Shown piece after piece: positions 1 to 64,000 of a DNA stretch of 64,000 bases. Below the pieces are notes generated by a model, which had not been told where the DNA came from, searched no databases, and saw nothing but the letters and a program-made list of their open reading frames with translations. Positions within the stretch are counted from its first letter, which is position 1, and every line of letters begins with the position of its first letter. Position numbers and translations under genes: made by a program. The DNA comes from Halolamina sediminis (GTDB taxonomy: Archaea; Halobacteriota; Halobacteria; Halobacteriales; Haloferacaceae), in assembly GCF_001282785.1 (NCBI RefSeq), contig NZ_CVUA01000001.1, forward strand, positions 372,001 through 436,000. The letters run 5' to 3'.

Positions 1-1
1 C

Positions 2-1294
2 TCGGACATCTACGGGATGCTCTCCAACGCCGACCTCACGTTCCCCACCGTCGAGCAGCCCGACGGCGAGGCGGTGGAGATCACCCAGAGCAACTTCACC
101 AAGCTCCAGAAACACGAGGACCGCGAGTTCCGCCGCGAGGCCTACGAGCGGTACTACGAGACTTGGGACGACTACCGCAACAGCGTCGGCACCGCCCTCC
201 AGAACAGCACGAAGAAGGACGTGAAGCTCGCCGAGGCGCGCAACTACGACACCGCCCGCGAGGCCGCCCTCGACGGCACCAACGTCCCGACTGAGGTGTA
301 CGACACGCTCGTCGACACCGTCCACGACAACCTCGACCACCTCCAGCGCCACGCCGACCTGAAGCGGCAGGCGCTGGACGTCGACGAGCTCGGGATGCAC
401 GACCTCTACATGTCGCTGACCGGCGAGGAGGGGCCCGAGGTCACCTACGAGCAGGCCAAAGAGTGGGTCGTCGAGGCCGTCGCGCCGTTGGGCGAGGAGT
501 ATCAGGCCCGGATGGAGCAGGGGCTGGAGAGCCGCTGGGTCGACGTGTACGAGAACCGCGGGAAGCGCTCGGGCGCGTTCTCCTCTGGCACGTACGACAC
601 CCAGCCGTTCATCCTGATGAACTTCCAGGACGACGTGAGTTCGATGTACACGCTGGCCCACGAGCTCGGCCACTCGATGCACTCAGAGCTCGCTGCCGAG
701 GCCCAGCCGTGGCAGTACTCGAGCTACGAGATCTTCGTCGCCGAGGTCGCGAGCACGGTCAACGAGACCCTCCTGACCCACTACCTGCTGGAGAACGTCG
801 ACGACGACGAGATCCGCGCCCACGCGCTCGACCAGTACCTCGAACGGTTCCGCTCGACGCTGTACCGCCAGACGATGTTCGCCGACTTCGAGCAGCGCAT
901 CCACGAGCGCGCCGAGAACGGCCAGCCACTGACGCCCGACGCGTTCGACGAGATCTACGGCGACCTGAAGGAGACGTTCTACGCGAACGCCGACGTGGAC
1001 GACCTGATCGCCAAGGAGTGGATGCGCATCCCCCACTTCTACTACAACTTCTACGTCTACCAGTACTCCACGGGCATCTCGGCGGCGGTCGCGATCGTCG
1101 AGAAGATCCGCGAGGAGGGTGAGCCCGCCGCCGCGGACTACCGCGCCGCGCTGGAGGCCGGCGGCAGCGAGTACCCCATCGACGTGCTCGATATCGCGGG
1201 CATCGACATGACCAGCGCCGACCCCATCGAGTCCGCGCTGTCGGCCTACGGCGAGCGACTCGACGACGCCGCCGAGCTGCTGGAGCTGAACTAG
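2..1294 (+). CDS. pepF: Oligoendopeptidase F, M3 family (5' truncated by window edge)
   Basis: Zinc metallopeptidase that degrades oligopeptides in the cytoplasm. The reading frame is open from base 2, so the true start lies before the window; the first ATG at 17 is internal. About 430 C-terminal residues are present of the roughly 600 usual for PepF. The HELGH zinc motif (HExxH) is at 659-673. The downstream segment EIFVAEVAST supplies the third zinc ligand, and the YNFYVYQYSTG stretch is typical of M3 enzymes. The gene ends 123 bases before pan and probably forms a separate transcript. Family assignment is firm. Confidence 0.93.
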   Translation, partial: SDIYGMLSNADLTFPTVEQPDGEAVEITQSNFTKLQKHEDREFRREAYERYYETWDDYRNSVGTALQNSTKKDVKLAEARNYDTAREAALDGTNVPTEVYDTLVDTVHDNLDHLQRHADLKRQALDVDELGMHDLYMSLTGEEGPEVTYEQAKEWVVEAVAPLGEEYQARMEQGLESRWVDVYENRGKRSGAFSSGTYDTQPFILMNFQDDVSSMYTLAHELGHSMHSELAAEAQPWQYSSYEIFVAEVASTVNETLLTHYLLENVDDDEIRAHALDQYLERFRSTLYRQTMFADFEQRIHERAENGQPLTPDAFDEIYGDLKETFYANADVDDLIAKEWMRIPHFYYNFYVYQYSTGISAAVAIVEKIREEGEPAAADYRAALEAGGSEYPIDVLDIAGIDMTSADPIESALSAYGERLDDAAELLELN

Positions 1295-1383
1295 CGCGAC
1301 TTCCCGCTTCGCGTTCCGGCCGCGAGACCGCCAAGGACCTGCGTAGTCGGCGACGATTCCGAGCCGTTCCCCGACCCAAAGGC

Positions 1384-1390
1384 ACATTTA
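1384..1390 (+). promoter_or_regulatory. TATA-like box of pan
   Basis: The sequence ACATTTA lies 28-34 bases before the pan start codon in an otherwise GC-rich gap. This is the distance expected for a leaderless haloarchaeal transcript. Inferred from position and base composition only. Confidence 0.4.
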
Positions 1391-1417
1391 CGCCTACCCC
1401 TTAACCGAACTAGAGAG

Positions 1418-2644
1418 ATGTCACGCAGCCCGTCCCTTCCCGACCGCCCCCGCTTGGACCTGGACCCCGAGATGTCTCAGGCCGAGCGCCTGGAGGCGAT
1501 CCGGGAACACTTCGAGCGGCTCGTTCAGGTCAACGAGGAGCTGGACGAGCGCCTTCAGGACGCCGAGGGGCGCAAGGAGGAGCTCCGCGAGGAGGTCGAC
1601 CAGCTCAAGCGCCGCAACGAGACGCTCAAGACGTCGTCGCTCTACCTCGCGACCGTCGAGGAGCTGACCGACGACGGCGTCGTCATCAAACAACACGGCA
1701 ACAATCAGGAGGTGCTCACCGAGCTCTCCCCCGCGCTGGAGGGTGAGGTCGAGGCGGGCGACCGGGTCGCGATCGACGACTCCTTCTCGGTGAAGGAGCT
1801 GCTCGACGACGAGACCGACGCCCGGGCGCAGGCGATGGAGGTCGAAGCGTCGCCGGACGTCACCTACGCCGACATCGGCGGGATCGACGACCAGATCCGC
1901 GAGGTTCGCGAGGCCGTCGAGGACCCGCTGATCAACGCCGAGACGTTCCGTGAGGTCGGCGTCGAACCGCCCAGCGGCGTCCTGCTCCACGGCCCGCCGG
2001 GGACGGGGAAGACGATGCTCGCGAAGGCCGTCGCGAACGAGACCGACGCGACGTTCATCAAGATGGCCGGCTCCGAGCTGGTCCGGAAGTTCATCGGCGA
2101 GGGCGCCCGCCTCGTCCGTGACCTGTTCGAGCTCGCCTCCGAGCGCGAGCCCGCCGTCATCTTCATCGACGAGATCGACGCCGTCGCGACCACGCGGACG
2201 GACTCGAAGACATCCGGCGACGCCGAGGTCCAGCGCACGATGATGCAGCTGCTCTCGGAGATGGACGGGTTCGACGACCGCGGCGAGGTGCGCATCATGG
2301 CCGCCACGAACCGCTTCGACATGCTCGACGAGGCGATCCTGCGGCCCGGCCGCTTCGACCGCCTCATCGAGGTGCCAAAGCCCGACGTCGAGGGGCGCAG
2401 GCGCATCCTCGAGATCCACGCCTCCGAGCTCAACCTCGGCGACGACGTGGACTTCGACGCGCTCGCCGAGACGCTGGAGGCGTACTCCGGCGCCGACATC
2501 GCCGCCCTCACGACCGAGGCGGGGATGTTCGCGATCCGCGACGGGCGCGAGGAGGTCCGGATGGCCGACTTCGAGGACGCTCACGAGAAGATCGAGGAGG
2601 CCTCGGAGGGGGCGCCGACGACCGGCCCGGTCGCGTTCCAGTAA
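1418..2644 (+). CDS. pan: Proteasome-activating nucleotidase (PAN, AAA+ ATPase)
   Basis: Hexameric ATPase that unfolds proteins and feeds them to the 20S proteasome. The 408-residue length is normal. Order of parts: N-terminal coiled coil (about residues 20-75), OB-fold, then AAA+ module with Walker A GPPGTGKT at about 192-199, Walker B VIFIDEIDA from about 247, and arginine-finger region LRPGRFDR. Archaeal PAN usually ends in a hydrophobic-Tyr-X motif that docks into the 20S ring. Here the last residues are VAFQ, so Phe takes the place of Tyr. Haloarchaea often have two PAN paralogues; which one this is cannot be told. Confidence 0.95.
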   Translation: MSRSPSLPDRPRLDLDPEMSQAERLEAIREHFERLVQVNEELDERLQDAEGRKEELREEVDQLKRRNETLKTSSLYLATVEELTDDGVVIKQHGNNQEVLTELSPALEGEVEAGDRVAIDDSFSVKELLDDETDARAQAMEVEASPDVTYADIGGIDDQIREVREAVEDPLINAETFREVGVEPPSGVLLHGPPGTGKTMLAKAVANETDATFIKMAGSELVRKFIGEGARLVRDLFELASEREPAVIFIDEIDAVATTRTDSKTSGDAEVQRTMMQLLSEMDGFDDRGEVRIMAATNRFDMLDEAILRPGRFDRLIEVPKPDVEGRRRILEIHASELNLGDDVDFDALAETLEAYSGADIAALTTEAGMFAIRDGREEVRMADFEDAHEKIEEASEGAPTTGPVAFQ

Positions 2645-2650
2645 GGGCGG

Positions 2651-3007
2651 ATGAGCCGATCGGACCCGGACGACGGCGGAACGTCGTTCACGGCCGGTCG
2701 GCCGGCTCGCGGGCTAGCGATGGCGGCGCTGCTCACCTTTCTGGCCGTACTCGTCTTCTACCTCGATCAGCCGGGCTACACCCACGCGCGGCTGGCGCTG
2801 TTTCTCGCCCTCGGCAGCGCCGCCACGCTGGGAACCGCCGGCGCCGTACTCCAGCGGGCGGCGATGACCGCCGCGGGTGCCGGGATGCTGGCGCTGCTTG
2901 GGTTCTGGCAAGCGACACTCTGGATCTTCGTGCTCCCGATGACGGGCGTCCTCGCCGCGACGAGCCTGTTGATCGCGCTCGAGGAGCGGACGGTCGAGCA
3001 ACGGTAG
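2651..3007 (+). CDS. Small haloarchaeal membrane protein, function unknown
   Basis: 118 residues, starting six bases after the pan stop and so probably cotranscribed with it. A short polar N-terminus (about 20 residues) precedes roughly four hydrophobic segments: AMAALLTFLAVLVFYL, then LALFLALGSAATLGTAG, a central Ala/Gly-rich helix, and LWIFVLPMTGVLAATS. No catalytic or metal-binding motif is visible. I do not recognise a characterised family. Codon use and base composition match the neighbours, which supports a real gene. Confidence 0.7.
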   Translation: MSRSDPDDGGTSFTAGRPARGLAMAALLTFLAVLVFYLDQPGYTHARLALFLALGSAATLGTAGAVLQRAAMTAAGAGMLALLGFWQATLWIFVLPMTGVLAATSLLIALEERTVEQR

Positions 3008-3059
3008 CGTCGCCGCACAGACCACAAAACGTTTCTCGGCGCCGACACCAGCGCCGGGC

Positions 3060-3518
3060 ATGGTCCCCGGTATCGTCCCCGACATGCTGTTGGTCCTCGC
3101 GATCCTCTGGCTGTTCGACAGCGTCGCGCTCTCTCCGGTACTCGTCTCCAGCGCAGTCAGACGGCTGTTCCGGGATCGACCGACAGAGTACCTGTTCCTG
3201 AACTACCTCGCCGGCACGGCGGCGTACGCCGTCTCACACCTGCTGGTCGTGATGGTCCCCATCTTCGTCCTCAAGGGCGGTCGGCTCCACACCAACACGT
3301 TCGCTTGGCTCGGCGGGCTCACGCTGCTGAACCTGGTGCTCTGGTGGCTCGGGCTCTCGATCGTGGCCCCGATTTCGGGCTACTGGGCGCCCAAAACCGG
3401 CGACGAGTACGACGGCCGGATCGCGCTGACGCTGGGGCTGGTGAGCTACGTGGTTGCGACGGCCGCACTGGGCTTTCTCGCGCTGGTCGCCATCATCGCG
3501 ATCGGGTTCCCGGGGTGA
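3060..3518 (+). CDS. Small integral membrane protein, function unknown
   Basis: 152 residues with about four transmembrane helices (near residues 5-25, 45-72, 80-105 and 120-150). A charged loop RRLFRDRPTEY follows the first helix and a polar loop PKTGDEYDGR lies before the last. The ATG at 3060 gives the longest frame; an in-frame ATG at 3084 (MLLVLAIL) is also possible. No recognisable family motif. It lies between another small membrane protein and pdaD on the same strand. Confidence 0.65.
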   Translation: MVPGIVPDMLLVLAILWLFDSVALSPVLVSSAVRRLFRDRPTEYLFLNYLAGTAAYAVSHLLVVMVPIFVLKGGRLHTNTFAWLGGLTLLNLVLWWLGLSIVAPISGYWAPKTGDEYDGRIALTLGLVSYVVATAALGFLALVAIIAIGFPG

Positions 3519-3557
3519 GTCCGTAGCCCCTTTCTCCGCCCGGCGCCGAGATCGGCC

Positions 3558-4031
3558 GTGAGCAGCAGCATCCACGTCGTCGCCGGCGCCGGCACCGCGC
3601 CGACGGAGAAGGCAGCCTACGACGCCGCGCTCGCCGACGCGAACCTCCACAACTACAACCTCGTGCCGGTCTCCTCGATCGTCCCGGCCGACGCCGAGGT
3701 GGTGACCGTCGATCGGGCGCCGGATCTGGGTCCGGCGGGGAACCGCCTCAACGTCGTGCAGGCCGAGCGGAGCGCGGTCGGCCCGGAGACCGTCGCCGCC
3801 GGCGTCGGCTGGGCGACGGGGCCCGGCCCGGGGCTGTTCTACGAGGCCGACGCCGAGGCCGAGACCGACGTACAGTCCCGGCTGGAGGCGGGGCTGGCGG
3901 CGGGACGGGAGCTCCGGGACTGGACGTTCGACCACGAGGAGACGCTGATCGAGTCGGCGGCGGCCGCGCCGGGGGAGCACACGTGTGTGGTGGTGTTGGC
4001 GGCGTACGGCGAGAGCGAACCGATCTGTTGA
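3558..4031 (+). CDS. pdaD: Pyruvoyl-dependent arginine decarboxylase
   Basis: Converts arginine to agmatine, the first step of archaeal polyamine and agmatidine synthesis. The proenzyme cleaves itself between two serines to make the pyruvoyl cofactor; the motif NLVPVSSIVP places the cleavage between Ser39 and Ser40. The 157-residue length matches the family. The start is GTG at 3558; no in-frame ATG gives a complete N-terminus. The C-terminal strand VVVLAAYGE is also typical. Agmatine is needed for agmatidine in archaeal tRNA-Ile, so the gene is probably essential. Confidence 0.88.
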   Translation: MSSSIHVVAGAGTAPTEKAAYDAALADANLHNYNLVPVSSIVPADAEVVTVDRAPDLGPAGNRLNVVQAERSAVGPETVAAGVGWATGPGPGLFYEADAEAETDVQSRLEAGLAAGRELRDWTFDHEETLIESAAAAPGEHTCVVVLAAYGESEPIC

Positions 4032-4095
4032 TTCTGTCACGACGGACGAGCGCTCGGGGGAAGTAGTATCGTGGGATTGCGTGCTTGATCTGCCT

Positions 4096-4350
4096 CTACT
4101 GTTTGGCGAGTTGGTGTAGTCGGAAACACCGAGAAAGCCCCTGCTCGCTCCAGTCGGTGCGCTCGCTGCGCTCCTCGTCGGTCACTTCGTTCCCTCCTGT
4201 GGTGCTTGTGTCGCGCGCCTTCCCGGAGCGAGCAGCCCCTTTCAGTCCCGCCCGACCGCACAGCCCACAAACCTCCCCAGCCGACTCACTCGCTCACTCC
4301 GTTCGCTCGTTCGTCCCTCGCGCTCGGCTCGCGCACGGAGGCGCTCGCGC
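4096..4350 (+). repeat. Dispersed intergenic repeat, copy 1, with long stem
   Basis: This occupies most of the 426-base gap between pdaD and the DUF2298 gene. It is homologous, in inverted orientation, to 13455-13688. Shared blocks include CTACTGTTT at the left end, GAAAGCCCCTG, CAGCCCCTTTCAG, ACCTCCCCAGCCGACTC and CACGGAGGC at the right end. Bases 4141-4151 (CTGCTCGCTCC) pair perfectly with 4225-4235 (GGAGCGAGCAG), closing a 73-base loop. The same stem in the other copy has a different sequence but still pairs. The outer flanks GAAAG and CTTTC can also pair. Boundaries are approximate; function unknown. Confidence 0.7.
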
Positions 4351-4457
4351 TTCGCGCCACCGCACCGCCGGTAGCGAGGGGAGTGCGGGGAGAGCATCGA
4401 CGAAACCGCGAGCACCGTCCCAGAAAGACCAAAACGGTCCGCCTGTACGCCTACCCC

Positions 4458-6833
4458 ATGGAGTGGCTCCCCGTCCTCGCGTACCTCGCGCTCGTCGCGG
4501 CGTTCACCGCGATCGGCGCGCCGATCGCCGCCGGGCTGTTCCGGCACCTCCCCCGGAAGGGCGCCGCCTTCGCGCTCCCGACCGCGCTGGTGCCGTTCGC
4601 GATCCTGATCTTCTGGATCGGCCAGCTCACGTTCGGCCTCCACACGCTGCTGCTCGGGCTCGGGATCGTGCTCGCCGCCTCGGTGCTCGCGTGGCGCCGC
4701 GGCGCCCGCCCCGACTGGCGCGCGGTGGCGGCGATGTACGGCGTGTTCGTCGTCGGCTTCGGGATCATGCTCGCGTTCCGGGCGGCCAACCCCGCGATCA
4801 CCGCCGCCGCCGGCGAGCAGTTCCTCCACTTCGCGCTGGTGAACACGCTCGAACGCGCCGAACAGCTCCCACCGGAGGACGTCTGGTTCGCCGGGAAGCC
4901 GCTGCGGTACTACTACGGCACCCAACTCCAGGTCGCGAGCCTCGCGATGCTGACGGGGACCGCGATGCGCTACGGCTTCAACCTCGGCATCGCGACGTTC
5001 TACGGGACGCTGTTCGTCGTCGCCGCGGGCGTCGGCGGCGCGCTCGTCTCCCGCCGCGGCGGCTCCGTCCGCGTCGGCGGCGTCGCGGGCGCCTTTTTCG
5101 TCGCGCTCGGCGGCGCGGCGACCACGGCCATCCGGCTGGTCACGCCGTATCTCCCCGACTCGATCCGCGGGACCGTTGAGCAGGCCGCGTTCGGCTTCGT
5201 CGCCCAGCGCTTCGAGGGCGGCGACCTCGCCACGACGGTCGCGAACCTCTCCAAACCGCTGGACTGGGGCTGGTGGTACACCCGCTACGTCGTCCCGGGG
5301 ACGATCCAGGAGGTGCCGCTGTACTCCTTCGTGAAGGCCGACCTGCACGGCCACACGTTCGCGAACCCGTACGTGCTGTTCGCGGCGGCGCTCGCCCTCG
5401 CCTACTACGTCACCCCGGCCGCCGAGCGCAGGCGCCGCCTCGCGCTCCTCTTCGGCGGCCTCGGTGCCGTCGCCGGCCTGTTCGGCTTCATGAACACGTG
5501 GTCGCTCCCGACCGCCGCCGGGCTGGCCGCGCTGGCCGTCGGCGCCGCCGACGCCCACCCCGCGACGCTATTGCCCGCCTCGCTGGCCGACCGTCTCCAG
5601 CCCGCTTCCGACCCCGAGACCCGCGCCGAGTGGCTCCTCCACGAACTGTGGCGGGTCGCGCTCGCGGCCGTCGCCGCGGGGATCGTCCTCGCGATCGGCG
5701 TCGCGATCGCCTCGCCGTTCCTGATCTTCGGCCACGTTCCGAGCAACGAGGGGATCGGCTTCCTGCCGCCGCGGAGCCCGCTGCCCGCGTTCCTCGTCAT
5801 GTACGGTGGCCTCGTGACGGCGTTCGCGGCGTACGTCGTCGCCCGGGGGTGGCCCGCGGCCGACGACCTCGCGATACCGTGGCTCGGCGCCGCCGGCGCG
5901 CTCCTCCTCGGCGCCGTCGTCGCGGCCGCGGTGATCGAGAACTTCGCCGTCTTGGCCCTGCTCGGTACCCTGATCGTCGCCGGCTGGCTGCTCGTACGCT
6001 CGGGCCGGGCGGGCTTCGGGATGGTGCTGCTCGTGGCGGGCGCGGGGCTGCTCGCCGCGCTGGAGCTTGCCCACGCGCGGCTGCCGCTGATCGACAACCC
6101 ACGCTGGAACACGTCGCTGAAAGTGGGCGTGCAGGCGTGGACGCTCGGCGCCGCCGGCGCGGCCGCCGCGTCGGTCGCGCTCCTCCGGGAACACGGTAGC
6201 CGGCTCGCCGCCCGAATCGACGCGCTGGGCAAGGACGTTTCGGCCGGGCCCGGCTCCCGCGAGACGCTGACCTCGGCGCTGACCGTCGCGCTGGTCGTCG
6301 CCGTCGTCCTCGCGACGGCGGTGTTCCCGGTGATGATGGTCGCCGCGGAGATCGGCGAGCCGGTCGACGAGGGCCACTACGACCCCTCGCTCGACGGGAT
6401 GAAGGCCGTCGAGAACTTCCACGCCAACGAGTACGAGGCGCTGCAGTGGCTCGACGAGCGCTCCGGCCGGCCGACGATCGTCGAGGTGCCCGGCGCCTCC
6501 TACGACTGGACGAGTCCGGCGTCGACGTTCTCCGGACTGCCGACGGTCGTCGGATGGGACCACCAGGCCGAGTACCGGAGCATGGACGCCTACGAGCGCC
6601 GGGTCCGCCACGTCGACGCCATCTACGCCGGCGACTGGGAGCGCGCCGCGGCACTGCTGGAGCGCTACGACGTGACGTACGTCTACGTCGGGCCGAACGA
6701 GCGGGAGGTGTACGGCGACTCGATGCGGTCGTTCGACCGCGATGCGTTCTCGGTCGCGTTCGAGGGCGGCGCGGTGACGATCTACGAGGTCGACCACGCC
6801 GCGCTCGACGAATCGACGGACGGCGGTTCCTGA
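4458..6833 (+). CDS. DUF2298 (Chlor_Arch_YYY) multi-pass membrane protein
   Basis: A protein of 791 residues. The frame is open back to 4206, but the upstream part runs through the intergenic repeat, so ATG 4458 (MEWLPVLAYLAL), which begins the first helix, is chosen. The family hallmark RYYYG is present, with the three tyrosines at about residues 151-153. About twelve or more transmembrane helices span residues 1-640. The C-terminal 150 residues are a soluble, probably external, domain. The fold resembles GT-C glycosyltransferases, so transfer of a lipid-linked sugar is possible but unproven. Confidence 0.85.
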   Translation: MEWLPVLAYLALVAAFTAIGAPIAAGLFRHLPRKGAAFALPTALVPFAILIFWIGQLTFGLHTLLLGLGIVLAASVLAWRRGARPDWRAVAAMYGVFVVGFGIMLAFRAANPAITAAAGEQFLHFALVNTLERAEQLPPEDVWFAGKPLRYYYGTQLQVASLAMLTGTAMRYGFNLGIATFYGTLFVVAAGVGGALVSRRGGSVRVGGVAGAFFVALGGAATTAIRLVTPYLPDSIRGTVEQAAFGFVAQRFEGGDLATTVANLSKPLDWGWWYTRYVVPGTIQEVPLYSFVKADLHGHTFANPYVLFAAALALAYYVTPAAERRRRLALLFGGLGAVAGLFGFMNTWSLPTAAGLAALAVGAADAHPATLLPASLADRLQPASDPETRAEWLLHELWRVALAAVAAGIVLAIGVAIASPFLIFGHVPSNEGIGFLPPRSPLPAFLVMYGGLVTAFAAYVVARGWPAADDLAIPWLGAAGALLLGAVVAAAVIENFAVLALLGTLIVAGWLLVRSGRAGFGMVLLVAGAGLLAALELAHARLPLIDNPRWNTSLKVGVQAWTLGAAGAAAASVALLREHGSRLAARIDALGKDVSAGPGSRETLTSALTVALVVAVVLATAVFPVMMVAAEIGEPVDEGHYDPSLDGMKAVENFHANEYEALQWLDERSGRPTIVEVPGASYDWTSPASTFSGLPTVVGWDHQAEYRSMDAYERRVRHVDAIYAGDWERAAALLERYDVTYVYVGPNEREVYGDSMRSFDRDAFSVAFEGGAVTIYEVDHAALDESTDGGS

Positions 6834-6881
6834 GCCCAGCGCGACGCCGTGGACCGGTTCGAGCACTTCCACCGCCGGTGA

Positions 6882-6889
6882 CTTTATGA
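6882..6889 (+). promoter_or_regulatory. TATA-like box favouring the start at 6915
   Basis: CTTTATGA at 6882-6889 is centred about 29 bases before ATG 6915 and only about 20 before ATG 6906. The usual archaeal TATA spacing therefore supports a near-leaderless start at 6915. Confidence 0.45.
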
Positions 6890-6914
6890 GTGGATACCGC
6901 CAAAGATGGACAAG

Positions 6915-7289
6915 ATGAACGGCACAGATTTCGCCGGAGCGCCGGGTATCATGGGGGGGTCGTCGAACACCGTCGAGCTCTCTCCCGACGAGAAACGCGG
7001 GCTGCGGCGCGCCGTCGCCGGAATCGTCTCCCGCACCGAGTCCTATCTTCCGGACGGCTACGTCGTCGGCTCCGAACTCACCTACGGCTCCGAGGGGCCG
7101 GAGGCGACCGTCGCGGTCCGCCCGCCGGCGGGCCACCCCGTCAGTGCCGGGTTCCAGCCTGACGCCGAGGACATCGAGGCCGGGCTCGACGACGCCGACC
7201 GCGACGAAGTCGCGAAAGGGCTCGCCGCGAGCGCCGCCGCACAGGTGATGTACGCCATGGGCGACGACCCAGTTCCCGTCGCCCGGTAG
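6915..7289 (+). CDS. Conserved haloarchaeal protein (DUF5811-like)
   Basis: 124 residues from ATG 6915; ATG 6906 would add three residues, but the TATA-box spacing favours the shorter form. The pattern NTVELSPDEKRGLRRAV followed by SYLPDGYVV, PPAGHPVSAGFQPD and EVAKGLAASAAAQV resembles a small soluble protein widely conserved in haloarchaea. I believe this is DUF5811, from memory of the family. No catalytic motif is seen. It stands alone between the DUF2298 gene and the hydrolase gene. Confidence 0.75.
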   Translation: MNGTDFAGAPGIMGGSSNTVELSPDEKRGLRRAVAGIVSRTESYLPDGYVVGSELTYGSEGPEATVAVRPPAGHPVSAGFQPDAEDIEAGLDDADRDEVAKGLAASAAAQVMYAMGDDPVPVAR

Positions 7290-7400
7290 GCGTCGATACT
7301 TCTCGCGGTTTTGCGGTTCGTTTCCACGATCGAGGGACAGCCGATGCTGTCGCGTTAGATACTTGACTGTCTGCGTCGATCATCGGACATCTCACGGAAC

Positions 7401-8336
7401 ACGTCTGTCGACGACCCGGACGGGTCGGACCCCCCGAGCACAGCGGACTCAGATGGTGCGGACGACGACGCCGGCGGGTTCGTCACCCGTCGACGACTCC
7501 TCCTCGGCGTCGCAGGCGGTGTCGGGCTCCTCGGGGGCGGCGGGCTCTACGTCGCGCAGTCGCTGAGCGGCGACTTCGGCGGGTACGAGGCGCCGGAGAC
7601 ACAGCCGATGGTGACGACGCGAGATCGGCTCGACGCCGCGGACCCGACGGAGCGAGTGGGGTCGTGGGAGTTCGAGGCGGCCGACGCGGTGTTCCTGTAC
7701 GTCCACGGGCTCGGCGCGGACGCCGAGTCGGCCCGCGATCAGGCCTACACCGTCCGGTTGGGGCTCGCGGCGGCGATGGGAGCCGGCGCGGAACCGGACC
7801 CCGATGCCCCGCCGGTGGTCGGCTACTCGTGGGCGTCGAATGCTGATTGGGGACCGGCCAAGCGGACCGCCGACGCCAACGCCGCCCCGCTCGCCGATTG
7901 GCTGACGGCGTGGACGGAGGACGACGGGCGACCGATCCACCTGTTCGCCCACTCGCTCGGCGCCCGCGTGACGGGGGCGGCGCTCCGCGAACTCGCCGAC
8001 CGTGGGCGAACGGACGCCCTCGCCTCGGTGTCGCTGTTCGGCGGGGCGATCCCGAACGACAGCGTCGCGGCCGACGGGCGGTACGGCTCGGCGATCGCGG
8101 CGGTCGACGCCCCCGTCTTCAACTTCCACAGTCGGAACGACCGCGTCCTTGGGTGGGTGTACCGCGCCTCGGACGGGACCCGCGCAGTCGGCCACGGCGG
8201 CCTCGAGGCGTCAGCGAGCGCGCCCGCGGGCTACGCGGACATCGACGTCACCGATCTGGTGGCGGACCACTACTCGTACATCCACCCGGAGAACGGCAGT
8301 CTGCCGCGGGCTGTCGATCGGATCGGTATCGAGTGA
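7401..8336 (+). CDS. Tat-exported alpha/beta hydrolase; no ATG at expected start
   Basis: From ATG 7608 the protein would have 242 residues and no leader. The same frame stays open upstream to a TAG at 7356 and encodes an acidic N-terminus, then TRRRLLLGVAGGVGLLGG (RRR at 7488-7496), a convincing Tat signal. No ATG, GTG or TTG lies before it in frame. The most natural start is ACG at 7401, giving SVDDPDGSDPP, so an ATG-to-ACG change or a non-standard start is likely. The mature part is a serine hydrolase: strand VFLYVHGLGAD, nucleophile elbow FAHSLGAR, Asp in SRNDRVLGWVYR and His in DHYSYIHP. Substrate unknown. Confidence 0.7.
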   Translation, partial: TSVDDPDGSDPPSTADSDGADDDAGGFVTRRRLLLGVAGGVGLLGGGGLYVAQSLSGDFGGYEAPETQPMVTTRDRLDAADPTERVGSWEFEAADAVFLYVHGLGADAESARDQAYTVRLGLAAAMGAGAEPDPDAPPVVGYSWASNADWGPAKRTADANAAPLADWLTAWTEDDGRPIHLFAHSLGARVTGAALRELADRGRTDALASVSLFGGAIPNDSVAADGRYGSAIAAVDAPVFNFHSRNDRVLGWVYRASDGTRAVGHGGLEASASAPAGYADIDVTDLVADHYSYIHPENGSLPRAVDRIGIE

Positions 8337-8382
8337 GTCACTCCGAGCGAGTCCGGCCCAAGAGTTCGGCAGAACCGGTGTG

Positions 8383-10203
8383 TCACTTCCCCCAGAACGG
8401 ATCGCGCTTCCGCATCTTCTCCAGATACGCGTTCAGCGCCTCGCGCTCGTCGGCCGGAATCTCCTCTTTGAGCTCCTGCTCCAAGATCTTCGCGTGCTTC
8501 TCGGGCAGGTCGATCCAGAGCTCGTCGCCCTCCTCGATGTCCCGACCCACTGTCGGCCCGTCGATCGCGACGCTGACGCGGCTGCCCGCGCGGGCTTCGT
8601 CCACGTCCTCGCCCTGCTCCTGCATCCCGGAGAGCTCGCCCACCCGGGTCGACTCGCCGTCGTCGAACTTCGCCACGCGGCGGTTGTTCTCGATCGTCCC
8701 CGAGAGGATCTCGACGCCGACGACCGCGGGGTCGTTCTGGCGGAACGTGTGGTCCTCCAGAATCCGGAACCGCGCGGGGCGGTGGATCTTGTCGAGCACC
8801 GTCTCCTGCTGCTCGCGCTGGCGCTCCTCGACGAACTGCTCGTAGTCCTCGACGAGCTGATAGATCACGTCGTGGTTGAACAGCTTCACGCCCTGCTGAT
8901 CGAGTTCGCGCTCGGCGTCGGGCAGCACGTCGACGTTGAAGCCGAGGATCACGCGGTTCTCGGCCTCGTTGGCGGTGCTCGCGACTGCCACGTCACGCGG
9001 CGCCACGTCGCCGACCTCCGCACGGAGGATCGGGATCTCCGCCTCCCGCAGCGCGTTGGCCATCGCCTCCAGACTGCCGAGCGTGTCCGCCTTCACCACG
9101 ACGCCCTCGTCCTGCGTGTCGACCTCGATCTCGGAGAGCTCCGCCTCGACTTCGGCGATCACGTCCTCCAGCGGTCGGCCGCGGACCACCCGGACCGGCG
9201 CGCCGGCCATCGCGTCGTCGAGGTCGGGCGCCGCGACCTTCACACCGGAGGCCGCCTGCACCGAGTCGAGGCGCTCGAACTCCGCCTCCGTGCGGATCTC
9301 CGAGAGCGCCTTCGGGCGTAGCAGCGCACGGACCTCCGTGACGATCGGGCTCTCGACACCGCCGACGACGATGCGGTCGCCCTCTTGGATCGTCCCGTCG
9401 TACAGCACTACGTCCAGCGTGGCGCCGAACCCCTTCTCGTCTTTGACTTCGAGCACAGTCCCCTTCCCCGGGCCCTGGAGGTCGATCTCCATCTCCGTCT
9501 TCATGTAGCGCTGGGAGAGCCCCATCAGCACCGCGAGCAGGTCGGGGATCCCCTCGCCGGTCATCGCGGAGACGGGGACGACACCGATGTTTCCTTGGAA
9601 GTTCTGGACGCGCCAGTAGAGGTCCGCCGAGAAGCCGGCGTCGGAGAGTTCGCCGATGATCTCGTAGAGGTTCTCGTCGAGCCGCTGGCGAGCGCGGTCG
9701 GTCTGACTCTCGTAGGTCTCCTGAACGGGCGCGTCGGCCTGTGGGTTCCAGCCCGGCGTCGTGTCGATCTTGTTCGCCGCGACGACGAATGGGGTGCCGG
9801 TGCGCTGGAGGATGTCCAGCGCCTCCTCCGTCTGGGGCTGGAAGCCGTCGTTCACGTCGACGACGAGGACCGCGATGTCCGCGAGCGCGCCGCCGCGGGC
9901 CCGCAGCGTCGAGAACGAGTGGTGGCCGGGGGTGTCGATGAACAGCAGCCCGGGCAGGTCGAAGTCGTCGGCCATCACGAGGTCGCCGGCCATCGACGAC
10001 ACCGTATCGAGCGGGACGGCGGTGGCGCCGATGTGTTGGGTGATAGCGCCGGCCTCGCCCTCGCTGACGGCCGAGCCCCGCACCTTGTCGAGCAGGCTCG
10101 TCTTCCCGTGGTCGACGTGGCCGAGCACGGCGACGATGGGCGTCCGGAGCGATCCGGGGTCAGTAGCAGCGTCCGCGTCAGTGTCAGAGTTGGCGTCGGG
10201 CAT
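8383..10203 (-). CDS. infB: Translation initiation factor aIF5B
   Basis: GTPase that promotes ribosomal subunit joining and initiator tRNA positioning. The 606 residues match archaeal aIF5B. G1 is GHVDHGKT (about residues 28-35), G3 DTPGHHSF and G4 NKID. Domain II and the C-terminal domain IV follow, ending with the long helix [17 protein letters not shown]. The N-terminus is a short acidic tail ([13 protein letters not shown]) typical of halophiles. It is convergent with the Tat hydrolase and divergent from the PRC-barrel gene. Confidence 0.96.
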
Positions 10204-10329
10204 CGAAAATCACCGAGAGAACGTCTCTTGGCTGTGGAGAGTCGCGGGCGCCAGTTACCTGTTTCGACTCTTCGCGGGCGGCGGACCCAGTGAGTGCGGT
10301 CGGCGATGGGGCGGGCCGGCCCCGTGGCG

Positions 10330-10335
10330 TTTATT
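10330..10335 (+). promoter_or_regulatory. TATA-like box of the PRC-barrel/nob1 pair
   Basis: TTTATT lies about 28 bases before ATG 10360 in the 156-base gap shared with infB. This spacing supports start 10360 rather than the longer frame beginning at 10294. Confidence 0.45.
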
Positions 10336-10359
10336 GCGCTACGGGCTGTTTTGCCGCGC

Positions 10360-10605
10360 ATGGCCGACATACTCGCCGAGAACCTCTCGGGGAAAGCAGT
10401 CATGGGCTCGGACGGCACCGAGCTGGGTATGCTGTACAACATCACGATGGACCTCAAGACGGGGGAGCTCCACGACCTGCTGGTCTCGCCCAACGAGGAC
10501 ACCCCACGCGGGAAAGTCAACTTCGAGCGCGACGAGGGCGGTCGGTTCCGGGTGCCGGTCTCCCGGGTGCAGGCCGTGAAGGACTACATCGTCGTCCAAC
10601 GCTAA
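10360..10605 (+). CDS. PRC-barrel domain protein
   Basis: 81 residues, essentially one PRC-barrel domain, a small beta-barrel found in photosynthetic reaction centre H subunits and in RimM. The sequence [25 protein letters not shown] with the later [15 protein letters not shown] fits the fold. The start at 10360 (MADILAEN) is chosen because the upstream extension is basic, unlike haloarchaeal proteins, and because of the TATA box. The nob1 start follows the stop by two bases, so the two genes are cotranscribed. Haloarchaea have several such proteins; the role is unknown, and a ribosome or RNA link is only suggested by the neighbour. Confidence 0.85.
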
Positions 10606-10607
10606 GG

Positions 10608-11066
10608 ATGGAGGTCCTCGACACGTCCGCGTTCATCCACGAGTACCACACCGACGACGAGCAGGTCTCGATCCCCCTCGTGAAAGAGGAGTTGGAGGGC
10701 GGCAACGAGTACCGCTTCGACGCGATGGAGGGTGCGGGGATGGAGCTCCACCTCCCGGCCGACGAGACCGTCGACCGCGTGCGTCGGGCCGCCGGCGAGA
10801 CCGGCGACGCCGACGAGCTCTCCGAGACCGACACGCGCCTGCTCGCGACCGCGTTCGAGCTCAGCGCCACGCTGGTCACCGACGACTACGCGATGCAGAA
10901 CGTCGCCGAGAAGCTCGACGTCGACGTCCAGGTGATCGCCCGCGACGGGATCGAGGAGGAACGCGAGTGGACGTTCCAGTGTGCCGGCTGCGGTCGCGAG
11001 TTCGACGACGACCGCGAGCGCTGTCCGATCTGCGGGAGCGACCTCAGCCGGAAGAACCCGGCCTGA
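10608..11066 (+). CDS. nob1: rRNA maturation endonuclease NOB1 (PIN domain plus zinc ribbon)
   Basis: 152 residues. The N-terminal PIN domain begins MEVLDTSAFIHEY, with catalytic Asp5, and continues with acidic residues at SETDTRLLATA and VTDDYAMQNVA. The C-terminal zinc ribbon has CAGCG and CPICG, ending SRKNPA. Archaeal NOB1 trims the 3' end of pre-16S rRNA. The gene has been chosen to start at ATG 10608 after AAGG, which keeps the catalytic Asp near the N-terminus. It is translationally close to the PRC-barrel gene. Confidence 0.92.
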   Translation: MEVLDTSAFIHEYHTDDEQVSIPLVKEELEGGNEYRFDAMEGAGMELHLPADETVDRVRRAAGETGDADELSETDTRLLATAFELSATLVTDDYAMQNVAEKLDVDVQVIARDGIEEEREWTFQCAGCGREFDDDRERCPICGSDLSRKNPA

Positions 11067-11081
11067 TTCTCACTGACTGAG

Positions 11082-11795
11082 CTACGCTACCTGCCAGTAC
11101 TGGATCGCGTACAGCACCGCGTTGTAGCCGCCGTGAGCGATAGCTGGCACCAGTAGGTTCCCGGTCCGCTCGTAGAGGGAGCCGAGCAGGATCCCCAGCA
11201 GGAACGAGAACGCGACGTACGCCAGCGCGCCGCTGCCGCCGCCGATGTAGTGCAGCGAGCCGAACAGCGCGCTCGCGCCGACGATCGACGGCCACGGCCC
11301 CCAACTCCGCCGGAGCACGCCCTGCAAGCCGCCACGGACCAGTAACTCCTCGGCCGGCCCGACGACCAGCAGCGAGACCGGCACCATCCAGAGGAAGTAC
11401 GCCGGCGCGTGGGTCTCCGGGTCCAGCGCGGGGTTCTGTGAGGGCGCCACGCCGATCTGTGAGAACGCCGAGAGCAGGACGTACTGGCCGACGTAGAGCG
11501 CGACGATAGCGCCGACCGCGATCGCGGCCTCCCGGCGATCCGGCACGCCCCCGGAGAGCAGCGTCCGGTCCCCCTCGGCGACGACGAACAGCGCGACCGG
11601 GGCGACGAAGCCGAGATACCGGACGGCGGTGCCGACGATCTGGTACGCCGTCGTCCCCTCGGCGACCCCCAGCGTCGACGCGGCGCCGATCCACAGCGAG
11701 CTGCCGAGGCCGAGGCCGAGCACCCCCGCGACGAACAGCGTGATCGCCTGCCCGATCCGAAGTAGCCGAGACCCCTCGGCCGACGACTGGCTCAT
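11082..11795 (-). CDS. CPBP-family intramembrane metalloprotease
   Basis: 237 residues with about seven or eight membrane helices. Motif 1 is EELLVRG (EExxxR), followed by a helix with FGSLHY and the last motif HGGYN; these supply the glutamates and histidines of the ABI/CAAX-protease active site. The frame continues upstream to 12380, but only as antisense of pgi, so ATG at 11795 (MSQSSAEGSR) is taken. Substrates of archaeal members are unknown. It is convergent with nob1. Confidence 0.88.
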   Translation of the reverse strand: MSQSSAEGSRLLRIGQAITLFVAGVLGLGLGSSLWIGAASTLGVAEGTTAYQIVGTAVRYLGFVAPVALFVVAEGDRTLLSGGVPDRREAAIAVGAIVALYVGQYVLLSAFSQIGVAPSQNPALDPETHAPAYFLWMVPVSLLVVGPAEELLVRGGLQGVLRRSWGPWPSIVGASALFGSLHYIGGGSGALAYVAFSFLLGILLGSLYERTGNLLVPAIAHGGYNAVLYAIQYWQVA

Positions 11796-11875
11796 CGCCC
11801 GGAGCAAGCGCCCGCCCGGGCAAAGCGGTGACGGTCGGGCGTCGACGCCGGCCGACGCGGCGGGCGGCGACCGCG

Positions 11876-13162
11876 CTACTCGACGACCAACCGATCTTTC
11901 CCGCGCACGGCGCCGGCCTCCGCGAACTCGCCGCCGCCGAGCAGACCGCGAGCAGCCTTCTTCCCCCACTCCACGGCGGGCTGGGTGAACGTCGAGAGCT
12001 CGGCGAGCTCGCCGTAGCAGATGCAGGCGGCCTCCATCCCGAACAGCAGTTCGCCCAGCCCGCGCTCGTCGATGCGATCGATCTCGAGCCGGACGTTGGG
12101 GCAGTCCGCAGCCGTCAGGCTCGCCTCGGTGGCCTCGAACTCGGCGTCGAGCAGCGTTCCGAGCGACTGGCCGCCGAGGTAGGAGAGCCCCTCCAGGTCG
12201 GTCTCGGGGATCCCGCGGTCCGCGCGCTCGGTGGGACGGACGAGCGTGACGAGTTTGTCCCGCGGGCCGGCGCGGTACAGTTGGAGCTGTGAGTGCTGGT
12301 CGGTCGCGCCGAGCGCGCGGGCGGGCGTCTGTCCCCGGCCGTCCTTCCCGAGGCTCTCGGCCCACAACTGCGCGAACCACTCCGCGAACGTCTCCAGCGA
12401 CTCGGCGTACGGCATGAACGCGTTCGTCAGCGCCCCGCGTTCCGCGAGCGCGTACGTGGTCGCGCCGTAGGCGTAGGCGGGCGAGTCGTACAGCGAGCCA
12501 GCGAGGCGCTCGCGCTCGTCGGCGGCGCCGGCGAGGATCGCCTCGAGATCGTGACCCTGGATCGCCGCGGCAGCGAGTCCGACCGTCGAGAGCACCGAGA
12601 AGCGCCCGGGGACGCCCTCCGGCACGTCGAGTGCGGGCAGGTCGTGCTTCTCGGCGAGGTTCCGGAGGTTCCCCTCGGGACCCGTGGTCACGAACGTCCG
12701 CTCGGTCCAGTCGACGCCCGCCCGCTCCATCGCGTCGCGGACGACGAGGAAGTTCGACAGCGTCTCCGCGGTGGTGCCGGAGTTCGAGACGACGTTGACG
12801 GCGGTTCGGGCGAGGTCGAGCGAGCCCAGCAGTTGGGTGGTGTGCTCGGGGTCGACGTTGTCGAGGTAGTAGGCGTCCACGTCGCTCTCGAGCGCGTTCG
12901 AGAGCGTCGCCGCGCCGAGCGCGCTGCCGCCGATGCCGACCGTGAGGACGGCCTCGCTGTCGGCGAACGGGGTGACGGCGTTCCTGATCCGGTCGGGATC
13001 GGCGGTCTCGGGGAGGTTCAGCGATCGGTAGCCGAACTTCCGGTCGGTCATCCCGTCGGCGATGCGTTCGTGGGCCGCGGCCACGTCGGCGTCCAGTTCG
13101 TCGAGGGCGTCACGGGTGAGTTCGGGCTCGCTGCCGAGGGCGTTGCCGATGTCGGTGCGCAT
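11876..13162 (-). CDS. pgi: Glucose-6-phosphate isomerase
   Basis: Interconverts glucose-6-phosphate and fructose-6-phosphate. At 428 residues it is of the shorter Pgi type used by haloarchaea. Visible signatures are VGIGGSALGAATL, VSNSGTTAETLS (sugar-phosphate SIS loops), the catalytic-Glu region PYAESLETFAEW with GKDGRGQTPA, and GATDQHSQLQLY with the catalytic His. ATG 13162 (MRTDIGNALG) is chosen; the longer frame to 13429 reads through repeats and is Cys/Arg-rich. In this group Pgi mainly serves gluconeogenesis and polysaccharide synthesis. Confidence 0.95.
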   Translation of the reverse strand: MRTDIGNALGSEPELTRDALDELDADVAAAHERIADGMTDRKFGYRSLNLPETADPDRIRNAVTPFADSEAVLTVGIGGSALGAATLSNALESDVDAYYLDNVDPEHTTQLLGSLDLARTAVNVVSNSGTTAETLSNFLVVRDAMERAGVDWTERTFVTTGPEGNLRNLAEKHDLPALDVPEGVPGRFSVLSTVGLAAAAIQGHDLEAILAGAADERERLAGSLYDSPAYAYGATTYALAERGALTNAFMPYAESLETFAEWFAQLWAESLGKDGRGQTPARALGATDQHSQLQLYRAGPRDKLVTLVRPTERADRGIPETDLEGLSYLGGQSLGTLLDAEFEATEASLTAADCPNVRLEIDRIDERGLGELLFGMEAACICYGELAELSTFTQPAVEWGKKAARGLLGGGEFAEAGAVRGKDRLVVE

Positions 13163-13232
13163 GGGTGGAGTGGTGGGTGGCGGCGGGAAGTAGCTTCTGA
13201 GACGGCGGCAGCGACGGGGACAGCGTCCCGAC

Positions 13233-13319
13233 CGTTGGCAACTGGAACAGCAACAGTAGCTCGCTCGTTGGCAACTGGAACAGCACCCGCGACAGCAACA
13301 GCAGCTCGGTCGTTGGCAC
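13233..13319 (+). repeat. Short direct repeats upstream of pgi
   Basis: The 20-mer CGTTGGCAACTGGAACAGCA occurs perfectly at 13233-13252 and 13266-13285, and its first eight bases recur at 13311. The units are 33 and 45 bases apart, with similar AGCTCG(C/G)T ends. The spacing is too short and the sequence too degenerate for CRISPR. Confidence 0.75.
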
Positions 13320-13333
13320 CTTGCGACCGCAGT

Positions 13334-13356
13334 GCGCCGGACACGAGGTCCGGCGC
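13334..13356. repeat. Perfect palindrome, 9-bp stem
   Basis: GCGCCGGAC (13334-13342) and GTCCGGCGC (13348-13356) pair perfectly across a five-base loop. It lies just outside the dispersed repeat. Confidence 0.7.
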
Positions 13357-13382
13357 TGCACCGAGTCCCCACCCCTCCCCCC

Positions 13383-13407
13383 GCGGCCGGCGACGGCTGC
13401 CGGCCGC
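13383..13407. repeat. Perfect palindrome, 9-bp stem
   Basis: GCGGCCGGC (13383-13391) and GCCGGCCGC (13399-13407) pair perfectly across a seven-base loop, at the right-hand edge of the dispersed repeat. Confidence 0.7.
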
Positions 13408-13454
13408 GAGGCGTCCACCGCCACCGCACCGCTACGGCGGTCGGCGCGCGACGT

Positions 13455-13688
13455 GAGTGCCTCCGTGCACGAACGAGCGCGCGAGGGACGAGCGACCGCA
13501 GGGAGCGAGTCGGCTGGGGAGGTCCGTGGGCTGTGCTGGCGGGCGGGGCTGAAAGGGGCTGCCCGCTGGACGACGGCGGCCGAAGTCAAGCACCGCAACG
13601 TAGTGAGGAGCGCAGCGAGGCCCCCGAGTCCAGCGGGCAGGGGCTTTCATGGTGTTGCTGGTCCAACCGTTCCCTCGAAAAACAGTAG
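13455..13688 (-). repeat. Dispersed intergenic repeat, copy 2 (inverted relative to copy 1)
   Basis: The reverse complement aligns along its whole length with 4096-4350. The long stem is GTCCAGCGGGCAG (13628-13640) with CTGCCCGCTGGAC (13559-13571), 13 perfect pairs closing a 56-base loop. Compared with copy 1, at least three stem pairs change on both sides (T:A to C:G and two C:G to G:C), so pairing is kept while sequence is not. The flanking AGCCCCT motifs are unchanged. Boundaries are approximate. Confidence 0.7.
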
Positions 13689-13759
13689 TGAACCAGTGGC
13701 TGACAGGGAGATCAACGCCGGGAAAACGGTATCGTCAGAACACGAATCAGGCCCGTCGG

Positions 13760-13767
13760 AGTTATCC
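13760..13767 (+). promoter_or_regulatory. TATA-like box of uspA
   Basis: AGTTATCC lies about 27 bases before ATG 13791, consistent with a leaderless transcript. Confidence 0.4.
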
Positions 13768-13790
13768 CTCCCCGCACGAACCGAACGCGT

Positions 13791-14249
13791 ATGTTCGACA
13801 CCTTGGTCATCGCCACCGACGGCTCCGAGAGCGTCCAGCGGGCGGTCGACGTGGCGCTCGACTTCGCCGAGCGGTTCGACGCCGACGTGTACGCGCTGTT
13901 CGTCGTCGACGAGGGGCAGATCGAGTCCTCGCCGGCGAACGTCCGCGAGCAGCTCCGCGCCGGACTGGAGGACGACGGCGAGAACGCCGTCGCCGAGGTC
14001 GCGACCCGCGCCGAGAGCAGCGTGACCACCGCGGTCCGGGAGGGCCGCCCGGCCGCGACCATCTCCGACTACGCCCGCGAGGTCGACGCCGACATTGTCG
14101 CGACCGGCACCCGGGGGCGCCACGGCGAGAACCGCTACCTGATCGGCGGCGTCGCCGAGAGCGTCGTGCGGCGCTGCCCCGTCCCCGTTCTGACCGTCCG
14201 GCAACTGGAAGGCGGAGCCGACGGCGAGACGAACCCCCCGGCTGCGTAG
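13791..14249 (+). CDS. Universal stress protein (UspA family)
   Basis: 152-residue single-domain Usp, probably a nucleotide-binding dimer. It opens MFDTLVIATDGSESVQRAVD, typical of the ATP-binding subgroup. The loop GTRGRHGENRYLIGGVAE matches G-x2-G-x9-G, followed by PVPVLTV. Its own promoter lies just downstream of the dispersed repeat. The stress or ligand it responds to cannot be read from the sequence. Confidence 0.92.
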   Translation: MFDTLVIATDGSESVQRAVDVALDFAERFDADVYALFVVDEGQIESSPANVREQLRAGLEDDGENAVAEVATRAESSVTTAVREGRPAATISDYAREVDADIVATGTRGRHGENRYLIGGVAESVVRRCPVPVLTVRQLEGGADGETNPPAA

Positions 14250-14302
14250 CGTCGGTTCCGCCGTTCCACGGCGCTTATACCCCGGCTCGCCGACCCTCGG
14301 GT

Positions 14303-15487
14303 ATGGACGACGAACTCATCGAGACGAGCGAGCTCTCGCTGCACCGACGCTCGCTGCTGCCCGGGAAGGGCTTTTTTTACCCGGACTCGCTGGCGGAGGA
14401 CCGAACCGAGGAGCGGATCGCCGAGGCCGTCGACGGCGCCGAGACGGTCGTGATCACCGACTCCGACGCCGACGGGCTGGGCTGTGTCGCGCTGATCCGG
14501 GAAGCCCGCGACGCTGCGCTCGACGTGGCCCCCTTCGAGGAGGCGCTGGCCGAGGAGATGGCCGACGAGGAGCCGGACGACGTGGACGACGAGAAGGGCG
14601 AGGACGAGCCGGAGCCCCACGAGCGCTCGACGGTCGCGCTGGTCGCGTCCGGCCCGGGCGACATCGAAGAGTCCCTCGAACTGGTCGCGGAGTACATCGA
14701 AGAAGGGACGGATCTGTTCGTCTGTGACATCTGCCCGGACAGCTACGAGTACATCGCCGACGACCTCGAGACGCTGGTCGACCGCTGCGGCGAGGTGCGG
14801 TGGTTCGACCACCATCAGTGGGACGAAGAGCTGGAGGCGAGCGTCCGCGACGCCGGCGTCGATCTCGTGATCGGCGACAGCGAGGAGGAGTGCACGACCG
14901 ACGTGACGCTGCGCTCGCTCGACTACGCGTTCGACGAGCGCTACGCCGAACTCGCCGAAGTCACCCGGGACCACGACCTCTGGCTCAAGGAGGACGAGCG
15001 CAGCGACGACCTCGCGGACTACGCCTACTGGAGCGGCCCGGAGGAGTACGCGACGGTCGTCGGCGAGTACGGTGCTGCGCTGCCGGAGACAGTACTCGAC
15101 TACGTGGAACACCGCCGCGTGGAGAAGGAGCGCCGTATCGAGGCCGCGGTCTCGCGAGCGAACGAGCGACAGATCGGCGACTGGACGGTCGGCTTCACGT
15201 ACGGTCGCTGCTCGCAGAACGAGGTCGCCGAGACGCTGCGGGAGCAGGGCTGTGACGCCGCGGTGATCGTCAAACCCTCCGGCAGCGCGAGCATCCGGGG
15301 GTCGGAGGGGTTCGAGCGCTGCCACGAGGTCGCCGGGCAGGTCAACGGGGGCGGCCACCCGAAAGCCGCGGGCTGTAAGCCGGACATCTACGACGACATG
15401 CTCGATATGGCCCAGCACTGGACGACCGAGGGGCAGGCCGCGCGGACGGTGATTCGACGGGCGTTCGAGACGTTAGCCGAGGAGTGA
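14303..15487 (+). CDS. DHH/DHHA1-family phosphoesterase (archaeal RecJ-like)
   Basis: 394 residues. The DHH domain shows VVITDSDADGLG (motif I), VCDICPD and RWFDHHQ (the DHH motif). A C-terminal DHHA1 domain ends GQVNGGGHPKAAGC, which binds the substrate phosphate. An acidic insert (about residues 92-115, rich in Asp and Glu) is a halophile feature. Such proteins are manganese-dependent exonucleases or nanoRNases. Several paralogues exist per genome, so the exact substrate is open. The frame is open to 13649, but ATG 14303 follows a GGGT context and gives the family N-terminus. Confidence 0.88.
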   Translation: MDDELIETSELSLHRRSLLPGKGFFYPDSLAEDRTEERIAEAVDGAETVVITDSDADGLGCVALIREARDAALDVAPFEEALAEEMADEEPDDVDDEKGEDEPEPHERSTVALVASGPGDIEESLELVAEYIEEGTDLFVCDICPDSYEYIADDLETLVDRCGEVRWFDHHQWDEELEASVRDAGVDLVIGDSEEECTTDVTLRSLDYAFDERYAELAEVTRDHDLWLKEDERSDDLADYAYWSGPEEYATVVGEYGAALPETVLDYVEHRRVEKERRIEAAVSRANERQIGDWTVGFTYGRCSQNEVAETLREQGCDAAVIVKPSGSASIRGSEGFERCHEVAGQVNGGGHPKAAGCKPDIYDDMLDMAQHWTTEGQAARTVIRRAFETLAEE

Positions 15488-15583
15488 CGCTGGCCGGTCG
15501 GTGGGCGTACCGACCGCTTCGCCGCCGACGAGCGCGCGTCTCACTGCGAAAAACCGAAACCGAACGACTCTCCAGCGACCGGT

Positions 15584-17065
15584 TCAGGCCAGGAACACGT
15601 GCCGCGGGCGATCCGCCAGCACGTCGCGGCCCCACTGCACCGTGTCGCGGAAGGCGTCCGAGCGGAAGAACTCCATCGCGTCGTCCTGCGAGCGCCACTG
15701 GCTCGCGATGAACATGTCGTTCTCGTCCTCGCGGTTGACCATCAGGTCCGTCTCGAAGTGGCCGTCCATCTCTTCGAGCATCCCACCGACGGTGTCGAAC
15801 TTCTCGACGAACTCCTCCTGGTAGTCGGGCTCGACGGTGTAGAACATCCCCATCGTGCCGAAGCCGGACTCCTCGCCGGCGCGTTCGACCACGCCCGGCA
15901 GGTCAGAGAGGAACCCTGCCGCGGTCTCGGCGGCGCTTCCGGTGTCCCAGATGCTCACGACCGCGACGCGGTCGGTGTAGGTGCCCTCGTACACCGCCGT
16001 CTTGACGTGGGTGTCGTAGTGCTCGAAGTTGCCCCGGAGACCGTCGACCTCCTCGCTGACCTCTTCGGCGTCGGCCTCGCTGTACAGCACCGTCGCGTAC
16101 ACGTCCTCGCCGTGGGGCTGGCCCGCGTAGATGTCGAGATCTTCGAGCTGGCCGCGGATGTCGCCCTCGTCGGCATCTCCCTCGTCACCGTGGTCGTGCT
16201 GACCGTCGTCGTGGTGATCACCATCGCCGTGGTGTTCGCCGTCGCCGTGATGGTGCCCTGCCTCACCGTGCTGGTGCTCGTCGCCCGTCGGCACCGTCTC
16301 GCCGCGCAGGTACGCGCCCAGATCCGCGGGCGGGAACCGCCGGCCGACGAAAAAGGAGCCGAACTCGCCGTACTTCGAGGTCGCGTCGTCGAACCGAAGT
16401 TCGTAGACGATGTCCTTGATGTCGACGGCGTCGGCGGCGAACAGCGTCACCCCCCACTCCCAGTCGTCCAGCCCGAGCGAGGAGGAGATGATCTGGTCGA
16501 CCTTCCCGCCCCACTTCCGGGCGGTCTCGCCGTGGCCGGCCATCAGGTCCGCGCGCTCGTCGAACGGCAGGTCGTACCAGTTGACCTCCTCCCCGCGGCG
16601 CTTGTCCATCGGGTAGAAGCAGACGTACTCGTCGTCGGGCAGCTCGGGCTTGATCTTCCCCTCGATATACCGCTTGAGCCCCTCGTCGACCTCCTCCTCG
16701 TCCTCGGCGAAGTAGGCGTCGGAGACGTACCCCGACACCTCCGTCACGGAGACGTAGGCGGTTGTCTGCTCGGTGTACGCCCCGAGGGCGGTGTGTTCGA
16801 ACTGCCGCTCGGCCGTCGAGAGGTGATCCAGCGTCGGCCGCAGGTGCAGCACCATGAGGTCGGCCTTGTCGCCGACGACGCTGAACACCGCCGACGTGCC
16901 CTCCTCGGCGTCGACGACGGCCTCGTGATCCTCCAGGTACTCGACGCCCTCGGCGATCGCACGCTCGCGCTCGCGGTCGGGAGCGTCGCGCCAGGCGTCC
17001 CAGTCGACGTTGCGGAAGTCGTGGAGGACGAACCAACCCTCCTCGGTCTGCGGTGGCTCGGTCAT
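15584..17065 (-). CDS. pitA: PitA-type heme protein: chlorite dismutase/HemQ domain fused to ABM domain
   Basis: 493 residues. Residues 1-250 are a chlorite-dismutase/HemQ domain, with the proximal heme His predicted at about residue 178 in LMAGHGETARKW. A linker at about 258-298 is very rich in His, Asp and Gly (for example GHHHGDGEHHGDGDHH). The C-terminal part is an antibiotic-biosynthesis-monooxygenase-like (ABM) ferredoxin fold, with repeats around VAVVSIWDTGSAAET and MFIASQWRSQDDAMEFF. This fusion is known from Haloferax as PitA. HemQ-type coproheme decarboxylation is a plausible role. The His linker may bind metal; that is inference. Confidence 0.88.
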   Translation of the reverse strand: MTEPPQTEEGWFVLHDFRNVDWDAWRDAPDRERERAIAEGVEYLEDHEAVVDAEEGTSAVFSVVGDKADLMVLHLRPTLDHLSTAERQFEHTALGAYTEQTTAYVSVTEVSGYVSDAYFAEDEEEVDEGLKRYIEGKIKPELPDDEYVCFYPMDKRRGEEVNWYDLPFDERADLMAGHGETARKWGGKVDQIISSSLGLDDWEWGVTLFAADAVDIKDIVYELRFDDATSKYGEFGSFFVGRRFPPADLGAYLRGETVPTGDEHQHGEAGHHHGDGEHHGDGDHHDDGQHDHGDEGDADEGDIRGQLEDLDIYAGQPHGEDVYATVLYSEADAEEVSEEVDGLRGNFEHYDTHVKTAVYEGTYTDRVAVVSIWDTGSAAETAAGFLSDLPGVVERAGEESGFGTMGMFYTVEPDYQEEFVEKFDTVGGMLEEMDGHFETDLMVNREDENDMFIASQWRSQDDAMEFFRSDAFRDTVQWGRDVLADRPRHVFLA

Positions 17066-17222
17066 GGCTCGTAGTCGGGTCCGCGGGGGCTTGGGCGTTG
17101 CGTGTCAGCCCGCCCACGAACGGCGGAACGAACGGATATCCCTGTCACTGCCGGAATCAGTCCCTGAAGCGCCGATTCCCGGACCGAAACCCTTTCAGAG
17201 AACCCCCTCCGTACGGGGAACG

Positions 17223-17747
17223 ATGCGGAAGAGCGGCCCCCCGAAAGGCCTTATCTCGTACATCGTGCTCGAACTCCTCGAGGAGAAACCCCGGTACGGT
17301 TACGAGATTCTCAAGGAGATCGGCGACATCAGCGGCGGTCACTGGGAACCCTCCTACGGCTCGGTCTACCCCATCCTCTATAAGTTCGAGGACAACGGTT
17401 GGGCCGAGCGGATCGAACGCGAGGACGAGCCCGACCGGAAGTACTTCGAGCTCACGCCCGAGGGCGAACAGGAACTCGCCGAGAAGCGCGTCGAGACCGG
17501 CGCGAAGGCCCGGGAGTTCGCCGACGTGATCCTCGGCTTCTACCACGTCTACGTGAGCTTCGCCACCGACGAGCGGTTCGACGTCGAACAGCCCGCCGAG
17601 CACTGGCGCTTCGACGAGACGTTCTCGCGGTGGATCTGCGAGCAGGTCGTCCGCCACCACGAGTACTACTTCGACGACTTCGAGCGCATCGAGGACACGC
17701 CCGAGGAGTTCTACGACCGGATGGGTGTCGAAGAGGACCCCAACTGA
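17223..17747 (+). CDS. PadR-family transcriptional regulator
   Basis: 174 residues. The N-terminal winged helix is classic PadR: GLISYIVLELLEEKPRYGYE, then SYGSVYPILYKFEDNGW and RKYFELTPEGE. The C-terminal half is a helical dimerisation region with an aromatic-rich tail (HHEYYFDDFERIE). ATG 17223 follows GGGGAACG; the upstream open frame lacks family similarity. It diverges from pitA across a 157-base gap, so control of pitA, or itself, is plausible but not shown. Confidence 0.88.
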   Translation: MRKSGPPKGLISYIVLELLEEKPRYGYEILKEIGDISGGHWEPSYGSVYPILYKFEDNGWAERIEREDEPDRKYFELTPEGEQELAEKRVETGAKAREFADVILGFYHVYVSFATDERFDVEQPAEHWRFDETFSRWICEQVVRHHEYYFDDFERIEDTPEEFYDRMGVEEDPN

Positions 17748-17750
17748 GCC

Positions 17751-19616
17751 TCAGTTGAGCAGTTCCGGCCCGAATAGGATCAGCAGCAGCGACGCCAGCA
17801 TCGCGAGCCCGACGCTCGTCGTGATCGCCCGCGTCATCGTGTGTTTGTCTTCGACGGGCAGCCGTGCGACCACCGCCTCGACGCAGGCCCGGAGGATTCG
17901 CCCGCCGTCGAGCGGGTAGCCCGGGATGCAGTTGAAGAAGGCGAGGTTGAGGTTGATCCAGCCGGTCCAGAACAGCAGGTTCGCCAGCAGGAACACCCCG
18001 CCCCCGAGCGGTTCGAGCGGCCCGGTGATCTCGTAGAAGCTGCGGTTGGCCGCGACAAAGCCCGCGAAGTTGTAGCTTCCGCCCCCGACCGCGCCGATGA
18101 ACGGCAGCAGCAGAACGACGAGCACGAGCCCGAGCACCGAGCCGCCGCCGACGACGCCGACGCCGCCGTTACCGTTCAGCAGCGAGAGGAACCCCGACGC
18201 GGGGTAGTAGTCGACGCCGAGGCTGCTCGTCCCGACGCCGCTGTACTCGCCGTCGGACAGCGGCGCGATCCCCAGATAGCCGCCCGACTCGTTCTCGCGG
18301 TAGTCCTCCACGAGCGTCACCGTCGCGCTCCGCCGCTCGCCGTCGACGACCGCGACGACGTCGACCTCGTCACCTGGATCGCGGCCGTCGAGCGCCGCCG
18401 TCACGTCCGCGGCCGTGTGGGTGACTTGCCCGTCGATGCTGAGCAGGGTGAACGGTGCCCGGGACGGGAGCCCCGCGGAGTCGTTGAGCGGGTGGTCCCC
18501 GGGCTCGCCGCCGACGCCGGGGAGGTCCGGCGACGTCGCCCGGACGAGCACACCCATCGGGCCGGTCGTCGTGTTCCCGTCCGCGGTCGCGATCGCGACG
18601 CTCGTCCGGTTGCCGACCGCCTCGCGGAACCCGCGTTCGGTACGGACCTCGGTGCCGTTGACTGCGGTGATCGTGTCGTTCACGTCGAGCCCGGCCGCCC
18701 CCTCGCGGTCGAACGGCGAGCCGCCGGCAACTCTGGTGACGAGCAGCGAGCGTTCGACGGTCGTCTCGGTGCCGTCGCCGAGCGTGACCGTCACCTCGGT
18801 CTCGCTGCTGCCCGCGAGGTAGGCGTCGAGCTCGCTGTCGTTGGCGATCTCGCGGTCGCCGGCCATCACGATCCGGTCGCCGCCATCGATCCCGGCCGCG
18901 TCGGCCGCCGAGCCGGGCTGGGCGCCGCCGATCGCGGCGCCGGGAGCGACGGCGATCGACCCCACGATCGGCCCGAGCAGCAGCGCGAACGCGACGATGG
19001 TGACGAGGTAGTTGTTCGTGACGCCGGCGGCGAACATCCGGGCGCGGGCGCCGCGGTCGGCCGCCCGCTGGCTCGCCTCCTCGGGCTCGACGAACGCGCC
19101 GATCGGGATCACTGCGAGCGTTACCAGCCCCATCGAATCGATGTCGATGTCGCCGACGCGACAGAGTAGCCCGTGGCCCCCCTCGTGGACGACCAGCCCG
19201 ACCAGCAGGCCGATGACGATCTCCGGCGCGACCGACAGCGGGAGGAACTCGTTGACGCCGGGAATCACCAGCACGTTCGCGGGCTCGTTGATGGGCGACG
19301 GCGCGGGCGGGTTCTCGAGAATCATCCGCCCCTGTCGGAGTAGCAGGACGAACATCCCGATCATCACCACCAGCGTCGCGCCGAGGCCGACGTTGGTCCA
19401 CGCCCGCCAGAACCGCTTGGGGCCGGCGAGCCAGTTGAGGAACGCCCGACCGCGCTTGGTGTGGATGGTCGTGATCGGCCCGGAGACGCTGATCGAGTCG
19501 GGGACGTACCCCTGTTTGTCGAGCCAGAAGGCCGCCAGCGAGTAGGCGGCCACCCCGACGAGTATCCACGTCAGTGGGCCGAGGGTGGGAACAGCCTGTA
19601 ACAGCCCGTCGATCAT
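17751..19616 (-). CDS. Site-2 protease family (M50) membrane protease with PDZ domains
   Basis: 621 residues. The zinc motif is HEGGH in [13 protein letters not shown], about 140-150 residues in. The second metal-ligand motif is near the C-terminus, [12 protein letters not shown]. Between them lie PDZ-like units, seen as [38 protein letters not shown] and [13 protein letters not shown]. About six membrane helices flank these. Site-2 proteases cleave membrane-bound regulators. It is convergent with padR, separated by three bases. Confidence 0.9.
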
Positions 19617-19700
19617 CTGCGTGTGGATCCGGCCCGGCCGGCCAAAGGCGTTCGGGTCCGACGTTACGCCGCCGCAGGACGCCGCGACGGGAGCGGGAGG

Positions 19701-21446
19701 CTACCCTTCCCGGCGGAGCCGCTCGACCACGAACGACTGATCGAGTTCGCCGAGGAACTCGCCCAGCCGCGGCCCCTGCTCCTTGTCGAAGAACAGCCGG
19801 TAGCCGGCGGCGAACAGGTCAGCCGTCTCCAGCCCGTGTTCCTCCGCGAGCTCGTAGATCTCGCCCTGGATCGCGTCGCCGTCGTGGCCCGCGGCGACGA
19901 ACGCCGCGAGGTCGTCGAGCGCCGCCTGCTCGTCGTCGGTCAGCTCCACGTCGGGCAGGTCGGTCTGGAGCCGGTAGTTGTAGGCGTTGTCACAGCGCTC
20001 GGCCCACGCGCGGGCCTTCTCGACGCGGGCGAGCGCGTCGTCGATCGCCCAGTCCGGGGCGTTTTCGGGGATGTGCCCCTCGTTGCGGGCCATTTGGACG
20101 CGCAGGTCGTGGTCCTCGACCATGCCCAGTACTGCGGCGAACGTGTAGGGGAGGCGGATGCGCTCCTCGCGGACCGCCTCAACAGAGCGGGACTCCGTCC
20201 CGCTTGCAGCCGGGCGTCGCCCGGCGACCACGAACGGGTACGCACGATCCGCGAACCGCGACAGCTCCTCGTCGTCGACCTCGCCGAAGTAGGCGCGCTC
20301 GAAGCGGTCGAAGTCGTCGACCAACTGATCCAGCCGGGAGATGTCAAAGTCCCGGGCCTTGTTCGGGTCGAGTGCGAAGAAGTACCGGAGCACTTCGGGT
20401 TCGAGCAGATCGAGCACCTCGGGGACCGTGACGACGTTGCCCGAGGAGGAGGAGAGCGGCTCGCCGTTGAGCGTGAACCACTCGTAGGTCATCGGCACCG
20501 GTGGCTGGATGTCGAGCACCGCCCGGGCGATCTCCTCGCCGGAGGGCCACGAGCCCTCGGCGTGGTCCTTGCCGAACGGCTCGAAATCCACGCCGAGGAG
20601 GCTCCACTGTGCGGGCCACTCGAAGCGCCACGAGAGCTTCCCGTCTCGCAGCGTGGCCTCGCCGGCGTGGCCACAGCCTTCGATGTCGCGGTCGCCGGCG
20701 GTGATGCCCGTACACTCGTACTCGACAGTTCCCTCCTCTAGATCCGCGACGGTCACGTCGGTGGTGACGATGCCACACTCCTCGCAGACGACGCGGAACG
20801 GCGAGTAGTCGGCGTCGACGGAGTCCTGATAGTCGGCGAGCACCTCTCGGGCGGTGTCGACGTTCTCGAGGATCGTCCGGATCTCGGGCTCGAACTCCCC
20901 GGTCTGGTACAGCTCGGTGTTCGAGAGCACCTCGACGGGCACGTCGACCAGCTCGGCGGCGCCCGCGAGCAGGTCCGCGAAGTGCTCGCCGTAGGAGTCG
21001 TGGCAGTCGCCGAACGGGTCGGGGATCGCGGTGTAGGGCTTGCCGAGGTTCTTCCCGAGCGCGCCCGCGTCCACGTCGCCCAGTTCGACCACGTTCCAGT
21101 CCGCGTCGGCGAGCCGTCTCGGGAGCTTCCGGAGCGGGTCGCGGTCGTCGGAGGTGAACACCTGCCGGACCTCGTGGCCGCGCTCGCGGAGCACCTCGGC
21201 GACGAAGTACCCCCGGACGATCTCGTTGAAGTGGCCGAGATGGGGGATCCCCGAGGGGGAGACGCCGCCTTTGATCACGATCGGGTCGTCGGGGTCGCGG
21301 GCCTCCACGTCGTCGGCGACGGCGTCGGCCCAGAACGCGTGGAACTGTGTCTCGCCGCCGCCCTCGCCGGCGTCGCTGCCCGCAGTCGGGCCCGAGGAGG
21401 GACCGGTGGCGTCGGCGTCCGGGTCGGGCGTCCGTTCGCTACTCAT
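19701..21446 (-). CDS. lysS: Lysyl-tRNA synthetase, class I (archaeal type), with palindromic insert
   Basis: 581 residues. The class I HIGH-equivalent is GVSPSGIPHLGHFNE and the KMSKS-equivalent is PLSSSSGNVV. The zinc-binding cysteines CEECG and a later C..GCGH are present. Residues 408-421 (AGRRPAASGTESRS) are neutral/basic in an acidic protein and are encoded by two adjacent perfect palindromes, suggesting an in-frame insertion. The N-terminus has a low-complexity Asp/Gly/Ser extension of about 30 residues. The start overlaps the end of pyrH by eight bases, so both are cotranscribed. Confidence 0.95.
   Translation of the reverse strand: MSSERTPDPDADATGPSSGPTAGSDAGEGGGETQFHAFWADAVADDVEARDPDDPIVIKGGVSPSGIPHLGHFNEIVRGYFVAEVLRERGHEVRQVFTSDDRDPLRKLPRRLADADWNVVELGDVDAGALGKNLGKPYTAIPDPFGDCHDSYGEHFADLLAGAAELVDVPVEVLSNTELYQTGEFEPEIRTILENVDTAREVLADYQDSVDADYSPFRVVCEECGIVTTDVTVADLEEGTVEYECTGITAGDRDIEGCGHAGEATLRDGKLSWRFEWPAQWSLLGVDFEPFGKDHAEGSWPSGEEIARAVLDIQPPVPMTYEWFTLNGEPLSSSSGNVVTVPEVLDLLEPEVLRYFFALDPNKARDFDISRLDQLVDDFDRFERAYFGEVDDEELSRFADRAYPFVVAGRRPAASGTESRSVEAVREERIRLPYTFAAVLGMVEDHDLRVQMARNEGHIPENAPDWAIDDALARVEKARAWAERCDNAYNYRLQTDLPDVELTDDEQAALDDLAAFVAAGHDGDAIQGEIYELAEEHGLETADLFAAGYRLFFDKEQGPRLGEFLGELDQSFVVERLRREG
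20186..20225. repeat. Two adjacent perfect palindromes inside lysS
   Basis: AGCGGGAC-TCC-GTCCCGCT (20186-20204) has an 8-bp stem, and GCCGGGC-GTC-GCCCGGC (20209-20225) a 7-bp stem. They code for an unusual basic segment of LysS. Confidence 0.7.
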
Positions 21447-22161
21447 GCTGGGTCCAGTACGTCGGCTCGTCGCTCTCGCCCGTGGGGACGATGTCGGTGC
21501 CGCTGTGCTCGCCGCGTAGCACGGCGTCGACGACGGCTTCGGGGTCGGTGCCGTCGAGGACGATCGTGCGCAGCGAGGAGCGTTCGATGAGCTTGGCGGC
21601 GAGCAGATCGACCGGGGCGGAGGCGCCCGCGCCGCGGTCCATCGGCGCGATCACCTCGACCAGTTCGCTGGGGGTGAGCTGGCCGTACTGCTCGGCGTCG
21701 TCGTCGGTCTCGGGGTCGGCGCTGTAGACGCCGTCGGCGCTGGTCGCGAACACCAGCAGTTCGGCGTCGATGTACTCGGCGAGTGCGGCCGCGACGGCGT
21801 CGGTCGTCTGCCCGGGCGTGATCCCGCCCATGACGACGGTGTCCCCGCCGCGGATCGCCTCGCCGGCCTCGTCGTAGCTCGTGGCGGGCGTCCGCTGGAC
21901 GCCGTGGCCCATCGCCGCGATCAGCAGCCGGGCGTTGAGCCGGGTGACGCCGATCCCGAGCTCGTCGAGTTGGAACTCGTTGGCCGCCAGCTCCCGGGCG
22001 GCGTCGATGTACTGCCGGGCGACGGTGCCGCCGCCGACGACCGCACCCAGCTCACAGCCTTCCGCCGAGAGCGTGCCCAGGGCGTCGGCGAACCCTTCGA
22101 CGCGCTCGGGGTCGAGACCGGGCGCCAGTACGCTACCCCCGATAGAGACGACGACTCGCAT
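21439..22161 (-). CDS. pyrH: Uridylate kinase (archaeal UMP kinase)
   Basis: 240 residues. Phosphorylates UMP to UDP in pyrimidine synthesis; amino-acid-kinase fold. Visible motifs are MRVVVSIGGSVLAPG, GAVVGGGTVARQY, VMGGITPGQTTDAVA and FATSADGVYSADP. The start at 22161 (MRVVVSIGG) is clear; longer frames are antisense of the moaE gene. Its stop overlaps the lysS start, suggesting translational coupling. A TCTTAAG box upstream may be the promoter. Confidence 0.95.
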   Translation of the reverse strand: MRVVVSIGGSVLAPGLDPERVEGFADALGTLSAEGCELGAVVGGGTVARQYIDAARELAANEFQLDELGIGVTRLNARLLIAAMGHGVQRTPATSYDEAGEAIRGGDTVVMGGITPGQTTDAVAAALAEYIDAELLVFATSADGVYSADPETDDDAEQYGQLTPSELVEVIAPMDRGAGASAPVDLLAAKLIERSSLRTIVLDGTDPEAVVDAVLRGEHSGTDIVPTGESDEPTYWTQHE

Positions 22162-22251
22162 TAGGTGAAGGTCCGGCGGTGGCGGTCTTAAGGGCGGTGG
22201 TCGCCGCCCGGCGAGAAAAGGTCTAAGCCAGTTGCGCACCCCGATAGAGGT

Positions 22252-23037
22252 GTGCAAACTCTCTCCATCGTCGGCCCCGGCGCCGCCGACGTGCGCGACG
22301 ACGTCGCGGCACGGCTGCACGGTCGCGTCGCGACGGTCGGTCGGACCGAAACGAACGGTATCGACGACGCGACTGTCGTCGACGGGCGATTCGAACTCGC
22401 CGACGACGGCGGCTGGACCGCTGCGGGCGACGACCGCTCCTTCGGGGACCTGCTCGACGACATCGCCCCCGACTACGAGTACGCGGTGATCTCGGGGTTC
22501 TCGAAGCTCCGCCTCCCGACGGTCGTGATCGGCGACGAGGAGGTGCCGGGCGACGTCCTCCGGCGGGTCGAGGACGCGAGTGACTTCGACCCCGACGCGC
22601 TCGCGGCGGAGCTGGACGCGCTCGACCCGTACGTCACGCTGGAGTCGCTGGTCGAGGAGGCCAAACAGTCGCCGCTGGCCGAACGCTCGGGCGCCATCGC
22701 GACGTTCACCGGCCGCGTGCGGGCGAAAGACGCCGAGGACGACAGCCCCACGACCCACCTCAAGTTCGAGAAGTACGAGGGCGTCGCCGAGCAGCGGATG
22801 GCCGACATCGCCGCGGAGCTCGAGGAGCGCGACGGCGTGTTCGAGGTGCTGTTCCACCACCGGACCGGCGTCGTCGTCGACGGCGAGGACATCGTGTTCG
22901 TCGTCGTGCTCGCGGGCCACCGCCGCGAGGCGTTCCGGACCGTCGAGGACGGGATCGACCGGCTGAAAGACGAGGTTCCCCTGTTCAAGAAGGAGACGAC
23001 GGAGGACGAGGAGTTCTGGGTGCACGACCGCGCGTGA
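22252..23037 (+). CDS. moaE: Molybdopterin synthase large subunit (MoaE) with degenerate MobB-like N-domain
   Basis: 261 residues. The C-terminal 140 residues are MoaE: SGAIATFTGRVRAKD, LKFEKYEGVAEQRM, VLFHHRTGVVVDGEDIV and the active-site lysine region DRLKDEVPLFKKE. The N-terminal 110 residues resemble MobB (SIVGPGAADVRDDVAARL, VISGFSKLRLPTVVIGD) but lack the P-loop Lys and Thr, so GTP binding is probably lost. MoaE works with MoaD to put sulfur into molybdopterin. Start is GTG 22252, giving MQTLSIVG; the TCTAAG box about 25 bases upstream fits. Confidence 0.9.
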   Translation: MQTLSIVGPGAADVRDDVAARLHGRVATVGRTETNGIDDATVVDGRFELADDGGWTAAGDDRSFGDLLDDIAPDYEYAVISGFSKLRLPTVVIGDEEVPGDVLRRVEDASDFDPDALAAELDALDPYVTLESLVEEAKQSPLAERSGAIATFTGRVRAKDAEDDSPTTHLKFEKYEGVAEQRMADIAAELEERDGVFEVLFHHRTGVVVDGEDIVFVVVLAGHRREAFRTVEDGIDRLKDEVPLFKKETTEDEEFWVHDRA

Positions 23038-23088
23038 CCCGCGTCGAGCCCGGCCGCCGCGCTCTCCGCGCCGATCGCACTCCCGATG

Positions 23089-23102
23089 CGTGACGCGTCA
23101 CG
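23089..23102. repeat. Perfect 14-bp palindrome
   Basis: CGTGACGCGTCACG reads the same on both strands. It lies after moaE in the 256-base gap and may be a terminator stem or a binding site; nothing else decides. Confidence 0.6.
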
Positions 23103-23248
23103 GATATGGAGCGGTATGCGCTTCACAGGTTTAGAACGCTTTGTAAAACGTCTAAAAGTCTTTAAGCGGTTCGTAAACGATCCGTTTTAGCTCTGTTTCC
23201 CGCTTCGCCCCGCTTGAAACGGTTCGAACTCCGGGGGACAGTCTGGAG

Positions 23249-23256
23249 TTTATATG
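23249..23256 (+). promoter_or_regulatory. TATA box of the DUF7123-type gene
   Basis: TTTATATG is a strong archaeal TATA box 38-45 bases before ATG 23294. It predicts a short leader that contains a GGAGTGAGG ribosome-binding site. The 150 bases upstream are unusually AT-rich. Confidence 0.6.
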
Positions 23257-23293
23257 CCCCCTTAGGTCATGGGATGGAGTGAGGCGAACACAA

Positions 23294-23557
23294 ATGAGCG
23301 CAACCCGGAACCCCTCCACCGACGGCGTGGCCGAGACTGACGAGCTCTCCAAAGAGGAGCGTCTCACGCGGTACCTGCGTGAGAAGGCCGAGGACGGCGA
23401 GATGTACTTCAAGTCGAAGTTCATCGCCGACGAGGTCGACCTCTCACCCAAGGAGATCGGCGCGCTGATGGTGAAGCTCAGCGACGCCGCGTCGGAGCTC
23501 GAAGTCGAGAAGTGGTCGTACACGAGCGCGACCACGTGGCGCGTCGAGACGGCCTGA
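23294..23557 (+). CDS. Small conserved haloarchaeal protein (DUF7123-like)
   Basis: 87 residues, soluble. The central part DELSKEERLTRYLREKAEDG is followed by a predicted winged-helix-like stretch, MYFKSKFIADEVDLSPKEIGALMVKLSDAA, and ends KWSYTSATTWRVE. This looks like a small HTH protein, and I associate it with DUF7123, a family conserved across haloarchaea. ATG 23294 is preferred over 23279 because it sits after the ribosome-binding site. A DNA-binding role is inference. Confidence 0.8.
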   Translation: MSATRNPSTDGVAETDELSKEERLTRYLREKAEDGEMYFKSKFIADEVDLSPKEIGALMVKLSDAASELEVEKWSYTSATTWRVETA

Positions 23558-23683
23558 CGAACCGCGTCGACAGATTACCGCCGGGCAGCGCACGTCGCCG
23601 GCGGTCCCCGCTGACGGTTTCCCTCCGTTCGGTCCCCTTCTGCCGTACCAAGTCTTATGCGCGAGCGTCGGTAATCGCGACCG

Positions 23684-24829
23684 ATGGCAGACAGGTCCGG
23701 GTCCGACGAGGTCCCCCACCCGGAGGCGCTCGACGCGTGGTTCCACCTGACGGCGGTCCGGCGTGACGGCGACCGAATCCGCTACTACGGCGAATCGCTT
23801 GTCCCGCGCTCCCGGCTCGCCGACGAGCTGGTGCCGGCGTTCGAGGAGGCGGGCTACGAGCTCCAGTTCTCGGCCGACGAGGCGGGGAACGACGTGCTGG
23901 TCGCCCGCCCGATCGGCTCGTCCGTCGCCTCGGAGACGAACCCCCGGCTCAACGTCGCGCTGCTGCTAGCGACGGTGTTCACCACCATGTTCGTGGGCGC
24001 GACCGTCTGGTACTACATCCCGCTCTCGGCGATCGCTGCGAACCCGCTCCGGATACTGGAGGCGTGGCCGTTCACCGCTGCGGTGCTGGGGGTGCTGTTG
24101 ACCCACGAGATGGGTCACTACCTCGCCGGCCGCTGGCACGGCGTCGACGTGAGCCTCCCGTACGTGATCCCGTTCTACGTCCCGTTCGGCACGATGGGTG
24201 CGGTGATCCGGATGCGGAGCCGGGTGCCCGACCGCGAGGCGCTGCTCGACATCGGCGCTGCGGGGCCGTTGGCCGGGCTGGTCGCGACGGTCGTCGTCAC
24301 CGCGATCGGCGTCTCGCTCGACCCGATGACGGTCCCCCAGCGCGTGCTTCAGGGGACCGGCGAGGCGATCGTCTTCCATAACCCCCCGCTGCTGGACCTG
24401 ATCGCGACCGCGCTGGGGCAGGAGACTGGCTACAGCGACCCCTCGCAGGCGGTGCATCCGGTCGTGATGGGTGGCTGGATCGGGATGTTCTTCACCGTCC
24501 TGAACCTCTTGCCCGTCGGCCAACTCGACGGCGGCCACATCCTCCGTGCCGTGCTCGGGCCCCGACAGGAGACCGTCGCCGCGCTCGTCCCCGGCGCGCT
24601 GTTCGGCCTCGCGGGCTACCTCTGGTACGTCCGCGACCTCGGGATGCAGAACTCCGTCGGGCTCTGGCTCCTCTGGGGGTTCATCACGCTGGTCGTCTCC
24701 TTCGGCGGCGCCGCCGACCCGATCGACGAGACGCCGCTGGGGTGGAAACGCGTCGCGGTTGCGGCGCTGACGTTTGCGCTCGGTGCGCTCTGTTTCCTCC
24801 CGGTGCCGATCGAGATCGCGACCGTCTGA
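23684..24829 (+). CDS. Site-2 protease family (M50) membrane protease
   Basis: 381 residues. A soluble N-terminal domain (about 1-85) is followed by six or more membrane helices. Zinc motif HEMGH in LLTHEMGHYLAGRWHG; second motif GQLDGGHILRAVLG. The signature PFYVPFGTMGAVIRMRS between them is typical of the EGY1-like/long S2P group. No PDZ domain is seen, unlike the protease at 17751-19616. A TCTTATG box lies before the start. Substrate unknown. Confidence 0.9.
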   Translation: MADRSGSDEVPHPEALDAWFHLTAVRRDGDRIRYYGESLVPRSRLADELVPAFEEAGYELQFSADEAGNDVLVARPIGSSVASETNPRLNVALLLATVFTTMFVGATVWYYIPLSAIAANPLRILEAWPFTAAVLGVLLTHEMGHYLAGRWHGVDVSLPYVIPFYVPFGTMGAVIRMRSRVPDREALLDIGAAGPLAGLVATVVVTAIGVSLDPMTVPQRVLQGTGEAIVFHNPPLLDLIATALGQETGYSDPSQAVHPVVMGGWIGMFFTVLNLLPVGQLDGGHILRAVLGPRQETVAALVPGALFGLAGYLWYVRDLGMQNSVGLWLLWGFITLVVSFGGAADPIDETPLGWKRVAVAALTFALGALCFLPVPIEIATV

Positions 24830-24852
24830 CCGCCGCTCGACATCGCCCCTAT

Positions 24853-25734
24853 TCAGCCGTCGCCGTGCGTGTAGCCCCGATCAGGGAGCGGTTCACCGTC
24901 CGCAGTCACGCCGTCCTCGACGACCGCACCGACGACCGTCGCGTCGGTCCCGGTCGATTCGATCGCCTCGACAGCCGCTTCCGGGTCAGGCGTCGTGAAC
25001 ACGAGTTCGAAATCCTCGCCGACGTGGGCCGCACACTCCCGGCGGTCGGACTCGCTCTCGGCGACCTCCTCGACCGCCGGGTGGACCGGCAGTCGGTCCC
25101 ACTCGATCGCGAAGCCACAACCGCTCGCGTCCGCGAGCTGGTGGAGCGACCGCGCCAGCCCGTCGCTCGAGTCCATCATCGCGCTGGCGTGGCCGCGGAG
25201 CGCACGGCCGGCGGCGACTCGGGGGATGAACCGGAACAGCTCGTTCCCCGACTCGGTGTCGTCGGCCGCGAACCGGCGGAGGGCGGCCGCCGTTCGGCCG
25301 AGTTCGCCCGTCACACAGACCGCGTCGCCGGGGGTCGCGCCGTGCCGATAGATCGGCTCGTCGACGTGGCCCACCGCGGTCGTCGCGGTCGTGAACTCCG
25401 AGTGTTCGTCGAGATCGCCGCCAACGTACTCGGCGTCGACCAGTTCGCAGACCTCGCTTGCACCCCGGACGAACGCCGAGAGCGCCGCCTCTTCGAACGT
25501 CGGCGCGGCGTAGACGGCGACCGCACAGGTTGCGTCGGCGCCCATCGCCGCCAGGTCCGAGAGCGAGGCGCCGACGGCGCGCCAGCCCGCCGTCTCGCGG
25601 GTCGTCCCTGCCGGGAAGTCCGAGCGCTCGTGGAGCATGTCGGTCGTGATCGCGAGGTCGTCGACGACGGCCGCGTCGTCGCCCGCGGTGGGCAGCGTCG
25701 CCGCCAGCGCCGCCAGCGCGCTTCGCTCGTCCAT
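24853..25734 (-). CDS. thiL: Thiamine-monophosphate kinase
   Basis: 293 residues. Phosphorylates thiamine monophosphate to the diphosphate cofactor. Motifs: TAGDDAAVV (Mg-ATP), GASLSDLAAMGADA, YVGGDLDEH, CVTGELGRTAAAL and MMDSSDGLARSL. The N-terminus is shorter than bacterial ThiL but the active site is complete. ATG 25734 (MDERSALAAL) is chosen; the upstream frame is basic. It is convergent with the M50 protease gene and divergent from the flippase-like gene. Confidence 0.92.
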   Translation of the reverse strand: MDERSALAALAATLPTAGDDAAVVDDLAITTDMLHERSDFPAGTTRETAGWRAVGASLSDLAAMGADATCAVAVYAAPTFEEAALSAFVRGASEVCELVDAEYVGGDLDEHSEFTTATTAVGHVDEPIYRHGATPGDAVCVTGELGRTAAALRRFAADDTESGNELFRFIPRVAAGRALRGHASAMMDSSDGLARSLHQLADASGCGFAIEWDRLPVHPAVEEVAESESDRRECAAHVGEDFELVFTTPDPEAAVEAIESTGTDATVVGAVVEDGVTADGEPLPDRGYTHGDG

Positions 25735-25817
25735 GTCCGGGCGTGGGCGTGGCCTCCGGATAAACCCCATCGACCGCCATCGGAGCCTTGAAACGCGTCC
25801 CGGGAGTTCCACCCGGC

Positions 25818-26852
25818 ATGGATACCGACCAGCTCAAAGCCACGCTGCTCGGCTTCGCGGCCGCGATCGGCGTGCTCGGGCTGCTGCTCTACTTCGTCGG
25901 TGTCGGCGACCTGCTGCGGTACCTCCGGGACGCCGACACGTCGACGGTCGGGCTGGTCGTCGCCGTCACGGTCGCGTGGCTGTTCGCGTGGGGGCTGTCG
26001 CTCCGGACGGTGTTGGGCGTGCTCGGCCAGCACGTCTCGCCGATCAAGACGTTCCTCGTGTTCGCGGGGGCGATGTTCAACAACAACGTCACGCCGTTCG
26101 GGCAGGCCGGCGGCGAGCCCGTGACCGCGCTGCTGATCTCGAAAGTGACCGACAGCGACTACGGCACCGGGCTCGCGGCGATCGCGAGCGTCGACACGCT
26201 CAACTTCGTTCCATCGATCATCCTCGCGCTGCTGGGCATGGGGTACTTCGCGACCCAGACGACGTTCAACGCGCGGCTGGAGTCGGCGTCGATCGTCGTG
26301 GTCGGGCTCGCGGTCGTCGTCGTCGTCGGCCTCGTGCTCGGCTGGCGGAACCACGAACGGGTCGAGGCGGCGGTGGTGAACCTCGGCGCGCGCGCCGGCC
26401 GGCTCGCCGGGGAGTACGTCCCACGCGTCGCGGATCCCGGACGTGAAGCGATCGAGACGCGCGTGAGCCACTTCTTCGAGGCGATCGAGCGCGTCGCGAC
26501 GAACCCCCGGGGGCTCGTGCTCGCGCTGCTGTTCTCCGCGCTGGGGTGGGCGCTCCAGATGTCGGGGCTGTGGCTCGCGTTTCAGGCGATCGGGGAGCCG
26601 GTGAGCTTGGCGGCGGTGATGTTCGTGGTCCCGATCGGCGCAATCGCGGGGATGACGCCGCTGCCCGGCGGCGCCGGCGGGATCGAAATCGTCCTCGTGG
26701 CGCTCCTCGTGGCGGCACCGCTGCCAGGCGTCACCGAGTCGGTTGCGCTCGCTGCGGTCGTGATCTACCGCGGCGCGGTGTTCTGGGTGCCGGTCGCCAT
26801 CGGCGGCGTGGTGATGGGGACCGTCGGCGCGGGCGCCCGCGCCAGCGCCTGA
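25818..26852 (+). CDS. UPF0104 / flippase-like membrane protein (LPG synthase TM domain)
   Basis: 344 residues with about eight membrane helices. Family signs are FNNNVTPFGQAGGEPVTALLI near residue 90 and MTPLPGGAGGIEIVLVALL near 280, matching the TIGR00374/UPF0104 group related to the membrane part of lysylphosphatidylglycerol synthase. It is proposed to move or modify lipids. The catalytic aminoacyl-transfer domain is absent. Start ATG 25818 begins the first helix; the longer frame from 25788 lies in the thiL promoter. Confidence 0.85.
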   Translation: MDTDQLKATLLGFAAAIGVLGLLLYFVGVGDLLRYLRDADTSTVGLVVAVTVAWLFAWGLSLRTVLGVLGQHVSPIKTFLVFAGAMFNNNVTPFGQAGGEPVTALLISKVTDSDYGTGLAAIASVDTLNFVPSIILALLGMGYFATQTTFNARLESASIVVVGLAVVVVVGLVLGWRNHERVEAAVVNLGARAGRLAGEYVPRVADPGREAIETRVSHFFEAIERVATNPRGLVLALLFSALGWALQMSGLWLAFQAIGEPVSLAAVMFVVPIGAIAGMTPLPGGAGGIEIVLVALLVAAPLPGVTESVALAAVVIYRGAVFWVPVAIGGVVMGTVGAGARASA

Positions 26853-26879
26853 CACCCTCGCGGGACACCGATACGATGG

Positions 26880-26887
26880 GTTTATCC
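26880..26887 (+). promoter_or_regulatory. TATA-like box of rps19e
   Basis: GTTTATCC about 27 bases before ATG 26911, consistent with leaderless transcription of the ribosomal protein gene. Confidence 0.5.
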
Positions 26888-26910
26888 GGAACAGGGAAGA
26901 AATCCTCCCT

Positions 26911-27366
26911 ATGGCAACCCTCTACGACGTTCCGGCGGAGGACCTCATCGAGGCCCTCGCCGAGGAGCTCGACGGCCGTATCGAGGAACCCGACTGGGCG
27001 GAGTTCACCAAGACGAGTGTCGACCGCGAACTCCCGCCCCAGCAGGAGGACTTCTGGCACGTCCGCTCGGCTAGCCTCCTGCGGAAGGTCGCAGTCCGCG
27101 GCCCCGTCGGCGTCGAGCGACTCGCGACGGAGTACGGCGGCTCGAAGACCGGCACGACACGTTACCGCGTCTCGGGTAATCACCACACCGGCGGCTCCCG
27201 CAAGATCATCCGGACCGCACTCCAGCAGCTCGAGGACGAGGGCCTCGTGGAGACGGCGAAGGGTGAGGGCCGACGCGTGACCGACGAGGGGCGGAGCCTG
27301 CTCGACTCCATCGCGGGCGAGACGCTCGAGGACCTCGACCGGCCGGAGCTCCAGAAGTACGCTTAA
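26911..27366 (+). CDS. rps19e: 30S ribosomal protein S19e
   Basis: 151 residues, the expected size. Begins MATLYDVPAEDLIEALAEEL and contains FWHVRSASLLRKVAVRGPVG and the C-terminal winged-helix IIRTALQQLEDEGLVE. S19e is needed for small-subunit maturation in archaea and eukaryotes. It heads a plus-strand run with the PDCD5 gene and a PP-loop gene, a conserved haloarchaeal order. Confidence 0.96.
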   Translation: MATLYDVPAEDLIEALAEELDGRIEEPDWAEFTKTSVDRELPPQQEDFWHVRSASLLRKVAVRGPVGVERLATEYGGSKTGTTRYRVSGNHHTGGSRKIIRTALQQLEDEGLVETAKGEGRRVTDEGRSLLDSIAGETLEDLDRPELQKYA

Positions 27367-27409
27367 CGACGCCGCAACCGTTTTGCGCCGAGAGCAGTAA
27401 CAGCTACCT

Positions 27410-27763
27410 ATGAGTGGCAACCCCGACGAGGACCGACTCGAAGAGCTTCGACAGGAGCGACTCGAAGAGCTGCAGGACAAAGCCGGCGGCGAGGACGCCC
27501 AGCGGCAGGCTGCCAAGGAACAACAGGAGCGTGCCAAGGCCCAGCAGGACGCACTGCTGAAACAGCACCTCACTGATGACGCGCGCCAGCGGCTCAACGC
27601 CGTCGAGATGAGCAAACCCGAGTTCGCCGAGAAAGTCAAACGGCAGGTGACCGCGCTGGCACAGAGCGGCCGTGTTCAGGGGCAGATCGACGAGGAGAAG
27701 ATGAAGCAGATCCTTCGCGAGCTAAAGCCCGAGGAGAAGAGCTTCGACATCCGTCGGCGCTGA
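27410..27763 (+). CDS. PDCD5-family DNA-binding protein
   Basis: 117 residues. A highly charged coiled N-terminus ([19 protein letters not shown]) with Gln-rich helix [17 protein letters not shown] precedes the conserved core [20 protein letters not shown]. The C-terminus [19 protein letters not shown] is typical. Archaeal members bind DNA weakly; the cellular role is unsettled. The stop overlaps the next start by one base (TGATG), implying translational coupling. Confidence 0.93.
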
Positions 27764-28353
27764 TGGAGCTGGCGCTGCTCTACAGCGGCGGCAAGGACTC
27801 CTCGCTGGCGGCGCTGATCCTCGACCGGTTCTACGACGTGACGCTCGTCACCGCCCACTTCGGCGTCACCGAGGAGTTCGAGAACGCCCGCGCCGCCGCC
27901 GACGCGTTGGGGCTCCCGTTCGACACGGTCGAGCTCGATCGTGACGTCGCTGAGGAGGCGGTCGACCGAATGATCGAGGACGGCTACCCCCGAAACGGAA
28001 TCCAGCGCGTCCACGAACACGCACTGGAGGTTGTCGCGGAGCGCGACGTGGTCGCCGTCGCCGACGGCACCCGCCGTGACGATCGCGTGCCCACCGTCTC
28101 CCGTGCCACCGCACAGAGCCTGGAGGACCGCCACGGGATCGACTACCTCTCGCCGCTGGCGGGGTTCGGCCGCGGCGCCGTCGACCGGCTGGTCGAGCAG
28201 GAACTCGACGTGGAGACCGGTCCGAGCGAGGAGATCGCCCGCGCCGACTACGAGGGCGAACTCCGCGCGCTGATCCGGGAACGGGAGGGCGAGGACGCCG
28301 TCGAGGCGGTGTTCCCCGACCACGACCAGACGATCGTCCGCGGGCTGGCCTAA
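27763..28353 (+). CDS. PP-loop (N-type) ATP pyrophosphatase-like protein
   Basis: 196 residues. The PP-loop is at the N-terminus, LLYSGGKDSSLAAL, followed by VTAHFGVTEEFENA and a second conserved patch VVAVADGTRRDDRVPTVS. PP-loop enzymes adenylate a substrate before amidation or thiolation. The best-known relatives act in tRNA modification or as amide ligases. No cysteine pairs or C-terminal RNA-binding domain are visible. Haloarchaeal copies beside PDCD5 are usually labelled asparagine-synthase-like or hypothetical. The precise substrate is unknown. Confidence 0.82.
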   Translation: MELALLYSGGKDSSLAALILDRFYDVTLVTAHFGVTEEFENARAAADALGLPFDTVELDRDVAEEAVDRMIEDGYPRNGIQRVHEHALEVVAERDVVAVADGTRRDDRVPTVSRATAQSLEDRHGIDYLSPLAGFGRGAVDRLVEQELDVETGPSEEIARADYEGELRALIREREGEDAVEAVFPDHDQTIVRGLA

Positions 28354-28390
28354 CACAGGATTCAAGCGCCGGCGCCCGGAACTCACGGCC

Positions 28391-29701
28391 ATGTACGACC
28401 GGCTGAAGGGGTTCAAGGATTTCTACCCCGACGAGATGGCGGCCCGCCGTGAGGTCATCGACACGACCGAGACGGTGGCCCGGCGCTACGGGTTCCGGGA
28501 GATCGCCACGCCCGCACTCGAGGACGTGGGGATGTACGTCGACAAGTCCGGCGAGGGGATCGTCGACGAGCTGTACAGCTTCACCGACAAAGGCGGCCGC
28601 GAGGTGGCACTCACCCCCGAGCTCACCCCGACGGTCGCGCGGATGGTGGTCGCCAAGCAGCAGGCGCTCTCGAAGCCGATCAAGTGGTTCTCCACGCGGC
28701 CGTTCTGGCGGTACGAGCAGGTCCAGCAGGGGCGATTCCGGGAGTTCTACCAGACCAACGTGGACATCTTCGGCTCCGAGGCGCCGGAGGCCGACGCCGA
28801 GATCCTCGCCTTCGCCGCCGACACGCTCTCGGAGCTGGGGCTACCCGCCTCGGAGTTCGAGTTCCGCGTCTCCCACCGGGACATCCTCGGCGAGCTCCTG
28901 CGTTCGTTCGACGAGGACGTCGACGTGGGGGAAGCGATCCGGGCGGTCGACAAGAGCGAGAAGGTCGATCGCGCGGAGTATCTCGGCCTGCTGGCCGACG
29001 CCGGCCTCTCGATCGAGGACGCGGAGGCGTTCGACGACCTGCTCGCGGCTGGCAACGACGATCTTGACGTGCTGCTGGCCGAGGTGGACCGACAGACCCT
29101 GACCGACGCCGTCGAGAACCTGCAGGCGGTGCTGTCGGCGGCCGAGGACTTCGGCGTCCGGGAGCACTGTGAGGTCTCCCTCCGGACGGCTCGCGGCCTC
29201 GACTACTACACCGGCGTCGTGTTCGAGTGCTTCGACACCGAGGACCGCGTCTCCCGGGCAATCTTCGGCGGCGGTCGCTACGACGACCTGATCGAGTCCT
29301 TTGGCGGGCAGCCCACCCCCGCCGTGGGCGTCGCGCCGGGCGTGATGAACTCGACGCTGCCGCTGCTCCTGCAGGAGGCCGGCGTGTTCCCCGAGGAGGC
29401 GGTCTCGACGGACTACTACGTACTCACGGTCGGCGACACCCGGGAGGTGGCCGCCCGGATCGCCCGCGAGCTCCGGGCGGGCGGGAACGTCGTCGAGACC
29501 GACGTCTCCGACCGAAGCTTCGGCGCCCAGATGGGGTACGCCGATTCGATCAACGCCGAGACGGTCGTGATCGTCGGCGAGCAGGATCTCGCGAACGACG
29601 AGGTCACCGTCAAGGAGATGGGAAGCGGCGACCAGACTACCGCACCCGTCGACGAGTTCCCCGGCGATCGCGAGCAGCCACGCTACGAGGACTTCGCGTA
29701 G
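28391..29701 (+). CDS. hisS: Histidyl-tRNA synthetase
   Basis: 436 residues, class II. Motif 1 region around GFREIATPALED, motif 2 WFSTRPFWRYEQVQQGRFRE, the histidine-binding HisA motif RGLDYYTGVVFE and motif 3 GGGRYDDLIESF with AVGVAPGVMN. The anticodon-binding domain covers the last 95 residues. A complete gene with standard length. It follows the PP-loop gene after a 37-base gap. Confidence 0.96.
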   Translation: MYDRLKGFKDFYPDEMAARREVIDTTETVARRYGFREIATPALEDVGMYVDKSGEGIVDELYSFTDKGGREVALTPELTPTVARMVVAKQQALSKPIKWFSTRPFWRYEQVQQGRFREFYQTNVDIFGSEAPEADAEILAFAADTLSELGLPASEFEFRVSHRDILGELLRSFDEDVDVGEAIRAVDKSEKVDRAEYLGLLADAGLSIEDAEAFDDLLAAGNDDLDVLLAEVDRQTLTDAVENLQAVLSAAEDFGVREHCEVSLRTARGLDYYTGVVFECFDTEDRVSRAIFGGGRYDDLIESFGGQPTPAVGVAPGVMNSTLPLLLQEAGVFPEEAVSTDYYVLTVGDTREVAARIARELRAGGNVVETDVSDRSFGAQMGYADSINAETVVIVGEQDLANDEVTVKEMGSGDQTTAPVDEFPGDREQPRYEDFA

Positions 29702-29875
29702 TCCGGCAGCGCCGCTGCCCGTCGGCGAACAGGTGACGGCTGCTACACGTCGGGGGTCGTCACGCTCCCGCCCCGTTCCCGACGCGGTCGGTCTCAGGTC
29801 ACGGGGGGGCTGGTCCCGTCTTCCTACTTGAAGTCGGCCCCCAGAGTTATGCTGTCGCGCGGCCCACCTCGGAGT

Positions 29876-30082
29876 ATGTCCACCACACTCCCGGCGGCGT
29901 CGCTGGCGCTCCTGCAGCTTCCGCTCCCGGAAGGAATGCTCGGGCAGGCGCTGCTGGTGCTGCTCGCGATCGCCGTCGTCATCGTCGTCGGCCGCGTGAT
30001 CCTGAGTATCGCGTGGAAGCTGGTGCTGATTGCGTCGGTGCTGATCGGTGCGCTCTGGCTGGTGACGACGTTCCTCGGCTAA
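29876..30082 (+). CDS. Small two-helix membrane protein, function unknown
   Basis: 68 residues from ATG 29876. An AGTTATGC box lies about 25 bases upstream, favouring this start over 29828, which adds a basic stretch. Two hydrophobic segments follow: GQALLVLLAIAVVIVVGRVIL and WKLVLIASVLIGALWLVTTFL. No known motif. It is convergent with trpG at a distance of seven bases. Confidence 0.65.
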   Translation: MSTTLPAASLALLQLPLPEGMLGQALLVLLAIAVVIVVGRVILSIAWKLVLIASVLIGALWLVTTFLG

Positions 30083-30089
30083 GAACGGG

Positions 30090-30728
30090 TCAGGGAAGTG
30101 CGCCGTCGAGGAAGTTGCCGATCACGTCGTGGCCGACGGCCGTCAGCACCGACTCGGGGTGGAACTGTACGCACTCGATCGGGTGTTCGCGGTGGCGGAC
30201 GCCCATCACGAGTTCCTCGCTGTCGCCGTTCTCCGACTCGTCGAGCGTCGTCGCGGTCACCTCGAACGCCTCCGGCACGTCCGTCGCAACGAGCGAGTGG
30301 TAGCGCCCCGCCTGGAACCCTTGTTCGAGGCCGGCGTAGACACCCTCGCCGTCGTGCTCGACAGGGAACGACTTCCCGTGGATGGGTCGCGGGGCGTGCC
30401 CCACCTCGCCGCCGTATTCGAAGACTGCGGCCTCGAGGCCGAGACAGACTCCGAGCGTCGGCACGTCGGGGCTGACCTCCCGGAGCACGTCCATCGTGAG
30501 CCCCACGTCGCGCTCGTTTTTCGGGTGGCCGGGGCCGGGACTGATGACGACGGCGTCGGGGTCGATCTCGCGCACTCGATCGAGCGGGGCGGTGTTCCGA
30601 AGGACTTCCACATCGGCATCGGGCGCGCCCTCGCCGACGTACTCCACGAGGTTGTAGGTGAACGAGTCGAAGTTGTCGACGAACAGCACCGTCGGCCCCT
30701 CGCCGTCGTCGGTTGTCGGGGTGCTCAT
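30090..30728 (-). CDS. trpG: Anthranilate synthase component II (glutamine amidotransferase)
   Basis: 212 residues. Class I amidotransferase that supplies ammonia to TrpE. VLFVDNFDSFTYNLVEYVGE begins the domain; the nucleophile Cys lies in GVCLGLEAAV, and the catalytic His-Glu pair in CVQFHPESVLT. The elbow reads GLE rather than the more usual GHQ, but the essential Cys is present. Its start overlaps the trpE stop region by four bases. It is the last gene of trpDFEG. Confidence 0.94.
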   Translation of the reverse strand: MSTPTTDDGEGPTVLFVDNFDSFTYNLVEYVGEGAPDADVEVLRNTAPLDRVREIDPDAVVISPGPGHPKNERDVGLTMDVLREVSPDVPTLGVCLGLEAAVFEYGGEVGHAPRPIHGKSFPVEHDGEGVYAGLEQGFQAGRYHSLVATDVPEAFEVTATTLDESENGDSEELVMGVRHREHPIECVQFHPESVLTAVGHDVIGNFLDGALP

Positions 30729-32353
30729 GCGTCACCCCCCTCGATGCGCTCCAGTGCGTCCAACACGCCGCGGACCTTCTGTTCGGTCTCTTCGTACTCG
30801 CTCGCGGGCTCGCTATCGGCGACGACGCCCGCGCCGGCGCGGACGTGAACCTCGTCGCAGTCGCCGTGTTCGACCGTCGCGGTCCGGATCACGATCGCCG
30901 TGTCGGCGTCGCCGGTCCAGGAGAAGTAGCCGACCCCGCCGCCGTAGATCCCGCGGGGGGTGGGTTCGAGTTCGTCGAGCAACTCCATCGCGCGGACCTT
31001 CGGCGCCCCGGTCAGGGTGCCGGCCGGGAACGCCGCTCGCGTGGCGTCGAACCCGTCGAACTCCGAGTGGAGCCGGCCGGTGACGGTCGACTCGATGTGC
31101 TGGACGTGGCTGTACTTGAGCACGTTCATGAACTCCTCGACGCGCACTGATCCCTGTCGGGACACCTGCCGTACGTCGTTTCTCGCGAGGTCGACCAGCA
31201 TGGTGTGTTCGGCGCGCTCCTTCCCGTCGGCGAGCAGTTCGCCCGCGAGTCGGCGGTCCTCGACGGGGCTGGCGCCGCGGGCGCAGGTGCCGGCGATGGG
31301 GTTCGAGACGACCCGTTCGCCGGTCACCGAGACGAGCGTCTCCGGGCTCGCACCGACGACCGAGCGGCCGCCGAAGGAGAGGAGATACATGTACGGCGAG
31401 GGGTTCACCTCGCGAAGCGACTCGTACAGCCCGAGCGTGTCCAGTTCGCCCGCGGTCTCGTGACTGCGGGAGACGACGCCCTGGTACACGTCGCCGTCGA
31501 GGACGTGTTCCTGCATCTCGCTCACGGCGTCCTCGTACTCCTCTCGGGGGCCGGACGTGGCGGCCTCGCGGTCGAACCCCCCCGTTTCCGGCTCCGTGGC
31601 GGCGGAGAGGTCGCCGGCGACGGTTTCGGCCTCCGCGACGAGTCGGTCGTAGACGGCGCCGGGGTCGTCGTCCGCGCCGACGATCGGCGTGAACACCAGT
31701 TCGACGGTGCCCTCGCGGTCGTCGAACGCGAGGGTCCGGGTGGTGAGCACGAACTGTGCGTCGGGGACGACCGGCTCGGGTCGCTCGACGCCCACCTCGT
31801 CGAGGTGGAGGTCGTACACGGCGTCGTACGCCAGAAAGCCCACCAGGCCGCCGTCGAGTCGCTGCCGGTCGCTGGCTTCGAAGCCGACGCGTTCGACGCC
31901 CGGTAGCGCGAGCCGCAGGCGGTCGAGCGTGTCGGGGTCGTTCTCCAGTTCCTCACCGGTCGCGCCGACCTCCTTCCCGGCGTCGGCGTCGAGGCCGTCG
32001 AGGAAGCGCGCGGCGGGGCCGAACCCCTCGACTTCGGTGCGGTCGGGGTACATCGAGACCAGCGCCTCGGGGTCGTAGCCGACGAAGGAGAACCGGGCGT
32101 GGCGGTCGGCGTCGTCGTCGCCGGCGTCGCTGTGGCCCTGTGCGGGGGCGAACGCCCCCGCGGGATCGCTGGAGGCGACTTTCTCTGCGCTTTCGAGCAG
32201 GAACGTGTGGTCGCTGCGGTCGGAGAGGGCGGCGTAGGCCGACAGCGGTTCCGTCTCGGTGTCCAGCGTCGCGGTGAGTCGTGCGACCGCGGGGCCGTCG
32301 ACGTCGTCGAACAGCCCCTCGAATGCTTCGCGCGATCGGTCGAACGACGGCAT
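30725..32353 (-). CDS. trpE: Anthranilate synthase component I
   Basis: 542 residues. Makes anthranilate from chorismate. The C-terminal chorismate-binding domain has GDVYQGVVSRSHE, NPSPYMYLLSFGG, SPETLVSVTG, NPIAGTCARG, HTMLVDLARNDV and AGTLTGAPKVRAMELLDELE. The N-terminal region contains PAGAFAPAQGHSDAGDDD at about residues 63-81, a low-complexity stretch coded partly by a perfect palindrome. The start overlaps the trpF stop by one base. Confidence 0.95.
   Translation of the reverse strand: MPSFDRSREAFEGLFDDVDGPAVARLTATLDTETEPLSAYAALSDRSDHTFLLESAEKVASSDPAGAFAPAQGHSDAGDDDADRHARFSFVGYDPEALVSMYPDRTEVEGFGPAARFLDGLDADAGKEVGATGEELENDPDTLDRLRLALPGVERVGFEASDRQRLDGGLVGFLAYDAVYDLHLDEVGVERPEPVVPDAQFVLTTRTLAFDDREGTVELVFTPIVGADDDPGAVYDRLVAEAETVAGDLSAATEPETGGFDREAATSGPREEYEDAVSEMQEHVLDGDVYQGVVSRSHETAGELDTLGLYESLREVNPSPYMYLLSFGGRSVVGASPETLVSVTGERVVSNPIAGTCARGASPVEDRRLAGELLADGKERAEHTMLVDLARNDVRQVSRQGSVRVEEFMNVLKYSHVQHIESTVTGRLHSEFDGFDATRAAFPAGTLTGAPKVRAMELLDELEPTPRGIYGGGVGYFSWTGDADTAIVIRTATVEHGDCDEVHVRAGAGVVADSEPASEYEETEQKVRGVLDALERIEGGDA
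32142..32161. repeat. Perfect palindrome inside trpE
   Basis: GCGGGGGCG (32142-32150) and CGCCCCCGC (32153-32161) form a 9-bp stem with a two-base loop. It encodes about residues 65-71 of TrpE (AGAFAPA). Confidence 0.65.
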
Positions 32354-33021
32354 CAGACGTCCTCCGCGGCGGGCCCCGGTTCGCCTGCGGCCCGCGCCTC
32401 GCGGACGAACGCGGCCAGCGCGTCGTGGTTCTTTCGCCCGGGTTCGTCGTCGCGCTCGACGCCGCTTGCGACGTCGACGGCGAAGGGATCGACTCTTTCG
32501 ACTGCCTCGCGGACGTTCGCGGGCGTGAGCCCGCCCGCGAGTACGAGCGGCGTCGAGAGCTCCTCGCGGAGCTCCCGGCTGCGTTCCCAGTCGTGCGTTT
32601 CGCCAGTGCCGCCGGCCCCGGACTCTGTGAGGGAGTCGACGAGCAGTGCGTCGGCGACGTTATCGAGTGCGCGAGCCCGCTCCGGTTCGTTCGCCCCGAT
32701 GGCGACGATCACGTCGACGCCCGCGCGGTCGCGGATCTCCCGAACTTGGTTGGGAGTGAAGTCCCCGTGGATCTGTAGGGCGTCCGGGGCGACGCAGCCG
32801 GCGACTTCGATGGCCGCGTCGACGCTCTCGGGGATGGTGACGGCGACGGTCGTGACGAACGGCGGGGCGGTGTCGGCGAGTTCGGCAGCGCGTTCTGTCG
32901 GGACTTCGCGGGGCGTGTCCACGTCCACGTCGGTGACGAACCCCACTGCGTCGGCGCCGGCGTCGACCGCCGCGCGGACGTCTGCCTCGGTGCCGAGCCC
33001 ACAGAGTTTCGTCCGGACCAT
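32353..33021 (-). CDS. trpF: Phosphoribosylanthranilate isomerase
   Basis: 222 residues. Third step of tryptophan synthesis. Begins MVRTKLCGLGTEADVRAAVD, with the catalytic Cys in the CG motif. Further signatures are DALQIHGDFTPNQV, LLVDSL, PLVLAGGLTPANV and AVDVASGVE. The catalytic Asp is expected in the LLVDS strand. ATG 33021 is clear; its position makes a one-base overlap with the trpD stop. The frame open to 34083 is antisense of trpD. Confidence 0.94.
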   Translation of the reverse strand: MVRTKLCGLGTEADVRAAVDAGADAVGFVTDVDVDTPREVPTERAAELADTAPPFVTTVAVTIPESVDAAIEVAGCVAPDALQIHGDFTPNQVREIRDRAGVDVIVAIGANEPERARALDNVADALLVDSLTESGAGGTGETHDWERSRELREELSTPLVLAGGLTPANVREAVERVDPFAVDVASGVERDDEPGRKNHDALAAFVREARAAGEPGPAAEDV

Positions 33022-34031
33022 CACTCGGCCTCGACCGGCTCGCCACAGAGCGCGGCGAACTTCTCGGCGGCGGCCCCCTCGTCGATCGCGTCGGCGGCTT
33101 TCTCGACCCCCGCACGGAGGTCGTCGGCGAGCCCGGCGACGTAGATCGCCGCGCCGGCGTTGGCGAGGATCACGTCCCGCTTCGGCCCGGCCACGTCGCC
33201 GGTGACGATCCCTCGCAGGTCCGCGGCGTTCTCCTGTGGCGTGCCGCCGGCGATGGCGTCGACGGGTGCGCTGTCGAGGCCGAGATCCGCGGGCTCGATC
33301 GTGTACTCGGTGACTTCGTCGCCCTCGACCTCGGCGACGGTCGTGGGGCCGTGGAGCGCGATCTCGTCCATCCCGTCGCCGTGGACGACGAGCGCGTGCT
33401 CGACGGGCATGTGGGTCAGCGCCTCTGCGATCTGCGGGACCAGTTCCTCGCTGTACACGCCGAGCACCTGTGCGTCGGCGCCGGCGGGGTTGGTCAGCGG
33501 CCCGAGCACGTTGAAGATCGTCCGCATCCCGAGCTCCTTCCGCGGGCCGATGACGGCCTTCATCGCGGGGTGGAACACCGGCGCGAGCATGAAGCCGATC
33601 CCGTCGCGCTCGATCGCCTCCTCGACGGCCGGCGGCTCGGCCTCCACGTCGGCACCGGCGACCTCGAGCACGTCGGCGCTCCCCGAGGAGGAGGAGACGG
33701 AGTAGTTGCCGTGCTTCGCGACCGCGACGCCGGCGCCCGCGGCGACGATCGCGCTGGTCGTCGAGACGTTGATCGTGCTGTAGTCGTCGCCGCCGGTGCC
33801 GCAGGTGTCGACCAGCGGCGCGCCGTCGGGGTCGATCGTGCGCGCCGCGTCGCGCATCCCCTGTGCGAAGCCGGCGGTCTCGGCCTCGGTCTCGCCTTTG
33901 GCCCGCAATGCGGTCAGCAGCGCGCCGATCTGTGCCTCCGTCGCCTCTTCGAAGACCAGCGTCGCGGCCTCGCGGGCCGTCTCGACGCTCAGGTCCTCGC
34001 CGTCGGTCACGCGTTCGATGAGTTCCTGCAT
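33021..34031 (-). CDS. trpD: Anthranilate phosphoribosyltransferase
   Basis: 336 residues. Couples anthranilate to PRPP. Motifs: LVDTCGTGGDDYSTINVSTT (PRPP binding), VAKHGNYSVSSSSGSADVLE, MLAPVFHPAMKAV and IFNVLGPLTNPAGAD. First gene of the trpDFEG operon; all four genes are joined by overlaps of 1-4 bases. ATG 34031 is used because the promoter elements lie just upstream. Confidence 0.95.
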   Translation of the reverse strand: MQELIERVTDGEDLSVETAREAATLVFEEATEAQIGALLTALRAKGETEAETAGFAQGMRDAARTIDPDGAPLVDTCGTGGDDYSTINVSTTSAIVAAGAGVAVAKHGNYSVSSSSGSADVLEVAGADVEAEPPAVEEAIERDGIGFMLAPVFHPAMKAVIGPRKELGMRTIFNVLGPLTNPAGADAQVLGVYSEELVPQIAEALTHMPVEHALVVHGDGMDEIALHGPTTVAEVEGDEVTEYTIEPADLGLDSAPVDAIAGGTPQENAADLRGIVTGDVAGPKRDVILANAGAAIYVAGLADDLRAGVEKAADAIDEGAAAEKFAALCGEPVEAE

Positions 34032-34047
34032 GGGTGGGGATCCGAAT

Positions 34048-34072
34048 GTACGGATTGGGTGTATAGTGTACA
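34048..34072 (-). promoter_or_regulatory. trpDFEG promoter with flanking dyad
   Basis: On the minus strand the CTATAC box (34061-34066) is about 30 bases before the trpD ATG. It lies inside an inverted repeat, TGTAC at 34048-34052 with GTACA at 34068-34072. A repressor site at the TATA box is possible; nothing in the window identifies the protein. Confidence 0.45.
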
Positions 34073-34205
34073 ACTTTGTTCATCGACTTAACGCTGTCGT
34101 GTGTCGATGTGCCACGGCGGGTAGCGAGGAATCACCTGCCGGAGTCGACTTTCGAAACCTTCAACTAATCCCACGCGGTAGATAGGGTGCGAAGCAAGCC
34201 CAATC

Positions 34206-34280
34206 GGGTTGGTAGTCTAGTCCGGTTATGACACCTCCTTGACATGGAGGAGGCCGGCGGTTCAAATCCGCCCCAACCCA
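34206..34280 (+). tRNA. tRNA-Val (anticodon GAC)
   Basis: The acceptor stem GGGTTGG (34206-34212) pairs fully with CCAACCC (34273-34279), with discriminator A at 34280. The anticodon arm is CCTCC-TTGACAT-GGAGG, giving anticodon GAC. The T arm is GGCGG-TTCAAAT-CCGCC. CCA is not encoded. A run of T follows the gene (TTTTCTG), suitable for termination. Confidence 0.95.
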
Positions 34281-34329
34281 TTTTCTGATTCCTCGCAACG
34301 ACGAGCGAGCGACGAGTGTACTGCCTACA

Positions 34330-34677
34330 CTACGACTCATCACTTCCCGACGAATCAGGCAGTAACTGCCCCCAAACCACCTTCTCCACCAGCCGCACCG
34401 TCATTTGCTCCTCAACCGTAACCCGACACGAGAGCCGAAGATACCCAAAACGCGCCGCCGCTGAATCGTGCCAGTGCGTCGGCGCCGGTCCGTCTTCGAT
34501 CTCCACGCCGCACGTCCCACACAGCCCGCGGCCGCCGCAGTTGGCGTGTTTCGAGACGCGCCCGTACACCTCGAACCCGGCGTCGAGCAGCGCGTCCCGG
34601 AGCGTCCGCCCGCGTTCGACCTGAATCGTCGAGCGGTCGTCGCCGTCGACGACTGTCACGGGAACTGTCTCGGCCAT
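34330..34677 (-). CDS. 2Fe-2S ferredoxin-like protein
   Basis: 115 residues. The cluster motif is ANCGGRGLCGTCGVEI (C-x5-C-x2-C), with the fourth Cys in LRLSCRVTV. This spacing is of the adrenodoxin/ISC type rather than the plant type used by the main halophilic ferredoxin. The start ATG 34677 (MAETVPVTVV) is chosen; the frame upstream is low-quality. It is divergent from a very small gene at 34715. Redox partner unknown. Confidence 0.87.
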   Translation of the reverse strand: MAETVPVTVVDGDDRSTIQVERGRTLRDALLDAGFEVYGRVSKHANCGGRGLCGTCGVEIEDGPAPTHWHDSAAARFGYLRLSCRVTVEEQMTVRLVEKVVWGQLLPDSSGSDES

Positions 34678-34714
34678 ACTCACCCTGGGTCCGCCACCGA
34701 CGTGACTCCGTCGG

Positions 34715-34831
34715 GTGCCGGAACGATGCTCCGGCGGACCTTTCGACCACTGGGCGAACCACCCCGTCGTGAACCGCATCGGCGTCCCCGACGAGGCCGA
34801 CCTCGACTGGATCGACGAACAGACCGCCTGA
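34715..34831 (+). CDS. Candidate 38-residue protein
   Basis: GTG 34715 to TGA 34829-34831. The product contains FDHWANHPVVNRIGVPDEAD and ends LDWIDEQTA, acidic and with natural-looking codon use, unlike random frames in this GC-rich DNA. It lies in the gap between the ferredoxin and permease genes, divergent from ferredoxin. An in-frame TGA just upstream fixes the longest form. It may be a real microprotein or the tail of a decayed gene. Confidence 0.45.
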   Translation: MPERCSGGPFDHWANHPVVNRIGVPDEADLDWIDEQTA

Positions 34832-34891
34832 TCGGTCCGCGATCCTCTCGGCCGGTGATTTCTTCTGGACACGCTGACACCACCCGTACGT

Positions 34892-36319
34892 ATGGGAACC
34901 GAAAACGAGGGCGGCGCGAACAGGGCGGGCGAGTCCCCCGAGGCGGTCGCGCTGCCGACCGACGCCGACAGCGACACGGCCGTCACCGAGGAGGGGTCGG
35001 AGCTGGAGCGCTCGATCGGGCTGGTCGGCGGCGTCTCCATCGGCGTGGGGACGATGATCGGCGCCGGGATCTTCGTGTTCCCCGGGCTGGCCGCGGGGGA
35101 GGCGGGGCCAGCGGCCGCCGCTTCCTTCGTCATCGGCGCGATTATCGCCCTGCTAGTGGCGCTGCCCGCCTCCGAACTCGCGACGGCGATGCCGAAATCC
35201 GGCGGCGGCTACTACTTCATCTCGCGGGCGCTCGGGTCGCTCCCGGGCGCCGTCGTCGGTATCAGCATCTGGCTGGGGTTGGTGTTCGCGGCCGCGTTCT
35301 ACCTCGTCAGCTTCGGGAGCTACGCCGCCGCGCTGCTCGCGGAGGCCGGCATCCCGATCGGCGGCCTCCCGGTCGTCGACGCGCTCGCGCTGGGGTTCGG
35401 CCTGCTGCTCACCGCGCTGAACCTCTTCGGCACCGAGAACGCCGCGAAGCTCCAGAACTACGTGGTCGGCCTGCTGCTGACCATTCTCGTTATCTTCCTC
35501 GGCTACGGTGGCCTCGACGCGCTGGGCGTGTTCGGCACCACGAGTACGCCCGAGACGTTCATGCCGTTCGGGCTGCTGCCGGTGTTCTCTACCGCCGCGC
35601 TGGTGTTCACCTCCTACCTCGGCTTCGCGCAGGTCGCGACTGTCGCCGGCGACATCAAGGACCCCGGCCGAAACCTCCCGCTGGCGATGGTCGGCTCGGT
35701 GCTGATCGTCGCTGTGCTGTACGTCTTCACCATCTTCGTCGCGACCAGCGCGTTCGGCAGCGGCCGGCTCTCGGGGTTCGGCGAGACCGCTATCGTCGAG
35801 GTGGCCCGCGCGTTCGGCGGCGACCTGGGCGCGCTGGCGATCCTGCTCGGCGGCCTACTCGCGACTGTTTCGAGCGCCAACGCGTCGATTCTCTCCACCT
35901 CGCGGGCGGTGTTCGCGGTCAGTAAGGACGCGCTGCTGCCGCAGTTCGCGAGCCGCGTGAATCTCCAGTACGGCACGCCCCACGTCGCGCTGTCGATGGC
36001 GGGCGGCCCGGTGCTGGTGCTGGTCGCCCTCGGCGAGGTCGAACTGCTCGCGGAGGTGGCCTCCTTCCTCCACTTGGTGATGTACGGGCTGATCTGCGTC
36101 GCGCTGATCGCGATGCGCCGCGACGAGCCGGAGTGGTACGACCCCGAGTTTCGGGTGCCCGCCTACCGGGTTGTCGCGGGGATCGGGGCGCTCGCGAGCT
36201 TCGGGCTGATCGCGTTCATGGAGCGTGAGTCACAGATCATCGGCGCCGCGATCATGGTCGCGGCCGCCGGGTGGTACAAGTACTACGCCGACGACGTGCG
36301 ACTCAGAGGGGTGCTGTAA
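34892..36319 (+). CDS. APC-family amino acid permease
   Basis: 475 residues with about twelve membrane helices. The first helix carries the APC signature [13 protein letters not shown]; further marks are [15 protein letters not shown] and [20 protein letters not shown]. The N-terminal 45 residues are a soluble acidic tail. The stop overlaps the start of a UspA-like gene by one base. Permease plus Usp pairs are common in haloarchaea, where the Usp is thought to sense or regulate transport. Substrate not predictable. Confidence 0.9.
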
Positions 36320-37077
36320 TGATCGAGAACGAACCTACACCCGCGGAGATCATGGCTGAGGCGTCGTTCGCGATCCGCGAGCCGCCGAAAGTGCTCGTCC
36401 CCGTCGAGGTGCTCGAAGGCGAGTCCGTCTCGGCCTCACTGGTCGAGTTCCTCGCGCCCGCCGAGGTGGTGCTGCTTGGCTACCACGTCCTGCCCGAGCA
36501 GACGCCCACCGAGCAGGCGAGCATGCAGTTCGAAGACCGGGCACGTACCGCCATCGACGACATCGCCGCGGCGTTCCGCGAGGAAGGCCGAGAGGTCGAG
36601 ACCCGGGTCGCGTTCACCCACGACCGCGACGCGACGGTCGACCGCGTCGCCGCCGAGACCGACGCCACGGCGGTGCTGCTCCCCAACCCCGTCGGCGCCG
36701 TCGAGGACGTCGTCGTCCCGATCCGCGGCGCTATCGACGTCGATCGACTCGCAGATCTGGTCGCGACGCTACTCGCGGGCCGCGAGGGGTCAGTCACGCT
36801 GTGGGGGATCGACACCGGCGGCGAGTTCGACGCCGCCGCGGCCGTCGAGCGCGCCCGCGAGACGCTGGCCGAGCGCGGCCTCGCGACCGAACGCGTCCAC
36901 ACCGAGATCAGCGAGACCAACTCGCCGGTCCGCGCGGTCGTCGACCGCTCGGGCGAGTTCGACGTGATCGTGATGGGCGAGGGCGGCCCCGGACTACTGG
37001 CCTCGCTGTTCGGCGATGACGCCGAACGGGTCGCCGAGGGCGCCGTCGCGCCCGTGCTCGTCGTCCGTGACCGGTAG
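36319..37077 (+). CDS. UspA-like protein paired with the permease
   Basis: 252 residues, two Usp-like halves. The second half ends DVIVMGEGGPGLLASLFGDD and APVLVVRDR, resembling the Usp nucleotide loop but without the full G-x2-G-x9-G. The first half (VLVPVEVLEGESVSASLVEF) is degenerate. ATG 36319 sits in TAATG, sharing one base with the permease stop, so translation is coupled. Likely a cytoplasmic regulator of the permease, by association. Confidence 0.82.
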   Translation: MIENEPTPAEIMAEASFAIREPPKVLVPVEVLEGESVSASLVEFLAPAEVVLLGYHVLPEQTPTEQASMQFEDRARTAIDDIAAAFREEGREVETRVAFTHDRDATVDRVAAETDATAVLLPNPVGAVEDVVVPIRGAIDVDRLADLVATLLAGREGSVTLWGIDTGGEFDAAAAVERARETLAERGLATERVHTEISETNSPVRAVVDRSGEFDVIVMGEGGPGLLASLFGDDAERVAEGAVAPVLVVRDR

Positions 37078-37078
37078 A

Positions 37079-37678
37079 TCAGGACAGCACGCGGCTCCGG
37101 CGCGTACGGATCATGTGGACCGCCGCCGAGAGGCCAAACACCGAGACGACGAGCAGGCTGGCGACGCCCGGCGACAGCGCAGCGAACGGCGGAAAGCTGA
37201 CGACGACGGCGACCAGGAACACGAACGTGAGCGCCGAGAGACCGAGGAAGTAATCGCTCCAGGGAACGTCGTCCCCGCTGACGATCTCGAGATACGCGTC
37301 CAGCGTCTCCCCCTCCTCTGTCAGGCGGACGTCCCCCCGGTTCTGCTCGTACTCGACGACGCCGTACTCGTCCATCTTCGGCAGGTGTGATTGGTAGAGC
37401 GACGTGTACACCCGTTTGCGCTGTTTGTAGGTCACAGCGGCCTCCTCGACGCCGTTCTCCCACGCCGCGATCTCCGTGGCGAGTTCGCGGACCGTCGCCT
37501 CGTCGTCGGCGTGGCTCCGGAGGTAGTACAGCACCAACCGTCGTCGCCGGTTCGAGAGCAGTTCGAACACGCGGTCCCGCGAAAACGACTGTGTCGGCGT
37601 TTCCGGACAGTGTTCGGAGCTCGGCGGCAGTTCAGCCGTACGATCGGTCGTCTCGTCGACCTGGGTGATCTGTCCCAT
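37079..37678 (-). CDS. DUF7344-type winged-helix protein with two C-terminal membrane helices
   Basis: 199 residues. Core FELLSNRRRRLVLYYLRSH, then VYTSLYQSHLPKMDEYGVVEYE is the haloarchaeal winged-helix pattern called DUF7344. Two hydrophobic segments at the C-terminus (GLSALTFVFLVAVVVSFPP and VASLLVVSVFGLSAAVH) would tether it to the membrane. A similar protein is at 39667-40236. Membrane-bound transcription regulation is inferred. It is convergent with the Usp gene. Confidence 0.82.
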   Translation of the reverse strand: MGQITQVDETTDRTAELPPSSEHCPETPTQSFSRDRVFELLSNRRRRLVLYYLRSHADDEATVRELATEIAAWENGVEEAAVTYKQRKRVYTSLYQSHLPKMDEYGVVEYEQNRGDVRLTEEGETLDAYLEIVSGDDVPWSDYFLGLSALTFVFLVAVVVSFPPFAALSPGVASLLVVSVFGLSAAVHMIRTRRSRVLS

Positions 37679-37980
37679 TCATCTACTCGCCGTACCACTT
37701 TGTGGCAGCCGGCGGTCCCACTGTTATTACGCGACACTCTGTCCCGTTCGGGAACGTCGTCGCACTGTCGGTACGCCCGGTCAACTTATGTGTCGTGTGA
37801 GGCACGTAACGATCCATCGGCGCCAACACCATCAAATATACTGAATTTCACTCCCGTAGTCAATTTTGAGTATCAAAGTGAATCGAATTTCCCACTGATT
37901 AATTATCAGGAACAAAGACATCTGGGTGCCCATACCTATGTACTTCCGGTCGTAGATTAGCTATCGGAGGGTGGTTGAAC
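37679..37980. other. AT-rich divergent promoter region
   Basis: About 300 bases between a DUF7344 gene and a TrmB-type gene. Bases 37830-37960 are clearly AT-rich compared with the rest of the window. Visible dyads are CTGAT-TAATT-ATCAG (37896-37910) and ATACT (37838-37842) with AGTAT (37869-37873). GGAGG at 37966-37970 is the ribosome-binding site of the next gene. No coding potential. Confidence 0.55.
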
Positions 37981-38757
37981 GTGTACTCCGAAGACCCAAC
38001 CGACGACGCGGTGGATCTCCTACAGCAGTTCGGGCTGAAGGAGTACGAGACGAGATGTTTCGTCGCGCTCTCGCAGCTGTCGACCGGCACCGCCAAGCAG
38101 ATCGCCGCGACCGCCGACGTGCCGAAGACGCGGGTGTACGATTCTGTGCGCGTGCTCGAGGCACGCGGGCTCGCGAAGGTCCAGCACACGACTCCGCGGC
38201 GGTTTCGGACCGTCAGTATCGACGAGGCGATGGCGACTCTCCGAGCCCAGTACGAGAACCGGATCGAGCGACTGACTCATGCGCTGGAACGACTCCGAGA
38301 GGAGCAGCCCAGCCACGTTTCGGACACGAAGGAGGTCTGGTCGCTCGTCGGCACGGAGGCCATCCGGAGCCGGGTCGCCCGGCTGATCAACGACGCCGAC
38401 GACGTGGTCGTGGTGATCGTCGGCGACGAGAGTCACCTGACCGACGAGTTGCTCGACAGAATCGACGGGGTCGACGACGTGGAGGTCGTCGTGGTGGTGC
38501 TGACCGGCGAGGCGGAGCGGCGCGTTCGCAAGCACGCGCCACTGGTACGGACAGCCATCTCGACGTTCGATTGGATGCCCGACGGCAGTGGTGCGGGCGG
38601 CGTGGCCGTCGGCACAGTATTGCTCGTCGACGACTCCCACGCGTTGGTCAGCACCATCATGCCGGACGGGGAGGAACGGGCGGTGATCGGCACTGCCCAC
38701 CACAACGGACTGGTCGCGCTCGTCTACCAGCTGACCGACCTCGCGATCGACCGGTAG
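37981..38757 (+). CDS. TrmB-family transcriptional regulator
   Basis: 258 residues from GTG 37981; a TTG at 37975 is in frame, but GGAGG at 37966-37970 is only four bases from it and ten from the GTG. The N-terminal winged helix is LLQQFGLKEYETRCFVALSQ, then IAATADVPKTRVYDSVRVLE. A coiled segment (QYENRIERLTHALERLREEQ) leads to a C-terminal phospholipase-D-like sensor domain (VVVVIVGDESHLTDELLD). TrmB proteins often sense sugars; the ligand here is unknown. Confidence 0.88.
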   Translation: MYSEDPTDDAVDLLQQFGLKEYETRCFVALSQLSTGTAKQIAATADVPKTRVYDSVRVLEARGLAKVQHTTPRRFRTVSIDEAMATLRAQYENRIERLTHALERLREEQPSHVSDTKEVWSLVGTEAIRSRVARLINDADDVVVVIVGDESHLTDELLDRIDGVDDVEVVVVVLTGEAERRVRKHAPLVRTAISTFDWMPDGSGAGGVAVGTVLLVDDSHALVSTIMPDGEERAVIGTAHHNGLVALVYQLTDLAIDR

Positions 38758-38796
38758 GCAGCCGATAACTACGGCGACTCCTGCCGCCGGGGAGGT

Positions 38797-39660
38797 ATGG
38801 GCACTTCGACCGTGAACCGCCTCGAGCGTGCGACCGGGGTCGCGGCACTCAAACATCCCGAGTACACCGGCCCGAACCGCTGCTGGCCCTGTACGCTGTT
38901 GAACCTCGCCATCGCCGCCCTGCTGTCGCTCGCCGTCGCGGCCGCGACGACGCTGTGGGTCCCGGATACGGGCGTCGCGACTCTCACTGGGAGTATCGTC
39001 GCCGTCCTCTCGGTCGTCGTGGTCTACTTCCGTGGCTATCTCGTCCCAGGGACGCCGGCGCTGACTCGTCGCTACTTCCCGGCGTGGCTGCTCGACTGGT
39101 TCGGAAAGCCCCCTGCTCGTACACACACGGCGGTCGACCCCCGAGCGACGCTGGTGTCGATGGGCGTACTCGTCGACGACCTCGCCGCGGAGGACGTCGT
39201 GCTCGACGCCGCGTTCGCAGCAGCGTGGCAGGAGCGTATCACGGCGTACTGGGACGACGAGGACGCGGTTCGGGCGACGGTCGCCGAACTCGCTGGAACC
39301 ACCCGAGACCGTGTGGAGTTCGAGTCCTACCCCGAGATGCTGGTCGCCTTCGACGGCCCGGACCGAATCGCGTCCTGGGAGTCCCGTCCAGCGTGTGTCG
39401 CCGACGCAGCGGCGGCGACGACGCTTCCGGCGTTCGATTCGACGTGGGAGCAGCGCCCGCTCGCGATCCGGGCGGAACTGCTCGGCGCACTCAGGCTGTT
39501 CGTGGAGACGTGTCCGGCCTGCGGCGGGACGGTGTCGCTCCGAACCGAGGTGGTCGAATCCTGCTGTTCGAGCCGGGACGTGATCGCTGCGACCTGTGTG
39601 TCCTGTGACGCCCGACTGTTCGAGGTCGACGCCCCACCGGACCTGCTGGCGGCAGGCTGA
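38797..39660 (+). CDS. Haloarchaeal membrane protein with C-terminal zinc-ribbon-like domain
   Basis: 287 residues. Two membrane helices near the N-terminus (LLNLAIAALLSLAVAAATTL, then IVAVLSVVVVYFRGYL). A soluble acidic middle domain follows. The C-terminus has CPACGG, CCSS and CVSCD, a likely zinc ribbon. GGAGG precedes ATG 38797. It lies among regulators and is convergent with the second DUF7344-type gene. I do not recognise a named family. Confidence 0.7.
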   Translation: MGTSTVNRLERATGVAALKHPEYTGPNRCWPCTLLNLAIAALLSLAVAAATTLWVPDTGVATLTGSIVAVLSVVVVYFRGYLVPGTPALTRRYFPAWLLDWFGKPPARTHTAVDPRATLVSMGVLVDDLAAEDVVLDAAFAAAWQERITAYWDDEDAVRATVAELAGTTRDRVEFESYPEMLVAFDGPDRIASWESRPACVADAAAATTLPAFDSTWEQRPLAIRAELLGALRLFVETCPACGGTVSLRTEVVESCCSSRDVIAATCVSCDARLFEVDAPPDLLAAG

Positions 39661-39666
39661 GCCGGC

Positions 39667-40236
39667 TCACCACCGACCGAGTAGGCGTCGAACCAGTTCA
39701 GTCCACCCTCGGACCGTCTCGACGACGTACCACCGTGCCGCCCAGAGCTGAACGGCGACGGAGGCCGCGAGCACGAGTAGTGAGCCACTGGCCCAGAGCA
39801 GTGGATCCACGGCCGAGACGACCGGCACGTCCGCCATCGAGGTCACCACGAACGTCAGCGCCACCGCCGCGAGCGCGCGGTAGTACTCGTCCCAGGTAAC
39901 GCCGTACGGTGTCGCGACCGACATGTACACGTTCACGTCACTGGCGCGGGGGCGGAGCGACACTTCGGCGGACTCGCGGTCGTAACACACGACGCCCAGT
40001 TCATCCAGTTTCGGGAGGTGGGTCTGGTGGAGCGAGCTGTACACGCTCTCCCGCAGCGCCCGCGGCGGCGGCGACGTGCCGGCTTCGGCGGCGGCGACAG
40101 CCTCCGAGAGTTCCCGGAGACCGATCGTCGTCGGGATCGCGCCGTCGGCCAGTTGGTGCAGCGTCTCCCGTCGCCGACGGTTCGCCAGGATTTCGTAGAT
40201 CTCGGACTCGGGAAGCGTGTTTCGTCTGAGTCGCAT
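39667..40236 (-). CDS. DUF7344-type winged-helix protein with membrane helices (second copy)
   Basis: 189 residues. IYEILANRRRRETLHQLADG and VYSSLHQTHLPKLDELGVVC match the protein at 37079-37678 closely. Two hydrophobic segments follow (ALAAVALTFVVTSMADVPVV and LLWASGSLLVLAASVAVQLW). ATG 40236 is chosen; the upstream frame is antisense to a non-coding gap. It faces the TasA-like locus across a 376-base gap and is its nearest regulator candidate. Confidence 0.82.
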   Translation of the reverse strand: MRLRRNTLPESEIYEILANRRRRETLHQLADGAIPTTIGLRELSEAVAAAEAGTSPPPRALRESVYSSLHQTHLPKLDELGVVCYDRESAEVSLRPRASDVNVYMSVATPYGVTWDEYYRALAAVALTFVVTSMADVPVVSAVDPLLWASGSLLVLAASVAVQLWAARWYVVETVRGWTELVRRLLGRW

Positions 40237-40612
40237 GAGTCGCTTACCCGCCCGTTCGTTTGTACGACCGTGGTTATGGCTGGCGTACCGTCGGCTTCCC
40301 CTCGCCAGCCGGGATTCGTCGACGATTCGAGCGCAGTCGCGTGGTTCTCGACGATCTGGCTCTCCCTGACAAGGTGGTTGCTGTACCCACACGACACGTT
40401 CGGGGGTCCCATCCCGTCGCGATCCGGCCTCGAACGGGAGGTTAGCTGGTCGAACGACGGGTTCGACTGCGCTGCTAGGTCGCTCCCTGCTGTCGATTTC
40501 GTCGTTCGATGGTGGCGTGCTCGCTCGTAACTAATCCCCTCCCAGAAGTTGGTGTCGCTAACCGAGCGAGGGTCCGTCCCGGCGTGGGGCACCCAGCGTT
40601 CGGGAGCAAACC
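40237..40612. other. Gap upstream of the TasA-like locus
   Basis: 376 bases holding the divergent promoter region of the second DUF7344 gene and the leader of the first TasA-like gene. A CGTAACTAATCC stretch about 85 bases before ATG 40613 may be a TATA region. Immediately before the ATG is TTCGGGAGCAAACC, similar to the leaders of the next two genes. A frame of about 85 codons from ATG 40276 is open but has poor codon bias. Confidence 0.5.
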
Positions 40613-42136
40613 ATGACCGACGACGACAACCCGATCCGACTGTCGCGGCGCAAAGTACTAGGAGGCCTCGGCGGTGTCGGCCTCGCCTCTGCAGGTGCGG
40701 GGCTCGGCACCACGGCGTACTTCAGCGACCAGGAATCGTTCACCGACAACTCCCTGACAGCCGGGGAGCTCGACCTCAAACTCGACTACAAGTCCACGTA
40801 CGCGGGCGGCCCCGGGCGTCTCGAGGAGATCGACGCGCTCTACCCCGACTTCGACGTCGAGGAGATCGACGATGGCGTCTACCTCACCGGCGAAGTCCCC
40901 AACGCGGGTGACAACCCCGGCGGATGGCCCGGCGCTATCGAGGACTGGGATCTCTGCGATCCCGAGCTGAACCTCGTCGACGGTGAGGGGGTTCCGGTGT
41001 TCAACCTCGAGGACGTGAAGCCGGGGGACATGGGGGAGGTCACCATCAGCCTCCACATCTGTGACAACCCCTCGTGGCTCTGGATGAGCGGTGAGCTCAC
41101 CGAGAACGCCCAGAACGGCTTCTCCGAGCCGGAGGAGGAGGCGCTTCTGGAGGAGTACGAGGAGCTGCCGGAGGCGGGACAGCTCGCCGATGCCGTCGAC
41201 GTCACGATGTGGTACGACGAGGACTGTGACAACGTCTACGAGCCCGGCGGCGAGGGCGAGCCGGTCTGTGTCCAGCTCGTGCTCGACGCCTCGGGCTCGA
41301 TGAACGGCACTCGGAACCAGCAGACGATCAACGGCGCGAAGGAGCTTGCCGAGCGCATCCTCGACGACGGCCCGGACGGCAGCCGCGTCGGTGTGACTTT
41401 CTTCAGCGCCGACGGCTACGACGAAAGCGCGCAGGTCGTCCAGCCGCTGACGGACGATCTCGCGACCGTAGAGAACGCCATCGACACGCTCCCCGCCAAC
41501 GGCGACAACACCGCGATCGGCGAGGGTATCCAGACCGCACAGAACGACTCGCTGGTCAACTGCGGCGAGGACGAGTCGCCGATCATGGTCGTCATGACCG
41601 ACGGTGGGAACAACGCCGGCACCGACCCCGGCGACGCCGCGGACGCTGCACAGGGTGAAAGCACCGAGATATTCGCCCTCGGGGCTGGTGGCGCCACCGA
41701 GAGTACCCTGGAAGAAATCGCGAGCGACCCCGTCGAGGACCACGTCTTCACGTCCACGACCGACGAGGCCATCGACCAGGCGTTCGCCCAGATCGCGGAG
41801 GTGATCGTCGGCGAGACGATCATTCTCGAAGGTTCGCTCGCCGACGTGATGGCGGAGCTGGAGGAGGGGATCCCCCTCGACGGCAACCGCGCGACCGAAC
41901 AGCGCGACCCGTTCAACGGCGGGGTGACCCAGTGTCTGGGCTTCGAGTGGGAGGTCCCGGCCGATGTCGGCAACGAGATCCAGACGGACTCGGTGATGTT
42001 CGACATCGGGCTCTACGCCGAGCAGTCGCGACACAACGACGATCCGACGAACCCGTTCAACGAGACGGCGACAGCGACCGAGACGCCGACACCGACCACG
42101 ACGTCGACGCCCGGTGGGAACTCCTCGCAGAGCTGA
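40613..42136 (+). CDS. TasA-like secreted protein with inserted von Willebrand A domain
   Basis: 507 residues. The leader has LSRRKVLGG (twin Arg) and ends TTAYFSDQESFTDNSLTAG, the SipW-dependent signal pattern. Residues about 25-215 are the first half of a TasA/camelysin-like domain. Residues about 216-410 are a vWA domain with intact MIDAS: DASGSM (Asp225, Ser227, Ser229), Thr in NTAIG, and Asp330 in MTDGGN. The TasA-like domain resumes (GETIILEGSLADVM) and ends VMFDIGLYAEQSRHN. A Thr/Pro tail follows. In the neighbour at 42241 the same core is continuous, so the vWA is an insertion. Likely fibre-associated adhesin, by inference. Confidence 0.85.
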   Translation: MTDDDNPIRLSRRKVLGGLGGVGLASAGAGLGTTAYFSDQESFTDNSLTAGELDLKLDYKSTYAGGPGRLEEIDALYPDFDVEEIDDGVYLTGEVPNAGDNPGGWPGAIEDWDLCDPELNLVDGEGVPVFNLEDVKPGDMGEVTISLHICDNPSWLWMSGELTENAQNGFSEPEEEALLEEYEELPEAGQLADAVDVTMWYDEDCDNVYEPGGEGEPVCVQLVLDASGSMNGTRNQQTINGAKELAERILDDGPDGSRVGVTFFSADGYDESAQVVQPLTDDLATVENAIDTLPANGDNTAIGEGIQTAQNDSLVNCGEDESPIMVVMTDGGNNAGTDPGDAADAAQGESTEIFALGAGGATESTLEEIASDPVEDHVFTSTTDEAIDQAFAQIAEVIVGETIILEGSLADVMAELEEGIPLDGNRATEQRDPFNGGVTQCLGFEWEVPADVGNEIQTDSVMFDIGLYAEQSRHNDDPTNPFNETATATETPTPTTTSTPGGNSSQS

Positions 42137-42139
42137 ACA

Positions 42140-42180
42140 CCCGTCCACGACCACGCTCCGTGGACGGGGCCGCGAGGCCC
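42140..42180 (+). promoter_or_regulatory. Two hairpins after the vWA gene
   Basis: CCCGTCCAC (42140-42148) and GTGGACGGG (42160-42168) form a perfect 9-bp stem four bases after the stop. It is followed by GGGCC-GCGA-GGCCC (42167-42180), a stem with a GNRA-type loop; the two share two bases and may be alternatives. No T-run follows, so this may be an mRNA-stability or processing structure rather than a terminator. Confidence 0.5.
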
Positions 42181-42189
42181 GGGTCCCCC

Positions 42190-42240
42190 CCGTCGGTTCG
42201 ACTCCGGCGGCGGAGCTTCCCCGCGAGGGGAGCGACAACC
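42190..42240 (+). promoter_or_regulatory. Structured leader A: T-arm-like hairpin plus SD-covering hairpin
   Basis: CCGTCGG-TTCGACT-CCGGCGG (42190-42210), a 7-base linker, then TCCCC-GCGA-GGGGA (42218-42231), then ATG at 42241. The GGGGAG ribosome-binding sequence lies in the second stem. The same layout precedes ATG 43668, with different stem bases. Confidence 0.55.
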
Positions 42241-43575
42241 ATGAAAGACGACAACCCGATCCGACTCTCCCGCCGCAAGATGCTCGGTGGCGTCGGCGCC
42301 ATCGGCCTCGCGAGCGCGGGCGCCGGACTCGGTACGACGGCGTACTTCAGCGACGAGGAATCGTTCACCGACAACAGCCTGACCGCCGGCGAGCTCGACC
42401 TACTCGTCCACGTCGACTACTCGGAGGACCAGGGCAGCTACGCCCAGTACAGCACGCCCGACGGCACGTACATCGACGGCGGCGTCGTCGGCGGCCAGGA
42501 GGACGGTGAACCGCTCCAGATCGAGGTCTCCGACCTGAAGCCGGGCGACTCCGGCGAGGCCGAGTTCTGTTTCTCCATCGTCGACAACCCGGCGTACATG
42601 TGGATGTGCGGCGAGCTGACCGACGACGACGAGAACGGACAGACCGAACCCGAGGCCGAGGTCGACGACTCCGGTGGCGACCCCGGCGAGGGCGAGGGCG
42701 AACTCGCGGACGCCATGCAGGTGACGCTCTCGTACTGCTCCGAGGAGGACGGCGAGACCGTCATCGGTGAGGAGATCGTCTCCGATTCGCTGGGGGACGT
42801 GATGCTCGCGCTCCAGTCTGGCGTCCCGCTCTCCGGCGACGGCGACGCGGACACTCCGATCGACGACCGTGAGCCCTTCGAGGGCGTCGAGTCGGCTTTC
42901 GACGACGAGGAACCCAACACCGCCGAGCAGTGCGTCTGCGTCAGCTGGGAAGTCCCGACCGACGTCGGCAACGAGATTCAGACGGACTCGGTGATGTTCG
43001 ACTTCGAGTTCTACGCCGAGCAGGCCCGCCACAACGACGGCACGACCAACCCCTGCGTCGACGAGACCGTCGTCACGGAGTACGACAACGACTGGAAGGG
43101 CCAGACCCTCGGTAACCCGACCGACGGCAGTGTCTACACCGGCGTCTCCTACGGGGAGGACCAGACCGTCCTGAGCTTCACTTTCGTGGACGACGACGAC
43201 GGCACCGACTTCCTCGACACGGCGGACTACTCCAGTACGAACCTCCCGGTCGCCGTCGACGCCGACGCCGACGGGACCCACGACTGGCAGCTAATCTGGC
43301 AGCCGAACGCCGGCTTCCCGGACGACCCGTTTGGCTACAAGGAGAACACCGGCGGAAGCTACGGTTCGTCCCAGTCGCTCCCGGCCGGGTTCTCCGCGCT
43401 GAAGGTCGGCAACACGATCTCGTTCGGGATCCCGAACAGCGAGCTCTCCTCGACCTTCCGCGTGCTCGGGTACGGGAGCACGGGTGGCGAGGGTCCGGTG
43501 GCGAAGGTCAACGCCGACCCCACGGTCGGCCCGGACTGGTTCAACAGCGCCAACGCGGTGGAGTTCACCGAGTAA
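42241..43575 (+). CDS. TasA/camelysin-like secreted protein with SipW-type leader
   Basis: 444 residues. The leader is nearly the same as that of the previous gene: LSRRKMLGGVGAIGLASAG, then TTAYFSDEESFTDNSLTAG. The core has SDLKPGDSGEAEFCFSIVDN, LADAMQVTLSY and VPTDVGNEIQTDSVMFDFEF plus YAEQARHN. A further C-terminal domain (about 300-444) with VLSFTFVDDDDGTDF and SFGIPNSELSSTFRV is specific to this member. Predicted to be processed by the peptidase at 45557 and assembled outside the cell; this is inferred from TasA and archaeal bundling pili. Confidence 0.85.
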   Translation: MKDDNPIRLSRRKMLGGVGAIGLASAGAGLGTTAYFSDEESFTDNSLTAGELDLLVHVDYSEDQGSYAQYSTPDGTYIDGGVVGGQEDGEPLQIEVSDLKPGDSGEAEFCFSIVDNPAYMWMCGELTDDDENGQTEPEAEVDDSGGDPGEGEGELADAMQVTLSYCSEEDGETVIGEEIVSDSLGDVMLALQSGVPLSGDGDADTPIDDREPFEGVESAFDDEEPNTAEQCVCVSWEVPTDVGNEIQTDSVMFDFEFYAEQARHNDGTTNPCVDETVVTEYDNDWKGQTLGNPTDGSVYTGVSYGEDQTVLSFTFVDDDDGTDFLDTADYSSTNLPVAVDADADGTHDWQLIWQPNAGFPDDPFGYKENTGGSYGSSQSLPAGFSALKVGNTISFGIPNSELSSTFRVLGYGSTGGEGPVAKVNADPTVGPDWFNSANAVEFTE

Positions 43576-43621
43576 AGCCCGACGACCACCTCCCACACCG
43601 GATCCGCGCGGGTGGCCGGGA

Positions 43622-43667
43622 CGGCGGTTCGACTCCGCCGGTGGGGTTCCCGTAGGGGAGACCAACC
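43622..43667 (+). promoter_or_regulatory. Structured leader B
   Basis: CGGCGG-TTCGACT-CCGCCG (43622-43640), 7-base linker, TCCC-GTAG-GGGA (43648-43659), then ATG 43668. Loop TTCGACT and linker length are the same as in leader A, while stem bases differ but pair. Confidence 0.55.
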
Positions 43668-43778
43668 ATGTCCGACATCACGAACAGCCGACTGCCCGCT
43701 CTACGGCTCACACCCGGTAGGGAGTCTATTCATATCGTTACACCCCTCCTAGGTGTCCCCGAGGGAGACCCGTACTGA
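43668..43778 (+). CDS. Candidate 36-residue leader ORF coupled to the next gene
   Basis: ATG 43668 follows leader B with the same GGGGAGACCAACC context used by the TasA-like genes. The frame ends in TGA at 43776-43778, overlapping the next ATG by one base. The product (MSDITNSRLPALRLTPGRES..., about neutral) has no recognisable domain. A TTCATATCG stretch inside it could be a promoter for the next gene, in which case the frame is not translated. Confidence 0.35.
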   Translation: MSDITNSRLPALRLTPGRESIHIVTPLLGVPEGDPY

Positions 43779-44464
43779 TGACCCACGACGGTCCCGACGT
43801 CAGCCGCCGACGCCTCCTCGCGAGCGCCGGCGCCGTCGGCATGGGGGCGTTCGGCGGCGCCGTCGGCGTCGCCGACAGTGTCACGCACGAGCCGCGCGAG
43901 TACAGCCACTACACCTACGCCGGCACGCCGGCCCAGATCGAGGGGACGGAGACTGCGGGCTCCCGGCTCCGGGTCGCGTGGGAGAGCCGCTACAACGGCG
44001 AGCCGGTGGCTGCAAGCGGCGACGGCCCCGAGTACGTCGCCGACGCGGCCGGACCGCTGTTCACGGCGCCGGACGTGCTCCCCGGGGACTACGGCACCGC
44101 GAGTATTCGACTCACTGCCGAGGGTGAAGAGCCAGTCAGCGTTCGACTCGTTCCTGCTGTACAGGGGTCGCTCGCGGCGGCCGTCTCGATCCGGCTGGGG
44201 TACGACACCGGGATCTTCGGAATCGGCGCCTGCGATGGCGTCGACGACCCCGACGACGTGGTCGGCGACGTGACGATGTCGCTCGCGGCGTTCGGCGACA
44301 CGTACGGCGACGACGGCCTGTCGTTGAACCCGGACTGTCTCGACCCGGGCGAGGAGCTCTGTCTCGGCTTCGGCTGGGAGTTTCCCGCGACCGCGGCCAA
44401 CGAGTGGCAGCGGACGACGACCGCCTTTGAGCTCGCGTTCTACGCCGAGGGGTGTTCGGAATGA
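43778..44464 (+). CDS. Tat-exported TasA-like paralogue
   Basis: 228 residues. The leader is a clear Tat signal, SRRRLLASAGAVGMGAFGG; the AYFSD motif is missing. The core still matches: PDVLPGDYGTASIRL, VVGDVTMSLAAFGD, ELCLGFGWEFPATAANEWQR and AFELAFYAEGCSE at the very C-terminus. This is the shortest member and may be a minor subunit or cap. A TCCC-CGA-GGGA hairpin (43756-43766) precedes the start. Its stop overlaps the next ATG by four bases (ATGA). Confidence 0.78.
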   Translation: MTHDGPDVSRRRLLASAGAVGMGAFGGAVGVADSVTHEPREYSHYTYAGTPAQIEGTETAGSRLRVAWESRYNGEPVAASGDGPEYVADAAGPLFTAPDVLPGDYGTASIRLTAEGEEPVSVRLVPAVQGSLAAAVSIRLGYDTGIFGIGACDGVDDPDDVVGDVTMSLAAFGDTYGDDGLSLNPDCLDPGEELCLGFGWEFPATAANEWQRTTTAFELAFYAEGCSE

Positions 44465-45564
44465 CTGCTGAGCGCCCCCCGGGTGTCCCCACACGACGGC
44501 AGCTACTGGCGGGGCTGGGGACGCTCGGCGTCGCGAGCACACTCGGCGGCGGCGCCGCGTCGGCGCTGCTCGCCGACTCGGAGGGGGCAAGCGGAACGAT
44601 CACGGCGGGTGACGTGTCGCTGACCGTCGACTGCCCGGACTGCGTCACGACGCCGAACGGCGTCGCGTTCGACGTCTCGGTGGATCCCGGCGAGAGCGGA
44701 TCGACGACGCTCTCGGTCCTCCCCGGCGGCAACCCCGTCCGGCTGTGGGCTCGAACGACCTGTCCCCCGGTCAGTGACGCGTTCGCGGGGGCGCTCGAGG
44801 TGACGCTCGGGCTCGACGCCGACTGCGACGGCGAGACCGAGTCGACGCTGTTCACGGGGTCGTTGGCCGAATTCCAGCGCTCGTTCGTCGACGGTCGTCG
44901 GCTCACCGGCGCGGAGCCGTGTCTCCCCGCGGACGAGTCGCTGTGTCTCGACCTCGCGTGGGAGCTCCCCGCTGGCGCGAGCCTTCCCGCATCGACGACG
45001 ACGCTCGCCTTCGAGTTCTACGCCGAGCAGTGCCGCCACCAGCCGGAGTCGGCGGTGACCAACCCGTTCGCGGGCACCGATCCATGCCCCGAGGAGCTGG
45101 ACTGCCCGGCGTGTGTCGAACTCGGCAAGATCGACGTACAGGGCGACCGGCTGACTGTCGGCGAGTCGTACGCCTTCGCCGAAGTGGGCGAGCAGTACCT
45201 CGACGACGGCCACGAGTACGCGCTCGAGGTGCTGTCGGTCACCGACGTGGGTCAGCCCCCGGAAACCGTCGGCGCCGGCTTCCGGCTGCTCCGGGACAGT
45301 ACGCCCGCCGACGACCTGCGGATCTGCGCGGTCGCGGTCGGGGGCGGGCGTCCGAACCCGAGCGGCAGCCCGTCGGACCCCGACGCCCGGGTCGCCCGCT
45401 ACACGTTCGACCCGCCGACCTCGTCGACCCCCGGACAGGTGTACGCAGCCCACGGCGCGTACAAGGACGACCCGATGAGCCAGCCGGACGACGAGCGGCC
45501 AGCGATCAGCAACATCACCGTCTCCGTCTGTGCCGACGGGACGGCGGAGGAGACCGATGACTGA
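44461..45564 (+). CDS. TasA-like secreted protein with C-terminal extra domain
   Basis: 367 residues. Leader TRRQLLAGLGTLGVASTLGG followed by SALLADSEGASGTITAG, a SipW-like cleavage region. The core has VSVDPGESGSTTLSV, ALEVTLGLDADCDGETE, LCLDLAWELPAGASLPAST and FEFYAEQCRHQPES. A C-terminal domain from about residue 215 (CPACVELGKIDVQGDRLTVG) is unlike the other members. GTG 44452 is in frame upstream, but ATG 44461 forms the ATGA overlap. It overlaps the peptidase gene by eight bases. Confidence 0.8.
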   Translation: MTAERPPGVPTRRQLLAGLGTLGVASTLGGGAASALLADSEGASGTITAGDVSLTVDCPDCVTTPNGVAFDVSVDPGESGSTTLSVLPGGNPVRLWARTTCPPVSDAFAGALEVTLGLDADCDGETESTLFTGSLAEFQRSFVDGRRLTGAEPCLPADESLCLDLAWELPAGASLPASTTTLAFEFYAEQCRHQPESAVTNPFAGTDPCPEELDCPACVELGKIDVQGDRLTVGESYAFAEVGEQYLDDGHEYALEVLSVTDVGQPPETVGAGFRLLRDSTPADDLRICAVAVGGGRPNPSGSPSDPDARVARYTFDPPTSSTPGQVYAAHGAYKDDPMSQPDDERPAISNITVSVCADGTAEETDD

Positions 45565-46609
45565 AACAGACGATACGACCGACTCACGCACCGATACGGA
45601 AGTTATCACGACGCCGCCCGAGAACTCGCCCGACGAGCAGTCGCGGCCCGATTCCCCGGGAGACGAGCCGGACGATTCCCGACGTGTGACGCTCCGCCGG
45701 GGGCTGAACGCCCTCGGGGTCGTCCTGCTGCTCGCCGTCGTCGCGCCGTTCGTGGTGTACGCGGTTCCCGGCGTCGTTGGTGCGGATGCGAGCTTCGTCG
45801 TCCTGAGCGGCAGCATGGAGCCGGCGATCTCCGCGGGCGACGTGGTCGTCGTTGAGTCGGTGCCGCCTGCGACGGTCGCGGTCGACGACGTGATCACCTA
45901 CTCCCGGAGCGAGGAGGCCGCGACCGTGACCCACCGCGTCATCGACATCGAGGGGACCGGCGACGGGCGCGTGTTCTACACCAAAGGCGACGCGAACGAG
46001 GACCCCGATCAGCGGCCGGTCCCCGCCTCGGCGCTCGTCGGCACCGTCGTGCTCACCATCCCCTACATCGGCTACGTGATCCAGTTCGTCGGCACCACCA
46101 CCGGGTTCGCACTGCTGGTCGTCCTCCCGTTCGCCGCGCTGCTGATCTCCGAGGTCGCGATGTTCCTCCGACGCAGGCGGAAGGGAGAGACAGGCGCCGA
46201 GCGGACGACGAGCGAGCGACGGCCGCCGTCGGACGTAGCGGCCGCGGCGCCACACGCTCCGCAGCGAAACAGTGACGCTCCCGTCAGAGAGGCGCCTGCC
46301 CACACGGAGGATCGGTCGGCGGAGCAGTCCATGGAGTCGGCCGACGCCGTCGAAATCTCGTCGACGGACATGGTCCTCACACTGGGCGTGCTCGGGGCGG
46401 TCCTGCCCTACGCCGTCTACGTCGCCGTCGAGCAGCAGTCGGCGCTCTCGATCGGCGTCGCCGTCGGGTTCGGCACGGCGTTCGTGCTGCTGGCCGGCGT
46501 GTTCCTCACGACCCGGCTCCGTGAGCGCTCGCAGGGCGACCCCGCCCGGTCACCCCCGGCCGAACCCACGGCAGCAAGTGACGGCGGAGTGCCGGAGGAG
46601 GAACCATGA
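45557..46609 (+). CDS. Sec11/SipW-type signal peptidase I with C-terminal membrane extension
   Basis: 350 residues. After an acidic N-terminal tail (about 45 residues) and one helix comes the catalytic domain: Ser86 in LSGSMEPAI, His126 in [10 protein letters not shown] and Asp145 in [10 protein letters not shown]. This Ser-His-Asp set is that of archaeal/ER Sec11 and SipW rather than bacterial Lep. A second helix lies near residue 185. The C-terminal 150 residues have a disordered linker and two more helices ([36 protein letters not shown]), beyond the usual enzyme. Its place among substrates suggests a dedicated peptidase. Confidence 0.88.
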
Positions 46610-47235
46610 GCGCCCGAAACCGCCGTCTCGCGACGACCGCGCTGCTCTGCGTGATGGTCGTCGTCGCCGGGAGCGGGCTCGGTGCCGAGGCGGTCGCGCT
46701 CTTGACTGCCACCGAGACCGTGACGGGGACGTTCTCCACCAACGGTACTGCCGACGATCAGTCGACCGGGACCGCGATCCCGACGGGAACTCCAGTCGAA
46801 ACCGCAGTGCTGAACGGGACCGAAACATCGAACGGAACGGAAACCGCGACGGCCACGGCGACTGACACGCCGACGCCCGTCGAAACTCCGACGGCCACAG
46901 CGACGCCGACAGCGACTGAGACAGCGACGGCAGCACCGAACGGAACCGAGACAGCGACGGCCACAGCAACACCGATACCGACCGAGACGCCGACGGTGAC
47001 CTCGACGCCGACAGCGACCGAACCGTCGACGGCGACCCCGACGCCGACAGCGACCGAACCGTCGACGGCGACCCCGACGCCAACACCGACCGAGACGGCA
47101 ACGACCACAGCAACGCCGACAGCCACTGAAACGACCACAGCCACGCCGACACCGACACCCACGGCCACCGGAACGCCGGCGGCGAATGCGACCGCGATCG
47201 GTCGCGTCGACGGGCCGCTTCCGGGGGGCGGCTGA
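46606..47235 (+). CDS. Thr/Pro-rich secreted stalk protein
   Basis: 209 residues. The N-terminal hydrophobic leader ends [17 protein letters not shown], which resembles the SipW cleavage region. About 150 residues of Thr, Pro, Glu and Ala repeats follow ([12 protein letters not shown] and variants), with NGT/NAT N-glycosylation sites. DNA at 47005-47076 is a perfect 36-base tandem duplication. The C-terminus is [10 protein letters not shown]. The start overlaps the peptidase stop (ATGA). It is probably a glycosylated spacer or surface stalk; no membrane anchor is seen at its C-terminus. Confidence 0.75.
47005..47076 (+). repeat. 36-base perfect tandem repeat in the stalk gene
   Basis: Two identical 36-base units, 47005-47040 and 47041-47076, encode the Thr/Pro/Glu stretch in two copies. 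The unit length preserves the frame, so stalk length can vary. Confidence 0.85.
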
Positions 47236-47237
47236 TC

Positions 47238-47402
47238 GTGCCGCCCCCGCTCGGCAGGTGGTGCCGGTCGTCGCTGCGCCGGTGCGTTCTCGTCAGCTTC
47301 GCGGCCGGCGGTCGTTCCTCGGTCTCGAAGCGCGTGGTGCTGTACCTGCTCTCGTTCCTCCTGCTCGCCGCGCTGGTCGTGGGCTGGCTGCTCCACCTGT
47401 AG
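47238..47402 (+). CDS. Candidate 54-residue membrane protein
   Basis: GTG 47238 starts three bases after the stalk-gene stop, and TAG is at 47400-47402. The N-terminal half is basic (GRWCRSSLRRCVLVS) and the C-terminal half is one strong membrane helix (VVLYLLSFLLLAALVVGWLL). Tight linkage and the obvious helix make it likely to be the last gene of the locus, though a GTG start without visible ribosome-binding site lowers confidence. Confidence 0.5.
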   Translation: MPPPLGRWCRSSLRRCVLVSFAAGGRSSVSKRVVLYLLSFLLLAALVVGWLLHL

Positions 47403-47423
47403 CGTCGTGGGGCTACCGCGGAA

Positions 47424-47431
47424 GCTTTACC
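47424..47431 (+). promoter_or_regulatory. TATA-like box of the ABC importer operon
   Basis: GCTTTACC about 28 bases before ATG 47457. It separates the importer transcript from the TasA-like locus. Confidence 0.45.
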
Positions 47432-47456
47432 CTCCGCGGTGTTGCCTCCGGTAACG

Positions 47457-49079
47457 ATGGCAAAGGATACCGCGACCGACCGACGCAAATTCCTCTCGGC
47501 GGTCGGCGGCGCGGCGGCGGCAGCGATGGCCGGCTGTACCGGCGGCGACGGCACGCCCACCGACGACACCGACGTGCCGTCCGCGACCGAGTCGGCGTCG
47601 ACGCCTGAGGGCGGCCCCCAGCCGGGCGGCACCCTCCGGGTCGGCTTCGAGTCCGAACTCACCGGACTCGACCCCCACCAGACCGAGAGCGTCGTCTCTT
47701 GGGTCGTCGTGTTCAACGTCTGCGAGACGCTGCTCACCTTCGAGGACGGCGCGCCCGCGGGCCGGCTCGCGACCGACTGGGAGATCGGCGACGACGGCCG
47801 CACGTACACGTTCACGCTGACGGAGGACGCCCGGTTCCACCCGCCGGTCGACCGCGGCATGACCGCCGAGGACGTGGTGTACTCCTTCGAGCGGATGAAC
47901 CAGGAGGCGGCGATGGGGGCGGACCTCTCAGCCGTCGACTCCGTCGAAGCCACCGGCGAGTACGAGGTCACCTTCACCCTCGCGGAGACGTTCGCCCCCT
48001 TCTTCAGCTTCCTCGGGCGCGTCCCGTGGGTCGTCGTCCCCGAGGAAGCTGTCGAGGAGCAGGGCGGTGAGCTCGGTGAGTTCCAGGAGCCCGTGGGGAC
48101 GGGTCCGTTCCGGTTCGAGGAGCACGAGCCCGGCGAGCAGCTCACGCTCGCGGCGTTCGACGACTACCGCGACGAGGACGCCCCGCTGCTCGACGCCGTC
48201 GAGATCACCCCGATCCCGGACGCAGACTCCCGGGTCGCCGCGCTGCGGGCCGACGACGTGGACATGGTCCGCGGCGTCTCCGGCAGCGACGCGGGGACGC
48301 TGCGGGACGACGACGAGACGAAGCTCTCCCGGCAGCAGGGCACCGAGTGGGGGCAGGTCCACATCAACTGCAGCGAGCCGCCGTGGGACGAGCCCGCGGT
48401 CCGCCGCGCGGTCGCCCACGCGATCGACCGGGAATCGATCGTCGAGGCCGCCGTCTCGGGCTACGGGCAGGCGGCGTGGCAGCCCTACGCCGAGGACAGC
48501 ATCTGGCACTACGACCTCGGCGACAGCCGGCGCACCCACGACCCCGAGCGCGCCCGCGAGATCCTCGACGAGGCCGGCAACCCTCTCGAGGGCGAGACGC
48601 TGACGATCAAGACCAACTCCCGCTACGGGCTGATGGAGACCACCGCGGACCTGCTGGTCGCCCAACTCTCGGAAGCCGGCATCGACGCCGAGACCGAGAC
48701 GCTGGAGTGGGCGACCCAGCTTTCGGACTTCGTCGGCGGCAACTTCGGCGCGATGGCCTTTTCGGTCCCGTTCAAGATCGACCCCGACCGCCACTACTTC
48801 GGGTTCATCCACCCCGAGGGGACACAGTTCAACCACTACGGCGAGGATCAGCCCGACGCCGAACGGATGTACGAACTCTTAGAGCAGGGTCGCAGCGAGA
48901 CCGACGAGGAGGCCCGCGTCGAGACGTACACCGAGTTCGAGAAGCTCGTCAACGAGCACTGCCCGTGGATCTCGGTCGCCCGCGCCGACGGCATCTCGGG
49001 GCTGCGCTCGAACGTCTACGGCGTCCAGCCGTGGCTGCTACCGTACACCCGCTACTGGACGATGTGGAAGGGGAAGTGA
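47457..49079 (+). CDS. Peptide/nickel-type ABC transporter, substrate-binding lipoprotein
   Basis: 540 residues. Tat-lipoprotein leader RRKFLSAVGGAAAAAMAGC with the lipobox Cys. Extracellular family-5 binding protein: GGTLRVGFESELTGLDPHQT, DAVEITPIPDADSRVAALRA, PAVRRAVAHAIDRESIVEAA and DPDRHYFGFIHPEGTQFNHY. ATG 47457 is chosen because of the TATA-box distance; 47439 (MLPPVT) is upstream. First gene of a five-gene operon. Ligand could be oligopeptides, nickel or others. Confidence 0.92.
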   Translation: MAKDTATDRRKFLSAVGGAAAAAMAGCTGGDGTPTDDTDVPSATESASTPEGGPQPGGTLRVGFESELTGLDPHQTESVVSWVVVFNVCETLLTFEDGAPAGRLATDWEIGDDGRTYTFTLTEDARFHPPVDRGMTAEDVVYSFERMNQEAAMGADLSAVDSVEATGEYEVTFTLAETFAPFFSFLGRVPWVVVPEEAVEEQGGELGEFQEPVGTGPFRFEEHEPGEQLTLAAFDDYRDEDAPLLDAVEITPIPDADSRVAALRADDVDMVRGVSGSDAGTLRDDDETKLSRQQGTEWGQVHINCSEPPWDEPAVRRAVAHAIDRESIVEAAVSGYGQAAWQPYAEDSIWHYDLGDSRRTHDPERAREILDEAGNPLEGETLTIKTNSRYGLMETTADLLVAQLSEAGIDAETETLEWATQLSDFVGGNFGAMAFSVPFKIDPDRHYFGFIHPEGTQFNHYGEDQPDAERMYELLEQGRSETDEEARVETYTEFEKLVNEHCPWISVARADGISGLRSNVYGVQPWLLPYTRYWTMWKGK

Positions 49080-49089
49080 GCGTCGAGGG

Positions 49090-50046
49090 ATGGTCTCACG
49101 GCTGCAGGCGTTCCTGGTCCGGCGGCTGCTCTGGGCGCTGCCGGTGCTCGCGCTGGTCTCGGTGACGATCTTCGGGCTGATCAGGCTCGTCCCCGGCGAC
49201 CCCGCGATCGTGATGCTGGGCGCCGACGCGCCGCCGGAGCAGCTCGCCGCTGTCCGAGCCGAACTCGGCCTGAACGAGCCCCTCCCCGTGCAGTACGTCG
49301 ACTACATCACCGACGCGGTGCAGGGTGACCTCGGCCGCTCCTACGTGAACGACCGCGCGGTCAGCGCGTCGATCGCGTCCCGCCTCCCCACCACGCTGTT
49401 TCTCACGCTCGCGGGCTTTCTCGTGTCGCTCACCATCGCGATCCCCGCGGGGCTACTGAGCGCGACCAACCGCGGCGAGTGGCTCGACGGCGTCGGCCTC
49501 GGCTTCGGCCTGCTGGGCGTCTCGATCCCGAACTTCTGGCTGGGGATCCTGCTCCTGCTCCTGTTCGGTGTCAACCTCGACTGGCTGCCCGTCGCGGGCT
49601 ACGTCTCGCCGCTTTCGGACCCGATCGAGGGGATCAGATACCTGCTGCTGCCGGGGATCACCCTCGGCACCGCGATGGCCGCCGTCGTCACCCGGATGCT
49701 GCGCTCGGAGCTGCTGGAAGAGCTCCGCCGGGAGTACCTGAACGCCGTCCGGATGAAGGGGACCAGCGAACTCCGCGTGCTCGCCCACGCGACGAAGAAC
49801 GCGTTCATCCCGGTGGTGACGGTGATCGGGATGCAGTTCGGCTACCTGCTCGGCGGCTCGGTCGTGATCGAACAGGTGTTCTCCATCCCCGGGATGGGCC
49901 GGCTGCTGATCGACGCGATCGGGAGCCGGGACTACATCACCCTCCAGGGCGTCGTGCTCGTCTACACGACGTTCTTCGTCGCGGTGAACATCGTCGTCGA
50001 CGGCGCGTACTTCTACCTGAATCCGAAGCTGCGGGGTGAAGAATGA
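49090..50046 (+). CDS. ABC transporter permease, DppB type
   Basis: 318 residues, six membrane helices. Typical N-terminal RRLLWALPVLALVSVTIFGL and the binding-protein-dependent permease loop EYLNAVRMKGTSELRVLAHA (EAA motif). The start follows the binding-protein stop by ten bases; the stop overlaps the next start (ATGA). It pairs with the DppC-type subunit to form the channel. Confidence 0.92.
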   Translation: MVSRLQAFLVRRLLWALPVLALVSVTIFGLIRLVPGDPAIVMLGADAPPEQLAAVRAELGLNEPLPVQYVDYITDAVQGDLGRSYVNDRAVSASIASRLPTTLFLTLAGFLVSLTIAIPAGLLSATNRGEWLDGVGLGFGLLGVSIPNFWLGILLLLLFGVNLDWLPVAGYVSPLSDPIEGIRYLLLPGITLGTAMAAVVTRMLRSELLEELRREYLNAVRMKGTSELRVLAHATKNAFIPVVTVIGMQFGYLLGGSVVIEQVFSIPGMGRLLIDAIGSRDYITLQGVVLVYTTFFVAVNIVVDGAYFYLNPKLRGEE

Positions 50047-50963
50047 GCGACGCCGAACCCGGCTCGGACGCTGCTCCGGCCGACACCACCACTGACCGCG
50101 CCGACTCGCCGCTGGTCCGCCGCGGGCGGGCGTTCGCCGCCCGCTTCCGCCGGAACAACCTCGCGATGGGCGGACTCGTCGTGACGACGGGCTTCCTACT
50201 GCTCGCGCTGCTCGCGCCCGTGCTCGCACCGTACGACCCCGCAGCCGTCGACGTGCCCGCGCGCCTGCAGGGCCCCAGCCTCGCCCACCCCTTCGGCACC
50301 GACCGCTACGGCCGGGACCTGTTCTCGCGGGTGCTGTACGGCGCGCGGATCGCACTGCAGGTCGCGGTCGCGACCCCGCTCGTCGCGGGCGCCGTCGGCG
50401 TCCCGATCGGGCTGGTCGCGGGTTACGTCGGCGGCCGCGTCGACGACGCGCTGATGCGGCTGATGGACAGCATCTTCGCGTTCCCGGCGATCCTGCTCGG
50501 GCTGACGCTGGTGGCGGTGTTCGGGCAGTCGCTGACCAACATCGTCGCCGCGCTGGGGATCGTCTACATCCCGCAGTTCGCCCGCGTCACCCGGGGCAGC
50601 GCCGTCTCCGTCGTCGAGGAGGAGCACGTCCGGGTCGCGCGCTCGCTGGGGGCCTCACACGCCCGAATCCTGCTCGTCCACGTCCTGCCGTTCTGCCTCT
50701 CGGCGATCCTCGTGCAGGCGACCGTGACGGCCGCACTGGCGATCGTCCTGGAGTCCTCGCTCTCCTTCCTCGGCGTTGGCGTCCCCTCGCCCCGGCCCTC
50801 GTGGGGGTCGATCCTCCGGGTCGGCAAGGGGTACGTCGACAGCGGCGAGTGGTGGTACAGCGTGTTCCCGGGCGTCGCAATCGTGATCGCCGTCCTCGGG
50901 TTCAATCTGCTCGGCGACGGACTGCGCGACGTGCTCGACCCCCGAACCGACCCCAACAGGTGA
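50043..50963 (+). CDS. ABC transporter permease, DppC type
   Basis: 306 residues with six helices and the DppC N-terminal cytoplasmic segment. HPFGTDRYGRDLFSRVLYGA is a strong family signature. The EAA loop is EEEHVRVARSLGASHARILL. Ends LLGDGLRDVLDPRTDP, as usual. Overlaps the preceding permease by four bases. Confidence 0.93.
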   Translation: MSDAEPGSDAAPADTTTDRADSPLVRRGRAFAARFRRNNLAMGGLVVTTGFLLLALLAPVLAPYDPAAVDVPARLQGPSLAHPFGTDRYGRDLFSRVLYGARIALQVAVATPLVAGAVGVPIGLVAGYVGGRVDDALMRLMDSIFAFPAILLGLTLVAVFGQSLTNIVAALGIVYIPQFARVTRGSAVSVVEEEHVRVARSLGASHARILLVHVLPFCLSAILVQATVTAALAIVLESSLSFLGVGVPSPRPSWGSILRVGKGYVDSGEWWYSVFPGVAIVIAVLGFNLLGDGLRDVLDPRTDPNR

Positions 50964-50969
50964 CTCACG

Positions 50970-52079
50970 ATGGCTGACTCACACACCGCGACCGACGAAC
51001 GCGTGGCCGCCACGACTGATGACCAGCCGCTCCTCCGGGTCGAGGAGCTCCGCACCACGTTCGGCCGCCGGGAGCCGCTGGTCGCCGTCGACGGGATCGG
51101 CTACGAGCTCCGGGCCGGCGAGACGCTGGGGATCGTCGGCGAGTCCGGCGCGGGCAAGTCCGTCTCGGTGCGCTCGCTCGTCGGCCTGATCGACGAGGGT
51201 CGGGTCGAGGGCTCCGTCGAGTGGCGCGGCGAGGAACTGATCGGCGCGTCTGCCCGAGAACTCCGCTCGGTCCGGGGGTCGGGGATCGGGATGGTGTTCC
51301 AGAACGCCGAGGCGGCGTTCGATCCGACCGAGACCGTCGGCGCCCAGATTGTCGAGGCGGTCCGGGCCAGCCGCGACCTCCCCAAACGGGCGGCCCGAAC
51401 GGAGGCGATCGACCTGCTCGACGAGGTCGGCATCGGCGATCCCGAGGGTCGCTTCCGTGACTACCCACACGAGTACTCCGGCGGGATGGCCCAGCGTGCG
51501 GTGATCGCGATGGCGCTCGCCGGCGAGCCCGACCTCCTGATCGCCGACGAGCCGACGACGGGGCTGGACGTGAGCGTACAGGCCGGCATCGTCGACCTGT
51601 TCCGCGAACTCGTCGCCGAACGGGAGATGTCGCTGCTGCTGATCAGCCACGATCTCGGCGTGGTCTCCCAGCTCTGTCGGCGGATCATGGTGATGTACGC
51701 CGGCCGGATCGTCGAGCGCGGCAGCCGGAAACAGCTGCTCGGCTCGCCGCGACACCCCTACACGCAGGCGTTCCTCCGCAGCGTTCCCGACGTGGACGAG
51801 CGCCGCGACCTCGACCCCATCGGCGGCTCGCCGCCCGATCTCACCGACCCGCCGGCAGGCTGTCGGTTCCACCCGCGCTGTCCCGCCGCCGAGGCCGGGA
51901 TCTGTGACGGCGCGGCGCCGCCGACGATCCGGTTCGACGACGGCGACGCGAGTGATGCGGACGGCCCCGGCCGCCACGAGGCGACCTGTTACGCCTACAC
52001 CAACGCCCACCCCGGGGGCGATGACTACGACCGGTCGGCAGTCGAGTCGATCGAGTGGAGCGAGGAGGTGGACGAGTGA
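50970..52079 (+). CDS. ABC transporter ATP-binding protein, DppD type
   Basis: 369 residues. Walker A GESGAGKS, signature motif EYSGGMAQRAVIAMALAG, Walker B PDLLIADEPTTGLD, His switch LLISHDLG. The C-terminal oligopeptide domain has DPPAGCRFHPRCPAAEAGIC. It ends with an acidic tail, and its stop overlaps the next GTG start (GTGA). Confidence 0.93.
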   Translation: MADSHTATDERVAATTDDQPLLRVEELRTTFGRREPLVAVDGIGYELRAGETLGIVGESGAGKSVSVRSLVGLIDEGRVEGSVEWRGEELIGASARELRSVRGSGIGMVFQNAEAAFDPTETVGAQIVEAVRASRDLPKRAARTEAIDLLDEVGIGDPEGRFRDYPHEYSGGMAQRAVIAMALAGEPDLLIADEPTTGLDVSVQAGIVDLFRELVAEREMSLLLISHDLGVVSQLCRRIMVMYAGRIVERGSRKQLLGSPRHPYTQAFLRSVPDVDERRDLDPIGGSPPDLTDPPAGCRFHPRCPAAEAGICDGAAPPTIRFDDGDASDADGPGRHEATCYAYTNAHPGGDDYDRSAVESIEWSEEVDE

Positions 52080-53101
52080 GCGACCCCCTGCTCTCGGTTC
52101 GGGAGCTGAAGCGCCACTACCCGGTCCGGTCGGGGATCCTCAAGCGACAGACGGGGGCGGTCCGGGCCGTCGACGGGGTGAGCTTCGACCTCCAGCGCGG
52201 CGAGACGCTGGCGATCGTCGGTGAGTCCGGCTGCGGGAAGTCGACGCTCGCGGAGACGGTGATCGGGCTCGACGAGCCCACCGACGGAGAGGTGATCTTC
52301 GACGGCGACTCCCTCGCCGGCGGCGCGGACAAGGCGTTCCGCCGCCGGGTCCAGATGGTGTTTCAGGACCCGTTCTCGACGCTGAACGAGCGCATGACCG
52401 TCGGCCGCATCGTCGCCGAGCCGCTGGTGATCCACGGCGGGCGGGAGGACGACCGGGCGGGGTACGTCCGGGAACTGCTCGAGACGGTGGGGCTCGATCC
52501 CGAGCGCCACTACGACGCGTTCCCCCACGAGCTCTCGGGCGGGCAGCGCCAGCGCGTGGGCATCGCCCGCGCGCTCGCGCTCGAGCCCGACCTGCTCGTC
52601 CTCGACGAGCCCGTCTCCGCGCTGGACGTGAGCGTTCGCGCCGGTATTCTGGAGCTCCTGCGGGACCTACAAGCAGAGCGCGGGCTGACGTACCTGCTGA
52701 TCAGCCACGACGTGAGCGTCGTCCGGCAGGTGGCCGACCGCGTGGCGGTGATGTACCTCGGGGAGTTCGTCGAACTCGGCGGTCTCGGGACCGTCCTCGA
52801 CGACCCGGCCCACCCCTACACTGAGGCGCTGCTGTCGAGCGTCCCGCGAGTCCGGGCCGAACCGCAGCCGGACGAGCGCATCCGCCTCCCCGGCTCGCCG
52901 CCAGACTCCGCCGATCCGCCCGATGGCTGTCGGTTCCACCCGCGGTGTCACCTGCGTGAGCGCCTCGACGACGACGCCGCGGCGCGGTGTGTGGCCGCGG
53001 ACCCGGAGCTCACGGAGCGCGAGTCCGGCGGGGAGCCCCGGCCCGGGAGCGACGACGGACGGACGGTCGCGTGTCACTTCCGACCCGACGGGAATTACTG
53101 A
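52076..53101 (+). CDS. ABC transporter ATP-binding protein, DppF type
   Basis: 341 residues. Walker A GESGCGKST, signature HELSGGQRQRVGIARALALE, Walker B LLVLDEPVSALD and switch LLISHDVS. The C-terminal domain repeats DPPDGCRFHPRCHLRERLDD. The start is GTG 52076, overlapping the DppD stop; ATG or GTG codons further upstream would sit inside dppD. Last gene of the importer operon. Confidence 0.92.
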   Translation: MSDPLLSVRELKRHYPVRSGILKRQTGAVRAVDGVSFDLQRGETLAIVGESGCGKSTLAETVIGLDEPTDGEVIFDGDSLAGGADKAFRRRVQMVFQDPFSTLNERMTVGRIVAEPLVIHGGREDDRAGYVRELLETVGLDPERHYDAFPHELSGGQRQRVGIARALALEPDLLVLDEPVSALDVSVRAGILELLRDLQAERGLTYLLISHDVSVVRQVADRVAVMYLGEFVELGGLGTVLDDPAHPYTEALLSSVPRVRAEPQPDERIRLPGSPPDSADPPDGCRFHPRCHLRERLDDDAAARCVAADPELTERESGGEPRPGSDDGRTVACHFRPDGNY

Positions 53102-53115
53102 AGGGAATTTTCTTA

Positions 53116-53136
53116 AGTAGTAATTATTAAGCTACT
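53116..53136 (+). promoter_or_regulatory. metE-pair promoter with dyad
   Basis: AT-rich TAATTATTAA (53121-53130) lies about 30 bases before ATG 53156 and is flanked by AGTAG (53116-53120) and CTACT (53132-53136). This may be an operator over the TATA box. Confidence 0.5.
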
Positions 53137-53155
53137 GCATCCGTTACGCATCCCC

Positions 53156-54172
53156 ATGACCGAGCGAGTCGCGACCACGCTGGGATTGCACCCACTGCCA
53201 GACTGGGCGAAAGACGAACTCTCGGACCTGAAAGGCCACCAGAAGGGGGATCTCGTCGACGGCGACGAGGAACCCGAGGTCCGCGCGGCGTACGAGCGCG
53301 TCCGCGAGGTGCTGATCGAGGACCAGCGCGCGGCCGGCCTCGACCGGCTCGTCGAGGGACAGGGGCGCTGGGACGACTTCCTCGCACACCCGCTGGCGGT
53401 CCACGAGAGCGTGGAGACCGGCGGGATCGTGCGCTACTACGACAACAACAACTTCTACCGCGACCCCCGCGTCGTCGACGATCTCGCGGCCAGCGGTGAC
53501 GTACCCGCCGAACTCGACGCCGCGATGGGGCTACTGAACGACGACGAATCTCTCCAGACGGTCCTTCCCGGCCCCTACACGCTCGCCGAGCTCGCCACCG
53601 ACGAGCACTACGGCGACGAGGCCGAGTTCCTCGCCGCCATCGCGGCGTTCCTCGCCGGCGAGGTCGAAGCACTCCCGGCCCACGAGACACTGTTTCTGCT
53701 CGACCCATCGCTGGTGACCGATCCCCCCGAGGACGACGAGAACGAGCGCGTCAGCGATGCGGTCGACACGGTGGCGAACGCCACGGACGCCGACGTGGTG
53801 CTTCAGAGCTACTGGGGCGCCCACGAGGAGAAAACGTACGCCCACCTGATGGACGCCGACGTCGACGCGCTCGGGTTCGACTTCGTCGCCGGCGACCGCG
53901 ACGCCCACCTGTACAACGTCACCGAGTTCGGCACGAAAGACGACATATCCCTCGGCCTCGTCGACGGGCAGAACACCGCCGTCGAGAGCGCCGACACCGT
54001 CGCCGAGCGGATCGACTGGGTGCAGGAGCAGATACCGAGTCAGACGTTCGACACAGTCTACGCGACGCCGAACACCGAGCTCGCCTACCTCCCCGTCTCG
54101 ACGTACCGCGAGAAGCTCTCGGTGCTGGCCGAGGCGGCCGAGATCGCCCCGGAGACGGAGGTGAGCGCCTGA
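53156..54172 (+). CDS. MetE-like protein, N-terminal-half type (no zinc ligands)
   Basis: 338 residues, (beta/alpha)8 barrel of the UROD/MetE superfamily. LPGPYTLAELATDEHYGDEAEF matches the same segment in the next gene (ITGPYTLANWAFDEQYGDSE). Where the partner has the zinc ligands HVCYG and PDCG, this protein has LQSYWGAH and YATPNTEL, so it cannot hold the catalytic zinc. In bacterial MetE the N-terminal barrel is likewise zinc-free. It probably works with the next gene product in homocysteine methylation. Stop overlaps the next start by one base. Confidence 0.82.
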   Translation: MTERVATTLGLHPLPDWAKDELSDLKGHQKGDLVDGDEEPEVRAAYERVREVLIEDQRAAGLDRLVEGQGRWDDFLAHPLAVHESVETGGIVRYYDNNNFYRDPRVVDDLAASGDVPAELDAAMGLLNDDESLQTVLPGPYTLAELATDEHYGDEAEFLAAIAAFLAGEVEALPAHETLFLLDPSLVTDPPEDDENERVSDAVDTVANATDADVVLQSYWGAHEEKTYAHLMDADVDALGFDFVAGDRDAHLYNVTEFGTKDDISLGLVDGQNTAVESADTVAERIDWVQEQIPSQTFDTVYATPNTELAYLPVSTYREKLSVLAEAAEIAPETEVSA

Positions 54173-55251
54173 TGGCCCGCGACGCCGCCAACCGCGAGCA
54201 GTTCCGTCCCGACGACCACGCACACGACCACTTCCTGCTGACGAGCGTGGTCGGCTCCTACCCCAAGCCGACGTGGCTCAACCGCGCCGACGACCTCGTC
54301 GAGGACCCCGACTCCTCCTTCGACGAGGATGACCTCGACGAAGCGCACGACGACGCCTGCCGCCTGATCACCGAGGAGCACGAGCGCGCGGGGCTGGACA
54401 CGGTCGTCGACGGCGAGATGCGCCGCAACGAGATGGTGGAGTTCTTCGCCGAACGCATCGACGGCTACGAGTTCAACGGCCCCGTGAAGGTCTGGGGCCA
54501 CAACTACTTCGACAAGCCCAGCGTCGTCGAGGCGGTCAGCTACGACGAGCCGTGGCTGGTCGACGAGTTCGAGTTCACCGACGACGTGGCCGACCGCCCG
54601 GTCAAGGTGCCGATCACCGGGCCGTACACCCTCGCGAACTGGGCGTTCGACGAACAGTACGGCGACAGCGAGGCGCTGGCGTACGACCTCGCCGAACTGG
54701 TGAACGAGGAGATCGAGAAGCTGGTCGCGGCGGGCGCCCGCTACATCCAGATCGACGAGCCCGCGCTGGCGACGACGCCCGACGACCACGCCATCGTCGG
54801 CGGCTGTCTGGAGCGGATCGCCGATGGCGTGCCGGAAAACGTCCGGATCGGCCTCCACGTCTGCTACGGCGACTACTCCCGAATCTATCCCGAACTCAAC
54901 GAGTTCCCCGTCGACGAGGTCGACCTCGAACTCTGTAACGGCGACTACGAGCAGATCGAGACGTTCGCCGACGGCGAGTTCGCGCCCGACCTCGCGCTCG
55001 GCGTTGTCGACGCACACACCGCCGAGGTCGAGAGCGTCGAAGAGATCGAGGAGAACATCCGGCAGGGGCTGAAGGTGGTGCCGCCGGAGAAGCTCACCAT
55101 CTCGCCGGACTGCGGGCTGAAGCTGCTTCCCCGCGAGGCGGCCTACCAGAAGACCGCCAACCTCGTGACCGCCGCCCGGAACGTCGAGGCCGACCTCGAC
55201 GCCGGCGAGATCGACGTGCCGGTTCGCGACGCGGCGACTGCCGACGACTGA
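54172..55251 (+). CDS. metE: Methionine synthase, MetE-type zinc-dependent catalytic subunit
   Basis: 359 residues. Transfers a methyl group to homocysteine. LLTSVVGSYPKPTWL begins the barrel; zinc ligands are His and Cys in GLHVCYGDYS, Glu in VDLELCNGD and Cys in SPDCGLKLLP. Substrate residues IQIDEPAL and GVVDAHTAEVES match the family. It corresponds to the C-terminal half of bacterial MetE. The methyl donor in archaea may be a corrinoid protein or a folate; the sequence does not settle this. Confidence 0.9.
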   Translation: MARDAANREQFRPDDHAHDHFLLTSVVGSYPKPTWLNRADDLVEDPDSSFDEDDLDEAHDDACRLITEEHERAGLDTVVDGEMRRNEMVEFFAERIDGYEFNGPVKVWGHNYFDKPSVVEAVSYDEPWLVDEFEFTDDVADRPVKVPITGPYTLANWAFDEQYGDSEALAYDLAELVNEEIEKLVAAGARYIQIDEPALATTPDDHAIVGGCLERIADGVPENVRIGLHVCYGDYSRIYPELNEFPVDEVDLELCNGDYEQIETFADGEFAPDLALGVVDAHTAEVESVEEIEENIRQGLKVVPPEKLTISPDCGLKLLPREAAYQKTANLVTAARNVEADLDAGEIDVPVRDAATADD

Positions 55252-55277
55252 AACGCCACGAGAAAAGGGATTTTGCG

Positions 55278-55562
55278 TTACTCGTCGCTCGATTCGATCA
55301 CGTCGACGACGGGGCCCGCCTCGGCGGCGTCGTCCTCGTCGTCGCTGCCCTCACTCGGCGTGGGCAGGAACGGCGCGATCAGTGCGGCGACGGCTAGCAG
55401 CACCGACCCGTACCGGACGGCGTCGACGTACCAGTCCTCGGCGTCGAGGTCCTCGGGGTTCTCGTAGCCGACCAGCATCGAGCGCTTGCCGATCTCGATC
55501 GACTTCTCGGGGAGGGCGGCGCCGGCGACGCCGGCGACGAACGTGATGGCTCTCAGGAGCAT
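55278..55562 (-). CDS. Small membrane-associated protein, function unknown
   Basis: 94 residues. Hydrophobic start LLRAITFVAGVAGAALPE, a polar middle (SMLVGYENPEDLDAEDWYVD), one membrane helix (GSVLLAVAALIAPFLP) and an acidic tail. The middle stretch looks conserved-type, but I do not recognise a named family. It is convergent with metE. Confidence 0.7.
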   Translation of the reverse strand: MLLRAITFVAGVAGAALPEKSIEIGKRSMLVGYENPEDLDAEDWYVDAVRYGSVLLAVAALIAPFLPTPSEGSDDEDDAAEAGPVVDVIESSDE

Positions 55563-55650
55563 ACACGAACCGTTCGGCCTCCGGACACGAGGCGTTTGCG
55601 GTTCCGGCGCCGTCGCTCGCGACCGGGGAGAAAGCGGAGAAGACGAAGCG

Positions 55651-56115
55651 TTACTCGTACAGCCAGGCTTCGTCGGGGCGCTCGTAGTCGATCAGCTCCG
55701 CCTCGTCGAAGAACAGATCGATCTCGCGCTCGTTCGAGCCCGGGTCCTCGTGGTCCGAGGCGTGGATGACGTTGCGTCCGAGGTCCAGTCCGAGGTCGCC
55801 GCGGATCGTGCCCGCGGGCGACTCGGCGGGGTCGGTCTCGCCGACCATCGATCGGACCTGTCGGGTCGCGTCCTGTCCCTCCCAGACCATCGCGAAGACG
55901 GGGCCGGAAGTGATGAACTCGACGAGACCCTCGAAGAACGGCTTGTCCTCGTGCTCGCCGTAGTGCTCCTCGGCGAGATCACGCGGGATCTCGATGAACT
56001 TTCCGGCGACCAGCTTCAGGCCGCGCTGCTCGAACCGGGAGACGATCTCGCCGATCAGGCCGCGCTTGACGCCGTCGGGCTTGACCATCACGAACGTTCG
56101 CTCGCGCTCGCTCAT
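55651..56115 (-). CDS. ndk: Nucleoside diphosphate kinase
   Basis: 154 residues. [18 protein letters not shown] begins the fold; the phosphorylated active-site His lies in [19 protein letters not shown]. Balances NTP pools. The start overlaps rpl24e by four bases. Last gene of the rpl7ae-rps28e-rpl24e-ndk cluster, a conserved archaeal arrangement. Confidence 0.96.
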
Positions 56116-56438
56116 TCCTCGTCCTCCTCGTCGGCGTCCGCTTCGGCTTCGTCAGCTTCCTCGTCGGCCTCGGACTCAGCTTCCTCCTCTGCTTCGTCCG
56201 CTTCTTCTTCGACGGCTTCCTCGGCCTCTTCCTCGGGTTCGGTCTCCTCGACCTCGACGCCGTGGTCGCCGCCTTCCTCGGTCCACTCCAGATCCCGGGG
56301 CTCGCGCCCGAGGTCGGCGTTCTTCTCACATTTCGCCGAGCAGTAGTGGACGACGCTGCCGTTCGTGTGGACGAACATCGTGCCCGTGCCGGGCTCGACG
56401 TCGTCGCCACAGTAGTCACAGGTTCGATTCTGGGGCAT
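56112..56438 (-). CDS. rpl24e: 50S ribosomal protein L24e with long acidic tail
   Basis: 108 residues. The first 60 are L24e: zinc-binding Cys in [14 protein letters not shown] and [10 protein letters not shown]. The last 45 or so residues are almost only Glu, Asp and Ala (for example [17 protein letters not shown]). That tail is much longer than in most archaeal L24e, which are about 60 residues. It starts one base from the rps28e end. The tail could be a halophile feature or a binding surface. Confidence 0.92.
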
Positions 56439-56665
56439 CAGGCACCTCCGATGGAGTCGGCGTCACGCTGGGTCTCCCGCAGCTGGAGGATGTCGCCCTC
56501 CCGCACGGGACCCAGCACGTTCCGCGTGATGATGCGGCCTTGGTTCGAGCCGTCCTGGATGCGGCACTTGACCTGCATCGCCTCGCCGTGCATCCCGGTT
56601 TTGCCGACGATCTCGATCACCTCGGCCGGCGTCGATTCCGTGCCGTTCTCCTCTTCTGCGCTCAT
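56438..56665 (-). CDS. rps28e: 30S ribosomal protein S28e
   Basis: 75 residues. [20 protein letters not shown], then [19 protein letters not shown] is the whole S28e OB-fold. Ends [12 protein letters not shown] with the usual LRETEREA-type tail. Starts three bases after the rpl7ae stop and overlaps rpl24e by one base. Confidence 0.95.
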
Positions 56666-56668
56666 GGG

Positions 56669-57031
56669 TTACCGGAGTTCCTCGACCTTCTCGGAGATGT
56701 CCTCGACGTCGTCCTCGGCGTCGCCGGCGTCGACGATGCCGGCGGCGGCGCTGCCGACCTCGAGGCCGGCGGCGTGACCCAGGTCGTCCTGAGTCTCGAC
56801 GAAGACGACCGCGATGCCCTTCTCCTCGGCGAGTTCGGGCAGGTGCATGACGATCTCCTCGGGCTCGACGTCCTCGGCGACGAACACGAGATCCGCGTTC
56901 CCGCGCTCGACGGCCTTGGTCGTCTCGTTGGTTCCTTTCTTCACGGTGCCGGTGTCCCGGGCGACCTCGAGCGCGTCGAGCGCGCGGTCGGCGAGGTCGG
57001 CGGGGGTCTCGTAGTCGACGTAAACTGGCAT
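56669..57031 (-). CDS. rpl7ae: 50S ribosomal protein L7Ae (K-turn binding protein)
   Basis: 120 residues. Contains [19 protein letters not shown], the RNA-binding loop, and [20 protein letters not shown]. Part of the ribosome and also of box C/D and H/ACA RNPs and RNase P. ATG 57031 ([10 protein letters not shown]) is clear. The leader contains a perfect inverted repeat (57068-57098). First gene of the ribosomal/ndk operon. Confidence 0.95.
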
Positions 57032-57067
57032 TGTTGTAGTACCTCGTCCTGCCTGCGGGCTCGACTG

Positions 57068-57098
57068 CCCCACCGGAACTGCGTCCCTGACGGTGGGG
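57068..57098 (-). promoter_or_regulatory. Leader hairpin of rpl7ae
   Basis: CCCCACCG (57068-57075) and CGGTGGGG (57091-57098) pair perfectly over a 15-base loop, about 40 bases before the rpl7ae ATG on the minus strand. It could be a control site in the mRNA. Confidence 0.45.
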
Positions 57099-57175
57099 AG
57101 TATCATCAACCCCTGACAGGCTTCGCTCCTCGATTCGCTAGCCCCACGTAAAAGCGTGTTCAAACTGCCGGCACC

Positions 57176-61295
<4,120 letters not shown>

Positions 61296-61363
61296 GGCTC
61301 CGCGTCAGTGCCGGGAGGAAAAAATCCCCCGACTGCTCGGTCGTGCGATCGTTCGACCGAACC

Positions 61364-62758
61364 TCAGTCGAGCGCCCGCTCGACCGACTCCGCGATCCGA
61401 AGCAGGAAGCCGTCCGCCCCCGGCGGCCCGACCAACTGCAGCCCCACTGGCCGGCCGTCGACCTCGCCGCAGGGGACCGACACGGCGGGCGCGCCGGTGG
61501 CGTTGAACGGGGCGGTGTTCTCGACGGTGTCGAGCACCGACACGCCGCCCTTCCCCGGCACGGCGCCGAAGGCGGGCGCCGGGATCGTCGTCGTCGGCAC
61601 CGCGAGCACGTCGATATCGGTGAACAGCGCCTGCTGGCGGCGGATCGCGCGCCGCCGAGCGTCCCACGTCCGGCCGTACGCGTCGGGCGCACGATCGAGC
61701 AGCGCTCGGCCGGTCTCGATCAGGTCCCGGACCCGCCCGGGCAGCGAGTCGCGGCGTTCGTTCGCTTCCCGGAGCGCCGCCCGCAGGTCCGCCGGCAGCC
61801 CCGTCCCGAGCAGCCCGCCCCGCGCGAGCAGTGCCCCGAACTCCATCACCGTCGCGGCGTCGTTGGCGTCGACTGCCGCCGCGGCCTCGGGGAACGCCAC
61901 CGACTCGACCTCGGCGTCCATCTCGACCGCGGCGCTGGTCACGGCCGACTCGATCGCCGCCTCGATCTCGGGGGTGGCGGCCGCCATGAACTCCGCGGGG
62001 ACGCCCAGCCGCAGCCCCGACGGGGTCCGGTCGAGATCATCGACGAAGGAGAGCCGGGAGGGCGCGGTCAGCGATTCGGGGTGTGTCGCTTCGCGGCCGG
62101 CGATCGCTTCCAGTACCTGCGCCGCGGTGGCGACCCCGTCGGCGAGCACGCCGACGTGGTCGTTCGACGGCGAGAGCGGCACGACGCCCTCGGTCGGGAC
62201 CATCCCGTAGGTGGGCTTGTAGCCGACGACGCCACAGAACGAGGCGGGGATGCGGACGCTGCCGGCGGTGTCGGTGCCCAGCGCAGCGTCGACCTCGCCG
62301 CCCGCGACTGCCGCGGCGCTGCCCGCCGAGGAGCCGCCGGGGACGTGCCCCTCGACCGCGGGGTTCTCCGTCCGGCCGCGCGCGCTTAGTTCCCCGGTCG
62401 TCCCGAACGCGAACGGATCCATGTCCGTGGTGCCGACGATCGACCCGCCCGCCGCCCGGAGCCGTTCGACCGCGACGGCGTCGATATCGGGCGTCCACTC
62501 GAAGCAGTCGGTACCACAGGTCGTCGTCACGCCGCCGACGGCGATGTTCTCCTTCACCGCGAGATCGAACTCGGCGAGCGATCCCGACAGCGGCGCGTCG
62601 GCGATGAACGTCTCCGCGAAGGCGTCGTAGGGGTCCGCCCGATCCTGTGGATACGGCGGATCGAACGCGCCGGCGACGCTGTCGGCCGGCAGCGACCGGA
62701 CCCGCTCGAGGTAGTCGTCGACCCAAGCCTCGACTCGTGGCGGGTCGGCGTTCTCCAT
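61364..62758 (-). CDS. Amidase (amidase signature family)
   Basis: 464 residues. The Ser-cisSer-Lys triad is visible: Lys in LAVKENIAVGG, cis-Ser in VPGGSSAGSAAAVAGG, and nucleophilic Ser in TDTAGSVRIPASFCG. It resembles GatA, but no GatB or GatC is nearby, so it may be a free amidase. A CCCTTATGC box upstream (about 62783-62791) is a likely promoter. Confidence 0.88.
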   Translation of the reverse strand: MENADPPRVEAWVDDYLERVRSLPADSVAGAFDPPYPQDRADPYDAFAETFIADAPLSGSLAEFDLAVKENIAVGGVTTTCGTDCFEWTPDIDAVAVERLRAAGGSIVGTTDMDPFAFGTTGELSARGRTENPAVEGHVPGGSSAGSAAAVAGGEVDAALGTDTAGSVRIPASFCGVVGYKPTYGMVPTEGVVPLSPSNDHVGVLADGVATAAQVLEAIAGREATHPESLTAPSRLSFVDDLDRTPSGLRLGVPAEFMAAATPEIEAAIESAVTSAAVEMDAEVESVAFPEAAAAVDANDAATVMEFGALLARGGLLGTGLPADLRAALREANERRDSLPGRVRDLIETGRALLDRAPDAYGRTWDARRRAIRRQQALFTDIDVLAVPTTTIPAPAFGAVPGKGGVSVLDTVENTAPFNATGAPAVSVPCGEVDGRPVGLQLVGPPGADGFLLRIAESVERALD

Positions 62759-62822
62759 GTCCGGCCGTTTTCGCCGTACGCATAAGGGCTGTTTGGCCGC
62801 TACATTCCTCGCCCCGGGCGGT

Positions 62823-62842
62823 CCCCGCCCTTGAGGGAGGGG
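62823..62842 (-). terminator. Hairpin after the tetR-like gene
   Basis: CCCC-G-CCCT and AGGG-A-GGGG are nearly perfect arms around TG, about 20 bases past the stop of the TetR gene and before the amidase promoter. It fits a transcript end, but no T-run is present. Confidence 0.35.
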
Positions 62843-62861
62843 TTCCCGACCGCGACCGACC

Positions 62862-63476
62862 CTACTCCTCGACGATCAGTGAGTCGATGACGAACTCGTC
62901 GATGGCCTGTAGCGCCTGCTCCGGCGCGTCGTCGTGGCCAAGCGAGAGCTTCCGTTCCCGGGCCGCGTGGATCACGTCGGTGATGAGTTGGCCCGTGCGC
63001 TCGGGGTCGGTGTTCCGGAACTCCCCCTGCTCGATCCCCTCGGTCACGACCTGCGTGATGCCGCCCCGGAGGCGTCGGTGGTGTTCGTCGAATATCTTCC
63101 GGTGGCGCTCGTCGTTCTGTGCGTGGGTGAACAGCTCGTGGTACACTTTCATCCGCTCCCAGTGGTCGAACTCCTCGAATCCCGGCCCGAACAGACACTG
63201 CCGGACGCGGAGATCCAACTCCTCGCGGGGCGGGACGTCCCGGTCGACCTCGACGCTACCCTCGTACTGTTCGATGATGTACTCGAGGAAGTTCGCCAGC
63301 AGGTCGTACTTCCCGTCGTAGTGGTAGTGGATGATCTGGCGGGTCTTCTCCATCTCCTCGCCGATGTCCCGCATTCGGAGGTCGGCGTAGCCGTGCTCGC
63401 TGACGGCTCGGAACGTCGCCTCCATGATCTCGGTCCGGGTTTCCTCGGGGACTCGATCCTCCCCCAGCTCGCTCAT
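62862..63476 (-). CDS. TetR-family transcriptional regulator
   Basis: 204 residues. The N-terminal HTH is ETRTEIMEATFRAVSEHGYA, then LRMRDIGEEMEKTRQIIHYH and YDGKYDLLANFLEYI, the classical TetR pattern. The C-terminal ligand domain begins near residue 80. The start is ATG 63476. Immediately upstream lies the inverted repeat at 63479-63507 overlapping its own TATA, so it probably represses itself. The adjacent amidase may be another target. Confidence 0.9.
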   Translation of the reverse strand: MSELGEDRVPEETRTEIMEATFRAVSEHGYADLRMRDIGEEMEKTRQIIHYHYDGKYDLLANFLEYIIEQYEGSVEVDRDVPPREELDLRVRQCLFGPGFEEFDHWERMKVYHELFTHAQNDERHRKIFDEHHRRLRGGITQVVTEGIEQGEFRNTDPERTGQLITDVIHAARERKLSLGHDDAPEQALQAIDEFVIDSLIVEE

Positions 63477-63478
63477 AT

Positions 63479-63507
63479 GCGCTATACCCCGGTGGGCTAT
63501 ATAGCGC
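63479..63507 (-). promoter_or_regulatory. Operator/TATA of the TetR gene
   Basis: GCGCTATA (63479-63486) and TATAGCGC (63500-63507) are perfect inverted arms 13 bases apart. The second arm contains the TATA-like CTATATAG, about 25 bases before the TetR ATG on the minus strand, so a bound dimer would block initiation. Confidence 0.65.
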
Positions 63508-63774
63508 TTTTCTCGTTTGGCGCCCCCACCGAGCGACTGAAGCGTCCCGACCCGGCGACAGTCGTTGACTGAACCGCTGACGGTAATTCACACACCCCCG
63601 GGAGCTTTTTGCGTTTTGGGGCGCTCTGCTCGGCCGTGTTCCCCACTCGTCGCCGCGGTATGCGTGCGCCGTAGCGACGGGTGGAGCCTTCTCGGCGCCG
63701 GCGCGGGGTAGGACACGCGGCGGCGCCGTCCGGTGAACCCCTCGTTCCCGGGCACCGTTCGACCACCGAAACCG

Positions 63775-63791
63775 GCGGGCTTTAGGCCCGC
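63775..63791 (+). promoter_or_regulatory. metG promoter palindrome
   Basis: GCGGGC-TTTAG-GCCCGC surrounds CTTTAGG, about 27 bases before ATG 63811. The TATA-like core lies in the loop of a 6-bp inverted repeat. Confidence 0.45.
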
Positions 63792-63810
63792 ATCGACAAC
63801 TTCCACCCAG

Positions 63811-64000
63811 ATGAGCCACGAGGAGTTCCCGACCGACCGTCCCGCGGTGGTGACGTGTGGACTGCCGTACGCAAACGGCGACCTCCACATCGGTCACCTC
63901 CGGGGGTACACCGCGGCGGACGCGCTGCATCGCTCGATCGAGAAGCTCGGCCAGCAGTCGGCGTACGTCTGCGGCTCGGACATGCACGGCACCCCCATCG
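63811..64000 (+). CDS. metG: Methionyl-tRNA synthetase, N-terminal part (cut by window end)
   Basis: The first 63 residues. [20 protein letters not shown] carries the class I HIGH motif, and GSDMHGTP follows at the edge, both diagnostic of MetRS. ATG 63811 fits the promoter at 63775-63791. The gene continues past base 64000. Confidence 0.93.

Follow-up and report, generated by a model that had tools for sequence, protein, structure and literature searches.

A one-strand fold, probably acting as RNA, in an IS6-type MITE found across haloarchaea

Two inverted repeat copies in Halolamina sediminis

The window analysed here, a 64-kb stretch at G000:C1:372001-436000 on the 2.84-Mb chromosome of Halolamina sediminis, carries two copies of a repeat in opposite orientations. 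Copy 1 lies between the genes for a pyruvoyl-dependent arginine decarboxylase and a DUF2298 membrane protein, and copy 2 between divergent phosphoglucose-isomerase and universal-stress-protein genes. Both had been noticed in a sequence-only reading of the window, at 4096-4350 and, as the reverse complement, at 13455-13688, and both are indeed present at these positions. As described there, the 11-bp stem of copy 1 (4141-4151 with 4225-4235; CTGCTCGCTCC/GGAGCGAGCAG) is perfect, as is the 13-bp stem of copy 2 (CTGCCCGCTGGAC/GTCCAGCGGGCAG), and the claim of at least three paired substitutions is borne out by swapped pairs at positions 5, 10, 11 and 13 of the stem; at position 12, an A.C mismatch is replaced by an A-T pair in copy 2. 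The AGCCCCT blocks are fixed in both copies, since they contain the invariant GAAAG/CTTTC outer stem together with an internal CCC/CCC loop.

Judging from other copies, the conserved fold occupies part of the interval originally delimited, namely 4133-4253 in copy 1 and 13541-13648 in copy 2, and lies on the strand opposite to the one read earlier. The folded strand, hereafter the putative RNA strand, is thus minus in copy 1 (5'-GGGCGGGACUGAAAGGGGC...GGGGCUUUC-3'), antisense to both flanking genes, and plus in copy 2. On the minus strand of copy 1, the outer stem P0 joins 4133-4137 (GAAAG on the plus strand) to 4239-4243 (CTTTC on the plus strand), the 11-bp stem corresponds to P1, which covaries family-wide, and a conserved leader, GGGCGGGA (TCCCGCCC on the plus strand), lies at 4246-4253 on the 5' side of the folded strand, its G tracts being conserved (alignment columns 1-8). 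The P0 arms of copy 2 are found on the plus strand at 13551-13555 (5' arm, GAAAG) and 13644-13648 (3' arm, CTTTC). A covariance model of the ~107-nt fold, R1, built from 44 sequences on the complementary strand, matched copy 1 with 99.3 bits (G000:376133-376253, E 1.8e-15) and copy 2 with 111.9 bits (G000:385541-385648, E 6.8e-18); R1 E-values are rough, and the matches reach 1e-20. The minimum free energy fold of copy 1 was better than those of 200 out of 200 shuffled sequences (z -4.2).

The 3' part of the interval, from ~4259 onwards in copy 1 and below ~13535 in copy 2, proved to be a different repeat module, which is also found without the stem. It covers 4259-4365 on the plus strand (CACAGCCCAC..CCTCCCCAGCCGACTC..CGCCACCGCA), where it is common to another palindromic repeat, and 13455-13535 on the minus strand (CACAGCCCAC..CACGGAGGC), and ~30 further stem-less matches were found in this genome by blastn. 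On the other side, the left flanks of copy 1 (4096-4132, plus strand) and copy 2 (13649-13688, minus strand) contain CTACTGTTT, which may be an eroded element end, the terminal inverted repeat (TIR) elsewhere being GGTAGTGTTCAGATAAG. A second palindromic repeat of mosaic structure, ~350-400 bp long and with CAGCAGCTCGATCGTTGGCACCTTGTGACCGCAC at one end, was observed at 13240-13455, its right half adjoining copy 2, and in loci L011-L030; it recurs in the majority of these loci of this genome and has the module CACAGCCCACACACCTCCCCAGCCGA in common with the window element.

The genome-wide search and the covariance model proposed in the sequence-only reading both returned additional copies. There are 46 matching pieces by blastn, which are not due to chance, and pattern searches detected 15 AGCCCCTTTCAG cores when up to 1 mismatch was allowed and 15 left ends when up to 2 were. 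With R1, 14 copies reached E<=1, and 12 of these had E-values below 1e-7; two minimal copies, GAAAGCCCCTGCCCCTTTCAG, have no inner hairpin. In L227 (the ortholog of copy 1 in genome G073) and in L012, L015, L016, L025 and L043, we observed a nested ~54-bp double hairpin (GACGAGAGCGAAGCTCTCGTC..TCAGAAATC..GATTTCTGA), which looks like a small mobile hairpin inserting into hairpins.

Fold architecture and distribution in Halobacteria

On the complement strand, the fold reads GGGYGGGA-CUGAAAG-GGG-[P1]-GAA-[P2]-loop-[P3]-[P4 hairpin]-GCAGCGA-...-[P1']-GGG-CUUUC, and thus consists of the outer stem, a GGG/GGG loop, a variable stem of 9-13 bp and more stems between fixed purine loops. In an alignment of 132 copies fitted to the model, standard pairs filled 96.7% of the pair cells, compared to 71.4% after shuffling, and two-sided changes were found in 896 cells, compared to 261; such changes affected 23 of the 30 pairs, and sliding the partner by 1-3 columns reduced the pairing to 26-46%. 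The outer-stem counts given below (93 sequences; 101 arms) are unfitted, and the count from pattern-selected sequences agrees with the fitted alignment. P0 itself is nearly invariant; in 4 of the 132 copies, an A-U pair has become G-C by a double change. The stems represent the variable part of the fold, and the unpaired positions are nearly fixed, with purines at 26 of the 30 conserved unpaired positions of the putative RNA strand. At an orthologous site compared between this genome and H. salifodinae, several P1 pairs differ by two-sided changes and the loops are largely unchanged; at a single orthologous site, gene conversion from another copy could also produce this result. The selection on structure that the sequence-only reading had suspected is therefore supported by the extra copies, which retain the pairing through two-sided changes; additional copies devoid of stem pairing, named there as contrary evidence, did not appear.

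Two further features of the fold were seen. The leader GGGYGGG and the GGG/GGG loop together provide four conserved G tracts (4236-4253 and 4138-4140 on the minus strand of the window), which could form a G-quadruplex in the K+-rich haloarchaeal cytoplasm, and a possible resemblance to kink-turns was noted by eye.

To assess the distribution of the family, we searched one genome per species with the exact pattern GAAAGCCCC-N66-96-GCCCCTTTCAG, which retrieved at least 120 stretches; among the matches listed, the named ones are nearly all from Halobacteria and represent many genera, with Haloarcula japonica, H. vallismortis, H. argentinensis and H. amylolytica among the species that matched. Matches from Desulfobacteraceae and Clostridia (L081, L100) are without the fold and were excluded as chance. 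R1 matched 291 of 344 sampled Halobacteria genomes, in 72 of 82 genera; the counts per genome in this census, up to 11 each, are lower bounds, and eight genomes searched more fully contained 15, 15, 17, 19, 43, 78, 80 and 92 copies. In a draw of 394 genomes across the phylum, 66 matched, all from the same order or family, and none outside the class Halobacteria. Haloarchaeal plasmid records with matches numbered 19. Carriage by phages or viruses was rejected, as the exact pattern had no match in 2.9 million viral contigs and one chance match in phages. Against Rfam, the window gave only a tRNA, no family reaching its gathering score, and eight loci gave only two sub-threshold chance matches to miRNAs; a description of the fold was not found in the open-access literature.

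Element ends, module layout and insertion history

In other genera, the fold lies inside a unit of ~205-370 bp with ends like GGTAGTGTTCAGATAAG. Both such ends, 17-bp TIRs, were identified in 32 copies. The 8-bp flanks were identical in 10 of these (mean of 0.38 and maximum of 3 in 2000 shuffles) and matched at 7 or more of the 8 positions in 15 (mean 0.96, maximum 5). The TIRs and 8-bp target site duplications (TSDs) in other genera thus identify the repeat as a mobile element. The copies with duplications measure 211-371 bp, which is too short for a transposase. An IS6-type transposase locus, L253 (PF13610), is bounded by near-identical ends, GGCGGTGTTCAGATAAG..CTTATCTGAACACTACC, and its transposase reading frame looks broken. 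The sequence-only reading had reported neither terminal repeats nor target duplications: this holds for the eroded copies of the window, since no TIR was found in the Halolamina copies with up to 4 mismatches allowed, and does not hold for the family in other genera. It had seen no transposase either; a PF13610 search of this genome found no IS6-type enzyme. The window copies would belong to the MITE by virtue of the common core.

The kind of element is already known, as follows from its IS6-type ends and duplications and from a MITE described in haloarchaea: haloarchaeal IS6-type elements have ends of ~13-22 bp, their duplications are mostly 8 bp long, and MITEHarch3 is listed in ISfinder under IS6 (PMC6807381). 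IS6-type MITEs of haloarchaea such as MITEHarch3 are, like the family described here, non-coding, with a GG-starting TIR of ~17 bp resembling that of ISH14-like IS and with an 8-bp target duplication, but elements of the present family bear one or two folds that are deeply conserved and confined to one strand, MITEHarch3 having been compared by description only. PATEs and SMRs of Haloquadratum are likewise short haloarchaeal repeats that contain palindromes, occur in many copies and have no transposase. However, the IS605-type PATEs have neither terminal inverted repeats nor target duplications, and SMRs have inverted terminal repeats unlike those of known transposons and no duplications (PMC3119063), whereas the family described here combines TIRs with TSDs, which contradicts identity with PATEs. 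The same two features contradict identity with REPINs, in which two inverted REP sequences are mobilised by RAYT transposases. These, too, are inverted hairpin pairs dispersed between genes, but consist of short simple hairpins tied to IS200-like transposases, in contrast to the ~107-nt modules found here.

In many intact elements, two divergent folds are present, separated by 26-43 bp. Among close opposite pairs, 26 of 27 are divergent, with the 5' ends facing each other, and none of the modules are in tandem. The stem arms of partner modules are no more alike than random ones (0.43 versus 0.52); thus, each module folds alone, and the possibility that the whole double element forms one long palindrome was rejected. 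At the centre of divergent pairs, for example in L129 and L106, TTTCAGTCCCACCC..GGGTGGGACTGAAA resembles, by eye, the two halves of haloarchaeal type I-B CRISPR repeats. The elements are located between genes in 108 of 114 cases, and the other six may involve over-called ORFs. Their orientation relative to the neighbouring genes is weakly biased (33 co-oriented with both neighbours, 19 opposed to both), and TATA-like or other promoter signals and T-runs beside the fold are not enriched above background.

Comparison with related species showed that the two window sites are polymorphic for the insertion, the core being absent from both in five Halolamina relatives. At the copy 1 site, the flanking genes are separated by 428 bp in this genome, 530 bp in G073 and 50-75 bp in five congeners. 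At the copy 2 site, the core is present in this genome and G073, four congeners have ~99-114 bp, and a further one (G191) has 308 bp that include part of a different repeat and no core. Given the lost TIRs and the lack of a PF13610 transposase, the Halolamina copies are old insertions, although the fold persists; mobility in this genome, as read from the relatives, would belong to the past.

The folding strand and its possible roles

Energy prediction alone cannot identify the folding strand because both strands fold well, although alifold values (-45.0 versus -36.5) favour the putative RNA strand. More informative are the departures from pairing in the outer stem. On the GAAAGCCCC strand of 93 sequences, these comprise 37 A.C and 7 G.T, that is, 37 G.U and 7 A.C on the complement; with more loci (101 non-redundant arms), the G.U:A.C ratio on the strand complementary to GAAAGCCCC was 37:8 (p 1.5e-5). 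A cruciform folds both strands alike, and palindrome correction and gene conversion also treat the strands equally, so that none of these predicts the asymmetry. Thus, of the two structures considered in the sequence-only reading, RNA or DNA cruciform, the data favour an RNA-like single strand rather than the cruciform. The asymmetry has the same direction in all gene contexts, with G.U:A.C of 11:3 where both neighbours are oriented with the putative RNA strand, 5:1 where both are against it and 10:3 in mixed contexts, counts that are small and none of which reverses. Transcription-linked mutation bias is therefore not supported as its cause; the excess of C-to-U over G-to-A at unpaired positions is also insufficient.

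We consider it likely, from the pattern of sequence change, that the fold acts as RNA. However, single-stranded DNA likewise tolerates G.T better than A.C, so that the asymmetry, which is expected from folding of either molecule, does not by itself prove RNA. The fold could accordingly be a single-stranded DNA structure that the element needs in order to move or replicate, as in integron attC sites and the ends of IS200/IS605 elements, and the lack of a promoter adjoining the fold and the nearly random gene orientation fit this possibility too. Nevertheless, we regard it, the main alternative to RNA, as unlikely: the ends and 8-bp TSDs indicate an IS6-type DDE transposase, for which no step involving a single-stranded DNA hairpin is known, the fold persists in Halolamina, where neither TIRs nor a transposase are recognisable, and visual inspection showed no attC-like boxes. 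An independent small-RNA gene family dispersed by duplication would explain the deep conservation of fold and loops, but it is improbable, given that the TIRs and TSDs mark the borders of a transposable unit, that the sites differ among species within one genus and that promoter-like and terminator-like signals beside the fold do not exceed the background; the missing TATA-like and T-run enrichment also led us to reject an intrinsic terminator. Least probable of all is that arms are kept complementary by palindrome correction (template switching or gene conversion) or as a DNA cruciform with no structural selection, since, although the repeat is palindromic, multi-copy and in places identical between copies (P4 of L032, L038 and L227), this predicts neither the 37:8 imbalance between G.T and A.C, on which it was rejected as sole cause, nor unpaired purines as the most conserved positions, nor partner modules that are unlike within one element.

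The reading that we prefer, with a probability of roughly 0.68, is that of an IS6-type MITE bearing a conserved fold that probably acts as RNA made by read-through transcription. The non-coding MITE, spread across the class of haloarchaea, would depend for its movement on IS6-type (ISH14-like) transposases acting in trans, and the window repeats would be its eroded copies. Each ~107-nt module, one or two per element, keeps its fold on one strand only. As no promoter-like or T-run signal adjoins the fold, the RNA would arise by read-through transcription, and a divergent pair would then supply one correctly oriented fold, whichever side transcription enters from. The fold might then affect transcript stability, processing or protein binding. 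The gene contexts in the window, with copy 1 antisense and copy 2 between divergent genes, match a simple 3'-UTR role poorly.

Bacterial ERIC/IRU and Correia (NEMIS) elements are intergenic and MITE-like, fold in transcripts and show compensatory stem changes, and ERIC and Correia/NEMIS are thought to influence the stability, processing or protein binding of transcripts. The haloarchaeal family is similarly intergenic and MITE-like with compensatory stem changes, folding in transcripts being a feature of ERIC and Correia, but its fold is larger, contains several fixed internal loops, occurs in most of an archaeal class and often forms a divergent pair. By analogy, an exact transcript role like that of ERIC and Correia/NEMIS might tentatively be considered. 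We would put forward with similar reserve that the transposon has spread an undescribed functional RNA through most of the class; this RNA would have a fixed three-dimensional core (the purine internal loops, GGG/GGG loop and G-rich leader), would act on many transcripts and would bind a protein of the host or of the element, the divergent layout securing a correct fold on either strand.

MITEs usually decay after insertion, whereas the non-coding interior of this one still shows its fold in detail, on one strand, throughout most of an archaeal class, in up to ~92 copies per genome and with no Rfam family covering it. If the fold is RNA, a transposon has supplied haloarchaea with a structured RNA family of very high abundance, whose binding partner and targets are open to a direct search. 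The divergent two-module layout also makes a clear prediction for read-through transcription. In this genome, the elements moreover appear to coincide with a switch in base composition: on the GAAAGCCCC strand, the intergenic DNA to the left appears G/T-rich and that to the right C/A-rich (for example, in L038, L044 and L045).

Follow-up and report, generated by a model that had tools for sequence, protein, structure and literature searches.

Candidate tRNA-like cutting signals between genes of a haloarchaeal TasA-like fibre operon

Two leaders in a run of exported-protein genes

The window (the whole 64 kb stretch of DNA that was analysed) belongs to a 2.84 Mb genome that is haloarchaeal by its named relatives. 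A co-directional gene run starts at 40613 and comprises a SipW/VWA gene, a camelysin/TasA-like gene, a 36-codon ORF, two exported-type ORFs and a SipW-like peptidase gene. The two larger intergenic gaps of the run, 42137-42240 and 43576-43667, contain leader A and leader B, respectively. The gene at 40613 has no upstream match to R1, a covariance model built solely from 59 mRNA leaders (alignment A2, below) with no rRNA in its training, and its upstream neighbour is divergent. The features are as follows.

40613-42136, + strand: first cluster gene, SipW-type signal peptide and VWA (SipW model match)
42155-42216, + strand: element A, tRNA-like (t-element-like); bases checked, minimum-energy fold
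42155-42161 / 42210-42216, + strand: acceptor of element A
42162-42190, + strand: insert of element A, with an inner hairpin
42191-42209, + strand: T-arm of element A
42197-42203, + strand: T-loop of element A, TTCGACT
42216-42217, + strand: predicted tRNase Z cut A (+/- 1 nt), placed from the 5S alignment
42217-42232, + strand: hairpin 2 of A, TTCCCC-GCGA-GGGGAG, -9.6 kcal/mol; the processed mRNA is predicted to begin here
42241-43575, + strand: SipW-type camelysin/TasA-like gene after element A (TIGR04088, 31 bits; PF12389, 22.9 bits, cut-off 22.5)
43591-43647, + strand: element B, tRNA-like; R1 match at 43590-43648, 45.6 bits, E 2.6e-7 in 64 kb
43591-43596 / 43641-43646, + strand: acceptor of element B
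43597-43621, + strand: insert of element B, with an inner hairpin and GG
43622-43640, + strand: T-arm of element B; N73 is 43647
43628-43634, + strand: T-loop of element B, TTCGACT
43647-43648, + strand: predicted tRNase Z cut B (+/- 1 nt), placed from the 5S alignment
43648-43659, + strand: hairpin 2 of B, TCCC-GTAG-GGGA, -6.1 kcal/mol; the processed mRNA is predicted to begin here
43668-43778, + strand: ORF of 36 codons downstream of element B, with a TGA stop that overlaps the ATG of the following ORF (TGATG)
43778-44464, + strand: exported-protein ORF with a twin-arginine-like N-terminus (no family match in a profile search)
44461-45564, + strand: exported-protein ORF overlapping its neighbour, without an element
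45557-46609, + strand: SipW-like signal peptidase I (TIGR02228, 111.5 bits; NF046067, 104 bits, below the 190 cut-off)

A sequence-only reading of this DNA had described in each leader a stem with the loop TTCGACT, a 7-base linker and a short hairpin suggested to mask the ribosome-binding site. Both leaders indeed contain the TTCGACT-loop stem, a GC-rich linker and a short hairpin whose 3' arm includes GGGG, and the bases (A/C)CAACC followed by the ATG at 42241 and at 43668 were confirmed. The supposed linker is the 3' strand of a helix, the 5' strand of which lies 30-45 nt upstream (42155-42161 in A and 43591-43596 in B), outside the segments originally delimited. Each leader as first delimited thus makes up just the 3' half of a larger, tRNA-like element. 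Both leaders had also been placed before TasA-like starts, which holds for A (42241); at B, the ATG at 43668 opens the 36-codon ORF and the TasA-like ORF begins at 43778.

In Halolamina pelagica (L016), a 37-codon counterpart of the 43668 ORF has the same stop/start overlap and a common GRE(S/R)IHI stretch. The DNA common to both Halolamina small-ORF loci (ACCCGGTAGGGAG..ATTCATATC) might instead be a promoter. Words resembling TAACTAATCCC / TTACCTAT / ACCTAAGG often stand ahead of the start at element-free first SipW genes, including positions 40525-40548 of the window, and may represent a common promoter or activator box.

In its minimum-energy fold, element A alone is tRNA-like, its T-stem having 7 bp and its acceptor 6 bp, and folding of 43590-43647 yields a tRNA-like structure for element B. 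The acceptors differ by compensatory changes (GCTCCG/CGGAGC in A, TCCCAC/GTGGGG in B), and the stack of acceptor and T-arm spans 12-13 bp (6+7 in A, 6+6 in B) with a TTCGANY T-loop. R1 misplaces the acceptor of element A, which reaches a score of only 21.7 bits. Folding energies do not exceed those of shuffled sequences, with z values of -1.4 (A) and -0.9 (B) with tails and of -1.2 (A) and -1.1 (B) for the tRNA-like parts alone, and element B with its tail has an alternative fold of lower energy that disrupts the T-arm. The conclusion that the leaders are more than chance is based on recurrence across genomes and not on folding energy alone.

The loop sequence TTCGACT occurs 12 times in the window, counting both strands, and is closed by a stem of >4 bp only at A and B. 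Likewise, [AC]CAACCATG was found in the window only at the two leaders, and a stricter leader pattern matched only the A and B sites in the whole of this genome. No tRNA was called at either element by ARAGORN or Rfam, the one tRNA of the window lying at 34206-34280, and neither element has a full cloverleaf with an anticodon arm. At the gathering score, the sole Rfam match in the window was the tRNA at 34206, with no riboswitch or leader family at A or B; matches obtained at a permissive threshold in 42100-43800 were at chance level and were rejected. An R1 match at window positions 6096-6130 is inside coding sequence and was also taken as chance.

Recurrence, covariation and position of the family

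Of the 392 genomes of the order, 95 contain the TTCGAYYCCGYCGGTGGG pattern, which covers the first stem, the loop and the linker, and multiple copies per genome, 0.7-2.5 kb apart, are frequent; the reversed-pattern control gave zero in every row listed. A covariance-model search, proposed in the sequence-only reading as a check, was carried out with R1 and returned further haloarchaeal homologues with covarying stems. At E<=0.01, R1 matched in 155 of the 292 class genomes. In a sample of the phylum, matches were found in 16 of 147 genomes, all within the same order. These many homologues with compensatory changes support a selected RNA structure, and neither chance nor simple common descent, both of which had been flagged for exclusion, accounts for them.

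Candidates from 60 fetched regions and the earlier loci came to 141, or 139 without two chance hits in coding sequence (L021+8129 and L100-3136). Alignment A1 contains 29 elements, L018+8268 and L003-344 having been dropped. Alignment A2 contains 59 of 72 automatically cut elements; the other 13, with a seemingly mispicked 5' strand, were dropped by eye, which favours the pairing figures for helix 1.

The plan common to the family is a 5-7 bp acceptor-like helix stacked on a 6-bp T-arm (TTCGANY), about 12 bp in total, with a variable insert in place of the D and anticodon arms, usually 2-3 nt followed by GG and often with a hairpin. As in t-elements, the acceptor-like helix is stacked on a T-arm that carries a T-loop, and about 12 bp (6+6 positions in A2) lead from the T-loop to the acceptor end, the outermost pair often being unformed. 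This pair, N1-N72, does not form in 23 of the 59 A2 rows and is weak overall (42/93 Watson-Crick, permutation p 0.03). The T-loops of the 139 elements are TTCGACT/ATT/ATC/ACC/AAC, and the T-stems differ in letters from element to element while pairing is retained.

Pairing of the acceptor was assessed with many-element tests because the strand, tested element by element, was mostly non-significant in C-rich DNA. When GTGGG follows the T-stem (123 elements), CCCAC is present <=75 nt upstream in 102, against a mean of 24.5 and a maximum of 36 in shuffles; CCCAC.{2,3}GG was found in 93 of these elements vs CACCC.{2,3}GG in 1. Variant 3' strands have matching 5' strands, as in GCTCCG/CGGAGC (element A), ACTCAC/GTGAGT, ACTCGC/GCGAGT and ACCCGG/CCGGGT. 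Twelve acceptor variants, collapsed from 16, scored 15.2 with their own upstream partner vs 11.9 with swapped partners (0/20000 permutations). Because the 5' strands vary with the 3' strands, the former linker is assigned as the acceptor 3' strand. In the 59 rows of A2, 96.5% of cells pair, compared with at most 55.5% in slid controls, and two-sided changes occur in 28 cells vs 8.5 shuffled; since A2 was selected for recognisable 5' strands, more weight is given to the test on collapsed variants and to the 5S result described below.

Upstream genes were called with a purpose-made codon-usage gene finder, which agreed with the main window genes. A same-strand upstream gene precedes 129 of 136 elements, with a median distance of 59 nt from stop to T-stem; for the remaining seven, the upstream gene is on the opposite strand, about 300 nt away or farther. 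The downstream gene is on the same strand for 111 of the 114 elements that lie outside ORFs and have a called downstream gene.

R1 gave 62 matches at E<=1 and 51 at E<=0.01 in ten chosen genomes. Set A3 consists of the 45 matches at E<=0.01 with a resolved downstream ORF, from these ten genomes only, and its downstream N-termini matched the SipW-type signal model in 26 cases, the alternate-type signal model in 15, camelysin in 20, TafA in 12, TafE in 8 and TafC in 8, with overlaps between models possible. The six other matches are followed by SipW/Taf-type genes (two), 5S (one), exported-type frames (two, one of them farther downstream) and nothing evident (one). A literature search for Taf/TasA fibres in haloarchaea gave no pertinent paper.

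Among 63 SipW matches in eight genomes, an element precedes 23 of the 37 genes with a same-strand gene <=300 nt upstream and 5 of the 26 others (Fisher p 0.0009); a sixth element-bearing gene beyond these five, G388:C4:92016, has a variant recognised by eye. Internal SipW genes without an R1 match number 14 of 37, five of which lack intergenic room. These SipW counts indicate that the elements mark operon-internal gaps and not promoter-proximal leaders. The element is mostly found between co-directional genes, ahead of TasA/camelysin-like SipW-type exported proteins.

5S rRNA genes, tails and alternative explanations

Loci fetched from R1 matches that scored equally in two places per genome proved to be rRNA operons. 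At these loci, which were chosen by the model, R1 matches end 1 nt before 15 of 15 Rfam 5S genes, so that the element is flush with the mature RNA 5' end at every selected gene, as in t-elements. Five of the 15 genes are tandem second copies and fall outside the selection, and the ten-genome tally contains a further 5S match, G169:C2:1062912. Since R1 was trained on mRNA leaders alone and lands flush on 5S genes, the t-element reading of the leaders is supported. 5S rRNA itself starts with a helix, much as the predicted mRNAs would start with hairpin 2.

Tandem duplicate 5S genes with a t-element before each were observed in L126, L127, L130, L131 and L132. In the genome of the window, the element at one of two 5S loci, L146 1455-1520, has a partial R1 score of 17.8 bits; its acceptor (CCGAG/CTCGG) differs, and its plan of NNNGG and a 6-bp T-stem is the same by eye.

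The t-element immediately upstream of 5S in H. volcanii is cut by tRNase Z, which makes the 5S 5' end, according to the available text of PMC4326828. In vivo, RNase P and tRNase Z process engineered t-elements that flank a crRNA, as described in the accessible parts of PMC4326828 and PMC4946936. Published cleavage by these enzymes applies to the 5S and the engineered elements.

The sequence after the element begins with T (N74) in 128 of 139 elements, the commonest N74-76 words being TCC and TTC. CCA was encoded at 74-76, directly after position 73, in 0 of 139, as expected of t-elements; an encoded CCA at this point is an anti-determinant of tRNase Z. Hairpins were evaluated in 102 distinct tails of 14-45 nt out of 123, with L018+8268 left out. 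A hairpin of >=4 bp is present in 94 of the 102 (62.7 expected from shuffles) and missing from eight; among the 98 structured tails, pairing begins at N74 itself in 56 and <=2 nt from N74 in 92. The first alignment of T-arm and tail did not recover hairpin 2. GGGG is found in 74 of the 102 tails, GGGGA in 55 and SD-like words in 24. An intrinsic terminator was rejected, a T-run after the element not being the rule.

The frequency of the tail hairpin and of GGGG, together with the position of hairpin 2 about 10 nt ahead of the AUG, would agree with a translational leader in which hairpin 2 masks a GGGGA ribosome-binding site and opens upon a signal. RBS-masking leaders, including RNA thermometers, place a stable hairpin shortly ahead of the AUG. 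In the haloarchaeal element, however, conservation is highest in the tRNA-like acceptor and T-arm and not in the GGGG hairpin, few copies have SD-like words, GGGG is missing from 28 of 102 tails, and no conserved SD is sequestered in every member. The hairpin hiding GGGG, as originally described, is thus common without being universal. Because 5S genes, which have no ribosome-binding site, carry the same element flush with their start, RBS masking is not considered the main function, and a translational leader of this kind is unlikely; a minor effect of hairpin 2 on translation is conceivable.

A cis-regulatory aptamer, to which a tRNA-modifying enzyme, a synthetase or a regulator would bind and control expression without cleavage, would suit downstream genes that form one functional group, and the element has a T-loop and an elbow-like GG, which are typical protein-binding features. 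The mid-operon position and flush 5S placement better match an end-forming signal, and the Rfam searches described above returned no regulatory family; we regard an aptamer as quite unlikely. The resemblance of the T-arm and acceptor 3' strand to a tRNA 3' end, and the several copies per genome, would also be expected of a functionless tRNA-derived mobile repeat or a tRNA 3'-end att scar, but this is very improbable given that the 5' strand covaries, the orientation is fixed relative to the downstream gene, copies stand almost only ahead of one gene class and no tRNA is called at A or B. An inverted-repeat DNA operator bound by a transcription factor, suggested by the location upstream of genes and the conserved sequence blocks, is scarcely credible for stems that vary in letters, retain pairing and lie inside operons.

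Proposed processing and related systems

Leaders A and B are probably natural mRNA t-elements, i.e., minimal tRNA-like cutting signals in the intergenic gaps of a TasA-like fibre operon, with a probability of about 0.77. At the level of sequence comparison, the structure, its covariation, the identity of plan with 5S t-elements and the operon-internal position were demonstrated; from these we infer cleavage by tRNase Z, possibly with RNase P, and splitting of the transcript at A and B. tRNase Z would cut after position 73, at approximately 42216/42217 in A and 43647/43648 in B, and RNase P may cut at the 5' side of the element. The polycistron would yield three mRNAs, one for gene 1, one for gene 2 and one for all genes downstream of element B. 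Each new mRNA 5' end would be the U that opens the stable hairpin 2, followed by about 10 nt and the AUG, with hairpin 2 probably shielding the mRNA 5' end or tuning initiation. Differing amounts of fibre subunits, accessory proteins and signal peptidase could thereby become possible.

tRNase Z is usually regarded as a tRNA (and 5S) enzyme. If the t-element reading is true, it would be a regulator of archaeal protein-coding operons, and many haloarchaeal transcripts would have a concrete predicted cut site. The element would offer a handle on subunit ratios in TasA-like fibre operons and a natural compact (~40 nt) RNA-cutting module for archaeal genetics. More tentatively, and with slightly less than even odds, minimal tRNA-like elements that lack the D and anticodon arms may be a general, cross-domain operon-splitting signal in haloarchaeal fibre operons and bacteriophage operons, at which the enzymes of tRNA 3'/5' processing would define mRNA ends and, through these, how much of each neighbouring protein is made relative to the others.

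In tRNA, the acceptor and T-arm stack as 7+5, and the haloarchaeal element likewise forms about 12 bp. In the literature searched, a scope that did not extend to Hoelzle 2012 (reportedly, by its title, a study of tRNA-like elements in Haloferax), a conserved t-element family in archaeal protein operons was not found. The Haloferax volcanii 5S t-element is credited to Hoelzle 2008 and 2012 in the available portions of PMC4326828, PMC3296008 and PMC7714728. It resembles the mRNA elements in architecture, T-loop and flush position, and R1 finds haloarchaeal 5S elements; however, its product is 5S rRNA and not mRNA, the acceptor sequences differ, and cleavage is a prediction for the mRNA elements. 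In plant mitochondria, t-elements set intergenic cleavage sites in polycistronic mRNA (PMC8003010, accessible text); as described there, they are tRNA-like and intergenic, as are leaders A and B, but they are organellar and serve mRNA 5' and 3' ends. RNase P cleaves bacterial polycistronic mRNAs and phage C4 RNA, which parallels the proposal in that a tRNA-processing enzyme acts on non-tRNA transcripts; the available part of PMC11143913 presents these as individual cases, describes no conserved repeated element of a gene class, and concerns an enzyme other than tRNase Z. t-elements as such were already known from Haloferax 5S and plant mitochondrial mRNAs.

Elements of the same plan were also observed in viral contigs, with 43 elements in 40 contigs (L173, L202, L203, L223, L263, L300 and L314-L347); all six T-stem pairs are formed in 37 of 43, four of the six having been left free by the search pattern. 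The elements are about 40 nt long with covarying T-stems, and several lie shortly before a start codon; the contigs are mostly phage-like and many are AT-rich. R1, applied to 22 of the 40 contigs, gave several matches with E values of 1e-7 to 1e-5, and one viral element has relatives in Streptococcus and Lactobacillus phages, in gaps that carry no annotation. Contig L319, which had no match in a named phage collection, contains four tandem mini-elements on the minus strand within 3 kb (9518-12445). Downstream of each lies a GC-rich stretch resembling a hairpin, and some copies also have a start codon there, a layout as in the haloarchaeal operons.
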